From: Rhizobium sp. CB3090
GTDB lineage: Bacteria; Pseudomonadota; Alphaproteobacteria; Rhizobiales; Rhizobiaceae
NCBI RefSeq assembly: GCF_029714285.1
Contig: NZ_CP121662.1
Coordinates: forward strand, 1,488,001 to 1,552,000
DNA length: 64,000 nt
Direction: 5' to 3'
The position numbers and the translations under genes were made by a program. This document shows, piece by piece, positions 1 to 64,000 of this stretch (the stretch's first letter is position 1; each line of letters opens with the position of its first letter). The notes below the pieces were generated by a model. The model was not told the origin of the DNA and did not search any database. It saw nothing but the letters and a program-made list of their open reading frames with translations.

Positions 1-1
1 C

Positions 2-316
2 CTGATCGCCCGCGTCGGCCGCCACAGCCTGATCTTCTACCTCGTTCACCAGCCGGTGCTCTTCGGTCTCGTCTACCTTCTTTCGCTGGTCGCGCCCGCA
101 CCGACTCCCGACCCTACGCTCGGCTATCTCAAGCAATGCCAGGCCTCTTGCGTACGGTCCGGCAGCGAAACCATGTGCCGCAGCTTTTGCCAGTGCACGC
201 TTGACAAACTGCAGGCGCAAAACCTCTTTTTACCCCTGGAATCCGGGGCGATCAAAGCAGATGGCGATGAACGAATAAACCGAATCGCATTACAGTGCTC
301 GGAGCAAGCGCAATGA
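2..316 (+). CDS. C-terminal end of a DUF1624-type (heparan-alpha-glucosaminide acetyltransferase-like) membrane protein, 5' truncated
   Basis: The reading frame is open from base 2, so the gene starts before the window. The visible part begins with a membrane segment containing the stretch RHSLIFYLVHQPVLFGLVY, which is the typical last transmembrane helix of DUF1624/acyltransferase-3-like membrane proteins. After it comes a cytoplasmic or periplasmic tail of about 70 residues rich in cysteine (CQASCVRSG, MCRSFCQCT). The family is inferred only from this last helix; the tail itself is not informative. It is followed after 12 bp by an isoprenylcysteine-methyltransferase-like gene on the same strand, so the two may be co-transcribed. 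Confidence 0.6.
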   Translation: MIARVGRHSLIFYLVHQPVLFGLVYLLSLVAPAPTPDPTLGYLKQCQASCVRSGSETMCRSFCQCTLDKLQAQNLFLPLESGAIKADGDERINRIALQCSEQAQ

Positions 317-328
317 CAGGGTTATTCT

Positions 329-802
329 ATGAATGCCTATCGTTCCAAGTCGCTGAGTTTTCCGTGGCCGCCTTTAATTTATAGTCTTGCAGTTATAGCA
401 GCGCTTTACTTGAATAAGGACTATCCCGTGCGGCTCCCCTATCCAGGGGCCGTTATCGCTTGGGGTATTGGCGCTCTTTTGACGATTGCCGCGGTGACGC
501 TGAATGTCTGGGCAGTGAAGACGCTGTTCGAAAGTCGTACGACCGTGTTGACGCAGCGCTGCACGGCGCATCTGGTGACCAAGGGACCATTCCGCTTCAC
601 CCGCAACCCCACCTATCTCGGCTACACCCTGCTGACGGCAGGCCTCGGCCTGATGATCGGCAATCTCTGGTTCGTCGCCATGGCCGCCGTAGCGGCGGCG
701 CTGACCACACCGCTGGTCATCCGCTGCGAGGAGATGCACCTGCTCTCCCGCTTCGGCTGCGAATTCGAGTTCTATTGCAAGCGTACGCGGCGCTGGATTT
801 AA
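329..802 (+). CDS. Isoprenylcysteine carboxyl methyltransferase (ICMT/PEMT)-family membrane protein
   Basis: A 157-residue integral membrane protein with about four hydrophobic segments (roughly residues 14-27, 40-60, 85-115 and 110-130). It carries the family hallmark HLVTKGPFRFTRNPTYLGY near residues 83-101, followed by a conserved RCEEMHLLSRFG segment and a terminal FYCKRTRRW. Proteins of this fold bind S-adenosylmethionine through the RNPxY region and methylate lipidic or isoprenoid substrates. The bacterial substrate is usually unknown and cannot be told here. It lies 12 bp after the preceding membrane protein gene. Confidence 0.75.
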   Translation: MNAYRSKSLSFPWPPLIYSLAVIAALYLNKDYPVRLPYPGAVIAWGIGALLTIAAVTLNVWAVKTLFESRTTVLTQRCTAHLVTKGPFRFTRNPTYLGYTLLTAGLGLMIGNLWFVAMAAVAAALTTPLVIRCEEMHLLSRFGCEFEFYCKRTRRWI

Positions 803-887
803 GCCTCAGTGCCACGGCATGAAGCCTTGGTTGTATCAGAAGCTAATGAGCACTCATCGTTCGACAGGCTTTGAAGAGGGAAATACC

Positions 888-1583
888 TTGCCGGAGAATG
901 ACTATGATGCGTTCGCGGCGGCTTACGATGCCGACAATGAGGTTAACGCTTGGAATGCATATTACGAACGGCCAGCTATTCTTTCGCTGGTTGGTGACGT
1001 CGCTGGTCTTCGCGTTCTCGACGCGGGATGCGGCGGCGGGGCTCATGCCGCAGCATTGCTTGACCGAGGAGCGATACTGACTGGTATCGACTTAAGTGCC
1101 GGCTTGCTGCAAATCGCCCGACGTCGACTTGAGGGACGCGCGCGACTGCTGCTGGCTGATCTGAACGAGCCACTGCCCTTCGAGGATGGCGCTTTCGATT
1201 TGATCACCGCTTCACTTGTGATGCATTATCTACCCGACTGGTCGATCCCTCTGCTGGAGTTTAGCCGTCTGCTACCTCAAGGCGGTCGACTGATTTTCTC
1301 CACCCACCATCCCTTCATGGATCACCATTTGACTGGCAAAGACAATTATTTCGAGACTTATAGCTTTGATGAGACTTGGCAGCGTGGCGGAAAAGATATC
1401 GCGATGCGCTTCTGGCATCGGCCGCTGCACACTATGTTCGACGAGATTAAATCGGCTGGATTTCAGATCGATACTCTAAGCGAGCCGCAGCCCGACCACC
1501 GAGCCAGAACTCTTTTTCCGGAGGCATATCAGAGCCTGACGACAAAGCCGCGATTCCTCTTCTTCTCGACGGTGAAAGCATAA
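888..1583 (+). CDS. Class I SAM-dependent methyltransferase
   Basis: A soluble Rossmann-fold methyltransferase. Motif I is VLDAGCGGGAHAAALLDRGA, followed by an acidic residue in LTGIDLS, and the post-motif DLITASLVMHYLPDW matches the Methyltransf_11/25 type. The substrate is unknown. The frame is open from an ATG at 819. A TTG at 888, with GAGGG at 876-880 about seven bases upstream, fits the family N-terminus (NDYDAFAAAYD) much better, so I chose it; it gives 231 residues. The region 830-1680 is visibly less GC-rich at third positions than its neighbours, which suggests recent acquisition. A hairpin follows the stop. Confidence 0.75.
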   Translation: MPENDYDAFAAAYDADNEVNAWNAYYERPAILSLVGDVAGLRVLDAGCGGGAHAAALLDRGAILTGIDLSAGLLQIARRRLEGRARLLLADLNEPLPFEDGAFDLITASLVMHYLPDWSIPLLEFSRLLPQGGRLIFSTHHPFMDHHLTGKDNYFETYSFDETWQRGGKDIAMRFWHRPLHTMFDEIKSAGFQIDTLSEPQPDHRARTLFPEAYQSLTTKPRFLFFSTVKA

Positions 1584-1593
1584 GGGATAAGGG

Positions 1594-1616
1594 TCATCTG
1601 ATGTTTGTTCAGATGA
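1594..1616. terminator. Hairpin after the methyltransferase gene
   Basis: A perfect 8-bp inverted repeat (TCATCTGA / TCAGATGA) with a 7-nt T/G-rich loop lies 10 bp after the stop codon, between convergent genes. There is no long T run, so termination strength is uncertain. Confidence 0.4.
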
Positions 1617-1700
1617 AACAAACTCCCCAACACAGTCTTCTTCAACGAAGATCGTAAAATACATATCAAAACAGAATGAATCGACCTTGAGCGTAAGTCT

Positions 1701-2090
1701 TCACGTCCCCACGCCAATATCAGCCAGGCGGCCGAGGCAGGCCTCTTCGACATTGTCGAGTTCGGTCAGCGTGTCTTCGATATCCTTGCGTTTCTGGCGC
1801 AGCTCCTCGCGTTTCTCGTCGACGCGCTTCATCAGGAGCTTTAGCTGGCCGATCTCGCCCGGCGGCTCCTTGTAGACCTGAATGATCTCGCGGATTTCGG
1901 CAATGGTGAAGCCGATGCGGCGGCCACGCAGAATTTCCTGGATCAGGCGGCGGTCGGCTGGCCGGAAAAGGCGCGTGCGGCCCCTGCGCTCGGGATGGAT
2001 AAGACCTTCATCCTCGTAGAAACGCAAAGTGCGGGTGGAAACGCCGAATTCCCGCGTCAGCTCCGTTATGCTATAAAACCTGTCCAACAA
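1701..2090 (-). CDS. MerR-family transcriptional regulator (LiuR-like)
   Basis: A 129-residue regulator. An N-terminal MerR helix-turn-helix (about residues 7-26, SITELTREFGVSTRTLRFYE) is followed by the wing (EGLIHPERRGRTRLF) and a long C-terminal coiled coil (about 80-120, rich in K, E and R) that serves for dimerisation. No cysteine metal site of the MerR/CueR/SoxR type is seen, so it is not a typical metal or redox sensor. The N-terminus resembles the group that in proteobacteria controls branched-chain amino acid or acyl-CoA degradation (LiuR). No such catabolic gene is nearby, so the target is unknown. The start is TTG 2090 (or TTG 2087). A near-perfect palindrome upstream suggests autoregulation. 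Confidence 0.8.
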   Translation of the reverse strand: MLDRFYSITELTREFGVSTRTLRFYEDEGLIHPERRGRTRLFRPADRRLIQEILRGRRIGFTIAEIREIIQVYKEPPGEIGQLKLLMKRVDEKREELRQKRKDIEDTLTELDNVEEACLGRLADIGVGT

Positions 2091-2122
2091 TAGTCCGCCT
2101 CTCTGGTCCAGAGCCTATAATA

Positions 2123-2144
2123 TTGACTTTTACGTAATAGTCAA
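2123..2144 (-). promoter_or_regulatory. MerR-type operator overlapping the -35 box of the merR-like gene
   Basis: A 22-bp palindrome, TTGACT at one end and AGTCAA at the other around a TTACGTAA core, with only one mismatched symmetric pair. Read on the minus strand, its outer arm is a perfect -35 hexamer (TTGACT) for the regulator gene, with AT-rich -10 candidates (ATTATA or TATAGG) 17-19 bp on. Operators in this position, with an extended spacer, are typical of MerR proteins. A second palindrome (CTCTGG T CCAGAG, 2101-2113) lies between it and the gene. Confidence 0.7.
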
Positions 2145-2210
2145 TTTCAGCAGGCCGGCGATAGACTTCCGACCTTCAGAAGATGTGCTGAATTCAAAGG
2201 ACTAGCGGCC

Positions 2211-3629
2211 TTAATGAATGGAAAACCACCAGGTTGCCAGACCGAGGAACGAAAAATATCCCGTACAATCCGTGACCGTGGTGACGAACGCCGACGAGGC
2301 AATGGCCGGGTCGGCTCCGAATCGGTGCAGCACCAAAGGCAGCAGGATACCGCCAAGGGCGGCCGCGACGAGATTGATGATCATCGCCGCGGCGATGACG
2401 ATGCCGAGCTGGAAATCATGGAACCAAAAGGTGGCGATCGCGCCCATGATGATCGCAAAGAGGATGCCGTTGAGAAAGCCGACGCCCGCCTCTCTGCGGA
2501 TGACACGGAAGGCATTGTAGATGTCGAGGTCGCCGGTTGCGAGGGCGCGGACGGTGACCGTCATTGTTTGTGTGCCGGCATTGCCGCCCATCGAGGCGAC
2601 GATCGGCATCAGCACGGCAAGCGCAACCATTTTCTCGATTGCGCCGTCGAAGACATTGATAATGCTGGATGCCAGGATCGCCGTGATCAGGTTGACCGCC
2701 AGCCAGACAAAGCGTGAGCGCACCGTCGAGGTGATGTTGTCGGACAGTTCTTCGTCGCCGACGCCGCCCAGTCGCTTGATGTCTTCATCGGCCTCTTCAT
2801 GGATGACGTCGACCACGTCGTCGATGGTCAGCACGCCGACGAGGCGGTCGTTTTCGTCGACCACGGCGGCAGACAGAAGGTCATATTGTTCGAAGACCTG
2901 TGCGGCCTCTTCCTGGTCCATTACGGCCGGAATCGGATGCGAGGTCTCGCGCACGATGCTCTCGACCTTCGTCTGTCGCTTGGTCCGCAAAATGCGGTCG
3001 AGGTCGACGCTGCCGAGCAGCTTGAAAGTCGGGTCGATGACGAAGATCTGAGTGAAGGCTTCCGGCAGTTCCTCCTCTTCGCGCATATAGTCGATCGTCT
3101 GGCCGACCGTCCAGAACGGCGGCACGGCGACGAATTCCGTCTGCATGCGCCGGCCGGCAGAGCTTTCTGGATAATCGAGGGCGCGCCGCAGCCGCACGCG
3201 CTCGGTGAACGGCAGTTGCGACAGGATCTCGTCGCGATCTTCCTGGTCCAGGTCTTCGAGAATGTAGACGGCATCGTCCGAATCGAGCTCGCCGATGCCG
3301 GCGGCGATCTGGTCGTTCGGCAACTGGTCGACGATCTCCATACGGATCGCGTCGTCCACCTGCGTCAGCGCCGTCATGTCGAAGTCGTCGCCGAGCAATT
3401 GTACCAGCGCCAGTCGCTGGTCCGGATGCAGCGATTCCAAGAGGTCGCCGAGCTCGGATTCGTGCAGCCGGACGACATTCTGTTGCAGGAACGGAATATC
3501 GCTTCGCGCGATTGCGTCGTTGACGTCGGTCAGGAAATCGGAGCGGACGACGCCGTCCTCGTCGTAGATGTCGGGATTGGTTTTCGCGGAAGCGCTGCCA
3601 ACGCGTTCGTCTTCGTCGGTCGTCGTCAT
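2211..3629 (-). CDS. mgtE: Magnesium transporter MgtE
   Basis: A 472-residue Mg2+ channel of the inner membrane. The parts appear in the family order: an acidic helical N domain (about residues 30-130, repeated LPNDQIAAGIGELDSDDAVYILEDL-type motifs), a CBS pair (about 140-260, with VVDENDRLVGVLTIDDVVDVI), a plug helix, then five transmembrane segments. These include the signature region MGGNAGTQT in the pore domain. The cytoplasmic domains act as Mg2+ sensor and gate. The frame is open upstream to 3791, but ATG 3629 has a strong GGGAGG site and gives the usual MTTTDEDE-like start, so the upstream part was rejected. Confidence 0.95.
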   Translation of the reverse strand: MTTTDEDERVGSASAKTNPDIYDEDGVVRSDFLTDVNDAIARSDIPFLQQNVVRLHESELGDLLESLHPDQRLALVQLLGDDFDMTALTQVDDAIRMEIVDQLPNDQIAAGIGELDSDDAVYILEDLDQEDRDEILSQLPFTERVRLRRALDYPESSAGRRMQTEFVAVPPFWTVGQTIDYMREEEELPEAFTQIFVIDPTFKLLGSVDLDRILRTKRQTKVESIVRETSHPIPAVMDQEEAAQVFEQYDLLSAAVVDENDRLVGVLTIDDVVDVIHEEADEDIKRLGGVGDEELSDNITSTVRSRFVWLAVNLITAILASSIINVFDGAIEKMVALAVLMPIVASMGGNAGTQTMTVTVRALATGDLDIYNAFRVIRREAGVGFLNGILFAIIMGAIATFWFHDFQLGIVIAAAMIINLVAAALGGILLPLVLHRFGADPAIASSAFVTTVTDCTGYFSFLGLATWWFSIH

Positions 3630-3805
3630 TTGCCGCCTCCCATCCTGCTTCTGTTCATGGAGAATGACGGCAAAAAGCTGATTGTCAACAATTGGATAGG
3701 AGGGAAAGCTAACAATTTGTATCGTGTCTGTAAGACGGTAGCGCCAGCGGCATCTTGCCCCTATCCTTAGGCTGCGTACATGTCGTCCCATTAACAGAGA
3801 GAGCC

Positions 3806-4300
3806 GTGTCAGTCCGTCCCATCATCCGCTTCCCCGACCCATTGTTGAAAACGCCCTGCGCTCCGGTTTCCGTTTTCGACGAAGGCTTGCGCAAGCTTGC
3901 CACCGATCTTCTGGACACCATGCGCGCCGCTCCCGGCGTCGGAATCACCGCCGCCCATATCGGCGTGCTCCAGCGCATCACCGTGCTCGAACTCAGCCGG
4001 GAGGATGGCGTGCGCACCTATGTCAATCCGGAGATCATCTGGTTTTCCGAGGAGACGATGCGGCATATGGAGGGCAGTGTCTCCACGCCCGGCTTTACGG
4101 ACGAGATCGTCAGGCCGAAAGCGATCCGCTTTCGTTATCAGGATATCGACGGTCAGGCGCACGAGGCCGAAGCCGAAGGCTTTCTTGCTATCTGCATCCA
4201 GCATGAGGTCGACCAGCTCGACGGTCTGTTCTGGCTGCAGCGACTTTCGAAATTGAAGCGCGACCGGCTGGTGAAGAGATGGGAGAAGGCGAAGGCCTGA
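3806..4300 (+). CDS. Peptide deformylase-like protein lacking the metal-binding residues
   Basis: The 164-residue protein has the length and fold of polypeptide deformylase, which removes the formyl group from nascent proteins. All three diagnostic motifs are recognisable but altered. Motif 1 is GVGITAAHI (44-52) instead of GxGxAAxQ. Motif 2 is EGSVS (89-93) where the metal-binding Cys should follow EG. Motif 3 is HEVDQ (133-137) where the second His is normally present. Two of three metal ligands (Cys to Ser91, His to Gln137) are therefore missing, so normal Fe2+/Zn2+ catalysis is unlikely. Start GTG 3806 follows an AGAGAGAG tract. It is probably a divergent paralogue, with the true def elsewhere. 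Confidence 0.85.
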   Translation: MSVRPIIRFPDPLLKTPCAPVSVFDEGLRKLATDLLDTMRAAPGVGITAAHIGVLQRITVLELSREDGVRTYVNPEIIWFSEETMRHMEGSVSTPGFTDEIVRPKAIRFRYQDIDGQAHEAEAEGFLAICIQHEVDQLDGLFWLQRLSKLKRDRLVKRWEKAKA

Positions 4301-4332
4301 CCCGTCTTGCGTGGATGTCCGAACATAAAAAT

Positions 4333-4355
4333 GCGGGCGCCTTTGGGGCACCCGC
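4333..4355. terminator. Hairpin between convergent genes
   Basis: GCGGGCGCC and GGCACCCGC form a stem around a short T/G loop between the deformylase-like gene (+) and the secreted-protein gene (-). It has no clear T run on either side and is probably a bidirectional terminator. Confidence 0.4.
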
Positions 4356-4380
4356 CGTATTGTATGCATGAAGCGGCAGA

Positions 4381-4896
4381 TCAGCCCTTCAGCTTGGTGT
4401 TGCAGAGGCTGTAATAGCCGCCGCCCTTCTGGATCCACTTCAGGCCGTTGAGCGTGTTCTTGGTCTTGTTGTCGTTATAGGCATCGACGCAGGTATGGAA
4501 GCGGCCCTTGCCGGGCGTTTCGCTCGAATATTTCGGATCGACGGCCTTCGGGAAGGTCACGCCGGCCGGCGCTACGGTGGTAGCCTTCGGCGGCTCCTTG
4601 GCCGGCGGCTTGGTGGCATCAGGCTCATCGGCAGCCGCCGTCGTCTTGGCAGTGGCAGTGGTCTTTGCCGGCGCAGTGGTCGTCGGTGCCGTGGTAGCAG
4701 CGCTTGCATCGGCAGCGCACTGCGAGGCGCGGAAATCATTCCATGTCTGGCCGTTCAGGGTACCGGCTTGCTTGGCGGCCTGATACTTGGTGCTGCACTC
4801 TTTCATGGTTAGCGCAGAAGCCGGTGATGAGAGGGCCATCGAGCCCACAACTGCAAGAGACGCAAAAGACATCAACAGGATGGCACGACTGGTCAT
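4381..4896 (-). CDS. Secreted protein with an internal duplication
   Basis: A 171-residue exported protein of unknown function. The N-terminal signal peptide ends near ALSSPASA|LT (about residue 29). Two related cysteine-containing modules follow: residues 31-61 (MKECSTKYQAAKQ, TLNGQTWNDFR, SQC) and about 132-167 (FHTCVDAYNDNK, TLNGLKWIQ, YYSLC). Both share a Cys, about 13 residues, TLNG, W and a final Cys, so each may hold one disulfide. They are joined by a low-complexity linker rich in Ala, Thr, Pro and Lys. ATG 4896 has a GGAGG eight bases upstream and is preferred to the TTG at 4902. Confidence 0.75.
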   Translation of the reverse strand: MTSRAILLMSFASLAVVGSMALSSPASALTMKECSTKYQAAKQAGTLNGQTWNDFRASQCAADASAATTAPTTTAPAKTTATAKTTAAADEPDATKPPAKEPPKATTVAPAGVTFPKAVDPKYSSETPGKGRFHTCVDAYNDNKTKNTLNGLKWIQKGGGYYSLCNTKLKG

Positions 4897-4902
4897 TGGC
4901 AA

Positions 4903-5241
4903 ATCCTCCGCTCTATGACGAATGTCGAATATTAATCACCCCGCCCTTTCGATTGTCAATTGACGCACGAGTCGCGGGCGAGCAACGACACCATATGGGG
5001 AGGAACATGAACGGCAACTGTACGGAAATAGCTATCAGAGAGAGAATTTACCTCTGAGATGCAACTGTCAAAGGATGTGGCGGTGCCGATCGCCAGGAGG
5101 AGGTGCCGAAACAATCGACGAGACGAAACACCATCTGCTGCGCTGCCGTTAACCTCGTCCATCAACCAATTTCGGAGGTTCCGATTGCAGGTGCATTAAC
5201 CGAATAGTAACCATCTCTTTGATTGCAAGCTTAGAGATGAA
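4903..5241. other. Intergenic stretch with no supported gene
   Basis: These 339 bases hold the promoter region of the secreted-protein gene (minus strand). There is also a 16-codon open frame with a good ribosome site (GGGGAGG before ATG 5007, stop 5055-5057) that I do not consider proven. Base composition is AT-richer than in the surrounding genes. No repeats or RNA genes were recognised. Confidence 0.5.
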
Positions 5242-5421
5242 ATGCGAATGTCACCTATTGAAATTCCTTTTGAATACAAAATCGAAACAAAAGAAGTGCG
5301 ATTCGGTCGATGGATCTACGTCATTCATTTGAATGAGGATAGAAGCCGGCCCAGCAGAAAATTTCGAACGCAGGAAGCTGCTCTCGACGACGCTTACGAG
5401 ATGCTTTCCTATATGCTCTGA
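5242..5421 (+). CDS. Small hypothetical protein, 59 residues
   Basis: A short frame starting ATG CGA ATG. The composition is protein-like: a charged N-terminus, the aromatic segment RFGRWIYVIHLNED, then PSRKFRTQEAALDDAYEML, which looks like an amphipathic helix. No signal peptide or membrane segment is present. The second in-frame ATG (5248) is an alternative start. It matches no family I can name. The surrounding 1 kb is AT-richer than the flanking housekeeping genes, so this could be accessory DNA. An antisense frame (5251-5472) overlaps it but looks less protein-like. Confidence 0.5.
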   Translation: MRMSPIEIPFEYKIETKEVRFGRWIYVIHLNEDRSRPSRKFRTQEAALDDAYEMLSYML

Positions 5422-5503
5422 TCCATTATCACTTCCGTACTCTGTGAGGATCCGAGAGAATGCTTTTGTCAAACGTCTTCAATTGGTCTGGGCAATAATA
5501 TCG

Positions 5504-5983
5504 GTGCGAAAAACTCCGTCTCTTTTGTTTTTTATGGGGCTCTTGGCGTTCAGCGCAACGTCCCAGGCCGCCACCGGAGATGATGCGTCCTATAGACAAG
5601 ATTCATCTGCCCGGGCGAGTGCTGCGCATCGCTTCCGGGCTACCCTACCGACAAAAGAGGGGCAAGTTTTTACAGTCGATTCCGGCAAAGTCTGGTGCAC
5701 AGGGAAATCTTCCGCGTTTCGGCACGACCAAGCGGTCTTCCCCGTCTTCTGTTCAGGCAGTGAAATCGGCTCGGCAAAAGCGACTGTTAAGTGGGTACGC
5801 ACTGGCAAACATCCCGAAGCCGAAATGAAGGTTGATTTTGCCGACGGCAAATCGCTTGGCTACAGTATTGGACGCGCAGGCCCCAGGACCGCTTCGCAAG
5901 GCGTGCGCTGCGCCGCGTGCTATAAGTGGCACAGGGGTTGCCTCGGCACTTTTGTGACCCGTCCACGTTTGTTGTGCGGATAG
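5504..5983 (+). CDS. Putative secreted protein of unknown function, C-terminus possibly disrupted
   Basis: From GTG 5504 the frame encodes a 159-residue protein with a signal peptide (MRKTPSLLFFMGLLAFSATSQA|A, about residues 1-22). The mature domain has paired cysteines in VWCTGKSSAFRHD and VFPVFCSGSEIG and ends MKVDFADGKSLGYSIG. The last 30 residues (RCAACYKWHRGCLG...) look unlike a natural ending. Around 5883 another frame gives KACAAPRAISGTGVAS before a stop at 5955, so a frameshift is possible. No family was recognised. An ATG-initiated frame from 5333 is open but overlaps the small ORF and has no export signal at its start. Confidence 0.5.
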   Translation: MRKTPSLLFFMGLLAFSATSQAATGDDASYRQDSSARASAAHRFRATLPTKEGQVFTVDSGKVWCTGKSSAFRHDQAVFPVFCSGSEIGSAKATVKWVRTGKHPEAEMKVDFADGKSLGYSIGRAGPRTASQGVRCAACYKWHRGCLGTFVTRPRLLCG

Positions 5984-6274
5984 GATTGGACTCACCGGTG
6001 GAGTCAAACGTGCTCCACGGGGACGCGGGACACTGAAGCTACGGCTGAAGACCAATCCGGCACGTCGAATCAAATCCGTCTACACCAAAGAAACGAGAGC
6101 GATTCTGTCGAAGGCCACAGACCCGGGGCATTTCTGGCAAAGCTTAGGCCGAATCAAAAACGAGCGAGGTTTACACCCGTCGAGTAGTACGCTGGAAACT
6201 TGCCTTTGGAGCGATGGGAAGGGTCAATGTGTCTCAAGCATTGTTCTAACGCGGGACACCGAACGCCAGAAAGC
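5984..6274. other. Intergenic stretch without a supported gene
   Basis: This stretch lies downstream of the secreted-protein gene and of the tRNA terminator. One plus-strand frame stays open from the stop at 5955 into the tRNA region, but it has no ATG near its start and would run antisense through the tRNA, so I do not call it. Nothing else was recognised. Confidence 0.4.
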
Positions 6275-6299
6275 AAAAAACCCGCCGAAGCGGGTTTTG
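6275..6299 (-). terminator. Intrinsic terminator of tRNA-Leu
   Basis: On the minus strand, AAAACCCGC and GCGGGTTTT pair around a TTCG tetraloop and run into six T residues. It lies immediately after the encoded CCA end of the tRNA. This is a textbook factor-independent terminator. Confidence 0.9.
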
Positions 6300-6300
6300 T

Positions 6301-6385
6301 TGGTGCGGTCGAGAAGACTCGAACTTCCACGGGTTGCCCCACAGCGACCTCAACGCTGCGCGTCTACCAATTCCGCCACGACCGC
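6301..6385 (-). tRNA. tRNA-Leu (anticodon GAG)
   Basis: 85 nt on the minus strand, from GCGGTCGTGGCGGAATTGGT to an encoded CCA. The acceptor stem GCGGTCG pairs with CGACCGC. The D arm begins GTGGCGGAATTGGTAGACGC. The anticodon stem CAGCG/CGCTG encloses loop TTGAGGT with anticodon GAG. The long variable arm (TGTGGGGCAACCCGTG) is the class II mark of leucine tRNAs, and the T arm contains GTTCGAGTC. It would read CUC and CUU leucine codons. Confidence 0.95.
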
Positions 6386-6628
6386 ATCGTGGTAGGGCCG
6401 GATTGCTCCGGCGCGGCTGCATGTAGCAAAAGCATTCGGGGGGCACAAGAGCGATGTGTCAGTTTTTTTAACATTCCCACACAGCCCCCTTAAACGCTCC
6501 TTCGGATTCACGGCATCGGTCTCGTAGATGTTTGAATTCCTGTCCAAATAGCTCCATATGTTGATAACCTATCGGCGCGCCAAATTTTGAAGAGAGCTGT
6601 CTGCCGAACAGGCGCAAAGGACTGGCTG

Positions 6629-7345
6629 ATGCTACGCACCGATCTCCAACATCAAATGTTTCCGTTTGCCGGCTCGCCGCCGGTGCGCTGGCGTATCGCC
6701 GATGGTCTCGTGCCCTATGACGAAGCGGTGGCGACCATGGAGAAGGAGGTGGCAGCGATCGGCGAAGGTCTCGCGCCGGAGCTCGTCTGGCTGGTCGAGC
6801 ATCCGCCTTTATATACCGCAGGCACCAGCGCCAATGCGGCCGACCTCATCGAACCAGATCGTTTTCCGGTCTTCGCCACCGGGCGCGGCGGCGAATACAC
6901 GTATCACGGCCCCGGTCAGCGCGTCGCCTATGTCATGCTGGATCTGAAGCGCCGGCGCCAGGATATCCGCGCCTTCGTCGCTGCGTTGGAAGAGGTCATC
7001 ATCCGAACCCTTGATTCGATGAATGTCCGCGGCGAGCGGCGCGAGGATCGCGTCGGCGTCTGGGTGCGCCGTCCCGAGAAACCGCTGCTGCCGGACGGAA
7101 CTACGGCTGAAGACAAGATCGCAGCCCTTGGCATCCGGGTGCGCAAATGGGTGACATTTCACGGGCTGTCCCTGAATGTCGATCCCGATCTCGGCCATTT
7201 CTCGGGCATCGTGCCCTGCGGAATTTCCGCCTATGGAGTGACCAGCCTCGTCGACCTCGGCCTGCCGGTGATGATGGCGGATGTGGATATCCGCCTGCGC
7301 GAAGCTTTCGAGCAGATATTCGGCGAAACCGCCAACGAGCCTTAG
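6629..7345 (+). CDS. lipB: Octanoyltransferase LipB
   Basis: A 238-residue cytosolic enzyme that moves octanoyl groups from acyl carrier protein to lipoyl domains, the first step of lipoate synthesis. Seen in the sequence: the substrate motif [12 protein letters not shown], the conserved lysine in [17 protein letters not shown], and the catalytic cysteine in GIVPCGI. Start ATG 6629 has AAAGGA seven bases upstream; the frame is open to 6587 but that extension is not conserved in character. Substrates in this window include GcvH. The 3' end overlaps the convergent XRE gene by 4 bp. Confidence 0.95.
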
Positions 7346-7764
7346 TGCGCGACATCCTTGCTGACATTGCGCAGCCGGATCTGATGATCGAGCCTTTCGA
7401 TCTGGCGGGTCGTCGTCTCGATGAGCTGGCCGATTTCCTGATGTGCGGAGCGCAGGCGAGAAAGTTCGATCTTAACGGCTTCCAGGGCGCGTTGGTCGCT
7501 GTCCTCTCCCGGTCCATCGCCGGTGCCGGTCATCAGCCAGCTCGGTGAAACGCCGAACATGGCAGCCATTTTGACCAGAACGGATGGTTGCGGTTCCGAA
7601 CGGTCCGATTCCCAGGCGATCATCGTCTCTCGCCGGACGCCCAATTGGCTTGCCAGCGATTCGAGGCTGATGCCGGCGGCGTCGCGGGCCATGGAAAGGC
7701 GCCCGCCCAGAGTATCGTCGCCTTCATCCGAAAAAACGGTCGTCTCTTGTTCCGTCTTCAACAT
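7342..7764 (-). CDS. XRE-family helix-turn-helix regulator
   Basis: A 140-residue protein with a central XRE/Cro DNA-binding domain (about residues 19-75: [34 protein letters not shown] and later [19 protein letters not shown]). A C-terminal coiled-coil helix follows (about 95-135, [30 protein letters not shown]), probably for oligomerisation. The target is unknown. The start chosen is ATG 7764, with AAGGA eight bases upstream; an upstream start at 7788 would add MTKTRIAP. The gene converges on and overlaps the end of lipB by 4 bp. Confidence 0.8.
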
Positions 7765-7987
7765 CGGTGCGATCCTTGTTTTGGTCACGCCGGCGAATTT
7801 CTGACGGCGCGCCCATTTTTTCTAGCGGATTTGCCACGCAGACATAGGTCTAGGGGCGTCATGCCGCCACCGTGATATGGCCGAATTGGGAAAGTCCGGC
7901 GTTTTGTACGCAATGGTGTGATGAATTGGCAACGGACGTTGATGCCGCATCTTGATTGGATGAGGCTCCTGTGTTTGATGGCCCGTC

Positions 7988-8923
7988 ATGTCCCAAATAT
8001 CAGTCGCCTCTGCCCGTCAAAATCCGCTACAAGGCATGGCCATCATGGCCAGCGCCATGATCGTGTTGCCGGTGATGGACGCGATCGCCAAATACATGGC
8101 GACCTTCGAGGCGATGTCGCCGGGACAGATCACTTTCTACCGCTTCTTCTTCCAGCTCGTCTGCACCCTGCCGCCGCTCTTCGCTGTCTTCGGATGGGCA
8201 GCACTTTCGGCCAAGCGGCCGTGGATGAACCTCTTGCGCGGCGCGCTGCACGGCGCGGCAAGCCTGCTGTTTTTCGTTGCGGTGAAATACATGCCGCTTG
8301 CCGATGTCTTCGCGATCTATTTCGTCGAACCCTTCATGCTGGCCGCCCTTTCGGCGTTGTTTCTTGGCGACAAGGTCGGCTGGCGGCGCTGGTTGGCAAT
8401 CGTCGTCGGCTTCGGCGGCGCGATGATCGTCATTCAGCCGAGTTTCGAGATTTTCGGCTGGAAAGCCTTGCTGCCGGTCGCCTGCGCCTTTCTCTACGCG
8501 CTTTATCTTTTCATGAACCGCGCTGTCGGCGAAGCCGATTCGCCGTTGACCATGCAGACGATGGCCGGCATTGGCGGCACTATCTTCATGGCGGGTGCGC
8601 TCTGGGTAGGGGCATCGGCCGGCGTTGCTGATTTTGCACCGTCCCTGCCCGCTTCCTGGCTCGGTCTCGCATTGCTGCTGATTCTCGGCACGATCTCCGG
8701 CTATGCGCATATGCTGATTGTCCGTGCCTTCCGGCTGGCGCCGCTGTCGCTGCTGGCGCCCTTTCAATATTTCGAGATCATCTCGGCAACCATTCTAGGC
8801 TATGCGCTGTTCGGGGACTTTCCGAATGTTTCCAAATGGATCGGCATCTTCATTATCGTCGGATCTGGCCTCTTCATCATCTGGCGCGAGCGTGTTCAGT
8901 CGCGAGCGATGAAATCGGCCTGA
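7988..8923 (+). CDS. DMT-superfamily (EamA) exporter
   Basis: A 311-residue inner membrane protein with ten predicted hydrophobic helices in two EamA repeats. Repeat 1 begins MASAMIVLPVMDAIAKYMA with YFVEPFMLAALSALFLGDKVGWRRW. Repeat 2 begins LPVACAFLYALYLFMNRAV and ends GIFIIVGSGLFIIWRERV. The family exports small metabolites or amino acids; the substrate cannot be told. It stands alone between a divergent regulator and the carboxylase gene. The 220 bases before it are promoter region for both. Confidence 0.88.
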   Translation: MSQISVASARQNPLQGMAIMASAMIVLPVMDAIAKYMATFEAMSPGQITFYRFFFQLVCTLPPLFAVFGWAALSAKRPWMNLLRGALHGAASLLFFVAVKYMPLADVFAIYFVEPFMLAALSALFLGDKVGWRRWLAIVVGFGGAMIVIQPSFEIFGWKALLPVACAFLYALYLFMNRAVGEADSPLTMQTMAGIGGTIFMAGALWVGASAGVADFAPSLPASWLGLALLLILGTISGYAHMLIVRAFRLAPLSLLAPFQYFEIISATILGYALFGDFPNVSKWIGIFIIVGSGLFIIWRERVQSRAMKSA

Positions 8924-9003
8924 ATACGCCCATCTTCCGCATGGACCGCCGGCGCGATTTGTGGCTAAAACGCTGACAGGGCTATGCATTGGGCGGAGTT
9001 TCC

Positions 9004-11013
<2,010 letters not shown>

Positions 11014-11113
11014 TTCGTATTCGGTACGAAACGCCCGATTTTTCGCTTGAGCCACCCACAGCGACCATGCCAATGTCGCGCTAACCAAATCATTAATTTA
11101 GAGGGAGGAAACA

Positions 11114-12241
11114 ATGGACGTACGCGCCGCCGTAGCCGTTGCCGCCGGTAAACCGTTGGAAATCATGACCGTTCAGCTCGATGGCCCGAGGGCCGGTGAG
11201 GTGCTGGTCGAGGTCAAGGCGACCGGCATTTGCCATACCGACGATTTCACGCTGTCGGGCGCCGATCCGGAGGGCCTGTTTCCGGCGATCCTCGGCCATG
11301 AAGGCGCCGGCATCGTCGTCGATGTCGGCCCCGGTGTGACCTCCGTCAAGAAGGGCGATCACGTCATTCCGCTTTATACGCCCGAATGCCGCGAATGCCC
11401 CTCCTGTCTCAGCCGCAAGACCAATCTCTGCACGGCGATCCGCTCCACCCAAGGCCAAGGCCTGATGCCGGATGGAACGTCGCGCTTCTCGATCGGCAAG
11501 GACAAGATCCATCACTATATGGGCTGCTCGACCTTTGCCAATTATACGGTGCTGCCGGAGATTGCCGTTGCCAAGGTCAACCCGGACGCCCCCTTCGACA
11601 AGATCTGCTATATCGGCTGCGGCGTCACCACCGGCATCGGCGCCGTCATCAACACCGCCAAGGTGGAGATCGGTTCAACCGCGGTCGTCTTCGGCCTCGG
11701 CGGCATCGGTCTCAACGTCATCCAGGGCCTGAAGCTGGCAGGGGCCGACATGATCATCGGTGTCGATCTCAACAATGACAAGAAGGAATGGGGCGAACGC
11801 TTCGGCATGACGCATTTCGTCAATCCGAAGGAAATCGGCGACGACATCGTGCCTTACCTCGTCAATATGACGAAGCGCGGTGCCGACCAGATCGGCGGAG
11901 CGGATTACACCTTCGACTGCACGGGCAATACCAAGGTGATGCGCCAGGCGCTGGAAGCCTCGCATCGCGGCTGGGGCAAATCGGTGGTCATCGGCGTTGC
12001 CGGCGCCGGCCAGGAGATTGCGACGCGGCCGTTCCAGCTCGTCACCGGCCGCACCTGGATGGGCACGGCCTTCGGCGGCGCGCGCGGCCGCACCGATGTC
12101 CCGAAGATCGTCGACTGGTACATGGAAGGCAAGATCCAGATCGATCCGATGATCACCCACACCATGCCGCTCGAAGACATCAACAAGGGTTTTGAGCTGA
12201 TGCATTCGGGCGAGAGCATCCGCAGCGTGGTGCTTTACTAG
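11114..12241 (+). CDS. adhI: S-(hydroxymethyl)glutathione dehydrogenase / class III alcohol dehydrogenase
   Basis: 375 residues. It oxidises the glutathione adduct of formaldehyde with NAD+ to S-formylglutathione. Catalytic zinc ligands are Cys40 (GICHTD), His62 (GHEGAG) and Cys169 (YIGCGV). Structural zinc cysteines are 92, 95, 98 and 106 (ECRECPSC...C). The nucleotide fold is GLGGIG (194-199). RBS GAGGGAGG precedes the ATG. The last base of its stop codon (TAG, 12239-12241) is the first base of the inserted IS element; without the IS the stop would read TAA and the protein would be unchanged. The next pathway genes, gfa and fghA, follow beyond the IS. Confidence 0.95.
   Translation: MDVRAAVAVAAGKPLEIMTVQLDGPRAGEVLVEVKATGICHTDDFTLSGADPEGLFPAILGHEGAGIVVDVGPGVTSVKKGDHVIPLYTPECRECPSCLSRKTNLCTAIRSTQGQGLMPDGTSRFSIGKDKIHHYMGCSTFANYTVLPEIAVAKVNPDAPFDKICYIGCGVTTGIGAVINTAKVEIGSTAVVFGLGGIGLNVIQGLKLAGADMIIGVDLNNDKKEWGERFGMTHFVNPKEIGDDIVPYLVNMTKRGADQIGGADYTFDCTGNTKVMRQALEASHRGWGKSVVIGVAGAGQEIATRPFQLVTGRTWMGTAFGGARGRTDVPKIVDWYMEGKIQIDPMITHTMPLEDINKGFELMHSGESIRSVVLY
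12239..12240. repeat. Left copy of the 2-bp target duplication (TA)
   Basis: TA directly precedes the left terminal repeat, and an identical TA follows the right terminal repeat at 13103-13104. Two-base TA duplications are usual for this IS5 subgroup. Confidence 0.6.
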
Positions 12242-13102
12242 GCTGTAGTGACGAATTAAGGAATTGGGGTTCCGTTTTGGGAGCAAATCAGATTCAACGC
12301 TGACTTTTGGAGGTCGGCGATGGATGGTGAAATTCTTCGAGATGATCAATGGGAGCGTCTGAAGCCGTTCGTTCCCGGCGGGCGCAAAGGTCGACGCGGC
12401 CCCCGCAGCGACGGGCGCCGGTTCTTCGATGCGATCTTGTGGCTGGCCCGATCCGGTGCACGTTGGCGTGACTTGCCTGAAGATCGTTTCGGCCCCTATC
12501 AGACGGTCAAACGACGTTACTATCGCTGGATCGAACAGGGCGTATTCGACCGGATTTTCGAAGCGGTGACAGCCGCTCCGGACATGGAGTGGCTGTCGAT
12601 CGATGCCACGGTGATCCGGGCGCAGGCACAAGCGGCTGGCGGGCGCCGTAAAAGGGGGGAACGAAAGCCCAGGCTCTCGGTCGTTCCCGTGGCGGATTTG
12701 GTAGCAAAATCCATGCAGTAGTGGATGCACTCGGGCTACCGGTTCGTTTCCACCTTGGCCCAGGCCAGCAGAACGATATGGCGCCGGCCTGTGATCTCGT
12801 GCGGGGATTGCCTGCCAACCAGGTGCTCGCTGACCGCGCCTACGATGCCGACAGCCTGCACGACATCATCCTTGACCAAGGCGGCGAGCCGGTCATCCCG
12901 CCGCGTCGTCATCGCAAGTATCAGCATGGCTATGATCGCATTGCTTATAAACAGCGATGGGGCATCGAGAGCTTCTTTGCCAAGCTCAAACAGTGGCGTC
13001 GCATCGCAACGCGATACGACAAACTCGCCGCCAACTTCCTCGGCTTCATCAAGATCGCAAGCATCATGATCTGGCTTAAATAGTTAAATCGTCACCACAG
13101 CC
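12241..13102 (+). mobile_element. IS5-family insertion sequence (IS427-like), 862 bp, apparently complete
   Basis: Ends are 19-bp imperfect inverted repeats: GGCTGTAGTGACGAATTAA at 12241-12259 and the complement of GGCTGTGGTGACGATTTAA at 13084-13102 (17 of 19 match). TA flanks both sides. It carries a two-frame DDE transposase joined by a -1 frameshift at a run A4G6. Both terminal repeats and all catalytic residues are present, so the copy may be active. It sits between the formaldehyde dehydrogenase gene and gfa, exactly at the stop codon. Confidence 0.9.
12320..13083 (+). CDS. IS5-family transposase, made by programmed -1 frameshift (OrfA 12320-12721, OrfB frame to 13083)
   Basis: OrfA (133 codons) starts MDGEILRDDQWERLKPFVPG, typical of the IS427/DUF4096 type, and contains the first catalytic Asp in EWLSIDATVIRA. 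In the -1 frame the sequence continues KAQALGRSRGGFGSKIHAVVDALGLPVRF, with the second Asp in VLADRAYDADSL and the Glu in RWGIESFFAKLKQWRRIATRYDK. The two frames meet at AAAAGGGGGG (12650-12659), a slippery run allowing a shift from frame 2 to frame 1. In the shifted frame a TAA lies just before the run, so shifting must occur there. The fused product would be about 254 residues. Confidence 0.88.
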
Positions 13103-13206
13103 TAATGCATGTCGCGCAAAAGTGTGCGGCGGTTTTGCGAAAACGGCATGCACAAACAACAATCTAAAGCATGGGAGCGAATCTGAAAGATCGCGACGAG
13201 CTTTAA
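13103..13206. repeat. Palindromic intergenic repeat (RIME-like, two hairpin modules)
   Basis: Module 1: TGCATG (13106-13111) pairs with CATGCA (13147-13152), and inside it CGCAAAA (13115-13121) pairs with TTTTGCG (13133-13139). Module 2: TAAAGC (13165-13170) pairs with GCTTTA (13200-13205). The sequence resembles a repeat very common between genes in Rhizobium. It begins exactly at the right end of the IS, so before insertion it directly followed the dehydrogenase stop codon. Confidence 0.65.
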
Positions 13207-13322
13207 GGCGATCGCCAATCCAGATATGCGGGAGAATCTTGCACGACTTTGAATGGCACGCGGCCTTTCCAAATCGATACTGATTTGGGGGCCGTGGGCA
13301 ACCAAGGAGGAGGAAGCTGAAC

Positions 13323-13898
13323 ATGCCAAGTCAAGTATCGATACATCCGGCGCTCGACGGCGGAGTGAAGGCCGGACAGGCGAATTTCAGCGGTGGGACG
13401 CTGGTTTGCGCCTGCACCGATCGCCCCGTCAAAGTCGCCATCACCGGTGGGATTGCTCATAACCACGCCTGCGGCTGCACGAAATGCTGGAAGCCGAATG
13501 GCGCGGCCTTTTCGATCGTTGCCGTCACGCCGCATGAAAACGTCAAGGTCCTGGAAAACGGCGATAAGCTTGCGGTCGTGGATCCTGACGCCTTGATCCA
13601 GCGGCACGCCTGCAAGGAGTGCGGCGTGCACATGTACGGCCCGGTAGAGCGCGATCACGCCTTCAAGGGCCTGGATTTCATTCATCCCGAACGTTTTCAG
13701 GAAAGCGGCTGGCCCGAACCCACCTTCGCCGCATTCGTCTCGTCGATCATCGAGTCGGGAACGCCTCCATCTGCCATGGCCTCCGTTCGCAGCCGGCTGA
13801 AGGAGCTTCGCCTTGAGCCCTACGACTGCCTGAACCCGACGCTTATGGATGTTCTCGCAACCTGGGCTGCGAAAAAAGCGGGCACATTAAGGGAATAA
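13323..13898 (+). CDS. gfa: S-(hydroxymethyl)glutathione synthase (glutathione-dependent formaldehyde-activating enzyme)
   Basis: A 191-residue zinc protein that speeds addition of formaldehyde to glutathione, the step before the class III dehydrogenase. Zinc cysteines are visible as Cys29/Cys31 (VCAC), Cys50/52/55 (CGCTKC) and Cys97/Cys100 (CKEC). RBS AGGAGGAGG precedes the ATG. The IS and a palindromic repeat now separate it from the dehydrogenase gene upstream, so it may depend on its own promoter or one supplied by the IS. A YaiI-family gene and fghA follow on the same strand. Confidence 0.93.
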
Positions 13899-13987
13899 GT
13901 CTGGCCACTGCTGGCGGACTTCGCTAAACCGCGACTGCGCGTTCGGCCGGATGCGCAGCGCTCTCCAATGAAGCAATTTCTGCTCCC

Positions 13988-14452
13988 ATGATCTACGTCG
14001 ATGCCGATGCCTGTCCGGTGAAGCCGGAAATCTTGAAAGTGGCCGAGCGCCACGGCATCGAGGTGACGCTCGTCGCCAATTCTGGCCTCCGCCCGTCGCG
14101 CGATCCGATGGTGAAAAACATCATCGTCTCCAACGCTTTCGACGCCGCCGACAATTGGATCGCCGAACATGCCGGTCCTGGCGATATCGTCGTAACGGCC
14201 GATGTGCCGCTGGCCGGCCGTTGCGTCGCCTCCGGCGCGCTGGTGACCGGACCGACTGGCCGTGTTTTCGACAATGCCAATATCGGCATGGTCACCGCGA
14301 TGCGCGATCTTGGCGCACATCTGCGCGAGACCGGCGAAAGCAAAGGCTACAACGCCGCTTTCTCGCCACGCGACCGCTCCGCTTTTCTCGAAACCTTCGA
14401 TCGCCTTTGCCGGCGTGCCAAAGCTCATAATTCGCCTGGAGGTCAGTCTTGA
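13988..14452 (+). CDS. YaiI/YqxD (DUF188, UPF0178) family protein
   Basis: A 154-residue soluble protein with the family start MIYVDADACPVKPEILKVAERHG and the conserved segments PGDIVVTADVPLAGRCV and SPRDRSAFLETFDRLCRR. The early DADACPV motif suggests a PIN-like acidic metal site. The biochemical function of the family is not established. Its stop overlaps the TTG start of fghA by 4 bp, so the two are probably translationally coupled. This association with formaldehyde detoxification may be only positional. Confidence 0.88.
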   Translation: MIYVDADACPVKPEILKVAERHGIEVTLVANSGLRPSRDPMVKNIIVSNAFDAADNWIAEHAGPGDIVVTADVPLAGRCVASGALVTGPTGRVFDNANIGMVTAMRDLGAHLRETGESKGYNAAFSPRDRSAFLETFDRLCRRAKAHNSPGGQS

Positions 14453-15282
14453 ACATCATTTCCCAGAACACCGCTTTCGGCGGCATGCAGGGTGTCTTTT
14501 CGCATGAATCGGAAGCTTGCCAGTGCGAGATGACCTTCGCGGTTTTCGTGCCGCCGCAGGCGATCAAGGAGCCCTGCCCGGTCGTCTGGTATCTCTCTGG
14601 CCTCACCTGCACCCATGCCAATGTGATGGAAAAAGGCGAATATCGCCGCATGGCGGCCGAACTTGGCCTGATCGTTGTCTGCCCGGATACCAGCCCGCGC
14701 GGCAATGACGTTCCTGACGAATTGACCAATTGGCAGATGGGCAAAGGCGCCGGCTTCTATCTCGACGCCACCGAAGAGCCTTGGGCCGAGAACTATAAGA
14801 TGTACACCTACATCACCGCGGAACTGCCAGCCCTCGTCAGCCAGCAATTCCGCATGGACATGAGCCGGCAAGGCATTTTCGGCCATTCCATGGGCGGCCA
14901 TGGCGCAATGACGATTGCTCTGAAAAATCCGGATCGTTTCAAGAGCTGCTCTGCCTTCGCCCCGATCGTGCAGCCCTCGACCGCCGATTGGTCGGCGCCG
15001 GCGCTTGAAAAGTATCTTGGTGCCGACAAGACCGCATGGCGGAAATACGACGCCTGCGCATTGGTCGAGGACGGGGCGCGCTTTCCGGAATTCCTGATCG
15101 ACCAAGGCAAGGCTGATAGCTTCCTTGAAACAGGTCTGCGTCCATGGTTGTTCGAAGAGGCGATCAAAGACACCGGCATCGGCCTGACACTGCGCATGCA
15201 CGAGCGCTACGATCACTCCTACTATTTCATCTCCAGCTTCATGGACGATCATCTGAAGTGGCATGCCGAACGGCTGGCATGA
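14449..15282 (+). CDS. fghA: S-formylglutathione hydrolase
   Basis: 277 residues. It hydrolyses S-formylglutathione to formate and glutathione, the last step of the pathway begun by Gfa and AdhI. The nucleophile is Ser147 in GHSMGG, with the acid near Asp223 (IDQGKAD) and His256 (RYDHSYYF). Family segments YLSGLTCTHANVMEK and DTSPRGNDVPD are present. The start is TTG 14449 behind GGAGGT, overlapping the previous gene by 4 bp. Length and motifs are typical of the esterase D family. Confidence 0.95.
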   Translation: MNIISQNTAFGGMQGVFSHESEACQCEMTFAVFVPPQAIKEPCPVVWYLSGLTCTHANVMEKGEYRRMAAELGLIVVCPDTSPRGNDVPDELTNWQMGKGAGFYLDATEEPWAENYKMYTYITAELPALVSQQFRMDMSRQGIFGHSMGGHGAMTIALKNPDRFKSCSAFAPIVQPSTADWSAPALEKYLGADKTAWRKYDACALVEDGARFPEFLIDQGKADSFLETGLRPWLFEEAIKDTGIGLTLRMHERYDHSYYFISSFMDDHLKWHAERLA

Positions 15283-15352
15283 AACGGGTGGCATAGCAGC
15301 CATGCCGTCCCCAACTTGAAAGAGCGATTCAACTGAGGCATATATTTCCCCG

Positions 15353-15416
15353 CGCAGACGACTGCGGCGGGCGGCACTTGATTGCCGGCCATAAGACACC
15401 GCGGGGACGGCCTTGC
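15353..15416 (+). promoter_or_regulatory. Guanidine-II (mini-ykkC) riboswitch upstream of sugE
   Basis: Two small hairpins each carry an ACGR tetraloop. P1 is CGCAG-ACGA-CTGCG (15353-15366). P2 is GCGGGG-ACGG-CCTTGC (15401-15416, with two G-U pairs). They are joined by a 34-nt linker, and P2 lies just upstream of the GGGAG ribosome site and the sugE start at 15436. This is the defining architecture of mini-ykkC RNAs, which bind guanidinium and in proteobacteria typically precede SugE/Gdx-type exporters. Ligand binding would be expected to free the ribosome site. Confidence 0.85.
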
Positions 15417-15435
15417 TCTTAAACGGGAGCGTAAC

Positions 15436-15750
15436 ATGGCTTGGTTCTTGCTTTTCCTCGCAGGTCTGTTTGAAATCGGTTGGGCCGTCGGCCTGAAATA
15501 TACCGAAGGCTTCACACGACCGATTCCAACGTGTCTCACCATCATTTCTATGGTGGCGAGCGTCGTGCTACTTGGTCTGGCCGTGAAGACCTTGCCGATG
15601 GGCACGGCTTACGCCGTCTGGACCGGTATCGGCACGGTCGGCACTGTGCTGCTAGGCATCTGGCTGCTGGGCGATCCCGCGACCCTCGTTCGCCTGTTCT
15701 GTATTGGCCTGATCGTCGCAGGCATTGCCGGGCTCAAGCTCGTCGCCTGA
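15436..15750 (+). CDS. sugE: Small multidrug resistance-family guanidinium exporter SugE/Gdx
   Basis: A 104-residue inner membrane protein with four helices. It starts MAWFLLFLAGLFEIGWAVGLKYTEGF with the family's essential Glu13, and has AYAVWTGIGTVGTVLLGIWLLGD. The motif pattern is that of SugE/Gdx rather than EmrE, and members with a guanidine riboswitch are known guanidinium/H+ antiporters. ATG 15436 follows GGGAG; the frame extends upstream through the riboswitch, which is not coding. It is regulated by the mini-ykkC RNA in its leader. Confidence 0.93.
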   Translation: MAWFLLFLAGLFEIGWAVGLKYTEGFTRPIPTCLTIISMVASVVLLGLAVKTLPMGTAYAVWTGIGTVGTVLLGIWLLGDPATLVRLFCIGLIVAGIAGLKLVA

Positions 15751-15763
15751 GCCTTAAGTAGCA

Positions 15764-16150
15764 TTATGAGCGCTGGCGATTGTCCAGCGCCCAGACGCCT
15801 GGTCCCGCAAACGCCAGGAACAGGAAGATGAAGCAGAACAAGATCGGGCCGTCGCCCTCATTGTTGGCTGGGAAGAAGCCCATTGGTGCATGCACCATGA
15901 AATAGGCGAAGGCCATTTCACCGCTGAGGATGAAGGCGACGGGCCGGGTGAAGAGCCCAACCAGAATCAGAATGCTGCCGACAAGTTCGATCACACCGGC
16001 TACGAAAAACAATGTCGAGATTTCAAAGGGCGCCGGGGGAAAATCGAAGAGCTTTTGCGTTGCGTGCTCGAGGAACAGCAGTGCGGTCACGATTCTGAGG
16101 ATCGCAAGAGCGGCGGGCTGATATTGCGACAGGCGCTCGAAAGCCGACAT
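15764..16150 (-). CDS. DoxX-family membrane protein (copy 1)
   Basis: 128 residues with four hydrophobic segments. Family markers are LRIVTALLFLEHATQKLFDFP, FFVAGVIELVGSILILVGLFTRPVAFILSGEMAFAYF and the final GPGVWALDNR. DoxX proteins are small inner membrane proteins of poorly defined role, linked in some bacteria to quinone or thiosulfate oxidation and redox stress. It is clearly paralogous to the next gene (16288-16680), which lies upstream on the same strand. A GGAGA ribosome site precedes ATG 16150. Confidence 0.88.
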   Translation of the reverse strand: MSAFERLSQYQPAALAILRIVTALLFLEHATQKLFDFPPAPFEISTLFFVAGVIELVGSILILVGLFTRPVAFILSGEMAFAYFMVHAPMGFFPANNEGDGPILFCFIFLFLAFAGPGVWALDNRQRS

Positions 16151-16248
16151 GAAAATCTCCGTTTGAACTGAGAAGGCGGCCAGTACCTCTAGGGAATATG
16201 GTCGCTTTCCACTGATGTCGGAGTCAACACGCGAACGGCGAAATTATT

Positions 16249-16280
16249 CGCCGGGCTTGGATATCGATCCGAGCCCGGCG
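16249..16280 (-). terminator. Hairpin between the two DoxX genes
   Basis: CGCCGGGCTTGGAT and ATCCGAGCCCGGCG form a 14-bp stem with one mismatch around ATCG. On the minus strand it is followed by AATAATTT. It lies just after the stop of the upstream DoxX copy, so it probably ends that transcript. Confidence 0.55.
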
Positions 16281-16287
16281 ATTGCAT

Positions 16288-16680
16288 TTATTTGCTGCGA
16301 TTGTCGACGGCCAGAAGGCCCGGGCCTGCGAAGACCAGGAACAGGAAGACGAAGCAGAACAGAATTGCCCCATCGCCGCCATTGTTGACCGGGAAGAAGT
16401 CCTTCGGCTGATGCGCCATGAAATAAGCGACCGCCATATTGCCGCTCAGAATGAACGCAACAGGGCGCGTGAAGAAACCGAGGAGAATTGCAAGGCCGCC
16501 GAAGGCTTCCAGAATGCCCTGAACCAACATCAGTGTGGGCAGCGGACCATCAGCATGACCACCAGCCGGGAAACCGAAAAGCTTCTGCATCCCGTGTTCC
16601 ATAAACAGGAGGCCGATTATGACGCGTAGCAAGGTTAAGGCATAGGGCTGATATTGGTTCAAGCGTTCGGAAAGTGTCAT
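16288..16680 (-). CDS. DoxX-family membrane protein (copy 2)
   Basis: 130 residues, four membrane segments, with the same blocks as copy 1: LLRVIIGLLFMEHGMQKLFGFPAGG, FGGLAILLGFFTRPVAFILSGNMAVAYFMAHQP, GPGLLAVDNR. The shared N-terminal pattern (ERLNQYQPYALTLLRV / ERLSQYQPAALAILRI) shows a tandem duplication. Start ATG 16680 follows GGAGT. Function is unknown. It lies downstream of the carboxylase beta gene on the same strand with a 120-bp gap, so separate transcription is likely. Confidence 0.88.
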   Translation of the reverse strand: MTLSERLNQYQPYALTLLRVIIGLLFMEHGMQKLFGFPAGGHADGPLPTLMLVQGILEAFGGLAILLGFFTRPVAFILSGNMAVAYFMAHQPKDFFPVNNGGDGAILFCFVFLFLVFAGPGLLAVDNRSK

Positions 16681-16800
16681 CTTTTACTCCAGTTTATCTT
16701 CTGGGAGTCACTATTAGTTTGTATGTAGGCGCAGGTGAAGACACGGCTTCTGACAGTCGTTCAATTTTCCGTGTAGAATCCGTGACTTGTTGTCACATAT

Positions 16801-18333
16801 TTAAAGGGGAATATTATCGTGCTTCTTCCAGGGATTGGTCAGATCCTTGTTGCGCAGCATTCTGAGCCCCTGCGCCAGCCGCCGCCGGGTCGAGTGCGGC
16901 ATGATCACTTCGTCTATATATCCGCGTTCGGCGGCGACGAAGGGTGACAGAAAGCGGTCTTCATACATCTTCGTATGCGCGGCGATCTTGTCGGGATGGG
17001 CGATATCCTTGCGGAAGATGATCTCGACAGCGCCCTTGGCACCCATGACGGCGATCTGTGCCGTCGGCCAGGCATAGTTCAGGTCACCGCGAAGATGTTT
17101 CGACGCCATGACGTCATAGGCGCCGCCGAAGGCCTTGCGGGTGATGACGGTGAGTTTCGGCACCGTGGCTTCCGCATAGGCGAAGAGCAGCTTGGCACCA
17201 TGCTTGATCAAGCCGCCATATTCCTGCGCGGTCCCCGGCAGGAAGCCGGGTACGTCGACAAAGGTGACGATCGGGATATTGAAGCAATCGCAGAAGCGCA
17301 CGAAACGCGCCGCCTTGCGCGAGGCGTCGCTGTCGAGCACGCCCGCCAGCACCATCGGCTGATTGGCGACGAATCCTACCGTCGCACCCTCGATGCGGCC
17401 GAAGCCACAGACGATGTTCTTGGCGAAGCTTGCCTGAATCTCGAAAAAATCCCCCTCGTCCGCCACCTTCAGGATCAGCTCCTTGATGTCGTAGGGCTTG
17501 TTGGCATTGGCGGGGATCAGCGTGTCGAGCGAGCCGTCGGGATCGGTGACCGATTGATAGCACTCGATTTCCGGGAGGGCCGCGGTATTCGACTGAGGCA
17601 GGAAATCGATGAGCCGGCGCACCTGCAGCAGCGTGTCGATGTCGTTGTCGTAGGCAGCGTCGGCAATCGAGGACTTCGTCGTATGCACCGAAGCGCCGCC
17701 AAGCTGCTCCGAGGTTACCGTCTCGTTGGTGACGGTCTTCACCACGTCAGGGCCGGTGACAAACATGTAGGAGGTGTCGCGCACCATGAAGATGAAATCG
17801 GTCATAGCCGGCGAATAGACGTCCCCACCGGCGCAGGGGCCCATGATGATTGAGATCTGCGGAATGACGCCGGAAGAGAGCACATTGCGCTGGAAAACCT
17901 CGGCATAGCCGCCGAGCGCCGCCACACCCTCCTGAATGCGCGCTCCGCCGGCATCATAGATGCCGATGATCGGGGCGCGGTTTTTCAGCGCCATATCCTG
18001 GACCTTCATGATCTTCTCGGCATGCGCTTCCGAAAGCGAGCCGCCGAAGACGGTGAAATCCTTGGCAAACAGGAAAACGGTGCGGCCGTTGACCGTACCC
18101 CAGCCGGTGACCACGCCGTCGCCGGCGATCTTGGTTTTGTCCATGCCGAAATCGATCGAGCGATGCTCGACGAACATGTCGAACTCCTCGAAGGAGCCTT
18201 CATCGAGGAAGATTTCGATGCGCTCGCGCGCCGTCAGCTTGCCGCGCGCATGCTGCGCATCGATACGCGCCTGCCCGCCTCCGCGTCTTGCGATCTCCCG
18301 GCGACGTTCCAATTCCTGCAGGATTTCTTTCAT
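16801..18333 (-). CDS. pccB: Acyl-CoA (propionyl-CoA) carboxylase, carboxyltransferase beta subunit
   Basis: 510 residues with two crotonase-like carboxyltransferase halves. The N-terminal half starts [39 protein letters not shown] and contains [23 protein letters not shown] and [13 protein letters not shown]. The C-terminal half has [28 protein letters not shown] and [14 protein letters not shown]. It moves CO2 from biotin on the alpha subunit to propionyl-CoA (or a related acyl-CoA). The partner is most likely PccA at 9.0-11.0 kb on the opposite strand, separated by the formaldehyde genes and IS, so the two are not in one operon. Confidence 0.93.
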
Positions 18334-18395
18334 GATGGCCCTCTTCTCCGCTTATCCGGCTTAGCATGGCACGGCAGCAGTTTGAAGCCGTCGGC

Positions 18396-18872
18396 TCAGT
18401 TCACCAGCGTCGGCGTTTTCAGGACGAAGATGGAGCGGATGCGGGCGGCGATATCTTCGGCCATGAGATTATCGGCCGCAATCGGGTCCGGAGTGAAATT
18501 CGCCGTATCGAAAGAGGCGATGGCAAGCACGGCGCCGGTATCGACGGCAGCAGCATCGATATTGATTTTCGCCGTGTTGCGGTCGTGGTTGAAGCTCCCT
18601 GCCTTGCGAACATCCGTCAGGCGGATGGTGAGCGACACCTTCGGCAGGGGTGTATCGCGGGTCGTCACGGCGATGGCCGCATTGACGCGTTCGTTGAGGC
18701 TCGAAATCAGCGCAGGAGAAACAGGCGGCACTGCCTGATCGGCAACCACGGTGGCACTGCGCACATCATAGGCCGGGGTGGACGGCTGCGGCGTGAGCGA
18801 CCAGCTCGAGCATGCCGCCAGCGCCAAACATCCTGCGAGCGCCGATATCGCACCCGACCTCAACGATAACAT
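18396..18872 (-). CDS. Putative lipoprotein
   Basis: 158 residues. The N-terminal lipoprotein signal ends in the lipobox LAAC (cysteine at about residue 21, in ALAGCLALAACSSWSL). The mature part has no recognised domain; it contains PPVSPALISSLNERVNAAIAV and VSLTIRLTDVRKAG and ends in FVLKTPTLVN. It is probably anchored to a membrane on the periplasmic side. It lies between the ATP12 gene and pccB, all on the minus strand with 60-70-bp gaps. Function unknown. Confidence 0.75.
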   Translation of the reverse strand: MLSLRSGAISALAGCLALAACSSWSLTPQPSTPAYDVRSATVVADQAVPPVSPALISSLNERVNAAIAVTTRDTPLPKVSLTIRLTDVRKAGSFNHDRNTAKINIDAAAVDTGAVLAIASFDTANFTPDPIAADNLMAEDIAARIRSIFVLKTPTLVN

Positions 18873-18942
18873 GATTCGCGTCCCGAAATTCCCAACCCGT
18901 GGGATGCAGATTTCGATATAACGGACTGTAAATCAACAATAT

Positions 18943-19728
18943 TCAACTGCGAAGCGCGGAAAAAACATCCGTGGCCGCCTGAAACTCTTCGAAGCGCTGG
19001 GCGCGGCGCTGCTCGGCCTCTTCGTCACGGCCCCAATGTTCGATCGTCCAGTCCTCGTCGAGATGAGCGAGCGACCAGACGTCACCGAGCGGCAGCCGGC
19101 CTTCGGCGAAAGCGAGTGCCAGGATCGCCGAGCCCGTCAGCGTCGTGATCGTGTGCAGGCTGGCGAGTTCCAGCGGCGTGTCGTATTTGCGCAGCGTCAC
19201 GGCAAACGCGGCGATTGCCTCGCGCGGCTGCTCCTGGTGCATGACGCCTTCGGCCAGGATGAAGCGGGCGCCGAGTTCGTGCGCGGCCCAGTCGATCAGT
19301 GGATTCCACCGGTCCGATTGCCGCTCCACCAAGCGCTCCGGCCCATCTGCGCGATAGCAGAGCAGATCGCTGGAGGAAAAGCGCAGGATATCCTCGAATA
19401 CCGCCTGGCTGTCGCTTGCGACGCCATCGAGCGCCGTGTTGACCAATCGCGTCACCGGCATGCCGGCAGGATCGATGACATCGACCTGCCGGGTCCACTC
19501 GGCCGCAACCAGCTTTGCCAGTGCCTCGGTCGGCACGGCGAGCGATCGGCGTGCGGGCGTCCTTACCACCTTGCCGTCCAGCTCGATCACATGTCCGTCT
19601 TCGCTCTCGCGGATGCTCACATCCTTGTAGAAGCGTTTCGGCAGCGGCTTCTTCATCTGAATCTGCGCCCGACGGATGGGATCAGGATGGCTCAGACCTT
19701 CGGAAAGGTCATTCAATAGGTCGCGCAT
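18943..19728 (-). CDS. ATP12-family F1-ATPase assembly chaperone
   Basis: 261 residues. The family is shown by KRFYKDVSIRESEDGHVIELDGKVVRTPAR, LAKLVAAEWTRQVDVIDPAGMPVTRLVNTALDG and the C-terminal AHLDEDWTIEHWGRDEEAEQRR. ATP12 proteins bind the F1 alpha subunit during ATP synthase assembly in mitochondria, and alphaproteobacteria carry a homologue. It lies 9 bp after the HAD-phosphatase gene, and rluC-like, HAD and ATP12 form a tight minus-strand operon. RBS GAGGTGA precedes ATG 19728. Confidence 0.93.
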   Translation of the reverse strand: MRDLLNDLSEGLSHPDPIRRAQIQMKKPLPKRFYKDVSIRESEDGHVIELDGKVVRTPARRSLAVPTEALAKLVAAEWTRQVDVIDPAGMPVTRLVNTALDGVASDSQAVFEDILRFSSSDLLCYRADGPERLVERQSDRWNPLIDWAAHELGARFILAEGVMHQEQPREAIAAFAVTLRKYDTPLELASLHTITTLTGSAILALAFAEGRLPLGDVWSLAHLDEDWTIEHWGRDEEAEQRRAQRFEEFQAATDVFSALRS

Positions 19729-19737
19729 GGCGTCACC

Positions 19738-20391
19738 TCACAGAATATGGCTCAACAGGTCGTTCGGGTGATGGGCGATCCTGTCGGCGCCTGCGGTCAG
19801 CAGTTCTTCCACCGACGCATAACCCCAGGCCACACCGATAGCCGTCGCACCCGCCGCTTTTGCCATCTGCATGTCGTAGATCGCATCGCCGATCACGAGC
19901 GTATCATGCGGGTCCATGCCCGTTTCGCTGCAGCATTCCATGACCATCGCAGGATGTGGCTTCGAGGGGCAATCATCGGCGGTGCGCGAGACCACGAAAT
20001 AGGGCGTAAAGCCATTCACTTCAAGGATATGCGTCAGGCCGCGACGCGACTTGCCGGTCACGGCGCCGATCAGCAATTCATCGTGGGCAGCCAGCGTTTC
20101 GACCAGCGGTTTGATGCCGTCGAAAAGCGGGGTTTGCATATCTCCCTCGTCGCGCACGCCGGTAAAGATCGACTTGTAATGCGCCGTCATCGCGATCGCC
20201 TCGTCATCGACATGCGGCTTGCCCTGCATGCGTGCAATGGCGATATCCAAAGTCAGGCCAATGATCGACTTGGTGGAGGCGACATCGGGACGCTTGTAGC
20301 CGAAATCGACAAAAGTGCGCGCCATGACCTCATGGATCAGCCGGGCGCTGTCGACCAGCGTCCCGTCGCAATCGAAAAGCACCAGCCTCAT
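19738..20391 (-). CDS. HAD-superfamily hydrolase (phosphoglycolate phosphatase-like)
   Basis: 217 residues. The nucleophile motif is LVLFDCDGTLVDSARLIHEVM (Asp7, Asp9), then the cap domain, motif II GAVTGKS, the Lys in DDCPSKPHP and the acidic motif VIGDAIYDMQMAKAAG. This is the HAD-IA pattern of Gph/YjjG-like phosphatases acting on small phosphorylated metabolites or dNMPs; the substrate is unknown. Its start overlaps the stop of the pseudouridine synthase gene by 4 bp (ATGA), so the two are translationally coupled. Confidence 0.9.
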   Translation of the reverse strand: MRLVLFDCDGTLVDSARLIHEVMARTFVDFGYKRPDVASTKSIIGLTLDIAIARMQGKPHVDDEAIAMTAHYKSIFTGVRDEGDMQTPLFDGIKPLVETLAAHDELLIGAVTGKSRRGLTHILEVNGFTPYFVVSRTADDCPSKPHPAMVMECCSETGMDPHDTLVIGDAIYDMQMAKAAGATAIGVAWGYASVEELLTAGADRIAHHPNDLLSHIL

Positions 20392-21386
20392 TCGTCGTCC
20401 GGCTCCCCCGCCGATGCCTCGTCAAAGCCGAGAAGGTTCCAGGTCTGTACCATATGCGGCGGCAGCGGCGCGGTGACGCGCAGGCGCCCGCCATTCGGAT
20501 GCGGGATATCGATATGGCGAGCATGCAAATGCAACCGCTTCTGAACGCCGCCGGGAAAATCCCAATTCGGATCGTCCTCGAAATATTTGGGATCGCCGAT
20601 GATCGGATGGCCGATATGCAGCGCATGGACGCGGAGCTGGTGCGTGCGGCCGGTATAGGGTTCCATTTCAAGCCAAGCGAGGCGCTGCGCGGCGGTTTCG
20701 ACGACACGGTAATAGGAGACCGCGTGATCGGCACCCTCCTCGCCATGTTTGGCGACGCGCATCCGGTCGCCATCGGCGGTCGCTTCCTTCACCAGCCAAG
20801 TAGAGATCTTGTCCTCATGCTTGCGCGGCACGCCCTTCACGAGCGACCAATAGGTTTTCTTGGTGTCGCGCTCGCGAAAGGCGGCCGTCAGCTTCTGTGC
20901 GGCACCGCGGGTACGTGCAACGACGAGGACGCCGGAGGTGTCGCGATCGAGGCGATGCACCAGGCGCGGCTTCTCGCCCTTCTGGCTCGTCCAGGCCTCC
21001 AGCATCTTGTCGATATGGCGACTGACGCCGGAACCGCCCTGCACGGCAAGCCCGGCCGGCTTGTTCAGCACATAGACCTTGTCGTCCTCGTGCAGAAGCA
21101 TGCGTGCCAAAAGCTCGGCATCGCCGGAATGCTTAAGCTCCTTGCCGGCGATGGGACCGCTCTTCGACGCCTTGGCATCGACATCCAGCGGCGGCACGCG
21201 CACCATCTGTCCCGGCTGCACGCGCGCGTCCGTCTTTACACGGCCGCCGTCGACGCGTACCTGGCCGGACCGCATCAGTTTCTGCAATTGCCCAAAGCCG
21301 AGCCCTGGAAAATGTACCTTGAACCAGCGGTCGAGGCGCATGCCGGCCTCGTCGGGCTCGACCTTGATATGCTCAATCCCGGCCAT
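20388..21386 (-). CDS. RluA-family 23S rRNA/tRNA pseudouridine synthase (RluC/D-like)
   Basis: 332 residues. An N-terminal S4 RNA-binding domain (about 13-60, MRLDRWFKVHFPGLGFGQLQKLMRSGQVRVDG) is followed by the catalytic domain with HRLDRDTSGVLVVARTRGAA, whose Asp is the essential nucleophile. YTGRTHQLRVHALHIGHPIIGDPKY then follows. It isomerises uridines in RNA, probably 23S rRNA; which sites cannot be told. ATG 21386 (MAGIEHIKV) is chosen after an AGAAGAAG tract; the frame runs open to 21458, but the extra residues lie over a repeat. Confidence 0.92.
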   Translation of the reverse strand: MAGIEHIKVEPDEAGMRLDRWFKVHFPGLGFGQLQKLMRSGQVRVDGGRVKTDARVQPGQMVRVPPLDVDAKASKSGPIAGKELKHSGDAELLARMLLHEDDKVYVLNKPAGLAVQGGSGVSRHIDKMLEAWTSQKGEKPRLVHRLDRDTSGVLVVARTRGAAQKLTAAFRERDTKKTYWSLVKGVPRKHEDKISTWLVKEATADGDRMRVAKHGEEGADHAVSYYRVVETAAQRLAWLEMEPYTGRTHQLRVHALHIGHPIIGDPKYFEDDPNWDFPGGVQKRLHLHARHIDIPHPNGGRLRVTAPLPPHMVQTWNLLGFDEASAGEPDDE

Positions 21387-21407
21387 TCTTCTTCTTTCAA
21401 GAACCAC

Positions 21408-21451
21408 GGCATGAGTCCAAAGCGCCAAACGGTTTCGGACAAGATCATGCC
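21408..21451. repeat. Degenerate RIME-like palindrome
   Basis: GGCATGA (21408-21414) and TCATGCC (21445-21451) are perfect outer arms, and inside them GTCC pairs with GGAC near a TTTC box. It lies just upstream of the pseudouridine synthase start. The layout resembles the common rhizobial palindromes of the GGCAT...ATGCC type. Confidence 0.45.
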
Positions 21452-21483
21452 AAATCAAACGACTGGGGCGGCTTTGCCCCAGC

Positions 21484-21503
21484 GCCGGGTCATCCCGGCC
21501 TTT
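21484..21503 (+). terminator. GC hairpin followed by a T run
   Basis: GCCGGG and CCCGGC pair around TCAT and run into CTTTT on the plus strand, preceded by another short hairpin (GGGGC / GCCCC, 21465-21480). No plus-strand gene lies upstream, so it may be part of repeat DNA rather than a working terminator. Confidence 0.35.
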
Positions 21504-21508
21504 TGAGG

Positions 21509-21550
21509 TGGCTTTAGAGCATTTCGACGAAAAGTGGAAACCGGAATTAT
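21509..21550. repeat. Fragment of a common rhizobial intergenic repeat
   Basis: The stretch containing TAGAGCATTTCGACGAAAAG followed by TGGAAACCGG matches from memory the start of a repeat often seen between genes in Rhizobium. The second half is degenerate here. Confidence 0.4.
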
Positions 21551-21599
21551 CTAGGGCTGGAATTTTCTGTCAGCGCCGCATCTTCGCGCTAGGCAAACC

Positions 21600-22136
21600 T
21601 CATTTTGCGTTCGGTGCGACGACAGGCAGGTTGATATCGACCATGCCCGCCCTATCGAACATCAGCATCACCGGCACCGTGCCGCCCTGCTTGAACGGCG
21701 TCTTCACCTGCTTGAACATCATGTGCAGGCTGTTCGGCGAAAGCGTCACGGTCGCGCCGGCGGGAATGGCGATGCCCTCTTTGACTTCTCGCATCTTCAT
21801 CACCTCGCCCTGCATCTTCATCTCGTGCAGCTCCACCTTTCCGGCGGCCTCGGACGTGACGGAGGTCAACCTGTCGTCGCTGCTGCCGCCATTGTGGATG
21901 GTAATGTAGCCGCCACCGACGGGCTGGCCTGGCAGCATGGCGCGGACATAACCGCCGCTGATGTCGAGATCGCCGAGCTTGGCGGTCGCCGAATTCGCCG
22001 GCGCCTTGTCCGAATCCATATGCATTCCGGGCATTTTGCTCATGTCATTGCTCTGCTGGGCCATGGCGGCCGCAGTGGAGAAGGAAAGTGCGGTCGCCGA
22101 AATCAGCAATGCGGCGGCGAGTTTGCGGTTCATCAT
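21600..22136 (-). CDS. Periplasmic copper chaperone of the PCu(A)C family
   Basis: 178 residues. A signal peptide (MMNRKLAAALLISATALSFSTAAAMA, cut near residue 26) is followed by a Met/His-rich segment (MSKMPGMHMDSD) and then the PCuAC domain. The copper-binding pattern is seen as VELHEMKM, then a Met in EVMKMREV, then LSPNSLHMMFK (H...M...HxM). Such proteins deliver Cu(I) to cytochrome oxidase CuA sites or resist copper. No cox or sco gene is near. GGAG precedes the ATGATG start; the frame runs open to 22223 but the extra part lacks a signal. Confidence 0.9.
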   Translation of the reverse strand: MMNRKLAAALLISATALSFSTAAAMAQQSNDMSKMPGMHMDSDKAPANSATAKLGDLDISGGYVRAMLPGQPVGGGYITIHNGGSSDDRLTSVTSEAAGKVELHEMKMQGEVMKMREVKEGIAIPAGATVTLSPNSLHMMFKQVKTPFKQGGTVPVMLMFDRAGMVDINLPVVAPNAK

Positions 22137-22283
22137 TGTCTCCTGCCCAGCTCCTCTGTTCACCTCATGGGATAGCCTCCGGAAACGGGATTGCAAAGTC
22201 CCCTGCATCGATCGGTCGCGCATATCGGCATTTGCTCAAACAAAAGACACGACAAAAATTTGTTTCAGGGCGACATTTGCCCC

Positions 22284-22311
22284 TTGCCATCCTTGGTGAC
22301 TACCAGATAAT
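22284..22311 (+). promoter_or_regulatory. Promoter of the gcv operon
   Basis: TTGCCA (22284-22289) and GATAAT (22306-22311) are separated by 16 bp and sit directly before the glycine riboswitch. The start of transcription would be near 22318, at the first aptamer. Confidence 0.6.
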
Positions 22312-22317
22312 GGCAGT

Positions 22318-22478
22318 CAACCTTGTTGGGAGAATCCGGCGCAAGCCGGTGCCGAAGGAGCAACCGCCCCGGAAACTCTCAGGCCAAAGGACCAACAAGG
22401 GGCAGACGGAACTCTGGAGAGAAGCGCGCAAGCGCTCGCCGAAGGGATAACAATCTCAGGCAAACCGACAGAGGGGGC
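22318..22478 (+). promoter_or_regulatory. Tandem glycine riboswitch
   Basis: Two aptamers of the glycine riboswitch class in a row. Aptamer 1 runs from GGGAGAATCCGGCG through GCCGAAGGAGCAACCGCCCC to AACTCTCAGGCCAAAGGACC. Aptamer 2 runs from CTCTGGAGAGAAGCG through CGCCGAAGGGATAACAATC to TCTCAGGCAAACCGACAGAG. The signature pieces CCGAAGG and CTCAGGCAAA appear in each. It precedes gcvT by about 75 bases. Binding of two glycines is known to switch on gcv genes. Confidence 0.93.
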
Positions 22479-22551
22479 TCATCGTAAGGCGCAGCCGCGC
22501 CGAAATTTTGAGCTCTGCGCTTTTGCTAAGCGCAAACCCCGGAGGCGTCAT

Positions 22552-23688
22552 TTGGACGAGACCGCTGCCCTCAAGAAAACACCCCTTCATGCCCTGCATC
22601 TGTCGCTCGGTGCCCGGATGGTGCCGTTCGCCGGCTATGAGATGCCGGTGCAATATCCCGCAGGTGTGCTCAAGGAGCATCTCTGGACTCGCGCATCGGC
22701 CGGCGTCTTCGACGTCTCGCATATGGGGCAAGTCACGATCCGCGCCCGTTCCGGCAAATATGAGGATGCGGCTTTGGCGCTGGAAAGCCTGGTGCCGGTC
22801 GATATTCTCGGGCTCGCCGAAGGCCGTCAGCGCTATGGTTTCTTCACCGACGATAAAGGCGGCATTCTCGACGATCTGATGATCACCCATATGGATGATT
22901 ATCTCTTCGTGGTCGTCAACGCCGCCTGCAAATATGCAGATCTCAAGCATCTTCAAGATCATATCGGCGATAGCTGCGAAGTCACCTTACTTGATCGCGC
23001 CCTCATTGCGCTGCAGGGACCGCGTGCCGTTTCGGTTCTCGCCGAACTCTGGGCGGATCTCGCCTATATGAAGTTCATGGATGTCCGCCATTGCCGCCTG
23101 CATGACGTTTCCTGTCTTGTCTCCCGTTCTGGCTATAGCGGCGAAGACGGCTTTGAGATTTCCGTGCCGGCCGACAAGGCTGAGGATATTGCCAAGCGGC
23201 TGCTCGAGCATCCCGACGTCCAGCCGATCGGCCTCGGCGCTCGCGACTCCCTGCGCCTCGAAGCAGGGCTCTGCCTTTATGGCAACGACATCGACCAGAC
23301 GACGACGCCGGTGGAAGCCGCCCTCGAATGGGCGATCCAGAAAGCCCGCAAAACAGGCGGTGCTCGCACTGGCGGCTTTCCTGGCGCCAGCCGCATCCTT
23401 GCCGAACTAGACAATGGCGCGTCGCGCCGCCGCGTCGGTCTGAAGCCGGAAGGCAAGGCGCCTGTGCGCGGCCACGCCAAGCTTTACGCCGACGCCGAAG
23501 GCAAGACCGAGATCGGCGAAGTCACATCTGGCGGCTTCGGTCCGAGCGTCGAAGCGCCCGTTGCCATGGGCTATGTGCCCGTCGGCTTGGCTGCGCCGGG
23601 GACGCGGGTATTTGCCGAGGTTCGCGGCAAATACCTGCCGGTCGCCGTCTGCACCCTGCCTTTCGTCACCCCAACCTACAAACGCTGA
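22552..23688 (+). CDS. gcvT: Glycine cleavage system aminomethyltransferase (T protein)
   Basis: 378 residues. It moves the methylene group from the aminomethyl-lipoyl arm of GcvH to tetrahydrofolate, releasing ammonia. Family segments are [64 protein letters not shown] and the C-terminal [21 protein letters not shown]. The start is TTG 22552 after GGAGGC. It is first in gcvT-gcvH-gcvP, 28 bp before gcvH, and is controlled by the tandem glycine riboswitch. Confidence 0.95.
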
Positions 23689-23716
23689 AAACATCATATT
23701 CCAGAGAGGATCCTCC

Positions 23717-24079
23717 ATGCTGAAATTCACCGAAGAACACGAGTGGCTGAACATTGAAGGCGATGTTGCGACCGTCGGGATTACGGCGCATGCCGCCGAA
23801 CAGCTCGGCGATCTCGTTTTCGTGGAATTGCCCGAGATCGGCGCCAGCTTCTCCAAGGGTGACGATGCCGCGACCGTCGAATCCGTCAAGGCGGCTTCGG
23901 AAGTCTATTGTCCGCTGGACGGCGAGATCATCGAGGTCAACGAAGCCATCACCGCCGATCCGGCGCTCGTCAATTCCGACCCGATGGGCGCCGGCTGGTT
24001 CTTCAAGCTGAAGCTTAGGAATGTCGCCGATATCGATGGTTTGCTGGATGAATCCGGCTACAAGGAGCTCATCGCGTAA
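23717..24079 (+). CDS. gcvH: Glycine cleavage system H protein
   Basis: 120 residues, the usual length. The lipoyl-bearing residue is Lys58 in [16 protein letters not shown]. The start [14 protein letters not shown] and end [11 protein letters not shown] are typical. The lipoyl arm shuttles the aminomethyl group between P, T and L proteins; lipoylation needs LipB, encoded at 6.6-7.3 kb. RBS AGAGAGGATCC precedes ATG 23717. Its TAA stop overlaps the ATG of gcvP by one base (TAATG). Confidence 0.96.
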
Positions 24080-26943
24080 TGAATACGCCTACGGAATTCA
24101 CATTCACGGATTACCAGCCTTACGATTTCGCCAATCGCCGCCACATCGGCCCGTCTCCGTCGGAAATGGCCGATATGCTGAAGGTGATCGGCTATGACAG
24201 CCTCGACGGGCTGATCGATGCGACGCTGCCGCCCTCCATCCGCCAGAAGGCGCCGCTCGCCTGGGCTGCGCCGATGACGGAACGCGAGGCGCTCGACAAA
24301 CTGCGCGAGACCGCCAACAAGAACAAGGTGCTCGTCTCGCTCATCGGCCAGGGCTACTACGGCACGATCACGCCGCCGGTCATCCAGCGCAATATCCTGG
24401 AAAACCCGGCCTGGTACACGGCTTATACGCCCTACCAGCCGGAAATCAGCCAGGGCCGCCTCGAGGCGCTGCTGAACTACCAGACGATGATCTGCGATCT
24501 GACAGGCCTCGACGTTGCCAACGCCTCGCTGCTCGACGAAGCGACCGCTGCCGCCGAAGGCATGGCGATGGCCGAACGTGTGGCGAAATCCAAAGCCAAG
24601 GCCTTCTTCGTCGATGCGGATTGCCATCCGCAGACCATCGCATTGATCAAGACCCGCGCCGAGCCGCTGGGCTGGACCGTCGTCGTCGGCAATCCCTTCA
24701 CCGATCTCGATCCGGTCGATGTCTTCGGCGCTATTTTTCAGTATCCGGGTACGCATGGTCACATCAATGACTTTACCGGCCTGATCTCAAGGCTTCATCA
24801 GACCGGCGCCATCGCCGTCGTCGCCGCCGATCCGCTGGCGCTGACGCTGCTGAAATCGCCGGGCGAAATGGGTGCCGATATCGCCATCGGTTCGTCGCAG
24901 CGCTTCGGTGTGCCGGTCGGCTATGGCGGTCCGCATGCCGCTTACATGGCCGTCAAGGATGCCCATAAGCGCTCAATGCCCGGCCGCTTGGTCGGCGTTT
25001 CCGTCGATGCCCGCGGCAACCGCGCCTATCGCCTGTCGCTGCAGACGCGTGAGCAGCATATTCGTCGTGAAAAGGCGACGTCGAACATCTGCACCGCGCA
25101 GGTGCTGCTCGCTGTCATGGCGTCCATGTATGCCGTGTTCCACGGTCCGCAGGGGATCAAGGCCATTGCCCAACAGGTGCATCAGAAGGCCGTATTGATG
25201 GCAAAGGGGCTGGAAAAGCTCGGCTACAAGATCGAACCGGAGACTTTCTTCGACACGATCATCGTCGAGGTCGGTCATATGCAGGGCCTGATCCTGCGCG
25301 CGGCTGTCGCCGAAGGCGTCAATCTGCGCAAGGTCGGCGAAACCAAGATCGGCATGAGCCTCGACGAGCGCTCGCGCCCCGCAACGCTGGAAGCCGTCTG
25401 GCGCGCCTTCGGCGGTAATTTCCGTCTTGCCGACTTCGAATCCGGCTATCGCCTGCCGAAGAATCTGTTGCGCACAAGCGAATATTTGACGCATCCGATC
25501 TTCCACATGAATCGCGCGGAAAGCGAGATGACCCGCTATATCCGCCGGCTCTCCGACCGTGACCTGGCGCTCGACCGCTCCATGATTCCGCTCGGTTCCT
25601 GCACGATGAAGCTTAATGCAACGGCTGAGATGCTGCCGATAAGTTGGCCGGAATTCTCGGATATTCATCCTTTCGTGCCAGCCGATCAGGCCCTCGGCTA
25701 TCGCGAGATGATCGATGATCTGACGGAAAAGCTCTGTGCCGTAACTGGCTATGACGCCTTCTCGATGCAGCCGAATTCCGGCGCGCAGGGCGAATATGCC
25801 GGTCTGCTCACCATCCGCAACTACCACATCGCCAATGGTCAGGGGCACCGCGACATCTGCCTGATCCCGACCTCGGCGCACGGCACCAATCCGGCCTCCG
25901 CACAGATGGCCGGAATGAAGGTGGTCGTCGTTAAGGTCAGCGATGACGGCGATATCGACATGGGGGATTTCCGCGCCAAGGCGGAGCAATACGCCGCCAA
26001 TCTCTCTTGCTGCATGATCACCTATCCGTCGACGCACGGCGTTTTCGAAGAGACGGTGAAGGAGATTTGCGATCTCGTGCATATGCACGGCGGTCAGGTC
26101 TATCTCGATGGCGCCAATATGAACGCCATGGTCGGCCTCTCCCGCCCCGGCGATATCGGCTCCGATGTCAGTCACCTGAACCTACACAAGACCTTCTGTA
26201 TCCCGCATGGCGGCGGCGGTCCCGGCATGGGTCCCATCGGCGTCAAGGCGCATCTGGCGCCACACCTGCCCGGCCATCCGGAGACGGACGGCCGCAGCGG
26301 CGCGGTGTCTGCGGCGGCCTTCGGGTCGGCTTCGATCCTGCCGATCTCCTGGAGCTACTGCCTGATGATGGGCGGCGAAGGGCTGACGCAGGCGACGAAG
26401 GTTGCGATCCTCAACGCCAACTACATCGCGGCACGGCTGAGCGGTGCTTACGACGTGCTCTATAAGTCGAAGACCGGCCGTGTGGCGCACGAATGCATCA
26501 TCGACACGCGTCCGCTGGTCGATAGCGCCGGCGTCACCGTCGATGACGTCGCCAAACGCCTGATCGATTGCGGCTTCCACGCACCGACCATGAGCTGGCC
26601 GGTTGCCGGCACGCTGATGATCGAGCCGACCGAATCAGAAACCAAGGCTGAATTAGACCGCTTCTGTGAGGCTATGCTGGCGATCCGCGAGGAAGTCCGC
26701 GCCATCGAAGAAGGCCGGATGGACAAGATCGACAACCCGCTGAAAAACGCGCCGCACACGGTCGAAGATCTTGTCGGTGAGTGGAACCGGCCCTATTCCC
26801 GCGAACAGGCCTGCTTCCCGCCAGGCGCCTTCAGGGTCGACAAATACTGGTCGCCCGTCAACCGCGTCGATAACGTCTACGGCGATCGGAACCTCATCTG
26901 CACCTGCCCGCCGGTGGAGGCATACGCCGAAGCCGCGGAGTGA
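24079..26943 (+). CDS. gcvP: Glycine dehydrogenase (decarboxylating), P protein
   Basis: 954 residues, the full-length single-chain form. It decarboxylates glycine with PLP and passes the aminomethyl group to the lipoyl arm of GcvH. The PLP lysine is Lys704 in [18 protein letters not shown]. Other marks are RHIGPS near the N-terminus, [20 protein letters not shown]-like [18 protein letters not shown], and [13 protein letters not shown] in the second half. It is the last gene of the operon. No lpd (L protein) is nearby; it is normally shared with other complexes. Confidence 0.97.
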
Positions 26944-26958
26944 ATGCTTTCCAAAAAA

Positions 26959-26981
26959 GCGAAGCGGCTCAGCCGCTTCGC
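26959..26981. terminator. Hairpin after gcvP
   Basis: A perfect 10-bp stem, GCGAAGCGGC / GCCGCTTCGC, with a TCA loop, 15 bp after the gcvP stop. The plus strand has A6 before it and no T run after, so as an intrinsic terminator it is oriented for the minus strand. It may still end gcv transcripts, with the A and T flanks making it usable in both directions. Confidence 0.6.
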
Positions 26982-27215
26982 TCATAGCCGACATAAATCT
27001 ATTGCGAAAAATCACTATGACAGCGCCGCATGTCCGATCGGACGCGCGGCGTTTTTGATAGCGCGACGAAAGACGGCGCTGGAAGTCGAATAGAAAAAAT
27101 CAATTTGAGAACTGCCACGCAGATGTCAGCGCCTACCTGCTGCCGACGGGACATGGCTTGCATGAAAGCGAGCCCGCTCTCATCCGCGACTGGCTTATAT
27201 GGAAAGGCATATAGG

Positions 27216-27500
27216 ATGGATGAGGAAAGACCCATCAGCATGGACGCCATGGACGGCTATATTGCAGCCGCCTTCGAAACCGACGATCCCTCTTCCATCG
27301 CCAAAGCACTTGGCGCCGTGGCGCGAACGCGCAACATGAGCAAGCTTGCCAAGGATGTCGGTATGAACCGCTCGGCTCTCTATCGGGCGCTCAGTGGGGA
27401 CGGAAATCCGGAATTTGCGACGATTCTGAAGGTCGTGAAGGCGCTTGGCCTGAAACTGACGCCGGTGCCGGTGGTCGAACGGAAATCGGACGCCGCCTGA
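27216..27500 (+). CDS. Solitary HigA-like antitoxin / addiction-module antidote protein
   Basis: 94 residues of the putative addiction-module antidote type: DAMDGYIAAAFETDDPSSIAKALGAVARTRNMSKLAKDVGMNRSALYRALSGDGNPEFATILKVVKALGLKLTPVPV. The helix-turn-helix spans about residues 42-66. In the usual layout a HigB/RelE-like toxin gene lies directly upstream. The bases 26990-27215 show no such frame, so the toxin is lost or the protein works alone. ATG 27216 fits the family start; a frame open from 27030 adds residues unlike the family. Confidence 0.75.
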   Translation: MDEERPISMDAMDGYIAAAFETDDPSSIAKALGAVARTRNMSKLAKDVGMNRSALYRALSGDGNPEFATILKVVKALGLKLTPVPVVERKSDAA

Positions 27501-27512
27501 TAAAGGCGGCGT
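27490..27512. terminator. Hairpin between antitoxin-like gene and sufA
   Basis: ACGCCGCCT and AGGCGGCGT form a perfect 9-bp stem with loop GATAA, overlapping the antitoxin stop codon. It lies 10 bp before the end of the convergent sufA, so it may stop transcripts from both sides. Confidence 0.55.
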
Positions 27513-27521
27513 AAGGATTGT

Positions 27522-27911
27522 TCAGACAGGCGGAGCCGCCTGACGCTGTGCTGCCAAAGCGGCGAGATCGGCGGGCTTCAACTCGACGGATTCGCCGCAG
27601 CCGCAGGCCGATGTCTGGTTTGGATTGGTGAAGGTGAAGCCGGAGCGCAGCGTCGTGGTTTCAAAGCCCATTTCGGTGCCAAGCAAATAAAGCACGGCAG
27701 ACGGCTCGACCCAGACCTTGGCGCCGTCGCGCTCGATCAGGTCGTCCTTCGCATTCGGTTCGGTCACGAGGTCGATGGTATATTCCATCCCGGCGCAGCC
27801 GCCCTTCTTGATGCCGACGCGAACGCCCTTGGCATCGGGACCGGAATTCTCGACGATTGACTTGACGCGCGCTGCCGCGTCATCCGTCATGCTCATTACT
27901 GCAAAGCCCAT
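27522..27911 (-). CDS. sufA: A-type Fe-S cluster carrier SufA/IscA
   Basis: 129 residues. The three cluster-binding cysteines are in GIKKGGCAGMEY and the C-terminal SACGCGESV. A-type proteins take new Fe-S clusters from the SufBCD scaffold and pass them to target enzymes. It is the last gene of the minus-strand suf operon, after sufX. The start ATG 27911 (MGFAVMSMTDDAA) lies just before a palindromic repeat; the frame is open further upstream only through that repeat, so the longer start is unlikely. Confidence 0.93.
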   Translation of the reverse strand: MGFAVMSMTDDAAARVKSIVENSGPDAKGVRVGIKKGGCAGMEYTIDLVTEPNAKDDLIERDGAKVWVEPSAVLYLLGTEMGFETTTLRSGFTFTNPNQTSACGCGESVELKPADLAALAAQRQAAPPV

Positions 27912-27927
27912 GGGCTTATTCTCCTCT

Positions 27928-27973
27928 GGCATCGGCCCGAAAAGTGGATCCGGTTTTCGGACCAGCCGATGCC
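27928..27973. repeat. Palindromic repeat between sufX and sufA
   Basis: GGCATCGGC (27928-27936) pairs with GCCGATGCC (27965-27973), and inside CGAAAA pairs with TTTTCG around GTGGATCCGG. This large cruciform-like unit inside the suf operon belongs to the common rhizobial palindrome type. In RNA it would form a strong hairpin just before sufA. Confidence 0.7.
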
Positions 27974-28041
27974 CACTTAAATGCAACCGGGGTCAAGATC
28001 CGGTGCTTCGAGTCTTAATGTAAAGCGAGCGGCTAAAAGCT

Positions 28042-28422
28042 TCAATACCAGCCGACGGCCACCTGCGCCTCTTCCGACATGCGATCCGGCGTCCACGGCG
28101 GGTCGAAGGTCATGATGACTTCGACGCCGGAAACTCCTTCCACGGCACCGACCGCATTTTCGACCCAGCCCGGCATTTCGCCGGCGACGGGACAACCCGG
28201 CGCAGTCAGCGTCATGACGATTTTCACCATGCGGTCGTCTTCGATATCGATCTTGTAGACCAGGCCGAGTTCGAAGATATCGGCAGGAATTTCAGGGTCG
28301 TAGACCGTCTTCAACGCGCTGATGACATCGTCGCTCAGGCGCGCGAGTTCGTCCTCGGGAATGTTGGAATGCACGATGCCCTCGCGCACGTCAATCTTCT
28401 GTTCGCTTTCATCGAGTGACAT
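28042..28422 (-). CDS. sufX: SUF-associated DUF59/MIP18-family protein (SufX/SufT)
   Basis: 126 residues with the MIP18 (DUF59) core: DVISALKTVYDPEIPADIFELGLVYKIDIEDD, then MTLTAPGCPVAGEMPGWVENAV, where the cysteine in APGCP is conserved. An acidic N-terminal extension of about 25 residues precedes it. The family helps Fe-S cluster maturation or delivery. It lies 11 bp after sufS and before sufA, the position called sufX in R. leguminosarum. Confidence 0.9.
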   Translation of the reverse strand: MSLDESEQKIDVREGIVHSNIPEDELARLSDDVISALKTVYDPEIPADIFELGLVYKIDIEDDRMVKIVMTLTAPGCPVAGEMPGWVENAVGAVEGVSGVEVIMTFDPPWTPDRMSEEAQVAVGWY

Positions 28423-28433
28423 CGCTTGCCTCC

Positions 28434-29681
28434 TTAGGCAAAGAATTTACGCGCATATTCCAGCGCATCGGCCAGGGCATCCACCTCGGCGCGGGTATTG
28501 TACATGCCGAACGATGCCCGGCATGTGGAGGTCACGCCGAAGCGTTTCAAGAGCGGCTGGGCACAATGTGTACCTGCGCGGACGCCAACGCCTCGACGGT
28601 CGATCACCATCGAGACGTCGTGAGAATGGATACCTGCAAGCTCGAAGGAGAAGATGCCGCCTTTACCGGGCGCGGTGCCGAAAACGCGCAGCGAATTGAT
28701 CTCCCGCAGCCGTTCCGCCGCGTAAGCCGCAAGATCGGCCTCGTGCCGGGCAATTGCCTCACGGCCGACGCTCTCCATGTAATCGAGCGCGAAGCCGAGC
28801 CCGATCGCCTGGACGATGGGCGGCGTGCCTGCTTCGAAACGATGCGGCGGATCATTGTAGGTCACGTTGTCCTCGGTGACATCGAAGATCATCTCGCCGC
28901 CGCCCTGGAAGGGGCGCATCTCGCGCAATCTGTCCTTCTTGCCGTAAAGCACGCCGATTCCCGAAGGGCCGTAGAGCTTGTGACCGGTCATGACGTACCA
29001 GTCGCAATCGATATCCTGCACATCGACCGGCAGGTGCACGGCGCCTTGTGATCCGTCGATCAGCACCGGAATGCCGCGCTCATGGGCGATGCGGCAGACT
29101 TCCTTGACCGGAACGATCGTGCCGAGCGCATTCGACATATGGGTGATCGCGACGAGCTTGGTGCGTTCCGTCAGGCTCTTTTCGAAATCCTCGATATGAA
29201 AGCCGCCGTCGTCGTCTATCGGCACCCAGACCAGCTTGGCGCCCTGCCGCTCGCGGATGAAATGCCAGGGCACGATATTTGAGTGATGCTCCATGATGGA
29301 GACGACGATCTCGTCGCCTTCGCCGAGTTTGGGCATGCCCCAGCCATAAGCGACAGTATTGATCGCCTCGGTCGAGTTCTTGGTGAAGACGATATCGTCC
29401 ACCGAGGGCGCATTCAGGAAGCGGCGCACTTTTTCGCGCGCAGCCTCATAGGCTTCCGTGGCCGCATTCGAGAGGAAGTGCAGGCCGCGATGCACGTTGG
29501 CATATTCGCGAGAATAGGCGTGCGATATCGCGTCGATCACACTTTGCGGCTTCTGTGCTGATGCACCGTTGTCGAGATAGACCAGCGGTTTGCCATGGAC
29601 GGTGGTCGACAGGATCGGAAAATCCCGGCGGATCGCTTCGACATCATAGGCGGTGGCTGGTACGATCTTGTCCACGAGCAT
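28434..29681 (-). CDS. sufS1: SufS-type cysteine desulfurase (group II)
   Basis: 415 residues. A PLP enzyme that takes sulfur from cysteine for cluster assembly. The PLP lysine is in DWYVMTGHKLYGPSGIGVLYG and the catalytic cysteine in GVGVRAGTHCAQPLLKRFG. The N-terminus has LVYLDNGASAQKPQSVIDAI and NVHRGLHFLSNAATEAYE, all SufS-type. It lies between sufD and sufX, 8 bp after sufD. No SufE is in the operon. A second, group I-like desulfurase opens the same operon. Confidence 0.95.
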   Translation of the reverse strand: MLVDKIVPATAYDVEAIRRDFPILSTTVHGKPLVYLDNGASAQKPQSVIDAISHAYSREYANVHRGLHFLSNAATEAYEAAREKVRRFLNAPSVDDIVFTKNSTEAINTVAYGWGMPKLGEGDEIVVSIMEHHSNIVPWHFIRERQGAKLVWVPIDDDGGFHIEDFEKSLTERTKLVAITHMSNALGTIVPVKEVCRIAHERGIPVLIDGSQGAVHLPVDVQDIDCDWYVMTGHKLYGPSGIGVLYGKKDRLREMRPFQGGGEMIFDVTEDNVTYNDPPHRFEAGTPPIVQAIGLGFALDYMESVGREAIARHEADLAAYAAERLREINSLRVFGTAPGKGGIFSFELAGIHSHDVSMVIDRRGVGVRAGTHCAQPLLKRFGVTSTCRASFGMYNTRAEVDALADALEYARKFFA

Positions 29682-29689
29682 TGCTCCAA

Positions 29690-30964
29690 TCAGGCGTGAT
29701 TTTCCAGCCAGGCCGAGATAACGCCTTCCAGCGCCTCGACCAGGCCTTCGTCTTCCAGCTCTTCGATAATTTCGGCCACGAAGGCATTGACCAGCATGGC
29801 GCGAGCCTTGTTCCGTGGAATGCCGCGCGCCATCATGTAATAGAGATGGTTCTCGTCAATATCGGCAACCGTGGCGCCATGGCCGCACTGCACGTCGTCG
29901 GCGAAGATTTCCAGCTCCGGCTTGACGGAGAATTCGGCATCGTCGGACATCAAGAGCGTGTTGCAGGCCATGCGGGCGTCGGTCTTCTGTGCATCCGGAG
30001 CGACACGGATCATGCCCTGGAAGACGCCGCGAGCCCGGTCGAACACCACGTTGCGGACGATCTCCGTCGAGCCCGTGTGTGGCACGTCATGACCGAGCAC
30101 CAGCGTCACATCGGTATGCGTATCGCCACCGAGCAAGTTGACGCCGCGTAGCACGAGGTCGGAGCCCTCGCCCGTGACCTTCACATGCAGTTCCTGTCGC
30201 ACCAGCTTGCCGCCGGCATTGATGACGAACAGCTTCAGCTTCGCATCCGCACCCAGGTCGACGCGGATCTGGCCGAGATGCGTATCCTCGGTTCCCTGCT
30301 CCTGCAGGATGATCCAGGTCACTTCGGCACCTTTGCCGATCTTGACGTCGCTGACCGAGGAGACCAGCGCCGCAGCACCGGGCACGGCCTGGTGGCGCTC
30401 GATCACGGTTGCCTTGACATCGGCGCCGAAGGAGACAGGCAGCCGGCTGTGAATCTGGCCGCCGGCATGCACGAACTGGATCTCCAGCGGCGCGTCGAGC
30501 TCAGTCCCATCCGGAAATTCGATGACATAGCCATCGCGCACGAAGCTGCCGTTGATGCGGCCGACAGCGTCGTCCCTGCCGAGCGCCGTCAATCCGGCGG
30601 CGGCAGTACCGTCAGCCAGACTGTCAGCGTAGCGGCTGACGACCAGGCCATCGACCGAGGTCTTGCCATCGGCGCTGCCCTGCAGGACGGAAAGCACGGC
30701 CGAACCGGGAACGGTCGGCGACAGGGGCTCGACGATACCGGCGCCGAGATCAGTGGGAACAGAACGCAGCAGGTTTTTGAGATCGGTATAATGCCAGGCT
30801 TCGAAGCGGCGCGTCGGCAGGCCGGCGGTCTTGAGATCATCCAGCAGGCGATCGCGGACGGCGAGCACGTCGCCATCGCCCGGCAAATCGCCCAACTGAT
30901 TGTTGTAAGCCTCGATCAGCGCCGTCTCTGCGGCGGTCAGACGGCTCGTCGTCTGAATGTTCAT
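29690..30964 (-). CDS. sufD: Fe-S cluster assembly protein SufD
   Basis: 424 residues of the SufB/SufD beta-helix family. Markers are FEAWHYTDLKNLLRS near the N-terminus and the C-terminal block ELEIFADDVQCGHGATVADIDENHLYYMMARGIPRNKARAMLVNAFVAEI, with the conserved cysteine and histidines. It forms the SufBC2D scaffold. ATG 30964 (MNIQTTSRL) is chosen; it follows sufC by 22 bp. The longer frame to 31003 overlaps the sufC 3' end. Confidence 0.94.
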   Translation of the reverse strand: MNIQTTSRLTAAETALIEAYNNQLGDLPGDGDVLAVRDRLLDDLKTAGLPTRRFEAWHYTDLKNLLRSVPTDLGAGIVEPLSPTVPGSAVLSVLQGSADGKTSVDGLVVSRYADSLADGTAAAGLTALGRDDAVGRINGSFVRDGYVIEFPDGTELDAPLEIQFVHAGGQIHSRLPVSFGADVKATVIERHQAVPGAAALVSSVSDVKIGKGAEVTWIILQEQGTEDTHLGQIRVDLGADAKLKLFVINAGGKLVRQELHVKVTGEGSDLVLRGVNLLGGDTHTDVTLVLGHDVPHTGSTEIVRNVVFDRARGVFQGMIRVAPDAQKTDARMACNTLLMSDDAEFSVKPELEIFADDVQCGHGATVADIDENHLYYMMARGIPRNKARAMLVNAFVAEIIEELEDEGLVEALEGVISAWLENHA

Positions 30965-30986
30965 CGACTTATCCTTTCCGCTCCGA

Positions 30987-31742
30987 TCAGGCCGCAGCCC
31001 CAATGATATCGGCGTAGCCGTTGGCTTCGAGTTCGTGTGCCAGCGTCTTGTCGCCGGACTTGATCACCTGGCCCTTGTAGAGCACGTGCACGGTGTCCGG
31101 AACGATATAGTCGAGCAGACGCTGATAGTGGGTGATGACTATCACGGCACGGTCTGGCGAGCGCAGCGCGTTGACGCCGTCGGCGACGATCTTCAGCGCA
31201 TCGATATCGAGACCGGAGTCAGTCTCGTCCAGTACGCAAAGCTGCGGCTCCAGGAGTGCCATCTGCAGGATTTCGGCGCGCTTCTTCTCGCCGCCGGAGA
31301 AGCCGACGTTCAGCGGGCGTTTCAGCATCTCGGTGTTGATCTGCAGCTTGCCGGCAGCGTCCTTGACGCGACGCATGAAGTCAGGCGTCGTCAGTTCGGC
31401 TTCACCGCGCGCCTTGCGCTGCTCGTTCATCGCTACCTTCAGGAACTGCATGGTGGCAACGCCGGGGATTTCGACCGGATATTGGAAAGCGAGGAAGATG
31501 CCCTTTGCGGCACGTTCGGCGGCGTCGAGCTCCAGAATGCTCTCGCCGTTGTAGAGGATATCGCCTTCCGTCACCTCGTAATCGTCGCGGCCGGAAAGAA
31601 TATAGGAGAGCGTCGACTTGCCGGAGCCGTTCGGACCCATGATGGCAGCCACTTCGCCCGCCTTCACCGTCAGGTCCAGGCCGCGGATGATTTCCGTGCC
31701 GTCTTCGGCGATACGGGCATGCAGGTTCTTGATTTCAAGCAT
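30987..31742 (-). CDS. sufC: Fe-S cluster assembly ATPase SufC
   Basis: 251 residues of the ABC ATPase fold. Walker A is MGPNGSGKSTLSYIL, the signature VGFSGGEKKRAEI, Walker B CVLDETDSGLDIDAL, and the H-loop VITHYQRLL. SufC drives conformational changes of SufB and SufD during cluster building. AAGGA precedes ATG 31742 (MLEIKNLHA); five extra upstream codons are in frame but were not chosen. It follows the zinc-ribbon gene by 29 bp. Confidence 0.96.
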   Translation of the reverse strand: MLEIKNLHARIAEDGTEIIRGLDLTVKAGEVAAIMGPNGSGKSTLSYILSGRDDYEVTEGDILYNGESILELDAAERAAKGIFLAFQYPVEIPGVATMQFLKVAMNEQRKARGEAELTTPDFMRRVKDAAGKLQINTEMLKRPLNVGFSGGEKKRAEILQMALLEPQLCVLDETDSGLDIDALKIVADGVNALRSPDRAVIVITHYQRLLDYIVPDTVHVLYKGQVIKSGDKTLAHELEANGYADIIGAAA

Positions 31743-31771
31743 TTCCAGTTCCTTCAACCAGCCAGTGGCGA

Positions 31772-32053
31772 TTAAACATCAAACCAGCGGCGCTTCATTC
31801 TTTGTAAAAATTTTGCGTCAGTCACGGGGTAGCCGGACGCATCACCAATTACCGCGTCGATTCCGCATTTCGGACATGTCGCGGTGAGATGTTCCTCGTC
31901 TTCCTTTGTCTCGCGTATCCATTCCCAAATCTCGGCGATCGGATAGATTTCAAGACAATGGAAGCAGCCAGAAGTTTCGCTCCCCTCGAGTTCGGTCCGA
32001 TTGCGAATGCAATGGCGATGGGCAGCGACAACGCCTTGCTGTTCCTTGATCAC
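31772..32053 (-). CDS. Zinc-ribbon-like small protein within the suf operon
   Basis: 93 residues with two CxxC knuckles, Cys30/Cys33 ([11 protein letters not shown]) and Cys60/Cys63 ([10 protein letters not shown]), 26 residues apart. The pattern is WIRETKED, then [24 protein letters not shown]. The family, sometimes named just cytoplasmic protein, is widespread and of unknown role. Its GTG start overlaps the sufB stop by 4 bp (GTGA), so it is translationally coupled to sufB. It is not part of the standard suf set, so it is an insertion or a local partner. Confidence 0.75.
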
Positions 32054-33519
32054 CCTACCGAGCCTTCCAGCGAGATGCCGATCAGCTTCTGTGCCTCGAC
32101 GGCGAATTCCATCGGCAGCTCCTGCAGCACTTCCTTGACGAAGCCGTTGACGATCAACGCGATCGCCGCTTCCTCGGGAATGCCGCGCTGCAGGCAGTAG
32201 AACAACTGATCCTCGGAGATTTTCGACGTCGTGGCCTCATGCTCGAAATGCGCAGACGAGTTCTTCGCCTCGATATAGGGCACCGTATGCGCACCACACT
32301 TGTCGCCGATCAGCAACGAGTCGCATTGCGTGAAGTTACGGGCATTCGTCGCGCGGCGATGCGCCGAGACCTGGCCGCGATAAGTGTTCTGCGACACGCC
32401 GGCGGCGATACCCTTCGAGATGATGCGGCTCGACGTATTCTTGCCGAGATGGATCATCTTGGTGCCGCTGTCGACCTGCTGATGGCCGTTGGAAACGGCG
32501 ATCGAGTAGAACTCGCCGCGGCTGTCGTCGCCGCGCAGGATGCAGGACGGATATTTCCAGGTGATCGCCGAACCGGTTTCGACCTGCGTCCAGGAGATCT
32601 TCGAGCGGGCGCCGCGGCAATCGCCGCGCTTGGTGACGAAGTTATAGATGCCGCCCTTGCCGTGCTTATCGCCTGGGTACCAGTTCTGGACGGTCGAATA
32701 CTTGATTTCGGCGTCGTCCAGCGCGATCAGCTCGACCACGGCCGCATGCAATTGGTTTTCGTCGCGCTGCGGCGCTGTGCAGCCTTCGAGATAGGAGACA
32801 TAAGCTCCCTCTTCGGCGATGATCAGTGTGCGCTCGAACTGGCCAGTGTTCTTCTCGTTGATGCGGAAATAGGTGGACAGTTCCATCGGGCACCGCACGC
32901 CCTTTGGCACGAAGACGAAGGAGCCATCGGTGAACACAGCCGAATTCAGCGTCGCATAGAAATTATCGGTCGTCGGAACGACGGAGCCGAGATATTTGCG
33001 CACGAGGTCGGGATGCTCGCGGATCGCCTCCGAGATCGACATGAAGATCACGCCGGCCTTTTTCAGCTCTTCCTTGAAGGTCGTAACGACAGAAACGGAG
33101 TCGAACACCGCGTCGACAGCGATCTTCGACTTCTCGACGCCGGCAAGAATTTCCTGCTCACGCAGCGGAATGCCGAGCTTTTCGTAGGTCTTCAGAAGCT
33201 CCGGGTCCACTTCGTCAAGCGACTTCGGACCGGCGAACTTCTTCGGCGCAGCGTAATAGTGAATGTCGTTGAAGTCGATCTTCGGATAGTCGACGCGCGC
33301 CCATGTGGGCTCTTCAAGCGTCAACCAGCGACGGTAAGCCTCGAGCCGCCATTCGAGCATCCACTCCGGCTCCTGCTTCTTGGCGGAGATGAAACGGATA
33401 ATGTCTTCGGAAAGACCCTTGGGAGCCTTTTCCACCTCGATGGTAGTCTCGAAACCATATTTATACTGGTCCACGTCGATCAGGCGAACCTGATCAACCG
33501 TTTCCTGGACTGCAGGCAT
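32050..33519 (-). CDS. sufB: Fe-S cluster assembly scaffold SufB
   Basis: 489 residues, the normal length. Markers are [43 protein letters not shown] and the C-terminal block [54 protein letters not shown], including the cluster-linked cysteine region (SCILRGDDS). SufB is the cluster-bearing scaffold with SufC and SufD. ATG 33519 (MPAVQETV) is chosen over a longer frame to 33564. It lies 148 bp after sufS2. Confidence 0.96.
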
Positions 33520-33667
33520 GTCGTTCTCCAATCTCGCCGGATCCAAGGTCCGGCAGCTTGTCAACGTTGCGGCAGACTGAAATGTCTGCCCTCTATGTAG
33601 TCGGCCAAAAGGGACTTTTCAGCCCACTTGGCAAGCGGAAATTTCTGTTTCCGCAAAATTGTGGCCG

Positions 33668-34834
33668 TTAGGCCGCAGCTCCGGCAGGTTTGCGCCGGCC
33701 GGCAATTCTGGCGAACGCAGCAATCGCACGCTCGACATCCTCTTCGTTCGTCGCAAATCCAAGCGAAATGCGCAGCGCCCCAAGCTTGGGGTCGCAGCCC
33801 ATTGCCATCAGCACATGGCTTTCACCTACCTTGCCGGAGGAGCAGGCGGAGCCTGCAGAAATCGCCACTCCTTCAAGATCGAAGGCGATCTGTCCGGTCT
33901 CGGATTTCAGCCCCGGCAAAGTGAAGAAACTGGTATTCGGCACGCGTGGACCGCCTTCGCCATGTATGATGACATCGGGCGCGGCAAGCCGCATGCCCTC
34001 CTCCAGCCGATCACGAAGTTTCGCAACAGCCGCATTGCGGCTATCGAACTCGGCAATCGCGGCGGCAGCAGCCGCACCGAAACCGATGATGGCCAACGCG
34101 TTCTCGGTGCCGGAGCGATGTCCTTTTTCCTGACCGCCGCCATGAATCAGCGGCTTCGGCATCAGCACTTCGCCGCGCGAGATGAGCGCGCCGCCCCCTT
34201 TCGGTCCGCCGATCTTATGCGACGAGACGATCAGGAAATCAGCGCCGATCTCGTTGATATCGATCGGAACCCGACCTGCCGCCTGCACGGCGTCGACGAT
34301 GAAGACGCCGCCGAATGCCTGCACGATCTTAGCCGCTTCATATACGGGCTGGAGAATGCCGGTTTCGTTGTTGGCGAGCATGATCGCCACCATCGGCAGG
34401 CCGTTTGCCTTGTCATGTGCCGAAAGCATCGCGTCCAGCGCGGTCAGATCGACAACACCGTCCGATGTCACCGGTATTTCGCTGATCTTTTCTTTCGGGA
34501 AACGGCCGCCTTCGCGCAGCGCAGGATGCTCGATTGCCGATATATAGAGATGGCTGATCGCAAGCGGCGTGCGGCCCATGCGGAATTCCGGTGTCAGCAC
34601 CATGTTGGCGGCCTCAGTCGCGCCGCTGGTAAAGACCACATGAGCCGGTTCGGCGCCCGTCAGACTTGCGACCTGCCGGCGTGCGGCTTCGATCGCCGCT
34701 CGGGTCGCACGACCTTCGCCATGAACGGAATTGGGGTTTCCATAGAGGTCCAAGGCGCGCAACATAGCGTCGCGCGCCGCCGGATGAAGCGGAGCGGTGG
34801 CATTCCAGTCGAGATAAAGGCGCGTTGCCGCCAT
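33668..34834 (-). CDS. sufS2: Cysteine desulfurase, IscS/NifS-like (SufS2)
   Basis: 388 residues of group I type: LYLDWNATAPLHPAARDAML at the start, PLP lysine in FLIVSSHKIGGPKGGGAL, and the active cysteine in AISAGSACSSGKVGESHVL. It supplies sulfur for the suf operon, where it is the first gene; SufS1 is the second desulfurase. In R. leguminosarum the same order sufS2-B-C-D-S1-X-A is known. The promoter and Irr-type box lie about 130 bp upstream. No Rrf2/IscR gene precedes it. Confidence 0.94.
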   Translation of the reverse strand: MAATRLYLDWNATAPLHPAARDAMLRALDLYGNPNSVHGEGRATRAAIEAARRQVASLTGAEPAHVVFTSGATEAANMVLTPEFRMGRTPLAISHLYISAIEHPALREGGRFPKEKISEIPVTSDGVVDLTALDAMLSAHDKANGLPMVAIMLANNETGILQPVYEAAKIVQAFGGVFIVDAVQAAGRVPIDINEIGADFLIVSSHKIGGPKGGGALISRGEVLMPKPLIHGGGQEKGHRSGTENALAIIGFGAAAAAAIAEFDSRNAAVAKLRDRLEEGMRLAAPDVIIHGEGGPRVPNTSFFTLPGLKSETGQIAFDLEGVAISAGSACSSGKVGESHVLMAMGCDPKLGALRISLGFATNEEDVERAIAAFARIAGRRKPAGAAA

Positions 34835-34866
34835 AATCTTCTTCCTGCCTGACGAAGCCTTGTTGT

Positions 34867-34900
34867 GCCCGGCTCATTTTCCTTGAAATTTCAGCCGGGC
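34867..34900. other. Hairpin in the sufS2 leader
   Basis: GCCCGGCT (34867-34874) and AGCCGGGC (34893-34900) form a perfect 8-bp stem with an 18-nt loop in the 5' untranslated region of the suf operon, about 35 bp before the sufS2 start. Role unknown. Confidence 0.5.
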
Positions 34901-34960
34901 ATGCCTTATGACACGTTCCACAAACCGTTGCGCAAACAACGCGTGGAAGTTCGCGCCAAG

Positions 34961-34977
34961 TTTCGAATTGTTCTAAA
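34961..34977 (-). promoter_or_regulatory. Iron control element (Irr box) at the suf promoter
   Basis: TTTCGAATTGTTCTAAA matches the ICE consensus TTTAGAA-N3-TTCTAAA with only one deviation (C for A at position 4). It lies just downstream of a minus-strand -10 candidate (34982-34987), so it would cover the transcription start, a repressor position. In rhizobia Irr and RirA are reported to control suf. A second imperfect palindrome (TTCTA...TAGAA, 34971-34990) overlaps it. Confidence 0.75.
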
Positions 34978-34981
34978 CTGC

Positions 34982-35010
34982 GTTCTAGAAAAGATGAGCG
35001 CAATAGTCAA
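34982..35010 (-). promoter_or_regulatory. Promoter of the suf operon
   Basis: On the minus strand TTGACT (35010-35005) and TAGAAC (34987-34982) are separated by 17 bp. A second TTGACT overlaps just upstream (35015-35010). The -10 box is weak, and the Irr-type box follows it directly. Confidence 0.5.
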
Positions 35011-35067
35011 GTCAACTTACTGCTTCCCACATGGTTTGAACGCAGAAAAAGAAGAGCCGGAGTATCG

Positions 35068-35745
35068 ATGCCCGAAGTTATTTTCAACGGCCCCGCAGGC
35101 CGCCTTGAAGGCCGCTATCAGCCCTCCAAGGAAAAGAGCGCCCCGATCGCGATTATCCTGCACCCGCATCCGCAATTCGGCGGCACGATGAACAATCAGG
35201 TCGTCTACCAGCTCTTCTATATGTTCCAGAAGCGCGGTTTCACGACGCTTCGCTTCAATTTCCGCGGCATCGGCCGCAGCCAGGGTGAGTTCGACCATGG
35301 TGCCGGCGAGTTGTCCGATGCCGCCTCGGCGCTCGACTGGGTGCAGAGCCTGCATCCGGATTCCAAGAGCTGCTGGGTCGCCGGCTATTCCTTCGGCGCC
35401 TGGATCGGCATGCAGCTTCTGATGCGCCGCCCGGAAATCGAAGGCTTCATGTCGATTGCGCCGCAGCCGAACATCTACGATTTCTCATTCCTGGCACCCT
35501 GCCCGTCCTCCGGCCTGATCATCAACGGTGATTCCGACAAGGTTGCCCCGGAAAAGGACGTCAACGGCCTCGTCGAAAAGCTGAAGACGCAAAAAGGTAT
35601 TCTGATCACGCATAAGGTTGTGCCTGGCGCCAACCACTTTTTCAACGGCCAGGTCGATACGCTGCTCGGCGAATGCGAAGACTACCTCGACCGTCGTTTG
35701 AACGGCGAACTGGTGCCGGAACCGGCGGCCAAGAGGATCAGGTAA
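35068..35745 (+). CDS. Alpha/beta hydrolase
   Basis: 225 residues. Order of motifs: oxyanion region LHPHPQFGGTMNNQVV, LRFNFRGIGRSQGEFDHG, nucleophile elbow GYSFGAW (Ser at about 111), acid in IINGDSDKVAPE, histidine in VPGANHFFNG. It resembles the dienelactone hydrolase/KANL3-like group found in alphaproteobacteria. The substrate is unknown. It is divergent from sufS2 and shares its 230-bp upstream region including the Irr box. Confidence 0.9.
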   Translation: MPEVIFNGPAGRLEGRYQPSKEKSAPIAIILHPHPQFGGTMNNQVVYQLFYMFQKRGFTTLRFNFRGIGRSQGEFDHGAGELSDAASALDWVQSLHPDSKSCWVAGYSFGAWIGMQLLMRRPEIEGFMSIAPQPNIYDFSFLAPCPSSGLIINGDSDKVAPEKDVNGLVEKLKTQKGILITHKVVPGANHFFNGQVDTLLGECEDYLDRRLNGELVPEPAAKRIR

Positions 35746-35801
35746 ATCGAAAAAACTACATTGCTGATTGACGATGCTCCATTCAATGACAGGCTCTCGA
35801 A

Positions 35802-36224
35802 ATGAGAGCCATCATTGATACCAATGTTTTTGTCAGTGCGTGCATCGGTGCAGGTCCCGCCTCATCGGTGGTTGAGGCATGTATTGAAGGTCGTGTTCAA
35901 CCCGTCATGGGCGCCAAGCTATTCCTTGAGTATGAGGATGTGCTGGCAAGAGGAGCGCTATTTGCAAATGCGCGTCTCAGCGAACCCGAAAGACAGTTGC
36001 TCTTCAATGTATTCGTTAGCAAATGTGAGTGGTGTCCTATATATTTTCTCTGGCGACCCAATTTGCGGGACGAGGGAGACAATCACATTGTCGAACTGGC
36101 GATCGCGGGGAACGCAGACTATGTCGTGACTAGCAATGTAAGGGACTTTCGAAACCCGAACTTGCGTTTCGACAATGTCGTTGTTGTAACGCCCGAACGC
36201 TTTGAGCAGGAGTTGGGCAAATGA
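35802..36224 (+). CDS. PIN-domain toxin of a type II toxin-antitoxin pair
   Basis: 140 residues of the toxin component, PIN family type. Acidic metal residues are visible in MRAIIDTNVFVSACIG (Asp6), FLEYEDVLARG (Glu), RDEGDNHIVELAIAGNADYVVTSNVRDF (two Asp). PIN toxins are Mg2+-dependent RNases. The TA pair is in reverse order: toxin first, antitoxin second, overlapping by 4 bp (ATGA). Codon use is AT-richer than in its neighbours, suggesting transfer. Confidence 0.88.
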   Translation: MRAIIDTNVFVSACIGAGPASSVVEACIEGRVQPVMGAKLFLEYEDVLARGALFANARLSEPERQLLFNVFVSKCEWCPIYFLWRPNLRDEGDNHIVELAIAGNADYVVTSNVRDFRNPNLRFDNVVVVTPERFEQELGK

Positions 36225-36430
36225 ATGCCGTAACAATCCAGATCCCTGACGATATGCATGAAAGCGTCAAGGCGATTGCAGCTGAAAAGGGTGTCGATGT
36301 CGCAACACTACTGATCGATGTGACAGAATCAATCATTCGCGAACACGACGCAGAGATGCGCTTCCGTAAAAGGGCCGAGCGCGGTGCAGGTCACGACAGC
36401 GAGGCTCTGGCCTTGCTGCGCCGGAAGTAA
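36221..36430 (+). CDS. Antitoxin of the PIN toxin
   Basis: 69 residues: MNAVTIQIPDDMHESVKAIAAEKGVDVATLLIDVTESIIREHDAEMRFRKRAERGAGHDSEALALLRRK. The N-terminal beta strand and two helices look like a ribbon-helix-helix DNA-binding fold, and the tail is positively charged, as in antitoxins that wrap the toxin. It is coupled to the toxin by the 4-bp overlap and probably represses the pair. Confidence 0.8.
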   Translation: MNAVTIQIPDDMHESVKAIAAEKGVDVATLLIDVTESIIREHDAEMRFRKRAERGAGHDSEALALLRRK

Positions 36431-36436
36431 CAACCC

Positions 36437-36955
36437 TCACCGCGACATCTTAAAACAGAGACCTGAAACACCATCGATGATGATCGGCGAGCGGTATTCC
36501 ATGCCGATCTTGCGGAGAACCCGTTGCGATGCAATGTTTTCCGGATGCGTGAAGGCTATGAACCGATCAGTAAAGCCGCGTTGGAAGAACCAATCCGCCA
36601 ACGCCCCAGCAATCTCGGTCGCATAGCCGTTTCCCCAGGCGTCCTGGCAGATGGAATAACCGAGCTCGAATTCGCCGCGATCATGCTCCCCCTGAAACCG
36701 TGAAAATCCGGCGCGGCCGATGAAACGGCCGTCGTCCCGTCTCAGCATCTTGTATTTGGTCACGCCATCCCGCGCATGTTCACCGAACCAAGTCTTCAAG
36801 CGGTCCTCGGCCTTCTCCAGGGTCCACGGGGCAGCGCCTGAAAGATAGCGTGTCGTTTCGATCGTGGAATGCAGTTGCCGAATCATTTCGGCATCGCTCT
36901 GGTCCCACATAGTCAGAACGAGGCGTGAAGTTTCGAGTATGATGGCGTCACTCAT
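36437..36955 (-). CDS. GNAT-family N-acetyltransferase (RimJ/RimL-like)
   Basis: 172 residues: LETSRLVLTMWDQSDAEMIRQLHST at the start, FIGRAGFSRF, ELGYSICQDAWGNGYATEIAGALADWFFQ (acetyl-CoA loop), then FIAFTHPENIASQRVLRKIGMEY, which is the typical C-terminal motif of the RimJ/RimL group. These acetylate N-terminal amino groups or small molecules; the substrate is unknown. It ends 6 bp after the convergent antitoxin gene. Confidence 0.9.
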   Translation of the reverse strand: MSDAIILETSRLVLTMWDQSDAEMIRQLHSTIETTRYLSGAAPWTLEKAEDRLKTWFGEHARDGVTKYKMLRRDDGRFIGRAGFSRFQGEHDRGEFELGYSICQDAWGNGYATEIAGALADWFFQRGFTDRFIAFTHPENIASQRVLRKIGMEYRSPIIIDGVSGLCFKMSR

Positions 36956-37086
36956 TTACCTGCCTGCTGCCCTGATAGAACTGAAGCCCGCGGTACGCAT
37001 ACGACCGTATCGATATGAACCGCTGCGTAAGTGCTAAACGCACGGCAGGATTTCAACAAGCGCGACCACATAACAATCCTGATAGT

Positions 37087-37110
37087 GAAGGCCCGCCTAA
37101 GCGGACCTTC
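37087..37110 (-). terminator. Hairpin downstream of the caspase-like gene
   Basis: GAAGGCCCGC and GCGGACCTTC form a 10-bp stem with one C/A mismatch around CTAA, some 25 bp after the stop of the large minus-strand gene. It has no long T run. Confidence 0.45.
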
Positions 37111-37133
37111 AGGTTATCGCGAGATATCATCGG

Positions 37134-39548
37134 TCATTGGCATGCAGGCAGGCCCGGAGCACCGCACTTCTTCTTCTCCGGAGGTTTTTGCGGCGCGGGT
37201 GGAGGTCTTTTCGCCTGCTGTTGCATGACCTTTGGCTGAGGTTGAGGTTGCGGCCTGGGTTGAGCCTGCGGCTTCGGAGCCGGTGGAGGTCTCTGCTGCA
37301 TGACCCTTGGCTGGGGTTGGGGTTGTGGCCGGGGTTGAGCCTGCACCTTCGGAGCGGGCGCCCTCGGCTGCGCGGCTACGTGAGGCACCGGCTTTGGTTG
37401 AGCAACTGGCGGCTTTGGTTGAGCAACTGACGGATTGACATGTCGTTGCGGTGTGGCCGCGATATGAGGCTGATTGCTAACCTGCGGGACCGCCTTGGGC
37501 TTCACCGGCTGGCCAGGCGCATTGGGTTTCGGCGCTGCGACAGCAGAGTTTGGTTTAACGCTTGGAGCTGCGTTTGGTTTAACGATTGGAGCCGCCTGAG
37601 GTGCTGGGGTCCTTGCAATCGGATTTTGACCTTTCACGGCAGGCGCGTTGCCGGCAGGCGGCAGCGGCTGACCTTTCGAACCAGGAAGCGCATGTGCCGT
37701 GGCACCTCGCCGAGCGGCTGCAGTAGGATTTTGCACGGCATTTGGTGCAACCTGAGGCTGTTGCGCCTGCTTTGTCTGAGGCGCTGCCTGATTGTTCGGC
37801 AACTTGCCGGCAGGCGGCAAGGGCTTGCCGCTGGCACCGGGAAGCGCGTGAGCCGCGTTTCCGCCCTGTGGCTGAACAGAAGGTGCTGCGGCCGGACCGG
37901 TTGCGGGCGCTGTTTTAGCCGCGGGGGCCGGATTCTGCTTCTGCAGAACCGCGGCCTTCTTCTGCACCGACGGCGGCAAGGCGGCGTGCAACGCCGCTGC
38001 GCCCGCGCCGGCAATGACGGCCGCGCCGCCGAGCTTCTGTCCGGTCGTCAGCCCGGGCGCAGCAGGCGCGGTCCCGTTCTCGTTGACCGTCGTATTGTTT
38101 ACGGTCGTGTTGTGAATGTTGTTGAAGATGACGTTGTTTTGGGGCGGCGCCACATCGCGCGGCGGCTCGACCCAATTCGGGACCGGAACGAAGACTGGCG
38201 CTGGCAAGACATAGAGATCGTCCGAGACCTTCGGCGGTGCAAGGTCGACGAAATCCCGCGGCGGCGGTGCCAGGAAAACCTCGGGAGGCGGCGGAGCGAA
38301 ACCGAAGTCGGCATCATCGAAATAAAGGACGCGCCGGTCGACATAGACGATTTCCGGCGGTGGCGGCGGCGGCACGTCATATTCGATCACGGTAAACGAC
38401 GGCGGCGGCTCAAGCGCTGCATCGAAATGCTCCAGACGGCGGCGGGCATCCCAGACGTGGGGGCCACGCGGATAGCGTCTGAGATAGGACCAATAGGCCT
38501 CCGGCGTGTCCACGGTCCAGGTTTCGCGCCAGGTAATCGCTTCACGACGAGCAGCTATGATGGCGCGCACCCTTTTCGCCATGGGGTCGTGCGGATAGGC
38601 GGCCAGGAAATCCTCATAGCCCTGCATCGTGTCGCGATCGAGCGCGGCAAAATAGGCATCCCGCTCGTCGAAATCGCGGATCGCCTTCGTGCGGATTGCA
38701 GCACTATCGTAACTGGACACCTGGGCGGCCGGCGCATTGGGGCCGCGATCGAAGAAGGTGAAGGCGTTGTTGAATTTGGAAGCATCCCAGGAGATCTGCG
38801 CGCCCTTGGTCAAATCGCTGACCCGCAGGCGTGTCCGATCGAACACATCGCCGAGCGACAGGCCGCCGACCCGGATCATCTCCGCCAGCGCATGCGCATA
38901 GGAACCATAGGGGCCTGCCTCCTGCGGCGCGACAGTACCGGGTGCCGCGTTGAAGGCGATCAATTGGTTGGCGTCCGGCTCGACCAGCGCCAGGCCGCCA
39001 GCCAGCGGTTGATCGGATTGCACGAACGGATTGGCTCTTGCAGCATCGAGCACCACGATGCTGCCGCGATTGTTGATGGCGGCCAGCGACTTGGTGAAAT
39101 CGCTAATCCGTAGGGCCTGGACCGGAACATCCGTAGCCTTGGCGATCTGCGCATCCACAGGCACGAAATAATTATCGCCCTGATATTGCACCCCGTAGCC
39201 CGCCAAATAGACGAAAACGACAGTATTGGGACCCGATGCGTTCGCTTTCGTCAGAAAATCCCTCATCGCATCCCGCAACCCGTTCTGGTCGAGGTCGCGT
39301 GCGCCGATCACGTCGAAGCCGGCTGCCTGCAGCGTTTGCGCAATCAGGCCGGCATCATTGGCCGGTGTCGGCAAGGCGCCTGCCTGATAGGCAGCATTGC
39401 CCACCACAAGCGCTATTCTCTTTTCGGGGGAATCTTGGGCTATGGCTGCGCTTGCGACAGCGATACCAGCCAGAACCAACATCATGGCAATGAATGCCCG
39501 GATCGTCTTTCTGAATGACGATCCCATCATCGAACGCATTGGTGACAT
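37134..39548 (-). CDS. Large secreted caspase-fold protein lacking the catalytic dyad
   Basis: 804 residues. A signal peptide or anchor (about residues 14-37, AFIAMMLVLAGIAVASAAIA) is followed by a C14/metacaspase-like p20 domain (about 43-270: RIALVVGNAAYQAGALPTPANDAGLIAQTLQAAGFDV). The catalytic His motif AGHG is AGYG (Tyr118), and the catalytic Cys motif DACR is DAAR (Ala170), so proteolysis is not expected. A PPP-rich middle segment (about 400-460) follows, then a hydrophobic patch and a low-complexity Pro/Gln/Ala tail with repeats such as HALPG.SGQPLPPAG and QAQPRPQPQPQP.VMQQ. Start ATG 39548 is uncertain. Confidence 0.85.
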   Translation of the reverse strand: MSPMRSMMGSSFRKTIRAFIAMMLVLAGIAVASAAIAQDSPEKRIALVVGNAAYQAGALPTPANDAGLIAQTLQAAGFDVIGARDLDQNGLRDAMRDFLTKANASGPNTVVFVYLAGYGVQYQGDNYFVPVDAQIAKATDVPVQALRISDFTKSLAAINNRGSIVVLDAARANPFVQSDQPLAGGLALVEPDANQLIAFNAAPGTVAPQEAGPYGSYAHALAEMIRVGGLSLGDVFDRTRLRVSDLTKGAQISWDASKFNNAFTFFDRGPNAPAAQVSSYDSAAIRTKAIRDFDERDAYFAALDRDTMQGYEDFLAAYPHDPMAKRVRAIIAARREAITWRETWTVDTPEAYWSYLRRYPRGPHVWDARRRLEHFDAALEPPPSFTVIEYDVPPPPPPEIVYVDRRVLYFDDADFGFAPPPPEVFLAPPPRDFVDLAPPKVSDDLYVLPAPVFVPVPNWVEPPRDVAPPQNNVIFNNIHNTTVNNTTVNENGTAPAAPGLTTGQKLGGAAVIAGAGAAALHAALPPSVQKKAAVLQKQNPAPAAKTAPATGPAAAPSVQPQGGNAAHALPGASGKPLPPAGKLPNNQAAPQTKQAQQPQVAPNAVQNPTAAARRGATAHALPGSKGQPLPPAGNAPAVKGQNPIARTPAPQAAPIVKPNAAPSVKPNSAVAAPKPNAPGQPVKPKAVPQVSNQPHIAATPQRHVNPSVAQPKPPVAQPKPVPHVAAQPRAPAPKVQAQPRPQPQPQPRVMQQRPPPAPKPQAQPRPQPQPQPKVMQQQAKRPPPAPQKPPEKKKCGAPGLPACQ
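37220..37345. repeat. Tandem repeat in the caspase-like gene encoding QPRPQPQPQP units
   Basis: Two near-identical units encode APK-V/P-QAQPRPQPQPQP-R/K-VMQQ within the last 60 residues. They are low-complexity C/A/G-rich DNA and a likely site of length change. Confidence 0.6.
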
Positions 39549-39828
39549 ACCAGTTTCTTTCACGAAACATCGCACACACCCCATCAGCATAGAATATTAG
39601 GATTGGATTTGGGCGAATGCGCGGCATGTCCCAGGCGGCTTCGGGGCGATGTTGCGGTCTATTCACGCCCGGACATGCCTGTTTATAGACCCCACTCCGC
39701 CGAAACTTTCTGTCCGTGCCACCAAAATGATGACGCGTCGGTAAATCGATGCTAAACGCGCCCGGCGACATTCAACAACAGTGACTTCGCCGCATGCTAC
39801 ACCTGCGGCGCCCCGAGAGACCAAGATC

Positions 39829-41085
39829 ATGGCTGAGTTCAAATCCGATTTCCTGCGCACCCTGCAAGAGCGCGGCTTCATCCACCAGATTTCCGATGAA
39901 GCCGGCCTCGACTCTTTGTTCGCCAAGGAAACCGTGACGGCCTATATCGGCTTCGACCCGACGGCGCCGAGCCTGCATGCTGGCTCGCTGATCCAGATCA
40001 TGATGCTGCATTGGTTGCAGGCGACCGGCCACCGCGCTGTCTCGCTGATGGGCGGCGGCACCGGCATGGTGGGCGATCCCTCTTTCAAGGAAGAATCGCG
40101 TCAGTTAATGACGATCGATACGATCGAAAACAACATCGCCTCGCTCAAGCGCGTCTTCTCCAACTACCTGACATATGGCGAAGGCCCCAAAGACGCATTG
40201 ATGATCAACAACGCGGAGTGGCTGCGCTCGCTCAACTATCTCGAATTCCTGCGTGACGTTGGCCGGCACTTCTCCGTCAACCGCATGCTGTCCTTCGAGA
40301 GCGTCAAGATGCGCCTGGATCGCGAGCAGTCGCTGTCCTTCCTCGAATTCAACTACATGATCCTGCAGGCCTACGATTTCGTGGAACTCGCCAAGCGCTA
40401 CGATTGCCGCTTGCAGATGGGTGGTTCGGATCAGTGGGGCAATATCGTCAACGGCATCGATCTCGGCCACCGCATGGGTACGCCGCAGCTCTATGCACTG
40501 ACTTCACCGCTGCTGACCACCTCTTCCGGCGCCAAGATGGGCAAATCGGCCTCCGGCGCGGTCTGGCTGAATGCCGACCTGCTCTCGGCCTATGATTTCT
40601 GGCAGTACTGGCGCAACACCGAGGACGCTGACGTATCTCGTTTCCTGAAGCTCTACACCACCTTGCCGATGGACGAGATTGCCCGCCTCTCCGCGCTTGC
40701 AGGCTCCGAGATCAACGAGGTCAAGAAGATCCTCGCGACGGAAGTCACGGCCATCCTGCATGGCCGCGAGGCCGCCGAACTTGCTGCCGAAACGGCGCGC
40801 AAAACCTTTGAGGAAGGCGGCCTCTCCGAAAACCTGCCGTCCGTCGACGTTCCCGCGTCCGAACTCGACGCCGGTATCGGACTGCTCTCACTGATCGTCC
40901 GCGCGGGTCTCGCCGGCTCGAATGGCGAAGCCCGCCGTCACGTCCAGGGCGGCGCGGTGCGCATCAACGATCAGGCGATCAGCGACGAACGCAAGGTGAT
41001 CGGCAGCGGCGAAATCACCGCCGACGGCGTCATCAAGCTGTCGCTCGGCAAGAAGAAGCACATCCTGATCCGTCCTGCCGCCTAA
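39829..41085 (+). CDS. tyrS: Tyrosyl-tRNA synthetase
   Basis: 418 residues, class I, TyrRS type. The HIGH-like motif is [16 protein letters not shown], the tyrosine pocket is [15 protein letters not shown] precedes, and the KMSKS motif is [12 protein letters not shown]-terminal S4 domain (about residues 350-418, [20 protein letters not shown]) binds tRNA. It joins tyrosine to tRNA-Tyr. ATG 39829 gives [12 protein letters not shown]; the frame is open from 39781 but the shorter start matches the family. Confidence 0.96.
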
Positions 41086-41102
41086 GAGATCGACTGACAC
41101 CG

Positions 41103-41143
41103 AAACGCAAGAAGCCGGCGCATCCCGCCGGCTTCTTGCGTTT
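41103..41143 (+). terminator. Intrinsic terminator of tyrS
   Basis: A perfect 18-bp stem, AAACGCAAGAAGCCGGCG and its complement, around a 5-nt CATCC loop, 17 bp after the stop. The right arm ends in TTTC. Confidence 0.85.
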
Positions 41144-41286
41144 CAACGACTTCGCTGTGCCTCCGGGGCGTCGCTGAACAAGCGGAATTGACGGAGTGTC
41201 GGCGCCGGAAGCAATTTTATACTCGATCATGTCGGGCCACGGCATTTCCGTTCGTCTTTTGCAGAGATCAGCTTTGGAGGTGAGTT

Positions 41287-41613
41287 ATGAACGAACTGCC
41301 GGTGATCAAAACGAGGCGTAAAGGCAGAAGCCTCACGCAGAGCATGCTGATTCCAAGCGAGGAAATGGTCGCAGAAGCACTCCGCGCGGCCCCTCCAGGC
41401 GAGTTGTCTGACATTGGGTGGATAAGACAGGCACTCGCCAGGGAACACGGGGCGGATGCCTGTTGCCCTGTCACCGTCCAAAGACATCTGGTCCAAATCA
41501 GTCAAGACGGTACCGCCCCGTTTTGGCGCGTCGTAGATCCTGATCGACCTTTCGCGCGGCGCATGGTCGGTGGTCCGGAACGCATACGCCAGCAGTTGGC
41601 GGCTGAAAAATGA
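41287..41613 (+). CDS. Small protein resembling the MGMT/ATL-like DNA-binding family
   Basis: 108 residues: MIPSEEMVAEAL-like start, then GELSDIGWIRQALAREHGADACCPVTVQRHLVQIS and APFWRVVDPDRPFARRMVGGPERIRQQL. The arrangement (short helical start, HGA..CPVT, final PFWRVV) recalls bacterial proteins annotated as MGMT-family or alkyltransferase-like, but the canonical PCHR active site is absent. Function is inferred only weakly. GGAGGTGAG precedes ATG 41287. It overlaps no other supported gene and stands between tyrS and the convergent AsmA gene. Confidence 0.6.
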   Translation: MNELPVIKTRRKGRSLTQSMLIPSEEMVAEALRAAPPGELSDIGWIRQALAREHGADACCPVTVQRHLVQISQDGTAPFWRVVDPDRPFARRMVGGPERIRQQLAAEK

Positions 41614-41716
41614 CCCATTCTCTCCGATGCGTGCCAACGTCGGGTGGCGGCGCATTGGTGGAAATCGAAGCGGACGGGCATCGCCGATGGTGATCGCCAC
41701 TATTCTGTGCGCTTGC

Positions 41717-44700
41717 TCAGAACTCGAAGATCTGCCGGAACACACCCGGCGCTATGATCGACAGCGGATTGATCTGCAGGTTCGGTTTCTCAAAACTACC
41801 GGTGAGCCTGAAAGTGATGCCGATCAGGCCGCGGTCGCTGCCATTGCCAAGGATGAAGCCGACGATCGGCACTTCGGCGAATAGCCGGTTGAGACCGTAG
41901 GCGGGCATGAAGGTGCCTGTCAGGTCCATATTGCCGTTCGCGTCTTTCACCGTGCCTTGGAAGGTTGCGCCCACCTGCACGCCGCGGACAACGCCATTTT
42001 CCACCGCAAGCGCCCCTTTGCGCAGCACCAACCGCGCAAAGCCGCGCTGGAAACTCTGTGATCGCGTATCAATATTTTGTTTGACCGCCGAATTCAGGCT
42101 CCGCCCATTTTTGCCGCTCGGCGTGGAAACGATGGTCGAGAGCTTCTTTTCGTCGATGATGGCGAAGTTGCGGATATCGAGCGATCCGTCCCAGGCTTCC
42201 GCTCCTGTGGAGCGCAGCGACAGGTTGAGCAGGCCACCTTGCAGATGCTTGTAGAGATCGGCAAAACGCGCCACCGCGCCGGCATCGCCGCTGGTGATGC
42301 GAATGGTCCCGCCGTCTCCGCCCTTGCTCATTTGGCTGACGACAGCTTCGCCGCTGCGCGTGAGGCCGGAGAAATCCGCGGCTATGGTGCGGCCGCCGGC
42401 GATGGAATAGACGCCCTTGAGATTCCCGATCGACTCGTCGTTGAAACCGACGACCTTGTCGAGATTGGCGCGGATCGTTGCACCGGGCGAATCATCCCTG
42501 TTGTCCGCTTTGTCGCTCGACGATGTCTTCAGCCGCGCCAGGACCGGCCGGAGATCGGCTGAGTTGCCGGCGACGGATATGTCGTAATTGCCGCTTTTGC
42601 CGTGCTTGATCGACAGAGCGAAATCATCGAGCGCGGAAAGCTTGACGCTATCGAAACTTGCCGAAGACAGCCCCCCCTTGCTGACGATGAGATCGCCGCT
42701 GACGCCGAAGCCATCGCCCTTGAGGATGAAATTTTTGAGCGCCGTCTGACTGTCCGGCCCGGAAGCCTCGAACTGGGCGCTTGCGGGAATGCCGCTGCCC
42801 TTCGACCAGCCGACCCACGGCACCGTCAACGCGGCCTTGGCGAGGTCGACTTTGACGCCTTGGCGATCGTCGTCGATGCGCGTGAGTTCTATCTTGATCG
42901 GGCCATCGATAATGTCGTTGAGACCCGGCATGACGCTGTTGCGCTGGGCATCGGTAAGCGTGGCCGTGATCACGCGGCTGCGCTTGACCGATGACTTGGC
43001 GTCCGTCGGCTCGACCATATCGATCTGCGCGGGAATGCCATCGATCTGCGCCTGGGCATTCAGATGCACGGATTGGGGATCGGCATTGATCCCACCGGTA
43101 AGATTGGAAATCTTGCGATTATTCATCGGCTTCAGCAGATCGACATCATCGAGCTGCAGGTTAGCCTTCCAAACCGGCGGCGGCGGCTTCTGGTCGCTGA
43201 TCAGGCCGATCGTGGCATCGACCTTGGCGACGATCTTGCCGTTGAAATTCTCCGGTTTGAATTCGGTTCGCTGCAGCACTTCCAGAGGCTTATAGGTCAA
43301 TAGCTCGCCGATTGAATCGCCCGAACCCGATATGTCCAGCTTGAGTTCGGCCATGAGCGGCTTGTCGTAGGCCGAAGGGATCGAGAAATTGCTGTTGCTC
43401 AGCGTTACGGAACGGCCGGTCGGGAAATAGGAAGTGCCGCTCGCAATATCGACGCTCATCGTCGGGCCCGTCAGATCGAAATGCGCCTTGGTATCCCGGA
43501 TCGGCGGAATCTCGCCCGGTACATCGAGGCGGGCGCCGTCGATATCGAAGGCGATATGCAATTCGTTCTTCCCGAGTTGCAGCTTGCTGGTCTTTGCCGC
43601 CTCTGCCAGTCGTCCGGCGGGGATGAAGACCGAAATGACCCCGTTGGTCACCGTCCCTCCGAAGAGGTTTTTTTCCACCCATACCCGCGGTTTCGAAGCC
43701 ATCCAGAACGGCCAGAGTTGCTTGATCGCAGTCGTATCGAGCTTGTCGGCGCGGCCGCCGAAACTGATCTCCGGTGAGCTGTCTCCGAGTTTCATATGCA
43801 GCGAGCCGAACAGCGCCCCGAGCGGCGTCGAGATGCCGAGATTCTGGAATTGCAATTCCTTGGTCGCGGCAAGGAAGCGCCCTGTCGCCTGCCCGTCGAA
43901 GCTGACCGGCTGTTCATCCGAAATGGAGGATGCCGCCGTGCCGCCGCGGATCAGGAAGTCGATGCCGAAGCCCTTGCCGGCACTGGCATCGATGCGGTCG
44001 AGGTCGATCAGCGCGCCGGAGAATGGCACTATGGTACCGACGAATTGGGCTTTCGACGGCACGATCTCAAGCGTCTGATGATCGAAGTTATAGGCGAGGT
44101 TGATGTTGGCCTGTGTCAGCTCCTGCGGATCGCGGTCCATATAAAGCGTGCCGGGCTGGACATCGATGGAAGCACTGAGCTTCGGATCGATGCCTTCACC
44201 GCCACGAATCGCGGTCACCGTCATCCCGGCGAAACTCATCAAGCCCTGGCGCGGCGTACCGTTCTGATCATAGGCCATCGTCAGTGGCTTCAGGTCGAGA
44301 TTGGTGACCTTTGCGATCAGAGAAGAGCTGCGGCCGGCCTCCTGTTGATCGGCGACGACATCCAATGTTGCAACGGAGCCGTTGACCGCAACCTGCCCGT
44401 AAAGATGCAACGATGACGGTCCGTTGCGCTCGAAGGTGAGGTTGTCGACCACAAGCGAGATCGGTTCGCCGCCCTCCTGTCGTGCCAGCTTGACGGCAAA
44501 GCCGGAAATACGCACCGAGTTCGTGCCGCCGCGCTCGACGAAACGCTCGAGGAAATCGAGATTGTCAAAGGCTGAAAACAGCGCTCGCGGCAGCGCGTCG
44601 ACGCGCAGCGTCGTCAGATCGACGGGATCGCCCTGCGGTAGCAGCGAGGTGTCGAGCGCGATGCCCTCTGCTGCCACATTGGCCACTTCGACCCGGCCTT

Positions 44701-45136
44701 CGACAAGCGCCAGCGGATCGAGCACCATACTGACCGCAGCCATAGTCGACAGATGCTTGCCGCTTTCCTGATCGACCACATTGACGTTGCGGGCTTCGAG
44801 TTCCAGTCGCAGGCTTGGTGTGAAGCGGACCACAGTGGAGCCGACTTCGGCCTTGTAGCGCGGCCCGATCGCGTGATCGAGCGCGAGCTGCGCCTTCTGC
44901 GACAGGGGCTCATCGAAAATGCCGTTTTCGATAGTGAAGATAATTGCGCCGAAGATAAGGGCGAGGAAAGCGGTGAAAACAAGGGTGATGCGGCAGACAT
45001 GCCAGACATGCGAGCGCTTGCGGCGGACCGGCTCGGGGACATGCACGATCAAAGGATCGTCCACCTGAGCGGAAGGCAAGTGGTCGAGCGAGACGAGATC
45101 CTTTTTGCGGAATGTAATCTTTTCGCCTCGGATCAC
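41717..45136 (-). CDS. AsmA/DUF3971 (YhdP-like) envelope protein
   Basis: 1139 residues. A cytoplasmic lead with basic residues (EPVRRKRSHVWHV), one transmembrane helix (about 49-67, ITLVFTAFLALIFGAIIFTI), then a long periplasmic beta-rich region with many short repeats typical of AsmA/YhdP (DUF3971), ending in the AsmA-like C-terminal domain (NGVVRGVQVGATFQGTVKDANGNMDLTGTFMPAYGLNRLFAEVPIVGFILGNG). Members are thought to move lipids across the periplasm. The start is GTG 45136. It is divergent from bcp with only 130 bp between. Confidence 0.85.
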   Translation of the reverse strand: MIRGEKITFRKKDLVSLDHLPSAQVDDPLIVHVPEPVRRKRSHVWHVCRITLVFTAFLALIFGAIIFTIENGIFDEPLSQKAQLALDHAIGPRYKAEVGSTVVRFTPSLRLELEARNVNVVDQESGKHLSTMAAVSMVLDPLALVEGRVEVANVAAEGIALDTSLLPQGDPVDLTTLRVDALPRALFSAFDNLDFLERFVERGGTNSVRISGFAVKLARQEGGEPISLVVDNLTFERNGPSSLHLYGQVAVNGSVATLDVVADQQEAGRSSSLIAKVTNLDLKPLTMAYDQNGTPRQGLMSFAGMTVTAIRGGEGIDPKLSASIDVQPGTLYMDRDPQELTQANINLAYNFDHQTLEIVPSKAQFVGTIVPFSGALIDLDRIDASAGKGFGIDFLIRGGTAASSISDEQPVSFDGQATGRFLAATKELQFQNLGISTPLGALFGSLHMKLGDSSPEISFGGRADKLDTTAIKQLWPFWMASKPRVWVEKNLFGGTVTNGVISVFIPAGRLAEAAKTSKLQLGKNELHIAFDIDGARLDVPGEIPPIRDTKAHFDLTGPTMSVDIASGTSYFPTGRSVTLSNSNFSIPSAYDKPLMAELKLDISGSGDSIGELLTYKPLEVLQRTEFKPENFNGKIVAKVDATIGLISDQKPPPPVWKANLQLDDVDLLKPMNNRKISNLTGGINADPQSVHLNAQAQIDGIPAQIDMVEPTDAKSSVKRSRVITATLTDAQRNSVMPGLNDIIDGPIKIELTRIDDDRQGVKVDLAKAALTVPWVGWSKGSGIPASAQFEASGPDSQTALKNFILKGDGFGVSGDLIVSKGGLSSASFDSVKLSALDDFALSIKHGKSGNYDISVAGNSADLRPVLARLKTSSSDKADNRDDSPGATIRANLDKVVGFNDESIGNLKGVYSIAGGRTIAADFSGLTRSGEAVVSQMSKGGDGGTIRITSGDAGAVARFADLYKHLQGGLLNLSLRSTGAEAWDGSLDIRNFAIIDEKKLSTIVSTPSGKNGRSLNSAVKQNIDTRSQSFQRGFARLVLRKGALAVENGVVRGVQVGATFQGTVKDANGNMDLTGTFMPAYGLNRLFAEVPIVGFILGNGSDRGLIGITFRLTGSFEKPNLQINPLSIIAPGVFRQIFEF

Positions 45137-45266
45137 TCCCGTGCGTCCCTTTCGTTTTTCGCAATTTTGTTGGTGACGCTGCGTCCGATGTGGACGGCAT
45201 ACCGGTGCAGTATATATGGCTGATATTTGGTGTCATCCAAAATCCCGGCAAAAGAAAGGTTTTCCC

Positions 45267-45749
45267 GTGACCGAAATCTCTCTGGTTGAATTAGGCATCG
45301 GCGACAGAGCGCCAGATTTCGATCTTCCGCGCGATGGCGGTGGCCGTGTGCGCCTCGCTGATTTTGCCGGTAAGCCATTGGTGCTGTTCTTTTATCCCAA
45401 GGATGACACGACCGCCTGCACCGCCGAATCGATCTCTTTCACCGCGCTTGCGGCGGACTTCGAAAAAGCTGGCGCGGCCATACTCGGCATGTCGCCGGAT
45501 TCGGTCAAAAGCCATGACAAATTCGTGAAGAAGCACGCCCTGTCCATCCCCCTCGCCTCCGATGAAGAGAAGACTGCCGCTGAAGCTTACGGCGTCTGGC
45601 GGGAAAAGAGCATGTATGGCAGGATCTATATGGGCGTGGTGCGCTCAACCTTCCTCATCGGTGCGGATGGCAGGGTCGTGAGGATTTGGAGCAAGGTCAA
45701 AGTGGCCGGCCATGCCGAAGAGGTCCTTGCCGCAGTCAGAGCACTCTGA
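45267..45749 (+). CDS. bcp: Peroxiredoxin Bcp/PrxQ
   Basis: 160 residues of thioredoxin fold: GDRAPDFDLPRDGGGRVRLADFAGKPLVLFFYPKDDTTACTAESISF, with the peroxidatic Cys in TTACTAE, and GADGRVVRIWSKVKVAGHAEEVL. It reduces peroxides using thioredoxin; a resolving cysteine is not seen at the usual +5 position. GTG 45267 gives the family start MTEISLVEL; an upstream start at 45216 would add residues unlike the family. It shares a base with the next gene (TGATG). Confidence 0.93.
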   Translation: MTEISLVELGIGDRAPDFDLPRDGGGRVRLADFAGKPLVLFFYPKDDTTACTAESISFTALAADFEKAGAAILGMSPDSVKSHDKFVKKHALSIPLASDEEKTAAEAYGVWREKSMYGRIYMGVVRSTFLIGADGRVVRIWSKVKVAGHAEEVLAAVRAL

Positions 45750-46591
45750 TGCCCGTGGCCATGCCGGTGGAAATCGAGACCATCACCTCCTTGCGCGGCG
45801 GCGCGATCGCCGCCATCCGCTCGGCCGATCTCGACCGCAAGACGGCGCTTGCCCAAGAGTCTGCAAGCCGCTGGTTCGCACGCACCCTGTCGCTGCGCTC
45901 GCCGCGCGACCCGGCACTGGCCGATCGCCCCGGCCGGCCGGAAAGACCGGAGCTGGTGCCGCCGAAACATATGGAGAAGCGCTCGCTGCATACGGTCAAA
46001 GGCCGCATCGCGCTGCTACATGCCATCGCCCATATCGAACTCAACGCTGTCGATCTGGCGCTCGATATCGTTGCTCGCTTTGCCACCGAACCGGTGCCCA
46101 ATTCCTTTTTCGATGGCTGGATGCAGGTCGCTTTCGAGGAGGCAAAGCATTTTCTCATGGTGCGGACGCGTCTGCGCGATCTTGGCGCCGACTATGGCGA
46201 TCTGCCGGCTCATGACGGCCTGTGGCAGGCTGCGCACGCGACCCGCAACGACCTCACCGCACGTCTTGCTGTCGTCCCCCTTATTCTCGAAGCTCGCGGC
46301 CTCGACGTGACGCCGGCGCTGCAGGCAAAAATGCGCGAGACCGGCGACATGGAGAGCGCTGCTGTCCTCGATGTCATCTACAATGATGAGAAGGGACATG
46401 TCGCTGTCGGGGCCAAATGGTTCCGTTTCCTCTGCGCCCGCGAAAAGCGCGATCCGGCCCGGACGTTTCAGGATTTGGTGCGCGCCAATTTCCGTGGTTC
46501 GCTGAAGGCGCCGTTCAATGACATTGCCCGCGCCGAAGCCGGCCTGACCCCTTCCTTCTATCGCTCGCTCACGTCTAAAAGCAATTCCTAA
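45749..46591 (+). CDS. DUF455 ferritin-like family protein
   Basis: 280 residues: HMEKRSLHTVKGRIALLHAIAHIELNAVDLALDIVARF then DGWMQVAFEEAKHFLMVRTRLRDLGADYGDLPAHDGLW, with metal-ligand type residues (E, H, EEAKH) in helices, and VLDVIYNDEKGHVAVGAKWFRFLCAREKRDP. DUF455 belongs to the ferritin-like superfamily and its function is not established. It is coupled to bcp by TGATG overlap, suggesting a peroxide or iron link. It precedes the M23 peptidase gene by 116 bp. Confidence 0.9.
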   Translation: MPVAMPVEIETITSLRGGAIAAIRSADLDRKTALAQESASRWFARTLSLRSPRDPALADRPGRPERPELVPPKHMEKRSLHTVKGRIALLHAIAHIELNAVDLALDIVARFATEPVPNSFFDGWMQVAFEEAKHFLMVRTRLRDLGADYGDLPAHDGLWQAAHATRNDLTARLAVVPLILEARGLDVTPALQAKMRETGDMESAAVLDVIYNDEKGHVAVGAKWFRFLCAREKRDPARTFQDLVRANFRGSLKAPFNDIARAEAGLTPSFYRSLTSKSNS

Positions 46592-46707
46592 CATACTAAA
46601 TTATAAGAGTTTTTTTGTTTTCTAGGGGTGCAATAGAAAGCAATCGTTAACCATAATTCCGTGTAGTCATCAATGGATGCGAATGCGCATCGATTGGGAG
46701 ATTCTCG

Positions 46708-48042
46708 GTGACAGCCAAGCCTCAGAACCGGGTTTTCGGCAAACAAAAGCGACAGCACACCATTATCGTCGCGAGTGGCGATACGGTGCGCCACATGACC
46801 GTGCGCCCGTGGATGGCGGCGCTCGTCGTCTGCTTCGTCGGCATCTTTTCCATTGGCTATCTCCTCGCCACATCCTATCTCGTACTGCGCGACGACCTGA
46901 TCGGCGCCACCATGGCCCGGCAGGCACGCATGCAGTATGACTATGAAGATCGCATTGCGGCGCTGCGCGCCCAGGTCGACCGCGTCACGTCCCGTCAGCT
47001 TCTCGACCAACAGGTGGTCGAGGAAAAGGTCGACAAGTTGATGGAGCAGCAGCAAGCCTTGTCGTCTCGCCACGGCAAGCTCGATGCGCTGCTTGACCGC
47101 GCCGAAAGTTCCGGCCTTGTGAACAAGGATGCGCCTGGAGGTGCAAGTGCGGCAGCAGCCAAAGGCGATCACGCGGAGCTGACGGGAGGGCTTAAGTCGA
47201 TAGAGAGGCTTCTTTCGAGCGGCAAGCCCGCCGATGCGACCCCCGACAATTCCACCCTCGCCTATGTCCCCGCCCCTGAAACCGTCGCGGACCATGCCGA
47301 CCGGGTATTTTCGAAGGTGACATTGTCGCTGAAACATATCGAGCAGGATCAACTGGCCCGCGTACGCCATCTGACCGCAGGCGCTTCAGAGACCGCCGAT
47401 GAAATCCAGTCGATCATGCAGAATGTCGGCGTCAAGGTTCCGGCCACAATAGCCGGTGCTGAGACCAAGAATGACGGTGCCACAAATGATGATGGGGGCG
47501 TCGGCGGCCCTTATGTCGCACCGGAAAATGTCGATCAATTCGATCGGTCCATGGCCGATCTCGACACGGCTTTGACGCGCCTCGAAACTGTGCGCGGCGC
47601 AGCCGAAAGCCTGCCCTTTCGCAATCCTGCGCCTGGCAAGCTGATCACGAGCCCATTCGGCAATCGCAAGGATCCTTTCTTCGGAAAGCTGGCATTACAT
47701 ACCGGCACCGATTTCCACTTCAGTCCGGGCGAAAAGGTCAAGGCGACGGCACCGGGCAAAGTCGTCTCCGCCGGCTGGACAGGCGGATATGGCAACATGG
47801 TCGAGATAGACCACGGCGATGGCATTTCGACGCGGTACGGCCATATGGAAGAAGTGCTGGTCAAGGTCGGCGATACAGTCAAGACCGGCGACGCCGTCGG
47901 ACTTGCCGGCAGCACGGGACGTTCGACCGGGACGCATCTTCACTATGAAGTGCGCGAAAACGGCCGTGCGGTCGACCCGATGTATTTCATCAATGCAGGC
48001 ACGAAGCTCGCAAGTTATATCAACGAGCTAGGGACAATTTGA
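46708..48042 (+). CDS. M23 (LytM)-family envelope peptidase with coiled coil
   Basis: 444 residues. A short cytoplasmic tail and one transmembrane helix (about 37-57, MAALVVCFVGIFSIGYLLA) are followed by a coiled coil (about 75-125, RIAALRAQVDRVTSRQLLDQQVVEEKVDKLMEQQ) and a C-terminal M23 domain. Zinc ligands are seen in LALHTGTDFHF (HxxxD) and THLHYEVRENG (HxH), with HGDGISTRYGHM between. It therefore looks catalytically competent, probably a peptidoglycan endopeptidase or its activator. GTG start. Confidence 0.9.
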   Translation: MTAKPQNRVFGKQKRQHTIIVASGDTVRHMTVRPWMAALVVCFVGIFSIGYLLATSYLVLRDDLIGATMARQARMQYDYEDRIAALRAQVDRVTSRQLLDQQVVEEKVDKLMEQQQALSSRHGKLDALLDRAESSGLVNKDAPGGASAAAAKGDHAELTGGLKSIERLLSSGKPADATPDNSTLAYVPAPETVADHADRVFSKVTLSLKHIEQDQLARVRHLTAGASETADEIQSIMQNVGVKVPATIAGAETKNDGATNDDGGVGGPYVAPENVDQFDRSMADLDTALTRLETVRGAAESLPFRNPAPGKLITSPFGNRKDPFFGKLALHTGTDFHFSPGEKVKATAPGKVVSAGWTGGYGNMVEIDHGDGISTRYGHMEEVLVKVGDTVKTGDAVGLAGSTGRSTGTHLHYEVRENGRAVDPMYFINAGTKLASYINELGTI

Positions 48043-48136
48043 CCGCGGGAATGGTGACAAACGAGCAACAAAGGTGGCGCTAATCTAAAAATTGCGTTAT
48101 CTATTGCCCTGAAGCTTTCTGACGCGCCCGCTTTCC

Positions 48137-48165
48137 TTGACTTCGCGGGTATTTGGTTCTATGTC
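48137..48165 (+). promoter_or_regulatory. Promoter of rhlE
   Basis: TTGACT (48137-48142) and TATGTC (48160-48165) are separated by 17 bp. Its presence argues against the very long start frame that would begin at the same TTG. Confidence 0.5.
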
Positions 48166-48241
48166 GCGCTGCATTGCGGCATGCTTAAAGCGTGTCGACT
48201 CACGAGTGTTCGACCGAACCGGAACGGAAATAGTTTTCCCT

Positions 48242-49756
48242 TTGACAACATTTGCTGACCTTGGCCTGAGCCAAAAAGTCCTATCCGCGGTAACTGACGC
48301 GGGCTACACCACACCGACTCCGATCCAAGCCGGCGCAATTCCTTTTGCGCTCCAGCGTCGCGATATCTGCGGGATCGCGCAGACGGGTACCGGCAAGACC
48401 GCCTCCTTCGTTCTGCCGATGCTGACGCTTCTCGAAAAGGGTCGCGCCCGTGCGCGCATGCCGCGCACGCTGATCCTCGAGCCGACGCGTGAACTCGCGG
48501 CACAGGTTGCGGAGAATTTTGAGAAATACGGCAAGAACCATCGCCTGAACATCGCTCTGCTGATCGGCGGAGTTTCTTTCGAGGACCAGGACCGCAAGCT
48601 GGAGCGCGGCGCCGATGTGCTGATCTGCACGCCCGGCCGCCTGCTCGACCATTTCGAGCGCGGCAAGTTGCTGATGAGCGCCGTCGAAATCTTCGTCATC
48701 GATGAGGCCGACCGCATGCTCGACATGGGCTTCATCCCCGATATCGAGCGCATCGCCAAGCTCATTCCCTTCACGCGCCAGACATTGTTCTTCTCGGCCA
48801 CCATGCCGGGCGAAATCCAGAAACTGGCCGACCGCTTCCTGCAAAATCCGGAACGCGTCGAAGTCGCCAAGCCCGCTTCGACGGCAAAGACCGTCACACA
48901 ACGCTTCGTTGCCTCGCATGGCAAGGATTACGAGAAGCGCGCGACTTTGCGCGATCTCATCCGCTCCCAGACCGATTTGAAGAACGCCATCATCTTCTGC
49001 AACCGCAAGAAAGATGTCGCAGATCTCTTCCGTTCGCTGGAACGCCATGGTTTCTCGGTCGGCGCGTTGCACGGCGATATGGATCAGCGCTCGCGCACGA
49101 CCATGCTGCAGAACTTCCGTGACGGCAATATCCAGCTTCTCGTCGCTTCCGATGTGGCGGCGCGCGGCCTCGATCTTCCCGATGTCGGCCACGTCTTCAA
49201 TTTCGATGTGCCGATCCATTCGGAAGATTATGTCCACCGCATCGGCCGTACCGGCCGTGCCGGGCGCTCAGGTGCGGCCTTCACCATCGTGACGAAGCGC
49301 GATACCAAGCATGCCGATGCGATCGAAAAGCTGATCGGCGAAGAGGTCGAATGGCTGAACGGCGACCTGTCGTCGTTGCCGCCTGCCGAAGAAAGCCGTG
49401 ATGACGATCGTTCTTCCCGTCGCCGGGATTCCAAAGGTAGAGGCCGCGACCGGGATCGCAGCCGCGGAGGCCGGAGTGCCTCGAGTCATAAATCTGATAT
49501 CGACGTCGAGGATAATGGCGTCGAAGTGATCGAAGCAGCACCAGCAAAGGCCGAAAGCGTGAGAAACGAGCGCAAGTCTGAGAACAACAAGTCCCACAAC
49601 GGTTCTCGTAACAATCACCGGCCCTTCCCTGCTGCCAACGACGACAATCGCGAGCGCCGCAATCGCTACCGCGATCAGGACGATGGCCCGACCCCGGTCG
49701 GCTTCGGCGATGACATCCCCGCCTTCATGCTGATCGTTGCCAACGCCAAGGGCTGA
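48242..49756 (+). CDS. rhlE: DEAD-box RNA helicase RhlE-like
   Basis: 504 residues from TTG 48242 (MTTFADLGLSQKVL). Motifs in order: Q motif TPIQAGAIP, Walker A AQTGTGKT, PTRELA, GG, TPGRLLD, DEAD (VIDEADRMLDMG), SAT, RGLD (DVAARGLDLPD) and HRIGRTGRAGR. A long basic C-terminal tail (RDSKGRGRDRDRSRGGRSASS, later ERRNRYRDQDDG) follows. It unwinds RNA in ribosome assembly, cold shock or decay. The frame is open upstream to 48137, which overlaps the -35 box, so it was rejected. Confidence 0.92.
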   Translation: MTTFADLGLSQKVLSAVTDAGYTTPTPIQAGAIPFALQRRDICGIAQTGTGKTASFVLPMLTLLEKGRARARMPRTLILEPTRELAAQVAENFEKYGKNHRLNIALLIGGVSFEDQDRKLERGADVLICTPGRLLDHFERGKLLMSAVEIFVIDEADRMLDMGFIPDIERIAKLIPFTRQTLFFSATMPGEIQKLADRFLQNPERVEVAKPASTAKTVTQRFVASHGKDYEKRATLRDLIRSQTDLKNAIIFCNRKKDVADLFRSLERHGFSVGALHGDMDQRSRTTMLQNFRDGNIQLLVASDVAARGLDLPDVGHVFNFDVPIHSEDYVHRIGRTGRAGRSGAAFTIVTKRDTKHADAIEKLIGEEVEWLNGDLSSLPPAEESRDDDRSSRRRDSKGRGRDRDRSRGGRSASSHKSDIDVEDNGVEVIEAAPAKAESVRNERKSENNKSHNGSRNNHRPFPAANDDNRERRNRYRDQDDGPTPVGFGDDIPAFMLIVANAKG

Positions 49757-49770
49757 CAGGCTCGCGGCGC

Positions 49771-50193
49771 GTGGGACAACCCGGCATCCACTTCCCAGGA
49801 TTAGGAACCGGTCTCGCAATTTTGCGGGACGGGAAGCTGTTGCTCTATAAGCGCCTGAAGGCGCCGGAAGCCGGCTTCTGGAGCATCGTCGGCGGCAAAG
49901 TCGACCACATGGAACCGGCCGCAGATGCCGCTGTCCGTGAGGCGGAAGAGGAAAGCGGCCTTTCCATCGGCAAGATCGATTATCTCTGCACGACAGAGGT
50001 TATCAACGAAGCCGATCGCCAGCACTGGATTTCTTTGATCTATATTGCCAGGGATTTTTCCGGGGAGCCACGTTTGGTCGAGCCTGACAAGCTCTCCGAT
50101 TTCGGCTGGTTCGGCCGCAATGAGCTGCCCCAGCCGCTTTCAGATTTCGCCAAAGCAACTATCGCCCATTTGAGCGAAGAAGACTTCCACTGA
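49771..50193 (+). CDS. Nudix hydrolase
   Basis: 140 residues. The Nudix box is GGKVDHMEPAADAAVREAEEESGLSIG, matching Gx5Ex7REUxEExGU. It cleaves nucleoside diphosphate-linked compounds with Mg2+; the substrate is unknown (MutT-like or ADP-ribose). The start is GTG 49771, 14 bp after rhlE, so the two may be co-transcribed. It converges on the TfoX-family gene. Confidence 0.9.
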   Translation: MGQPGIHFPGLGTGLAILRDGKLLLYKRLKAPEAGFWSIVGGKVDHMEPAADAAVREAEEESGLSIGKIDYLCTTEVINEADRQHWISLIYIARDFSGEPRLVEPDKLSDFGWFGRNELPQPLSDFAKATIAHLSEEDFH

Positions 50194-50196
50194 CGT

Positions 50197-50517
50197 CTAT
50201 TTTTCCGCCCGCACCGCCGCCTCGTAAGCAAGCCTGACCCAACGTGCCATGATATCCGGATCGTCGAAAGCATCGTCTGGGATCGACCAGTAGGGCATGT
50301 TGACGGGTTTGCCTTTCTTACCTTCATAGGCCCAGCGCCGGGCGCCTGCTGCCGCGAATTCCGGAGCGCTGACGTCATCGGCCTTCAGCAGCATCTCATC
50401 GCTCACTTCGACGGCGACGATGCGGCCCATATGATAGACGCCCTTGCCGCCAAACATGCGCTTGATCGTCACCGGGCCGAGCGCCTGAAACATTTCCTCG
50501 ATCTCGATATTGTCCAT
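50197..50517 (-). CDS. TfoX/Sxy N-terminal domain protein
   Basis: 106 residues: IEEMFQALGPVTIKRMFGGKGVYHMGRIVAVEVSDEMLLKAD, then ARRWAYEGKKGKPVNMPYWSIPDDAFDDPDIMARWVRLAYEAA. This is the TfoX_N domain alone. In Haemophilus and Vibrio such proteins regulate competence; in Rhizobiales their role is unknown. It lies 3 bp after the molybdopterin-related gene cluster on the same strand, so it may be co-transcribed with it. Confidence 0.9.
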   Translation of the reverse strand: MDNIEIEEMFQALGPVTIKRMFGGKGVYHMGRIVAVEVSDEMLLKADDVSAPEFAAAGARRWAYEGKKGKPVNMPYWSIPDDAFDDPDIMARWVRLAYEAAVRAEK

Positions 50518-50520
50518 ACC

Positions 50521-52155
50521 CTACCCCTTCAAAATACCACCGGCGGCTAATACGGCCTCGGGCGTATCCACATCAAGATGGGCTGCATCGCCGATGTCTA
50601 CATCGATGACGGGAAGCCCCGCAGTTTCGATGATATGCCGCGCGCCGACATCGCCCTCTAGCCGCGTCACAGCGTCGAACACGGCGCGCGGCAGGATGAC
50701 GGGATTGCCGCGTTTGCCGCGCGAAACGGCACGGACGATCGCCTGCCCATTCGCCTTGCGAAAGGCTGCAATCAGCGTCTTCAGGTCGTCGCTGGTGACC
50801 CCCGGCATGTCGGCCAGCATAACCAGGACACCGTCAGCCCGTTGCACTGTTGGGGGGCTGATGCCGGCCACCAGCGAGCTTGCCATGCCGGAGGCATAGT
50901 CGGGATTGTGCACGCGCTCGACCGCCAGGCCGTCTAGCGCCTGTTCGATCTCCTCGCGACGATGGCCGGTGACGGCAACGACAGCCGATGCATCACTTGC
51001 CAAGGCCGTTGCAGCCGAGCGGCGTACCAGAGGAATGCCGTCGAATTCCGCCAACAGTTTATGTGGCCCGCCCTCGCCCATGCGGCGCGCTTTGCCGGCG
51101 GCAAGAAGCACGATGGCGACCGAAATCTGTGCTTGCGGTTTGACGGCAATATCACGCGGCCTCGGCCGCGACTGTATTTCCATGAGAAGCCCTCCGACGC
51201 CCATGCCGCTGATTTCCTGCGGCGTCGGCTTCTCGCCGGCAAGGATACGGTCCAGCACCCAGTCGAAACCATTTTCCTTCGGGCTGCGGGCGCAGCCCGG
51301 TGCCCCCACGATATGGACATCGCCGACCCTGCCAAGCACCAGCAGATTGCCGGGATCAACCGGCATGCCGACCTGGATCACCTGGCCACCCGCAATTCGG
51401 ATCGCCTCGGGGATCACGTCGCCGGCGTCGATAACGGCGGATGCACCGAAGACGATGACGAGCTTCGACGATTGATCCGCTGCCTGCAGCGCCTTACCGA
51501 TCGCTTCCGCGACCGCAGGCGCGCGATGCGCTACTCGCTCTTCCCGCTCTAGCGTGCTGCCGGCAAGCTGCAGCCGCTGCGAAAGGATACGCGCCGTCTT
51601 GTCCATCACCGAGGTCTTCAGCGACGGCAGTTCGGTCGCCACGAGCGACACCGCATGCGGCCTGAATGGCTTGACCTCGAAGACAGTCGCCTGCCGCAGG
51701 ATATCGACGCCTGCAGCGACCTTCTCGCCTGAAACTGCCAACGGAATGATCTTGAAGGTCGCGACCATATCGCCGCGACGCACCGGCACATGATCGGCAA
51801 GACAGGCAAGTGTGATGGCCGGATCGACACTGTTCAGCCGGTCGACGGCGGCGCGGTTCGCAACGAACAGGCCATCGACCGCGCTATGGACATTGACGCG
51901 CCCCGTCGCCGCTTCGGAAAAAGTCAGATGATCCGGGGCGATCGCCCGCGCCAATCGCGTCGCAGCCTCATTCTCCATGAGATCGTCAGGTTCGATTTTG
52001 GCGGCGGTGACATGAACGATATTAGCTGCGGCGAGGCGGTCGAGATCGGCGCGATCAAGCACATGCCCTTTAGCGAGGCTGCCGTCGGGCAATCGGATGG
52101 AATGCGCAAGCACGGCGCCTTCGGCTTCCGCTGTCGCAAAATCACCGAATTTCAT
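50521..52155 (-). CDS. Molybdopterin-binding/nucleotidyltransferase fusion protein (MoeA-like plus MobA/MocA-like)
   Basis: 544 residues with two parts. The N-terminal half (about 1-340) has a MoCF-type molybdopterin-binding region: VFGASAVIDAGDVIPEAIRIAGGQVIQVGMPVDPGNLLVLGRVGDVHIVGAPGCARSPKENGFDWVLDR. The C-terminal half (about 345-544) is a nucleotidyltransferase: ISVAIVLLAAGKARRMGEGGPHKLLAEF, MLADMPGVTSDDL, SRGKRGNPVIL. Such a fusion probably finishes the molybdenum cofactor by adding CMP. It overlaps XdhC by 4 bp and is the last main gene of the cox-like cluster. Confidence 0.88.
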   Translation of the reverse strand: MKFGDFATAEAEGAVLAHSIRLPDGSLAKGHVLDRADLDRLAAANIVHVTAAKIEPDDLMENEAATRLARAIAPDHLTFSEAATGRVNVHSAVDGLFVANRAAVDRLNSVDPAITLACLADHVPVRRGDMVATFKIIPLAVSGEKVAAGVDILRQATVFEVKPFRPHAVSLVATELPSLKTSVMDKTARILSQRLQLAGSTLEREERVAHRAPAVAEAIGKALQAADQSSKLVIVFGASAVIDAGDVIPEAIRIAGGQVIQVGMPVDPGNLLVLGRVGDVHIVGAPGCARSPKENGFDWVLDRILAGEKPTPQEISGMGVGGLLMEIQSRPRPRDIAVKPQAQISVAIVLLAAGKARRMGEGGPHKLLAEFDGIPLVRRSAATALASDASAVVAVTGHRREEIEQALDGLAVERVHNPDYASGMASSLVAGISPPTVQRADGVLVMLADMPGVTSDDLKTLIAAFRKANGQAIVRAVSRGKRGNPVILPRAVFDAVTRLEGDVGARHIIETAGLPVIDVDIGDAAHLDVDTPEAVLAAGGILKG

Positions 52156-52859
52156 CGCTTATCACCCTTCGGTGACGAAACGTCACGGCCGCGTAGCGCA
52201 GCGATGATCTCGGCTAAAATGGCAACGGCGATTTCAGCGGGGCTTGACGCGCCGATGGGAAGACCGATGGGGGCATGAATCCGGGCGAGATCAGCCTCCG
52301 TCAAACCCTCGCGCTTCAATCGTTCCACGCGGCTTGCATGTGTCTTGCGGCTGCCGAGCGCTCCGACATAGAAGCAGCCGACCTTCAGCGCGTCGGCAAT
52401 CGGAAAATCGTCGATCTTGGGATCGTGGGTGACTGCAACCAGCGCCGTATAGGCATCGAGCGGCCGCTCTTTCAGGGCATCTACCGGCCAGTCGGCCATG
52501 AGGTCGACGCCATCGAAGCGCTCCGGCGTCGCAAAAGCGGTGCGCGGATCGATGATGCGGATGTCAAAGCCCGCAAGCTCGGCCATGCCAGCCAAAACCT
52601 GGCTGATGTGTACGGCGCCGATGACGACAATTTGCGGCGGCGGCAGATGAACGTTGAGGAAGAGGCTTTGTCCTCCGATCTCCACCGCCGAGGACTTTCC
52701 CGAGCGAAAGGCGGAAGCGACGACGTCGGCAAACGGACCGTCGACGGCATCGCCCTCGACGATCAGCCGATCTTGCCCGCCGGAGAGATCGGTGACCAGA
52801 ACAGCCGCTTGCCGCGCGCGCCGCAACGCATTCAGTCTCGCCAGTATCTGACGGTCCAT
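52152..52859 (-). CDS. XdhC-family protein (molybdenum cofactor insertion)
   Basis: 235 residues of the C-terminal Rossmann half of XdhC/CoxI: VVIGAVHISQVLAGMAELAGFDIRIIDPRTAFATPERF, DAYTALVAVTHDPKIDDFPIADALKVGCFYVGALGSRKTHASRVERLKREGL, IHAPIGLPIGASSPAEIAVAILAEI. XdhC proteins hold and insert the sulfurated cofactor into xanthine dehydrogenase-like enzymes. It overlaps the next upstream gene by one base (TGATG). The two XdhC pieces could together equal one longer XdhC. Confidence 0.93.
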   Translation of the reverse strand: MDRQILARLNALRRARQAAVLVTDLSGGQDRLIVEGDAVDGPFADVVASAFRSGKSSAVEIGGQSLFLNVHLPPPQIVVIGAVHISQVLAGMAELAGFDIRIIDPRTAFATPERFDGVDLMADWPVDALKERPLDAYTALVAVTHDPKIDDFPIADALKVGCFYVGALGSRKTHASRVERLKREGLTEADLARIHAPIGLPIGASSPAEIAVAILAEIIAALRGRDVSSPKGDKR

Positions 52860-53188
52860 CAGACAAGCCTCTCGACATAGACGCGAATACGGCCGCCGCA
52901 GGACAGGCCGACGCGCCAGGCGGTTTCATCTGCGACGCCGAACTCCAGCATGCGGGCCTTGCCGCTTTCGATCACGTCCAGCGCTTCGGTGATGACGGCA
53001 CCTTCCACGCAGCCGCCGGAGACCGAGCCGTGAAAATTGCCCACGCCGTCGATGACGAGATGGCTGCCGGTCGGGCGCGGTGCGGAACCCCAGGTGTCGA
53101 CGACGGTCGCCAGCGCCACGTTGCGGCCGGCGGACGCCCATTCCTCCGCGATAAAAAGCGGGTCCAGGGTTTCGGGTGCATATGTCAT
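52859..53188 (-). CDS. XdhC/CoxI N-terminal domain protein
   Basis: 109 residues: LFIAEEWASAGRNVALATVVDTWGSAPRPTGSHLVIDGVGNFHGSVSGGCVEGAVITEALDVIESGKARMLEFGV. It has the conserved SGGCVEG cysteine motif of the XdhC_CoxI domain. It is separated from the XdhC-like protein that follows; in other bacteria both are often on one chain. ATG 53188 (MTYAPETL) is chosen over the frame open to 53248. It lies 7 bp after the CoxE gene. Confidence 0.9.
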   Translation of the reverse strand: MTYAPETLDPLFIAEEWASAGRNVALATVVDTWGSAPRPTGSHLVIDGVGNFHGSVSGGCVEGAVITEALDVIESGKARMLEFGVADETAWRVGLSCGGRIRVYVERLV

Positions 53189-53195
53189 GGATGCC

Positions 53196-54443
53196 TCACA
53201 GCTTGGCGAGAAAACGGCGTGGATCATAGGCGCCGGCGCGACCGGCACTCAGGGCCGATACGAGATCGGCCAGAGATAATAGATTGTGAACCGGACGGAA
53301 TTCGTCAACATGCGGCAGCATGGCGCGAACGCCGCGGGCGCGAGGTTCGAAGCCCTCGAAGCGCAAGAGCGGATTGAGCCAGATCAGCCGCCTGCAGGAG
53401 CGATGCAGCCTGTCCATTTCGCGTTGCAAAAGCTCCACGCCCTCCCGCTCCAGTCCATCGGTGATGAGGAGCACGATCGCACCCTGGCCCAGCACCCGCC
53501 GCGCCCAGAGCCTATTGAACTCCTTCAGCGTCTCGCCGATCCACGTGCCACCCGACCAGTCGCGGACGGCGGCGGCGCATTCGTCGAGCGCCTCGTCCGG
53601 GTCTTTGTGACGCATCTGCCTGCTGACGTTGGTGAGCCGCGTGCCGAACAGGAATGTATGCACCCGCCGGCGCTTCTCAGTGAGCACATGCAGGAAATGC
53701 AAGAAGATGCGCGTGTATTGGCTCATCGAGCCGGAAATGTCGGCAAGCACCACCAAGGGCGGCTGCATTTCCTTGGGCTCGCGATAGCGCGGCAGGATCA
53801 GCGTACCGCCGGTGCGAAGTGCCGACCGCATCGTCGCACGCGGATCGACCTTGGCGGAAGCATGCGACGGCATGAAACGGCGGGTGCGGACGCTATCGAG
53901 CGGCAATTCCAGCCTTGCCAATTCTTTTTTCGCAACGGCAATTTCCGCAGCCGACATCTGGGCGAAATCCATACGGCGCAGGAGTTCATTACCCGATGTC
54001 GTGAAGCGGGCATCGATTTCGATATCCGGGACCTCGCGCTCCGGCCGGCGGTCGTCTCGCTCGCCAAGCAGGGCGTCACTGACGCGGAGCTCGCCCGGCT
54101 TCGGCTTTTCCGTCTCACGACTATCGGGAGCGACCGGCGACATCATCGCGATCATCTTCTGCACGAGATCGCGCGAGCGCCAGAACAGTCGGAAAGCCTC
54201 ATCGAAAACTGCGAGATCCTCATGCCGTTTGACGAAGACGGAAGACAATGCCGCGTGGAACTCTTCGCGCGAGCCGATGCCTATGGTCTCGACGGCTTCG
54301 ATTGCGTCGGCGATGGCCGCCGGCCCGATCTTTAGGCCGGCCTTACGCAAAGCGCGGGCAAAGAAGACGATGTTGTCCGCCAGACGCCCATCACCAGACG
54401 GTGACGGCGGTGCTGTAATGCCGTCCTGCATTGCCGGTTCCAT
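53196..54443 (-). CDS. VWA-domain CoxE-like protein
   Basis: 415 residues. The N-terminal region holds a helical domain, and the C-terminal VWA domain has an intact MIDAS, PLVVLADISGSMSQYTRIFLHFLHVLTEKRRRVHTFLFGTRL, then WSGGTWIGETLKEFNRLW and IVLLITDGLEREGVELLQREMDRLHRS. CoxE partners with the MoxR-type AAA+ CoxD in inserting the bimetallic centre of CO dehydrogenase-type enzymes. It is 4 bp after the MoxR gene. Confidence 0.92.
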   Translation of the reverse strand: MEPAMQDGITAPPSPSGDGRLADNIVFFARALRKAGLKIGPAAIADAIEAVETIGIGSREEFHAALSSVFVKRHEDLAVFDEAFRLFWRSRDLVQKMIAMMSPVAPDSRETEKPKPGELRVSDALLGERDDRRPEREVPDIEIDARFTTSGNELLRRMDFAQMSAAEIAVAKKELARLELPLDSVRTRRFMPSHASAKVDPRATMRSALRTGGTLILPRYREPKEMQPPLVVLADISGSMSQYTRIFLHFLHVLTEKRRRVHTFLFGTRLTNVSRQMRHKDPDEALDECAAAVRDWSGGTWIGETLKEFNRLWARRVLGQGAIVLLITDGLEREGVELLQREMDRLHRSCRRLIWLNPLLRFEGFEPRARGVRAMLPHVDEFRPVHNLLSLADLVSALSAGRAGAYDPRRFLAKL

Positions 54444-54447
54444 CGCC

Positions 54448-55380
54448 TCATCCTGTCGCCAGCAGTTCGGATTTGACCTCGTCCAGCACCCGTTTGCCCT
54501 CGCCGCCCTTGATGCGGGCGATATCGTCCTGGTATTTCAGCAGGGTGCCGAGCGTATCGGAAATCGTTTCGGGATCGAGCGCCAGCCGATCGAGTTCGGT
54601 CAGCGCCGTCGCCCAGTCGATGGTTTCGGCGACGCCGGGATTTTTGAAGAGGTCGAGTGTGCGCAGCTTCTGCACATAGGCGACGATCTGGCGCGACAGC
54701 GCCTCGTTGCAGCCGGGCACCTTGCGGCGGATGATATCGAGCTCTTGCTCCGCCTCGGGGTAGTCGACCCAATGGTAGAGGCAGCGCCGCTTCAGAGCAT
54801 CGTGCACCTCGCGGGTGCGGTTGGTGGTGATGATGACGATGGGGGGCTCGGCGGCGCGGATGGTTCCGAGTTCGGGGACGGTCACCTGGAAATCCGAGAG
54901 CACTTCGAGGAGAAAAGCTTCGAACGCTTCATCGGTGCGGTCCAGTTCGTCGATCAGGAATACCGGCGCGCGGCCGCCTGTGTTCGACAAAGCCTGCAGC
55001 ACGGGCCGGCGGATGAGATAGCGTTCGGAAAAGATATCGGCCTCTATGCGGTCCCGATCGGTAAGTCCCGACGCCTCGGCAAGGCGGATTTCCAGCATTT
55101 GTGCCGGATAGTTCCATTCATAAACGGCGGAGGAAACGTCGAGGCCTTCATAACATTGCAAGCGGATCAGCGGCCGGTCGAGCGCCTTCGACAGAACCTT
55201 GGCGATCTCGGTCTTGCCGACACCGGCCTCGCCCTCGAGAAAGAGCGGCCGTTTCATTTTCAGCGCCAGAAACAATACCGTACCGAGGGCACGCCCCGCG
55301 AGATAATCGTGGGCACCGAGCAAGGCTATTGTTTCGTCGATCGAACTCGGCAGCGAAAGTGCGTGATGACGATCAGGCAT
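54448..55380 (-). CDS. MoxR/CoxD-type AAA+ ATPase
   Basis: 310 residues. Walker A is FLEGEAGVGKTEIAKVL, Walker B VFLIDELDRTDEAFEAF, sensor region PPIVIITTNRTREVHDALKRRC. MoxR AAA+ proteins act as chaperones for metal-enzyme maturation together with a VWA protein. ATG 55380 with GGGAGAG upstream is chosen over a frame to 55443. It is the first gene of the minus-strand cluster moxR-coxE-xdhC1-xdhC2-moeA/mobA-tfoX. Confidence 0.92.
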   Translation of the reverse strand: MPDRHHALSLPSSIDETIALLGAHDYLAGRALGTVLFLALKMKRPLFLEGEAGVGKTEIAKVLSKALDRPLIRLQCYEGLDVSSAVYEWNYPAQMLEIRLAEASGLTDRDRIEADIFSERYLIRRPVLQALSNTGGRAPVFLIDELDRTDEAFEAFLLEVLSDFQVTVPELGTIRAAEPPIVIITTNRTREVHDALKRRCLYHWVDYPEAEQELDIIRRKVPGCNEALSRQIVAYVQKLRTLDLFKNPGVAETIDWATALTELDRLALDPETISDTLGTLLKYQDDIARIKGGEGKRVLDEVKSELLATG

Positions 55381-55447
55381 GGTCTCTCCCATTACTGCGC
55401 CGCGCGTCCCATCGAACGCGCTAAGGACGCAGTAACGCTTCAAATCG

Positions 55448-55495
55448 GCGCATAATCCTTCCTTTAGATCGATTCCGATCTAAAGGGTTGTGCTC
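55448..55495. repeat. Palindromic repeat upstream of moxR
   Basis: CTTTAGATCG (55462-55471) and CGATCTAAAG (55476-55485) form a perfect 10-bp stem with loop ATTC, with looser arms GCGCATAAT / GTTGTGC around it. This resembles a common rhizobial intergenic hairpin. It lies between the flavin reductase and moxR, both on the minus strand. Confidence 0.6.
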
Positions 55496-55503
55496 TAGCG
55501 AGG

Positions 55504-56022
55504 TTATAGCGTGTGATAGTCCCGGTTCATATAGAGCAGCGCCGGCATTGTTTCATCGAAATGCACGGCTACGACTTCGCCGAAGATAATGTTATGCGTG
55601 GAAGCGCGCTTGATTTCGGTGACGCGGCAATCGAAGGCGGCCAGCGCGTCGGCTAGCACCGGGGCGCCGGTCACCAGCGTATCGAACTTGCCCATGGCGA
55701 AACGCTCGTCATTGGTCAAATTCGTCTTGCCGGAAAAAGCGTCGGCGAGCGCCTGATGATGGGCGCCCAGTGCGTTCAGGGCAAAGATGCCGCTTTTGAA
55801 GAAGATGTCGTTCTTGGCGTTGTTATTGTTAAGGCAGATCAGGATCGTGGCGGGATTGTCCGAGACCGAGCAGGCGGCCGTGATCGTTACCCCGCGCCGT
55901 TCATTGCCAAGCGCCGTGGTCACTAGCTGCACATGCCCCGCATAGCGGCTCATGGCGTCGCGATAGAGCACCGGATCCATACGCTGCTTGTCCAGCACGA
56001 TTGCTTCCCTCGTTTTCGTCAT
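55504..56022 (-). CDS. Flavin reductase-like (FMN-binding split barrel) protein
   Basis: 172 residues: YRDAMSRYAGHVQLVTTALGNERRGVTITAACSVSDNPATILICLNNNNAKNDIFFKSGIFALNALGAHHQALADAFSG, with the FMN-binding loop typical of HpaC/RutF reductases, and the C-terminal IIFGEVVAVHF. It reduces flavin with NAD(P)H for monooxygenases; no monooxygenase gene is next to it, so its partner is unknown. It is divergent from the binding protein gene. Confidence 0.92.
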   Translation of the reverse strand: MTKTREAIVLDKQRMDPVLYRDAMSRYAGHVQLVTTALGNERRGVTITAACSVSDNPATILICLNNNNAKNDIFFKSGIFALNALGAHHQALADAFSGKTNLTNDERFAMGKFDTLVTGAPVLADALAAFDCRVTEIKRASTHNIIFGEVVAVHFDETMPALLYMNRDYHTL

Positions 56023-56160
56023 TTCTCGTTTTCACCTAATATGGCGGGCAGACGTTAGCTTTTCTACAATAGGATTATTGAAATCAGAGAGATTTCGTTG
56101 CTTTTTCTTTGACGGCGACCTTCTGGCGGATAAAAGGGCATGAGAATTGTCCAGGATACC

Positions 56161-57249
56161 ATGTCGATGAACGTTCTGCGCCGCACACCGCTTCTGATCG
56201 CGCTGCTTCTGGCGGCGGGCAGCAGCCATGCTGCGGGCATCAATATCGGCATTGTCGCGCCGCAGAACGGGAACTTCGCATCCCTCGGCGCCCAGATCAC
56301 CGCGGGAGCCAATTTTGAACTGCAGACCCTGCAGGACTCCGCCACTATCGTCGACGAACCCTGCACGGAGGATGCTGGCAGGGCCGCGGCCGAGTCATTG
56401 ATCACCGCCAAGGCGCAGGTCGCGATCGGCTTTCTCTGTAGCGAGACGCTGGCAGGTGCGCTGCCGAGGCTGAAAGAAGCCGGCATTCCGGTCATCACCG
56501 TTTCCGTGCGTTCGCATATCGTGATGGAAGATGCGCTGAAGAACGGCTGGCAGCTTTTCCGTCTCGCTCCGGTTGACAGCGCCGAGGCTGCCATGGCGGC
56601 CGAGGTCATCCTGAAGAACTGGGCGGCTGAGCCTATAGCGCTCATCGAAGACGGCACGATCCATGGCCGCGAACTGGTGGAAGCGGTGCGCAATGCGCTG
56701 GAAGAGAAAGGCCTGAAGCCGGTCTTCACCGACACCTATCGCCCAGGACAGGACCAGCAGATCGCCCTTGTCCGCCGGCTGAAGAAGGCTGGCGTCACCC
56801 GCGTTTTCATCGGCGGCGATCGTAGCGACGTTACGGTCATAGCCCGCGATGCGCACAACGAGAACATTCCCTTGACGCTGATGGGCGGTGACGCGATGCG
56901 CGCTGCCAATCAGCCAGTGCCTCTGGCAGACGGCGTGCAGGCCATAGCCCTGCCCGATTACGCCAGCCTGCCCGTTGCCCAAGCAACCGCGCGGGCGATG
57001 CGGACCAAGGGCATCGAGCCGGATGGTTATGTTCTGCCGGCCGCGGCCGCCGTGCTGATTGCCAACCAGGCTGCAGAAAGTGCCAAGACGGAAAACAAGC
57101 CGATTGCGGACAAACTGATCGGCACGGCATTTCAGACGCCGATCGGCCCCGTCACCTTCGGTCAGCATCACGAATTGATGGAAAATCCCTTCCTGCTGCT
57201 GGAATGGCGCGGCAGCGCCTTTGTGCCGGTGACATCGCCGTCGAACTGA
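56161..57249 (+). CDS. Periplasmic substrate-binding protein (type I, branched-chain amino acid-like), solitary
   Basis: 362 residues. A signal peptide (MSMNVLRRTPLLIALLLAAGSSHA|A) is followed by GINIGIVAPQNGNFASLGAQITAGANFELQTL, then LEDGTIHGRELVEAVRNALEEKGLKPVFTDTYRPGQDQQIALVRRLKKAGVTRVFIGGDRSDVTVIARDAH, which is the Peripla_BP_6 fold. No ABC permease or ATPase gene is adjacent. ATG 56161 has AGGA upstream and gives the best signal peptide; 56140 is an alternative. It might instead sense or bind a compound for another transporter. Confidence 0.88.
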   Translation: MSMNVLRRTPLLIALLLAAGSSHAAGINIGIVAPQNGNFASLGAQITAGANFELQTLQDSATIVDEPCTEDAGRAAAESLITAKAQVAIGFLCSETLAGALPRLKEAGIPVITVSVRSHIVMEDALKNGWQLFRLAPVDSAEAAMAAEVILKNWAAEPIALIEDGTIHGRELVEAVRNALEEKGLKPVFTDTYRPGQDQQIALVRRLKKAGVTRVFIGGDRSDVTVIARDAHNENIPLTLMGGDAMRAANQPVPLADGVQAIALPDYASLPVAQATARAMRTKGIEPDGYVLPAAAAVLIANQAAESAKTENKPIADKLIGTAFQTPIGPVTFGQHHELMENPFLLLEWRGSAFVPVTSPSN

Positions 57250-57341
57250 AGGGTCCGTGCAAGGCTAGCGGATTAGGTTGTTTGCCTGCCGAACCGGTGA
57301 TAAGCCAAGCGCAATAAAACCAGACGGAGTTCAGCCATCTC

Positions 57342-58028
57342 ATGACCCTGCCGATCCGCATTGCGCCCTCCATCCTCGCGGCCGATTTCGCCAAGCTCGG
57401 ACAGGAAGTCAAAGATGTGACCGAAGCCGGGGCGGACTGGATCCATCTCGACGTCATGGACGGACATTTTGTACCGAACATCTCCTTCGGTCCCGATGTC
57501 ATCAAATCGCTGCGCTCCTATACCGGCGCCACTTTCGACTGCCATCTGATGATCTCGCCCGCCGATCCCTATCTCGAGGCCTTCGCCAAAGCCGGCTGCG
57601 ATCGCATTACGGTTCACGCAGAAGCCGGCGCGCATTTGCATCGCTCGCTGCAAACCGTTCGTCATCTCGGCAAGAAGGTCGGCGTCACGCTCAATCCGGC
57701 AACGCCCCTATCCGTTCTGGAAAACGTGCTGGATGATATCGATCTGATCCTGATCATGTCGGTCAATCCCGGTTTCGGCGGACAAAAGTTTATTCCCGCC
57801 ATGGCCGACAAGATCCGGAATGCCCGGTTGCTGATCGGCGACCGCCCGATCGAACTCGAGGTCGACGGCGGCGTCACCGTAGACACGGCGCCGATCGTCA
57901 CCGCCGCCGGCGCCAATGTCCTCGTCGCCGGCTCGGCGATCTTCAAGGGCGGATCCGTCGACGCCTATCGGCAGACGGTCTCCGACCTGCGCGCTGCGGC
58001 AGAACGAGGCCGCGTTGGATCAAATTAA
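57342..58028 (+). CDS. rpe: Ribulose-phosphate 3-epimerase
   Basis: 228 residues: [57 protein letters not shown], then [17 protein letters not shown], with catalytic and metal residues ([22 protein letters not shown]). It interconverts ribulose 5-phosphate and xylulose 5-phosphate in the pentose phosphate pathway. RBS GGAG lies upstream of ATG. Its 3' end overlaps the TTG start of the next gene by 14 bases. Confidence 0.96.
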
Positions 58029-58536
58029 TCCGGTCAGCGCTGTCGCGACCACCGGACGGCTGAGGGCAGCCTTTCCGTCCTATCGGCAGCTTCTGTTCGG
58101 GGCGCCCTGCTGGGGCATGGCAATGGCGAGTTCCGCGCTATCGGTGCTCTATCTGCGCAATGGTCTACTGACGAGCCATCTGCCCGCGCTCGTGGCGGTC
58201 TATTTCTTCGGCGGTGCGCTTGCCTGGCCGTTTATGCTGCCTCTAGCGCGGCTGATCGCGCACAAGCGTCCGCTCGAAACGCGTTTTGCCGCTTTCTTTC
58301 TGGCGCTGTCGCTTGGCACAGTCGCCATGACCGCCTTTCTTTTCGCCATGGACTACCGCTGGTTCTATGCACGCTGGCATGCGCCCTTCGGTACGCTGCT
58401 CTGGGCTTTTCAGTTTGCCTTCACCAGCGCCAGCGCCGTCTATCAGTTCGCCATCCTTGGCCTTGGCCTGTTTCTGCCGCTCGGCTTCATCTTTTTGGCA
58501 TCGGCAAGCTTTTATCTCGCCAAGCATACGCGTTGA
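58015..58536 (+). CDS. Hypothetical four-helix membrane protein
   Basis: 173 residues from TTG 58015 ([10 protein letters not shown]): four hydrophobic segments, at about 33-50 ([20 protein letters not shown]), 54-75, 90-112 ([21 protein letters not shown]) and 140-160. No catalytic motif was recognised. The start lies inside the end of rpe, with GAGG seven bases upstream. It probably lies in the rpe transcript. Function unknown; similar proteins follow rpe in other rhizobia, as far as I recall. Confidence 0.7.
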
Positions 58537-58635
58537 GTTGAAGCAAAGATTGAACCAAGAAACATTGAGATTGCCTCCCTTCTTTGTTATGGGGGCCGTG
58601 GATTTGTTTCCCCTTACCCAAGAAAGCTTGAGCCC

Positions 58636-59937
58636 ATGATCCCGCGCTACTCCCGACCGGAAATGGTCGCCATCTGGTCGCCCGAAACCAAGTTCCGTAT
58701 CTGGTTCGAGATCGAAGCCCATGCTTGCGACGCGCTGGCCGAGCTTGGCGTCATTCCGAAATCCGCAGCCGAAACCATCTGGGAAAAGGGCGGCAAGGCG
58801 ACCTTCGACGTCGCCCGCATCGACGAGATCGAAGCCGTCACCAAGCACGACGTCATCGCCTTCCTCACGCATCTCGCCGAAATCGTCGGACCGGATGCCC
58901 GTTTCGTGCATCAGGGCATGACCTCTTCGGACGTTCTCGACACCTGCTTCAACGTTCAGCTCGTCCGCGCCAGCGACTTGCTGCTGGCCGATATCGACAA
59001 GCTTCTGGAAGCCCTGAAACGCCGTGCCTTCGAGCACAAGGACACCGTCACCATCGGCCGCTCGCACGGCATCCATGCCGAGCCGACCACCTTCGGCGTC
59101 AAGCTGGCTCTCGCCTATGCCGAATTCGAGCGTTGCAAGCAGCGCCTCATCGCCGCGCGCGAGGAAGTGGCTACATGCGCCATTTCCGGCGCCGTCGGCA
59201 CCTTTGCCAATATCGATCCGCGCGTCGAGGAACACGTCGCGGCGGCTCTGGGCCTGAAGCCCGAACCGGTTTCGACACAGGTCATTCCGCGCGACCGTCA
59301 CGCCATGTTCTTCGCCACGCTCGGCGTCGTCGCCTCCTCGATAGAGCGTCTCGCTACAGAAATCCGTCATTTGCAGCGTACCGAAGTGCTGGAGGCCGAA
59401 GAATATTTCTCCCCCGGCCAAAAAGGCTCATCGGCAATGCCGCACAAGCGCAATCCGGTACTGACCGAAAATCTGACCGGCCTTGCCCGCATGGTCCGCT
59501 CCTACGCCATGCCGGCGATGGAAAATGTGGCGCTGTGGCATGAGCGCGATATTTCCCACTCTTCAGTCGAGCGAATGATCGGCCCAGATGCGACGGTGAC
59601 ACTCGATTTCGCCTTGGCCCGTATGACCAGCGTTGTCGACAAGCTGCTTGTCTATCCGGACAATATGATGAAGAATCTGAACAAGTTCCGCGGACTTGTT
59701 CATTCTCAGCGTGTGCTGCTGGCACTGACGCAGGCAGGTGTTTCCCGCGAGGATTCCTACCGCCTCGTGCAGCGCAACGCCATGAAGGTTTGGGAACAGG
59801 GCAAGGACTTCCTCGAGGAGTTGCTCGCCGACCAGGAAGTCCGTGCGGCGCTCTCGGAGGAAGACATCCGCGAAAAGTTCGACTTGGGCTATCACACCAA
59901 GCACGTCGACACGATCTTCAAGCGTGTGTTCGGCTGA
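58636..59937 (+). CDS. purB: Adenylosuccinate lyase
   Basis: 433 residues of the fumarase/aspartase superfamily: MIPRYSRPEMVAIWSPETKFRIWFEIEAHACDAL, TSSDVLDTCFNVQLV, the signature GSSAMPHKRNPVLTENL (catalytic Ser loop), and HERDISHSSVERMIGPDATV. It splits SAICAR and adenylosuccinate, so it acts twice in purine synthesis. The other purine genes purC, purS and purQ lie 2.5 kb further on. Confidence 0.96.
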   Translation: MIPRYSRPEMVAIWSPETKFRIWFEIEAHACDALAELGVIPKSAAETIWEKGGKATFDVARIDEIEAVTKHDVIAFLTHLAEIVGPDARFVHQGMTSSDVLDTCFNVQLVRASDLLLADIDKLLEALKRRAFEHKDTVTIGRSHGIHAEPTTFGVKLALAYAEFERCKQRLIAAREEVATCAISGAVGTFANIDPRVEEHVAAALGLKPEPVSTQVIPRDRHAMFFATLGVVASSIERLATEIRHLQRTEVLEAEEYFSPGQKGSSAMPHKRNPVLTENLTGLARMVRSYAMPAMENVALWHERDISHSSVERMIGPDATVTLDFALARMTSVVDKLLVYPDNMMKNLNKFRGLVHSQRVLLALTQAGVSREDSYRLVQRNAMKVWEQGKDFLEELLADQEVRAALSEEDIREKFDLGYHTKHVDTIFKRVFG

Positions 59938-59941
59938 CCAA

Positions 59942-60412
59942 CTACTGGTCGAGATTTGATGAGGTGGCGCCGACAACGCGCCGCCTTTTCTGTTTTATGT
60001 CGGGTTTCCCGACAGTCTCATCCTCTTCGATAACGCGGCCCGGTCCTTCTCCATCGCGCTTGGCTGCCTTCGCGACTAGGCGATCGAGGTGTTTCAGATC
60101 TTCTTCGTCGAGATTTTCTATGCCGATGAACCGGTTCTCGGCGGCGCTTGTCAGGATGAGTTCGTTGAGCTTGGCTTGAATGGCGCGGGTGTCGCGCGTC
60201 TGGGAATTCTGTAAGAGGAAGACCATCAAAAAGGTGATGATGGTCGTGCCGGTATTGATGACCAGTTGCCAGTTTTCGGAAAAATCGAAGATTGGCCCGG
60301 TGATGCCCCAGACAGCAACCGACAGCAGAGCCAATATGAAGACGACCGGTTTTCCCGTCCATTCCGAAACGATGGTGGCGAAACGGGAGAAAATATGTCT
60401 GATCCTTGCCAT
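59942..60412 (-). CDS. Low-affinity iron permease family protein
   Basis: 156 residues: an N-terminal basic part (RHIFSRFATIVSEWTGKPVVFILALLSVAVWG), two hydrophobic helices (about 20-40 and 55-76), a stretch LLQNSQTRDTRAIQAKLNELI typical of PF04120, and a charged C-terminal tail (KHLDRLVAKAAKRDGEGPG). Whether it carries iron is not proven for bacteria. ATG 60412 is chosen; the 3' end overlaps the purB terminator region. Confidence 0.9.
   Translation of the reverse strand: MARIRHIFSRFATIVSEWTGKPVVFILALLSVAVWGITGPIFDFSENWQLVINTGTTIITFLMVFLLQNSQTRDTRAIQAKLNELILTSAAENRFIGIENLDEEDLKHLDRLVAKAAKRDGEGPGRVIEEDETVGKPDIKQKRRRVVGATSSNLDQ
59963..59989 (+). terminator. Terminator of purB embedded in the convergent gene
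   Basis: GGTGGCGC and GCGCCGCC (one G-U pair) form an 8-bp stem with loop CGACAAC, followed by TTTTCTGTTTT on the plus strand. It begins 25 bp after the purB stop and lies entirely inside the iron permease coding region. Confidence 0.65.
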
Positions 60413-60579
60413 GTAATTCGCATCTTCCACTGAGCCGCATGTCCGAAACGGACATGCGAACGCCTAAGCCTCGTTCGCACGCTTCTCCCGAATTTGATGG
60501 ATTCCGAAAAAGCGTGCGAGTTGATGCGGATCAACGTTGCAAAGTGATTGGCGGTTCCAGTCGATCGCCTGGAACGTAT

Positions 60580-61398
60580 TCACGGCCGAAATTGGCTCTC
60601 GACGGCCGGTGCCACGAGTTTGCGATAAAGATGCCAGGTGGCATGTCCGAGAATGGGCATGACCACGGCGAGCCCCGCAAAGATCGGGATCGTGCCGACG
60701 ACAAGAAGCCCGGCCACGATCAGACCCCAGATCGCCACCGGCACCGGATTGATGAGTGTCGCGCGAATGCTGGCGTCGATCGCCGCCACGGCACCGACAT
60801 CGCGGTCCAGCAGCAGCGGGAAGGTAACGACGGTCGTTGCCAGCACGACGAGCGCAAAGACGAAGCCGACGAGATTGCCCCAGAACATCATGCTCATGCC
60901 TTGCGGCGTCGTCACCACGTTCGACACGAAGGATGAGAGCGTTGCGGGCACGCTATCGCCGAAATAAGCGGTATAGATGGTCTGTGCCACGACCAGCCAC
61001 ACGATGAAGAAGCCAAACAGCATGAGGCCGACCGCAATGATGGACGGCAACGCCGGAGAGAAGCGGACTTCGAAAGCATGATGCCAGGACGTGTCCTGCC
61101 CCTTCTCCCGCCGCCGGCTGATCTCATAGAGGCCGATCGCCGCCAACGGTCCGAGCAGCGCGAAGCCGGACATCAGCGGAAACAGCAACGGCAGCAGGTT
61201 CTCGCCGGAACTCCAGATCGCCAGAGCTATGCCCGCGATCGGATACATGAGACACAGGAATACGTAATGTGATGGTTTTTCGCTGAAGTCGTCCAGCCCC
61301 AGTTTCAGGGCATCGATGAGATCGGCGACGCCGATCTTGCGGATGGCCGGACGCGTAAAGGTGTGATTGGCGCCAGCCATGACATGAAATGCCGTCAT
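60580..61398 (-). CDS. DUF2189 membrane protein
   Basis: 272 residues with about six hydrophobic segments. Family markers are TRPAIRKIGVADLIDALKLGLDDFSEKPSHYVFLCLMYPIAG, PLAAIGLYEISRRREKGQDTSW and FLVVLAT-like FALVVLATTVVTFPLLLDRDVGAVAAIDASIRATLINPVPVAIWGLIVA. Function unknown; an inner membrane protein. GAGGAGG precedes ATG 61398; six extra codons upstream are possible. Confidence 0.92.
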   Translation of the reverse strand: MTAFHVMAGANHTFTRPAIRKIGVADLIDALKLGLDDFSEKPSHYVFLCLMYPIAGIALAIWSSGENLLPLLFPLMSGFALLGPLAAIGLYEISRRREKGQDTSWHHAFEVRFSPALPSIIAVGLMLFGFFIVWLVVAQTIYTAYFGDSVPATLSSFVSNVVTTPQGMSMMFWGNLVGFVFALVVLATTVVTFPLLLDRDVGAVAAIDASIRATLINPVPVAIWGLIVAGLLVVGTIPIFAGLAVVMPILGHATWHLYRKLVAPAVESQFRP

Positions 61399-61573
61399 AG
61401 TATTCCTCCTCCTCATCAGCCTATATGAGTTTAGCTGGCGGCACGAAAACGTCGGGCAAAAGAGGCGCCGACATCATCAATCGCTACCGGCAGGCGGGAT
61501 CCTAGCAAATTTTGCCGCAATTGTCGCCTTTCCCCTTGACACCTCGGTCTTCCTTTTCCACATCGGCGCCATC

Positions 61574-62128
61574 ATGAAAGCCTCCGACGCAGATATCCTC
61601 ATCATCCCCGGATACACCAACTCCGGCCCGGACCACTGGCAGACGCGCTGGGAGCAGAAGCTCTCGACGGCGCGGCGGGTGGAGCAGGCCGAATGGTCGA
61701 AGCCCGTGCGCGATGATTGGGTTGCCCGTATCGCCGAAGAAGTGAACGCCTCCACCCGGCCCGTCGTGTTGGTGGCGCATTCGCTTGGCGTGCCCTCGGT
61801 GATCCATGCGATCCCGCATTTCCGCAACAAGGTGGCTGGCGCGTTCTTCGTTGCTCCGCCCGACGTCGCCAATCCGAAGATCAGGCCGAAGCATCTGATG
61901 ACGTTCGGTCCTTATCCGCGCGATCCCCTGCCTTTTCCATCGATCACCATTGCCAGCCGCAACGATCCCTTCGGCAGCTACGAGCATGCCGACGACATTG
62001 CGGGTAGCTGGGGCTCGCTGTTGATCGACGCCGGCGAGGCCGGCCATATCAACGCCGATTCCGGTCATGGTCCCTGGCCGGAAGGCACGATGGTCTTCGC
62101 CAAGTTTCTCGGTCAGCTCAAGCCGTGA
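61574..62128 (+). CDS. RBBP9/YdeN-family serine hydrolase
   Basis: 184 residues: DILIIPGYTNSGPDHWQTRWE, nucleophile in VVLVAHSLGVPSVIHA (Ser at about 79), acidic and His residues in ASRNDPFGSYEHADDIAGSWGS and EAGHINADSGHGPWPEG. It is a short alpha/beta hydrolase of the RBBP9/YdeN family, of unknown substrate. It is divergent from the DUF2189 gene. The region from 62129 to 62410 that follows shows no gene. Confidence 0.9.
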   Translation: MKASDADILIIPGYTNSGPDHWQTRWEQKLSTARRVEQAEWSKPVRDDWVARIAEEVNASTRPVVLVAHSLGVPSVIHAIPHFRNKVAGAFFVAPPDVANPKIRPKHLMTFGPYPRDPLPFPSITIASRNDPFGSYEHADDIAGSWGSLLIDAGEAGHINADSGHGPWPEGTMVFAKFLGQLKP

Positions 62129-62410
62129 TTGCGGCCGAGCCGTGATATAGTGGCGGAAGCCGTGCTCACTAGCCTGTGAAGCCCGACTAGCCTGTGCAGT
62201 ACAGAGGCGGCTTCATTCCATCGTCAAATAAAAGCCTGTAGAACATGGGAGAACAGGATCGCGATTCTCGCATTGGTATAGAACCAAAGCCGGAATTCCG
62301 AGGAAGGAGGCGCTGGCGGATTGTGAATTCGCTTCTTATCCGTTATGGGGACGCCCACAGATCGATCCACTTGCGCTATTTCAGAGCGCTAACGACAGAG
62401 AACATTACCG
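62129..62410. other. Leader/promoter region of purC
   Basis: No supported gene. Two exact copies of ACTAGCCTGTG (62168-62178 and 62186-62196) lie here, 18 bp apart. A frame at 62245-62469 overlaps purC and looks like noise. No purine riboswitch pattern was recognised. Confidence 0.5.
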
Positions 62411-63175
62411 ATGAACCGTCGCCGCCGTATTTACGAGGGCAAGGCCAAGATCCTTTACGAAGGGCCTGAGCCAGGCACGCTGATCCAATTTTTCAAGGAT
62501 GACGCCACCGCCTTCAACAAGAAGAAACACGAAGTCATCGATGGCAAGGGCGTTCTGAACAATCGTATTTGCGAATATATTTTTAGTCATCTGAACAAAA
62601 TCGGCATTCCCACGCACTTCATCCGCCGCCTCAACATGCGCGAGCAGTTGATCAAGGAAGTGGAGATGATTCCGCTCGAGATCGTCGTGCGCAACGTCGC
62701 CGCCGGCTCGCTCGCCAAGCGCCTCGGCATCGAAGAAGGCGTCGTGCTGCCGCGCTCGATCATCGAATTCTACTACAAGTCCGACGCACTTGAAGACCCG
62801 ATGGTCTCGGAGGAACACATCACGGCGTTCGGCTGGGCCAATCCGGCCGAGCTCGACGATATCATGGCGCTCGCCATCCGCGTCAACGACTTCATGACCG
62901 GCCTCTTCCTTGGCGTCGGTATCCAGCTCGTCGATTTCAAGATCGAGTGCGGCCGCCTGTTCGAAGGCGACATGATGCGTATCATCCTTGCCGACGAAAT
63001 TTCGCCGGACTCCTGCCGTCTCTGGGATATTCAAACCCACGAGAAGATGGACAAGGATCGCTTCCGCCGCGACATGGGTGGTTTGCTGGAAGCCTATTCC
63101 GAAGTCGCCCGCCGACTCGGCATCATCAATGAAAACGAACCCGTGCGCGGCACGGGCCCGGTTCTCGTCAAGTAA
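62411..63175 (+). CDS. purC: Phosphoribosylaminoimidazole-succinocarboxamide synthase
   Basis: 254 residues: [88 protein letters not shown], all typical of SAICAR synthase. It joins aspartate to CAIR with ATP in purine synthesis. It starts the run purC-purS-purQ on this strand, with 17 bp to purS. Confidence 0.96.
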
Positions 63176-63192
63176 GCGCAGGAAGGACAATC

Positions 63193-63435
63193 GTGATCAA
63201 GGCTCGTGTAACCGTCACGCTGAAAAACGGCGTTCTCGATCCGCAGGGTAAGGCTATCGAAGGCGCGCTCGGCGCACTCGGCTTCGACGGCGTCCATCAG
63301 GTCCGCCAGGGCAAGGTTTTTGACCTGGAGCTCGACGGCGCCGACAGGGCCAAGGCCGAAGCCGAGCTGAAAGCCATGTGCGAAAAGCTTCTCGCCAACA
63401 CAGTGATCGAGAACTTCAGCATTTCGATCGACTGA
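63193..63435 (+). CDS. purS: Phosphoribosylformylglycinamidine synthase subunit PurS
   Basis: 80 residues of the small accessory subunit: KARVTVTLKNGVLDPQGKAIEGALGALGFDGVHQVRQGKVFDLELDG, then CEKLLANTVIENFSI. It bridges PurL and PurQ. The start is GTG 63193 with GGAAGGAC upstream. It lies between purC and purQ; the gap to purQ (104 bp) contains an inverted repeat. Confidence 0.95.
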   Translation: MIKARVTVTLKNGVLDPQGKAIEGALGALGFDGVHQVRQGKVFDLELDGADRAKAEAELKAMCEKLLANTVIENFSISID

Positions 63436-63440
63436 TCGTC

Positions 63441-63481
63441 CTCCTTTGCAGGCCATTCTTTCTTTGCAACAGGCAAAGGAG
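63441..63481. other. Inverted repeat between purS and purQ
   Basis: CTCCTTTGC (63441-63449) and GCAAAGGAG (63473-63481) are perfect 9-bp arms with 23 nt between, starting 5 bp after the purS stop. It may be an attenuator or RNA processing site; no T run follows. Confidence 0.45.
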
Positions 63482-63539
63482 TATGGCTTGACGGAGCATA
63501 TTCCAGCGATCACCCCTCGCCTCTCTCGGGACCAGCACC

Positions 63540-64000
63540 ATGAAATCAGCAGTCGTCCAACTCCCCGGCCTCAATCGCGATCGTGACATGATCGCGGCGC
63601 TGACCAAGATTTCCGGTCATGCGCCGGTAACTGTCTGGCAGACAGAGACCGAGATTCCCGACGTCGACCTGATCGTCATTCCCGGCGGCTTTTCCTATGG
63701 TGACTATCTGCGCTGCGGCGCGATCGCAGCCCGTATGCCGGTCATGCAGGCGATCAAGGAGAAAGCCGATAAAGGCGTCAAGGTTCTGGGCGTCTGCAAC
63801 GGTTTCCAGATCCTTTTGGAAGCCGGCATGCTACCTGGTGCGCTGATGCGCAATGCCTCGCTGAAATTCGTCTGCCGCGAGATCAAGCTCGAAGTCGTCA
63901 ATGCCGAAACGGATTTCAGCCGCGCCTATGCCAAGGGTCAGGTGATCCGCTGCCCGGTCGCCCACCATGACGGCAATTATTTTGCCGACGCGGAAACGCT
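63540..64000 (+). CDS. purQ: Phosphoribosylformylglycinamidine synthase subunit PurQ, 3' truncated by window end
   Basis: The first about 153 residues are visible: [45 protein letters not shown], and the catalytic cysteine in [15 protein letters not shown] of the class I glutamine amidotransferase. It frees ammonia from glutamine for PurL. The gene runs off the end of the window, and the third catalytic residue (His in HDGNYF context) is seen at the edge. It follows purS in the same direction. Confidence 0.95.

Follow-up and report, generated by a model that had tools for sequence, protein, structure and literature searches.

Several described repeat classes come close to the element found downstream of the Rhizobium sp. 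CB3090 adh gene. RUP and the Correia/NEMIS MITEs are dispersed elements shorter than 200 bp, with TA at both ends and target duplication, and an IS630 link has been proposed for RUP (PMC2229807). GTAG REPs contribute the TAG with which neighboring ORFs end (PMC3733652), and rhizobial genomes contain dozens of intergenic repeats without known function, according to PMC2573895. The 99-bp palindromic repeat described here, termed family 1, shares size, dispersion, terminal TA and target duplication with the MITEs, but it differs from them in its YTAR sites, its exact docking on stop codons and its short, imperfect terminal repeats. Like the GTAG REPs, it is a palindromic repeat whose terminus supplies the stop codon of the neighboring gene; these REPs measure only 20-40 bp, whereas family 1 is 99 bp long, duplicates TA and occupies sites that relatives have empty. 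Like the rhizobial repeats of PMC2573895, it occurs between genes in dozens of copies. Stop-supplying REPs and TA-duplicating bacterial MITEs are already known (PMC3733652, PMC2229807). Among the open-access literature matches listed, none describes a 99-bp YTAR repeat that occupies stops at roughly half of its clean sites, has empty counterparts in relatives and shares one of these stops with a second, nested element; the defining 1995 paper on the rhizobial mosaic element (Osteras) stands outside this comparison.

The second element at the adh locus belongs to the IS5 family. Its closest described relatives form the IS427 group, with members of about 830-865 bp that mostly duplicate 2 bp of target, some of them having two overlapping ORFs, a frameshift motif and a complete DDE only in the fusion (PMC3281130). 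We propose, with a probability of about 0.88, that the adh stop codon has received two nested insertions, the repeat and then the IS, the protein remaining unchanged both times.

The adh stop codon and its proposed nested insertions

The features that bear on this proposal lie as follows in the window, by which we mean the whole stretch of 64,000 nucleotides analyzed.

11114..12241, + strand: adh, S-(hydroxymethyl)glutathione dehydrogenase / class III alcohol dehydrogenase, at present ending in TAG (12239-12241)
12239..12240, no strand: left TA, belonging to the adh stop codon
12241..13102, + strand: IS5-family (IS427-like) insertion sequence, 862 bp
12241..12259, + strand: left terminal inverted repeat of the IS, read from the sequence
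12320..12721, + strand: transposase ORF A, covering the N-terminal half of the IS5 profile (DUF4096)
12650..12659, + strand: A4G6 run, candidate -1 frameshift site in the ORF overlap
12652..13083, + strand: frame of transposase ORF B, with the DDE domain (C-terminal half) and its first listed start codon at 12721
13084..13102, - strand: right terminal inverted repeat of the IS, read from the sequence
13103..13104, no strand: TA common to IS and repeat (right IS duplicate, left repeat flank)
13105..13203, + strand: 99-bp palindromic mobile repeat (family 1), whose first base, A, would have restored a TAA stop prior to the IS insertion
13204..13205, no strand: right TA duplicate of the repeat
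13206..13255, + strand: first part of the flank that ancestrally lay downstream of adh (AGGCGATCGCC...); it matches genomes G083 and G013 directly 3' of the adh TA
13256..13299, + strand: conserved hairpin of the gfa leader, immediately 5' of the ribosome-binding site
13323..13898, + strand: gfa, S-(hydroxymethyl)glutathione synthase (TIGR02820)
13988..14452, + strand: YaiI/YqxD family gene (DUF188)
14449..15282, + strand: fghA, S-formylglutathione hydrolase (TIGR02821)

The original prediction placed the IS exactly in the adh stop codon, and this placement holds: the IS (12241-13102) lies between TA 12239-12240 and TA 13103-13104. Its further statements that the dehydrogenase is unchanged, that the first G of the IS turned TAA into TAG and that gfa and fghA were moved away from adh are borne out as well. 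The 375-aa ORF is intact and ends in TAG, and its product scores 589.7 bits against TIGR02818 (cut-off, 543.95). Across 127 distinct contexts from 139 loci, our own included, adh ends in TGA 98 times, in TAA 20 times and in TAG 9 times; a TAA ancestor for the window is supported by G083 and G013, which read TAC TAA.

The IS ends, GGCTGTAGTGACGAATTAA and GGCTGTGGTGACGATTTAA, match at 17 of 19 positions, and both ORFs exceed the NF033580 (IS5) cut-off of 110, with 127.8 and 126.1 bits. From this anatomy, a -1 shift at the A4G6 run is predicted to yield a fused transposase of 255 aa. The element is of IS427-group size (862 bp), duplicates TA and has two overlapping ORFs with a putative frameshift motif. 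Its length, 2-bp duplication, ORF layout and IS5 transposase profile make it a putative member of the ISRel11/IS427 group. The genome carries five full copies, 0-1 differences apart, and a sixth at 83%; such near-identity among the five indicates that the IS moved recently. All six are bounded as CTA-IS-TA(A/G), with TA duplicated; since every copy shows the same edges, the boundaries are not due to chance. With three candidates scored per genome, at least 13 of 148 genus genomes (our own included) contain a match at E <= 1e-100, and the best match among those scored in the 147 other genomes reaches 87%; plasmid copies annotated as ISRel11 are about 85% identical. Separately, IS positions 20-55 (36 bases) match at 94% within IS630-type elements of the same genome, near their ends (L008 and L009, G000:C2:1719233-1719268 and C1:1057063-1057098), a similarity across different IS families.

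The relatives show what preceded these insertions. In G083 and G013, this site reads TACTAAGGCG (TAC TAA GGCG), with neither repeat nor IS, and the window counterpart is TACTA...TTTAAGGCG. The orthologous gaps read TACTAAGGCGGTC and TACTAAGGCGTTCGCCAATC, and the window reads TACTA[IS]TA[repeat]TAAGGCGATCGCCAATC; G134 and G018 have TGA as the adh stop in the same place. The distances agree with this alignment. From the last adh codon to gfa there are now 1085 nt, and subtracting 864 (IS plus TA) and 101 (repeat plus TA) leaves 120, against 107-138 nt in relatives without inserts (G083, 121; G134, 120; G013, 138). One more distant locus (L120) has a gap of 52.

Starting from TAC TA^A GGCG, two unrelated TA-duplicating elements would thus have hit the same stop twice in succession. 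The 99-bp MITE-like repeat would first have entered the TA, doubling it and restoring TAA with its own first base, A. The IS427-like element would then have entered the left edge of the repeat (CTA^A, within CTA^ATGC), doubling the same TA and changing the stop to TAG with its first G. The comparison with relatives shows the first step, and the anatomy of the site shows the second. We place the repeat first because G083 and G013 read TAA GGCG at the flank that now follows the right TA of the repeat; the proposed order also draws on the apparent youth of the IS (0-1 differences) and the probably greater age of the repeat (copies down to about 76% identity).

This reconstruction revises the empty site. 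The original prediction had restored TAC TAA TGC; the TAA stands, but the bases after it do not, since 13105-13203 is itself a mobile repeat and what was taken as the native downstream flank is not native. Accordingly, the IS-free allele expected from it, TACTAA followed by ATGCATGTC, was in none of the loci examined, and when the joined flanks were sought in 148 genus genomes, neither that allele nor the intermediate one (repeat, no IS) was matched over its full length; TACTAATGCATG was absent from all loci examined for the intermediate. The nearest empty site in relatives is TACTAAGGCG of G083 and G013. The longest joined-flank matches in other genomes, in G026 and G086 (query 1-266, 88-89%), have an adh TGA stop directly followed by a related but different repeat and no IS (TACTGATGCATGTCGCCC and TACTGAGCGATGTCGCCC, loci L041 and L042). 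This repeat either docked independently at the same gene end or is an older relative of the window repeat; as it follows a TGA stop, docking is not confined to the TA of TAR stops.

Such repeated hits may be favored by the elements themselves. Their CTAR and YTAR targets would include some stop codons, and each insertion would create fresh YTA and TAR edges, open to further hits. The base following TA at the element ends is usually A in the repeat and G in the IS. Since both ends of both elements begin with a base needed after TA, the stop survives in either orientation (for family 1, TA plus A remakes TAA), and the insertion is tolerated.

Family 1 repeats at gene ends

A search with 13105-13200 gave at least 36 matches in the genome, some of them short (40 of 49 candidates scored). 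Nearly all well-matched copies begin after YTA or CTG and stop before TA(G/A). A 99-position model built from the genome's own copies was run on 100 loci, 30 of them own and 70 drawn from 136 matches in eight relatives. It recovered a full-length copy in 98 of these (28 own); the partial L096 and L097 were dropped. YTA and TAR flank 72 of the 98 copies on both sides (CTA/TAG, 40; TTA/TAG, 23; CTA/TAA, 9), and the other 26 lack perfect flanks of this kind. The pair TTA/TAA occurs in none of the 98, though TTAA makes up 238 of 854 sampled YTAR sites; the target may therefore need at least one C or G adjoining the TA.

Identity among copies goes down to about 76%. The terminal repeats, read by eye, are short and imperfect (ATGCATGTCGCGC versus AAGCTCGTCGCGA, 9/13; the variant AAGCATGTCGCG is closer), and the window copy, as RNA, is predicted to form a pair of hairpins (-34.7 kcal/mol; z, -3.3). 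The short dispersed copies and the target duplication evident from empty sites fit a bacterial MITE. Family 1 may be one of the rhizobial intergenic mosaic repeats (RIME).

Empty sites were sought by comparing the joined flanks of six further copies with 12 genomes. Three were clean: GGC TAG in G013 and G083 (L076), a single CTA^G in G103, G024 and G036 (L074) and TTA^G in G103 (L081). The L074 site has TCA or TTA variants in G134, G155 and G018, and at L078 the CTA of our genome corresponds to CTG or CGG in relatives. Among these 12 genomes, no relative had a clean empty site for L077, and L082 gave no full-length joined-flank match.

The transposase that moves family 1 is probably of IS630 type, because of the TA duplication and the YTAR target. 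No transposase was matched to family 1 when its ends were compared with the IS630 types A, B and C of the genome: its AAGC ends are not among them (A and B start with (T)TAGAGCG and C with ATACC; L399 is outside this comparison). A second repeat family of about 99 bp (family 2, TA-GAGCGGTTCAGCG...GGAATTGCTC-TA, with at least 40 matches, 40 of 109 candidates having been scored) has GAGCG...GCTC ends, and its terminal GAGCG is common to types A (2 copies) and B (4 copies), which match PF13358 and have the edges YTA-GAGCG...CGCTC-TA.

How often family 1 lies on stop codons was counted with a home-made codon-bias gene caller, trained on 464 kb of our genome (GC, 59.5%), and with a YTAR background drawn from this genome only. 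The 854 background sites in these 464 kb comprise 58 on stops, 419 intergenic and 377 in genes, so that stops make up 12% of the non-genic sites (58/477; 8-15% within motif classes). The empty sites of the 72 YTA/TAR copies were rebuilt and classified in the same way, using for the window copy the flank upstream of the IS. Stops account for 35 of them, with 36 intergenic sites and a single gene call (57 aa, weak score), and 33 of the 35 docked stops belong to genes of at least 130 aa. Our own genome contributes 11 stop and 10 intergenic sites (n = 21; p 2e-5 versus 58/477), and the other genomes contribute 24 stop sites, 26 intergenic sites and the one gene (n = 51); with orthologous insertions merged, 29 are on stops and 34 are intergenic (n = 63; p 1e-9). 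Sites within genes are avoided (0/21 own copies versus 377/854; p 6e-6). An earlier count on filled alleles had placed 45 of 98 copies on stops; there an in-gene insertion could mimic a stop, and the rebuilt-site count is preferred. The target motif by itself would thus predict far fewer copies on stop codons than family 1 has.

The exactness of docking can be followed in plasmids annotated by NCBI. We took 25 records at even steps among 403 with a match and opened 13 copies, one of them without an annotated gene. In 6 of the 12 annotated regions, a CDS ends exactly in the TAA of the repeat (H24, on both sides, H25, H31, H38, H39 and H41); this sample leaned to feature-listing records and H25 and H27 look like one locus, so that it speaks to exactness, not to rate. 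At L304 (G103:C5:249097-252199), two convergent genes of 423 and 498 aa end at the two edges of one copy, as if one CTAG common to both stops had been split into two. In the Rhizobium sp. TAL182 plasmid (L377:900-1030), a beta-N-acetylhexosaminidase gene has a family 1 copy on its stop codon, and an element annotated as IS630 directly adjoins the right TA of that copy; this is a second case of nesting.

Two accounts of this docking may be weighed. We tentatively consider, at somewhat short of even odds, that family 1 is specialized in stop codons: it would insert at YTAR, remake the stop in both orientations, be able to split a shared CTAG as at L304, supply ready-made 3' hairpins to genes with about half of its copies and offer, at its edges, safe landing pads for TA-targeting elements such as the IS here. 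Copies may be kept at gene 3' ends since their hairpins are harmless there or help to end or protect mRNAs. It is possible, if rather doubtful, that the YTAR target and the loss of insertions within genes account for the docking by themselves, without any advantage or dedicated targeting. The YTA/TAR flanks of 72/98 copies and the scarcity of rebuilt sites in gene calls (1/72, weak) agree with such a passive origin, yet stops, at 12% of the non-genic YTAR sites, occupy 35 of the 71 non-genic sites of the repeat.

Target sites of the IS

For the IS, 33 loci were read (6 own, 11 from elsewhere in the genus and 16 of 23 plasmid matches). After 4 partial ones were dropped, the remaining 29 represent 23 distinct sites: 19 CTA/TAG, 3 CTA/TAA and 1 TTA/TAG. 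Two are at predicted stops (L004 and L185), 18 are intergenic and 3 are in gene calls. Since 2 of 20 non-genic sites corresponds to the background rate, the IS has no special preference for stops, and its location in the adh stop is explained by its CTAR preference.

It may be asked whether the IS seeks the outer TA of palindromic repeats through hairpin-guided targeting, which would account for its place here. Three of the six own copies (L002, L003 and L004) lie exactly at such a TA, next to family 1 at the adh locus and to family 2 at L002 and L003, compared with 9 of 220 non-genic CTAR sites (p 0.002). In the full set of genomes, however, repeat edges are found at only 3 of 23 IS sites (p 0.09), a count based on repeat models from our own genome, which may miss diverged repeats elsewhere, and the CTAR preference by itself already makes repeat edges available to the IS. 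We consider guided targeting unlikely.

The gfa leader and gfa expression

The conserved hairpin upstream of gfa was examined in 27 aligned leaders, 24 of them distinct (30 loci, with L223 left out and 2 duplicates removed). Drawn by hand and then counted, it has 95.6% of cells paired, compared with 30-43% in slid controls; RNAalifold on the leaders gave a poor structure. Three pairs are changed on both sides, which 4 of 500 shuffles reach, and further pair types are no more numerous than in shuffles (200/500). Rfam gave no match up to E 1 in 11800-15400. The hairpin may serve as a regulatory leader of gfa.

In some relatives, other genes stand between the adh stop and this leader: a glyoxalase gene, a GNAT acetyltransferase gene or GNAT plus the toxin-antitoxin pair BrnT/BrnA (L030:1987-2424; L133:4125-5144; L063, L066, L126 and L130, the GNAT genes of these last four being assigned by resemblance only). 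The leader is retained where any of these sets fills the gap. Being conserved and kept alongside such genes, it suggests that gfa may well not depend on read-through from adh.

The lengthening of the gap from about 120 to 1085 nt could possibly alter gfa expression. An adaptive insertion, uncoupling gfa-fghA from adh or bringing a promoter, would find some support in this growth and in the strong promoters reported in elements of the IS903 group of the IS5 family, not of the IS427 group (PMC3281130). Against it, no sigma-70-like site was found between adh and gfa in a weak consensus scan for promoters and terminators (2 sites, 1.3 expected), gfa has its own conserved leader and the same gap holds other genes in some relatives. 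Moreover, a second adh (98%; G000:C2:1343470-1344594) is present on another replicon, about 5 kb from a gfa-like match, a gfa paralogue (G000:C2:1349376-1349610; 74% DNA identity over 235 nt), and any effect may therefore be buffered. An adaptive origin thus appears improbable. Least credible is a single chance insertion of the IS into a pristine adh stop with native DNA downstream, for although the IS, the TA duplication and the intact ORF match that picture exactly, the supposedly native 13105-13203 recurs in the genome (at least 36 matches) with TA...TA edges and is missing from the G083 and G013 orthologues, which read TACTAAGGCG.

The nested insertions proposed for the adh stop correct both the empty site predicted for this locus and the extent of its native DNA. 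They would also illustrate a route by which mobile DNA can enter dense genomes without breaking genes, through a target motif that overlaps stop codons and end bases that rebuild the stop. Such a route would explain why palindromic repeats can begin exactly at gene ends, and it predicts that many rhizobial mRNAs have their 3' ends determined by repeats of this kind.
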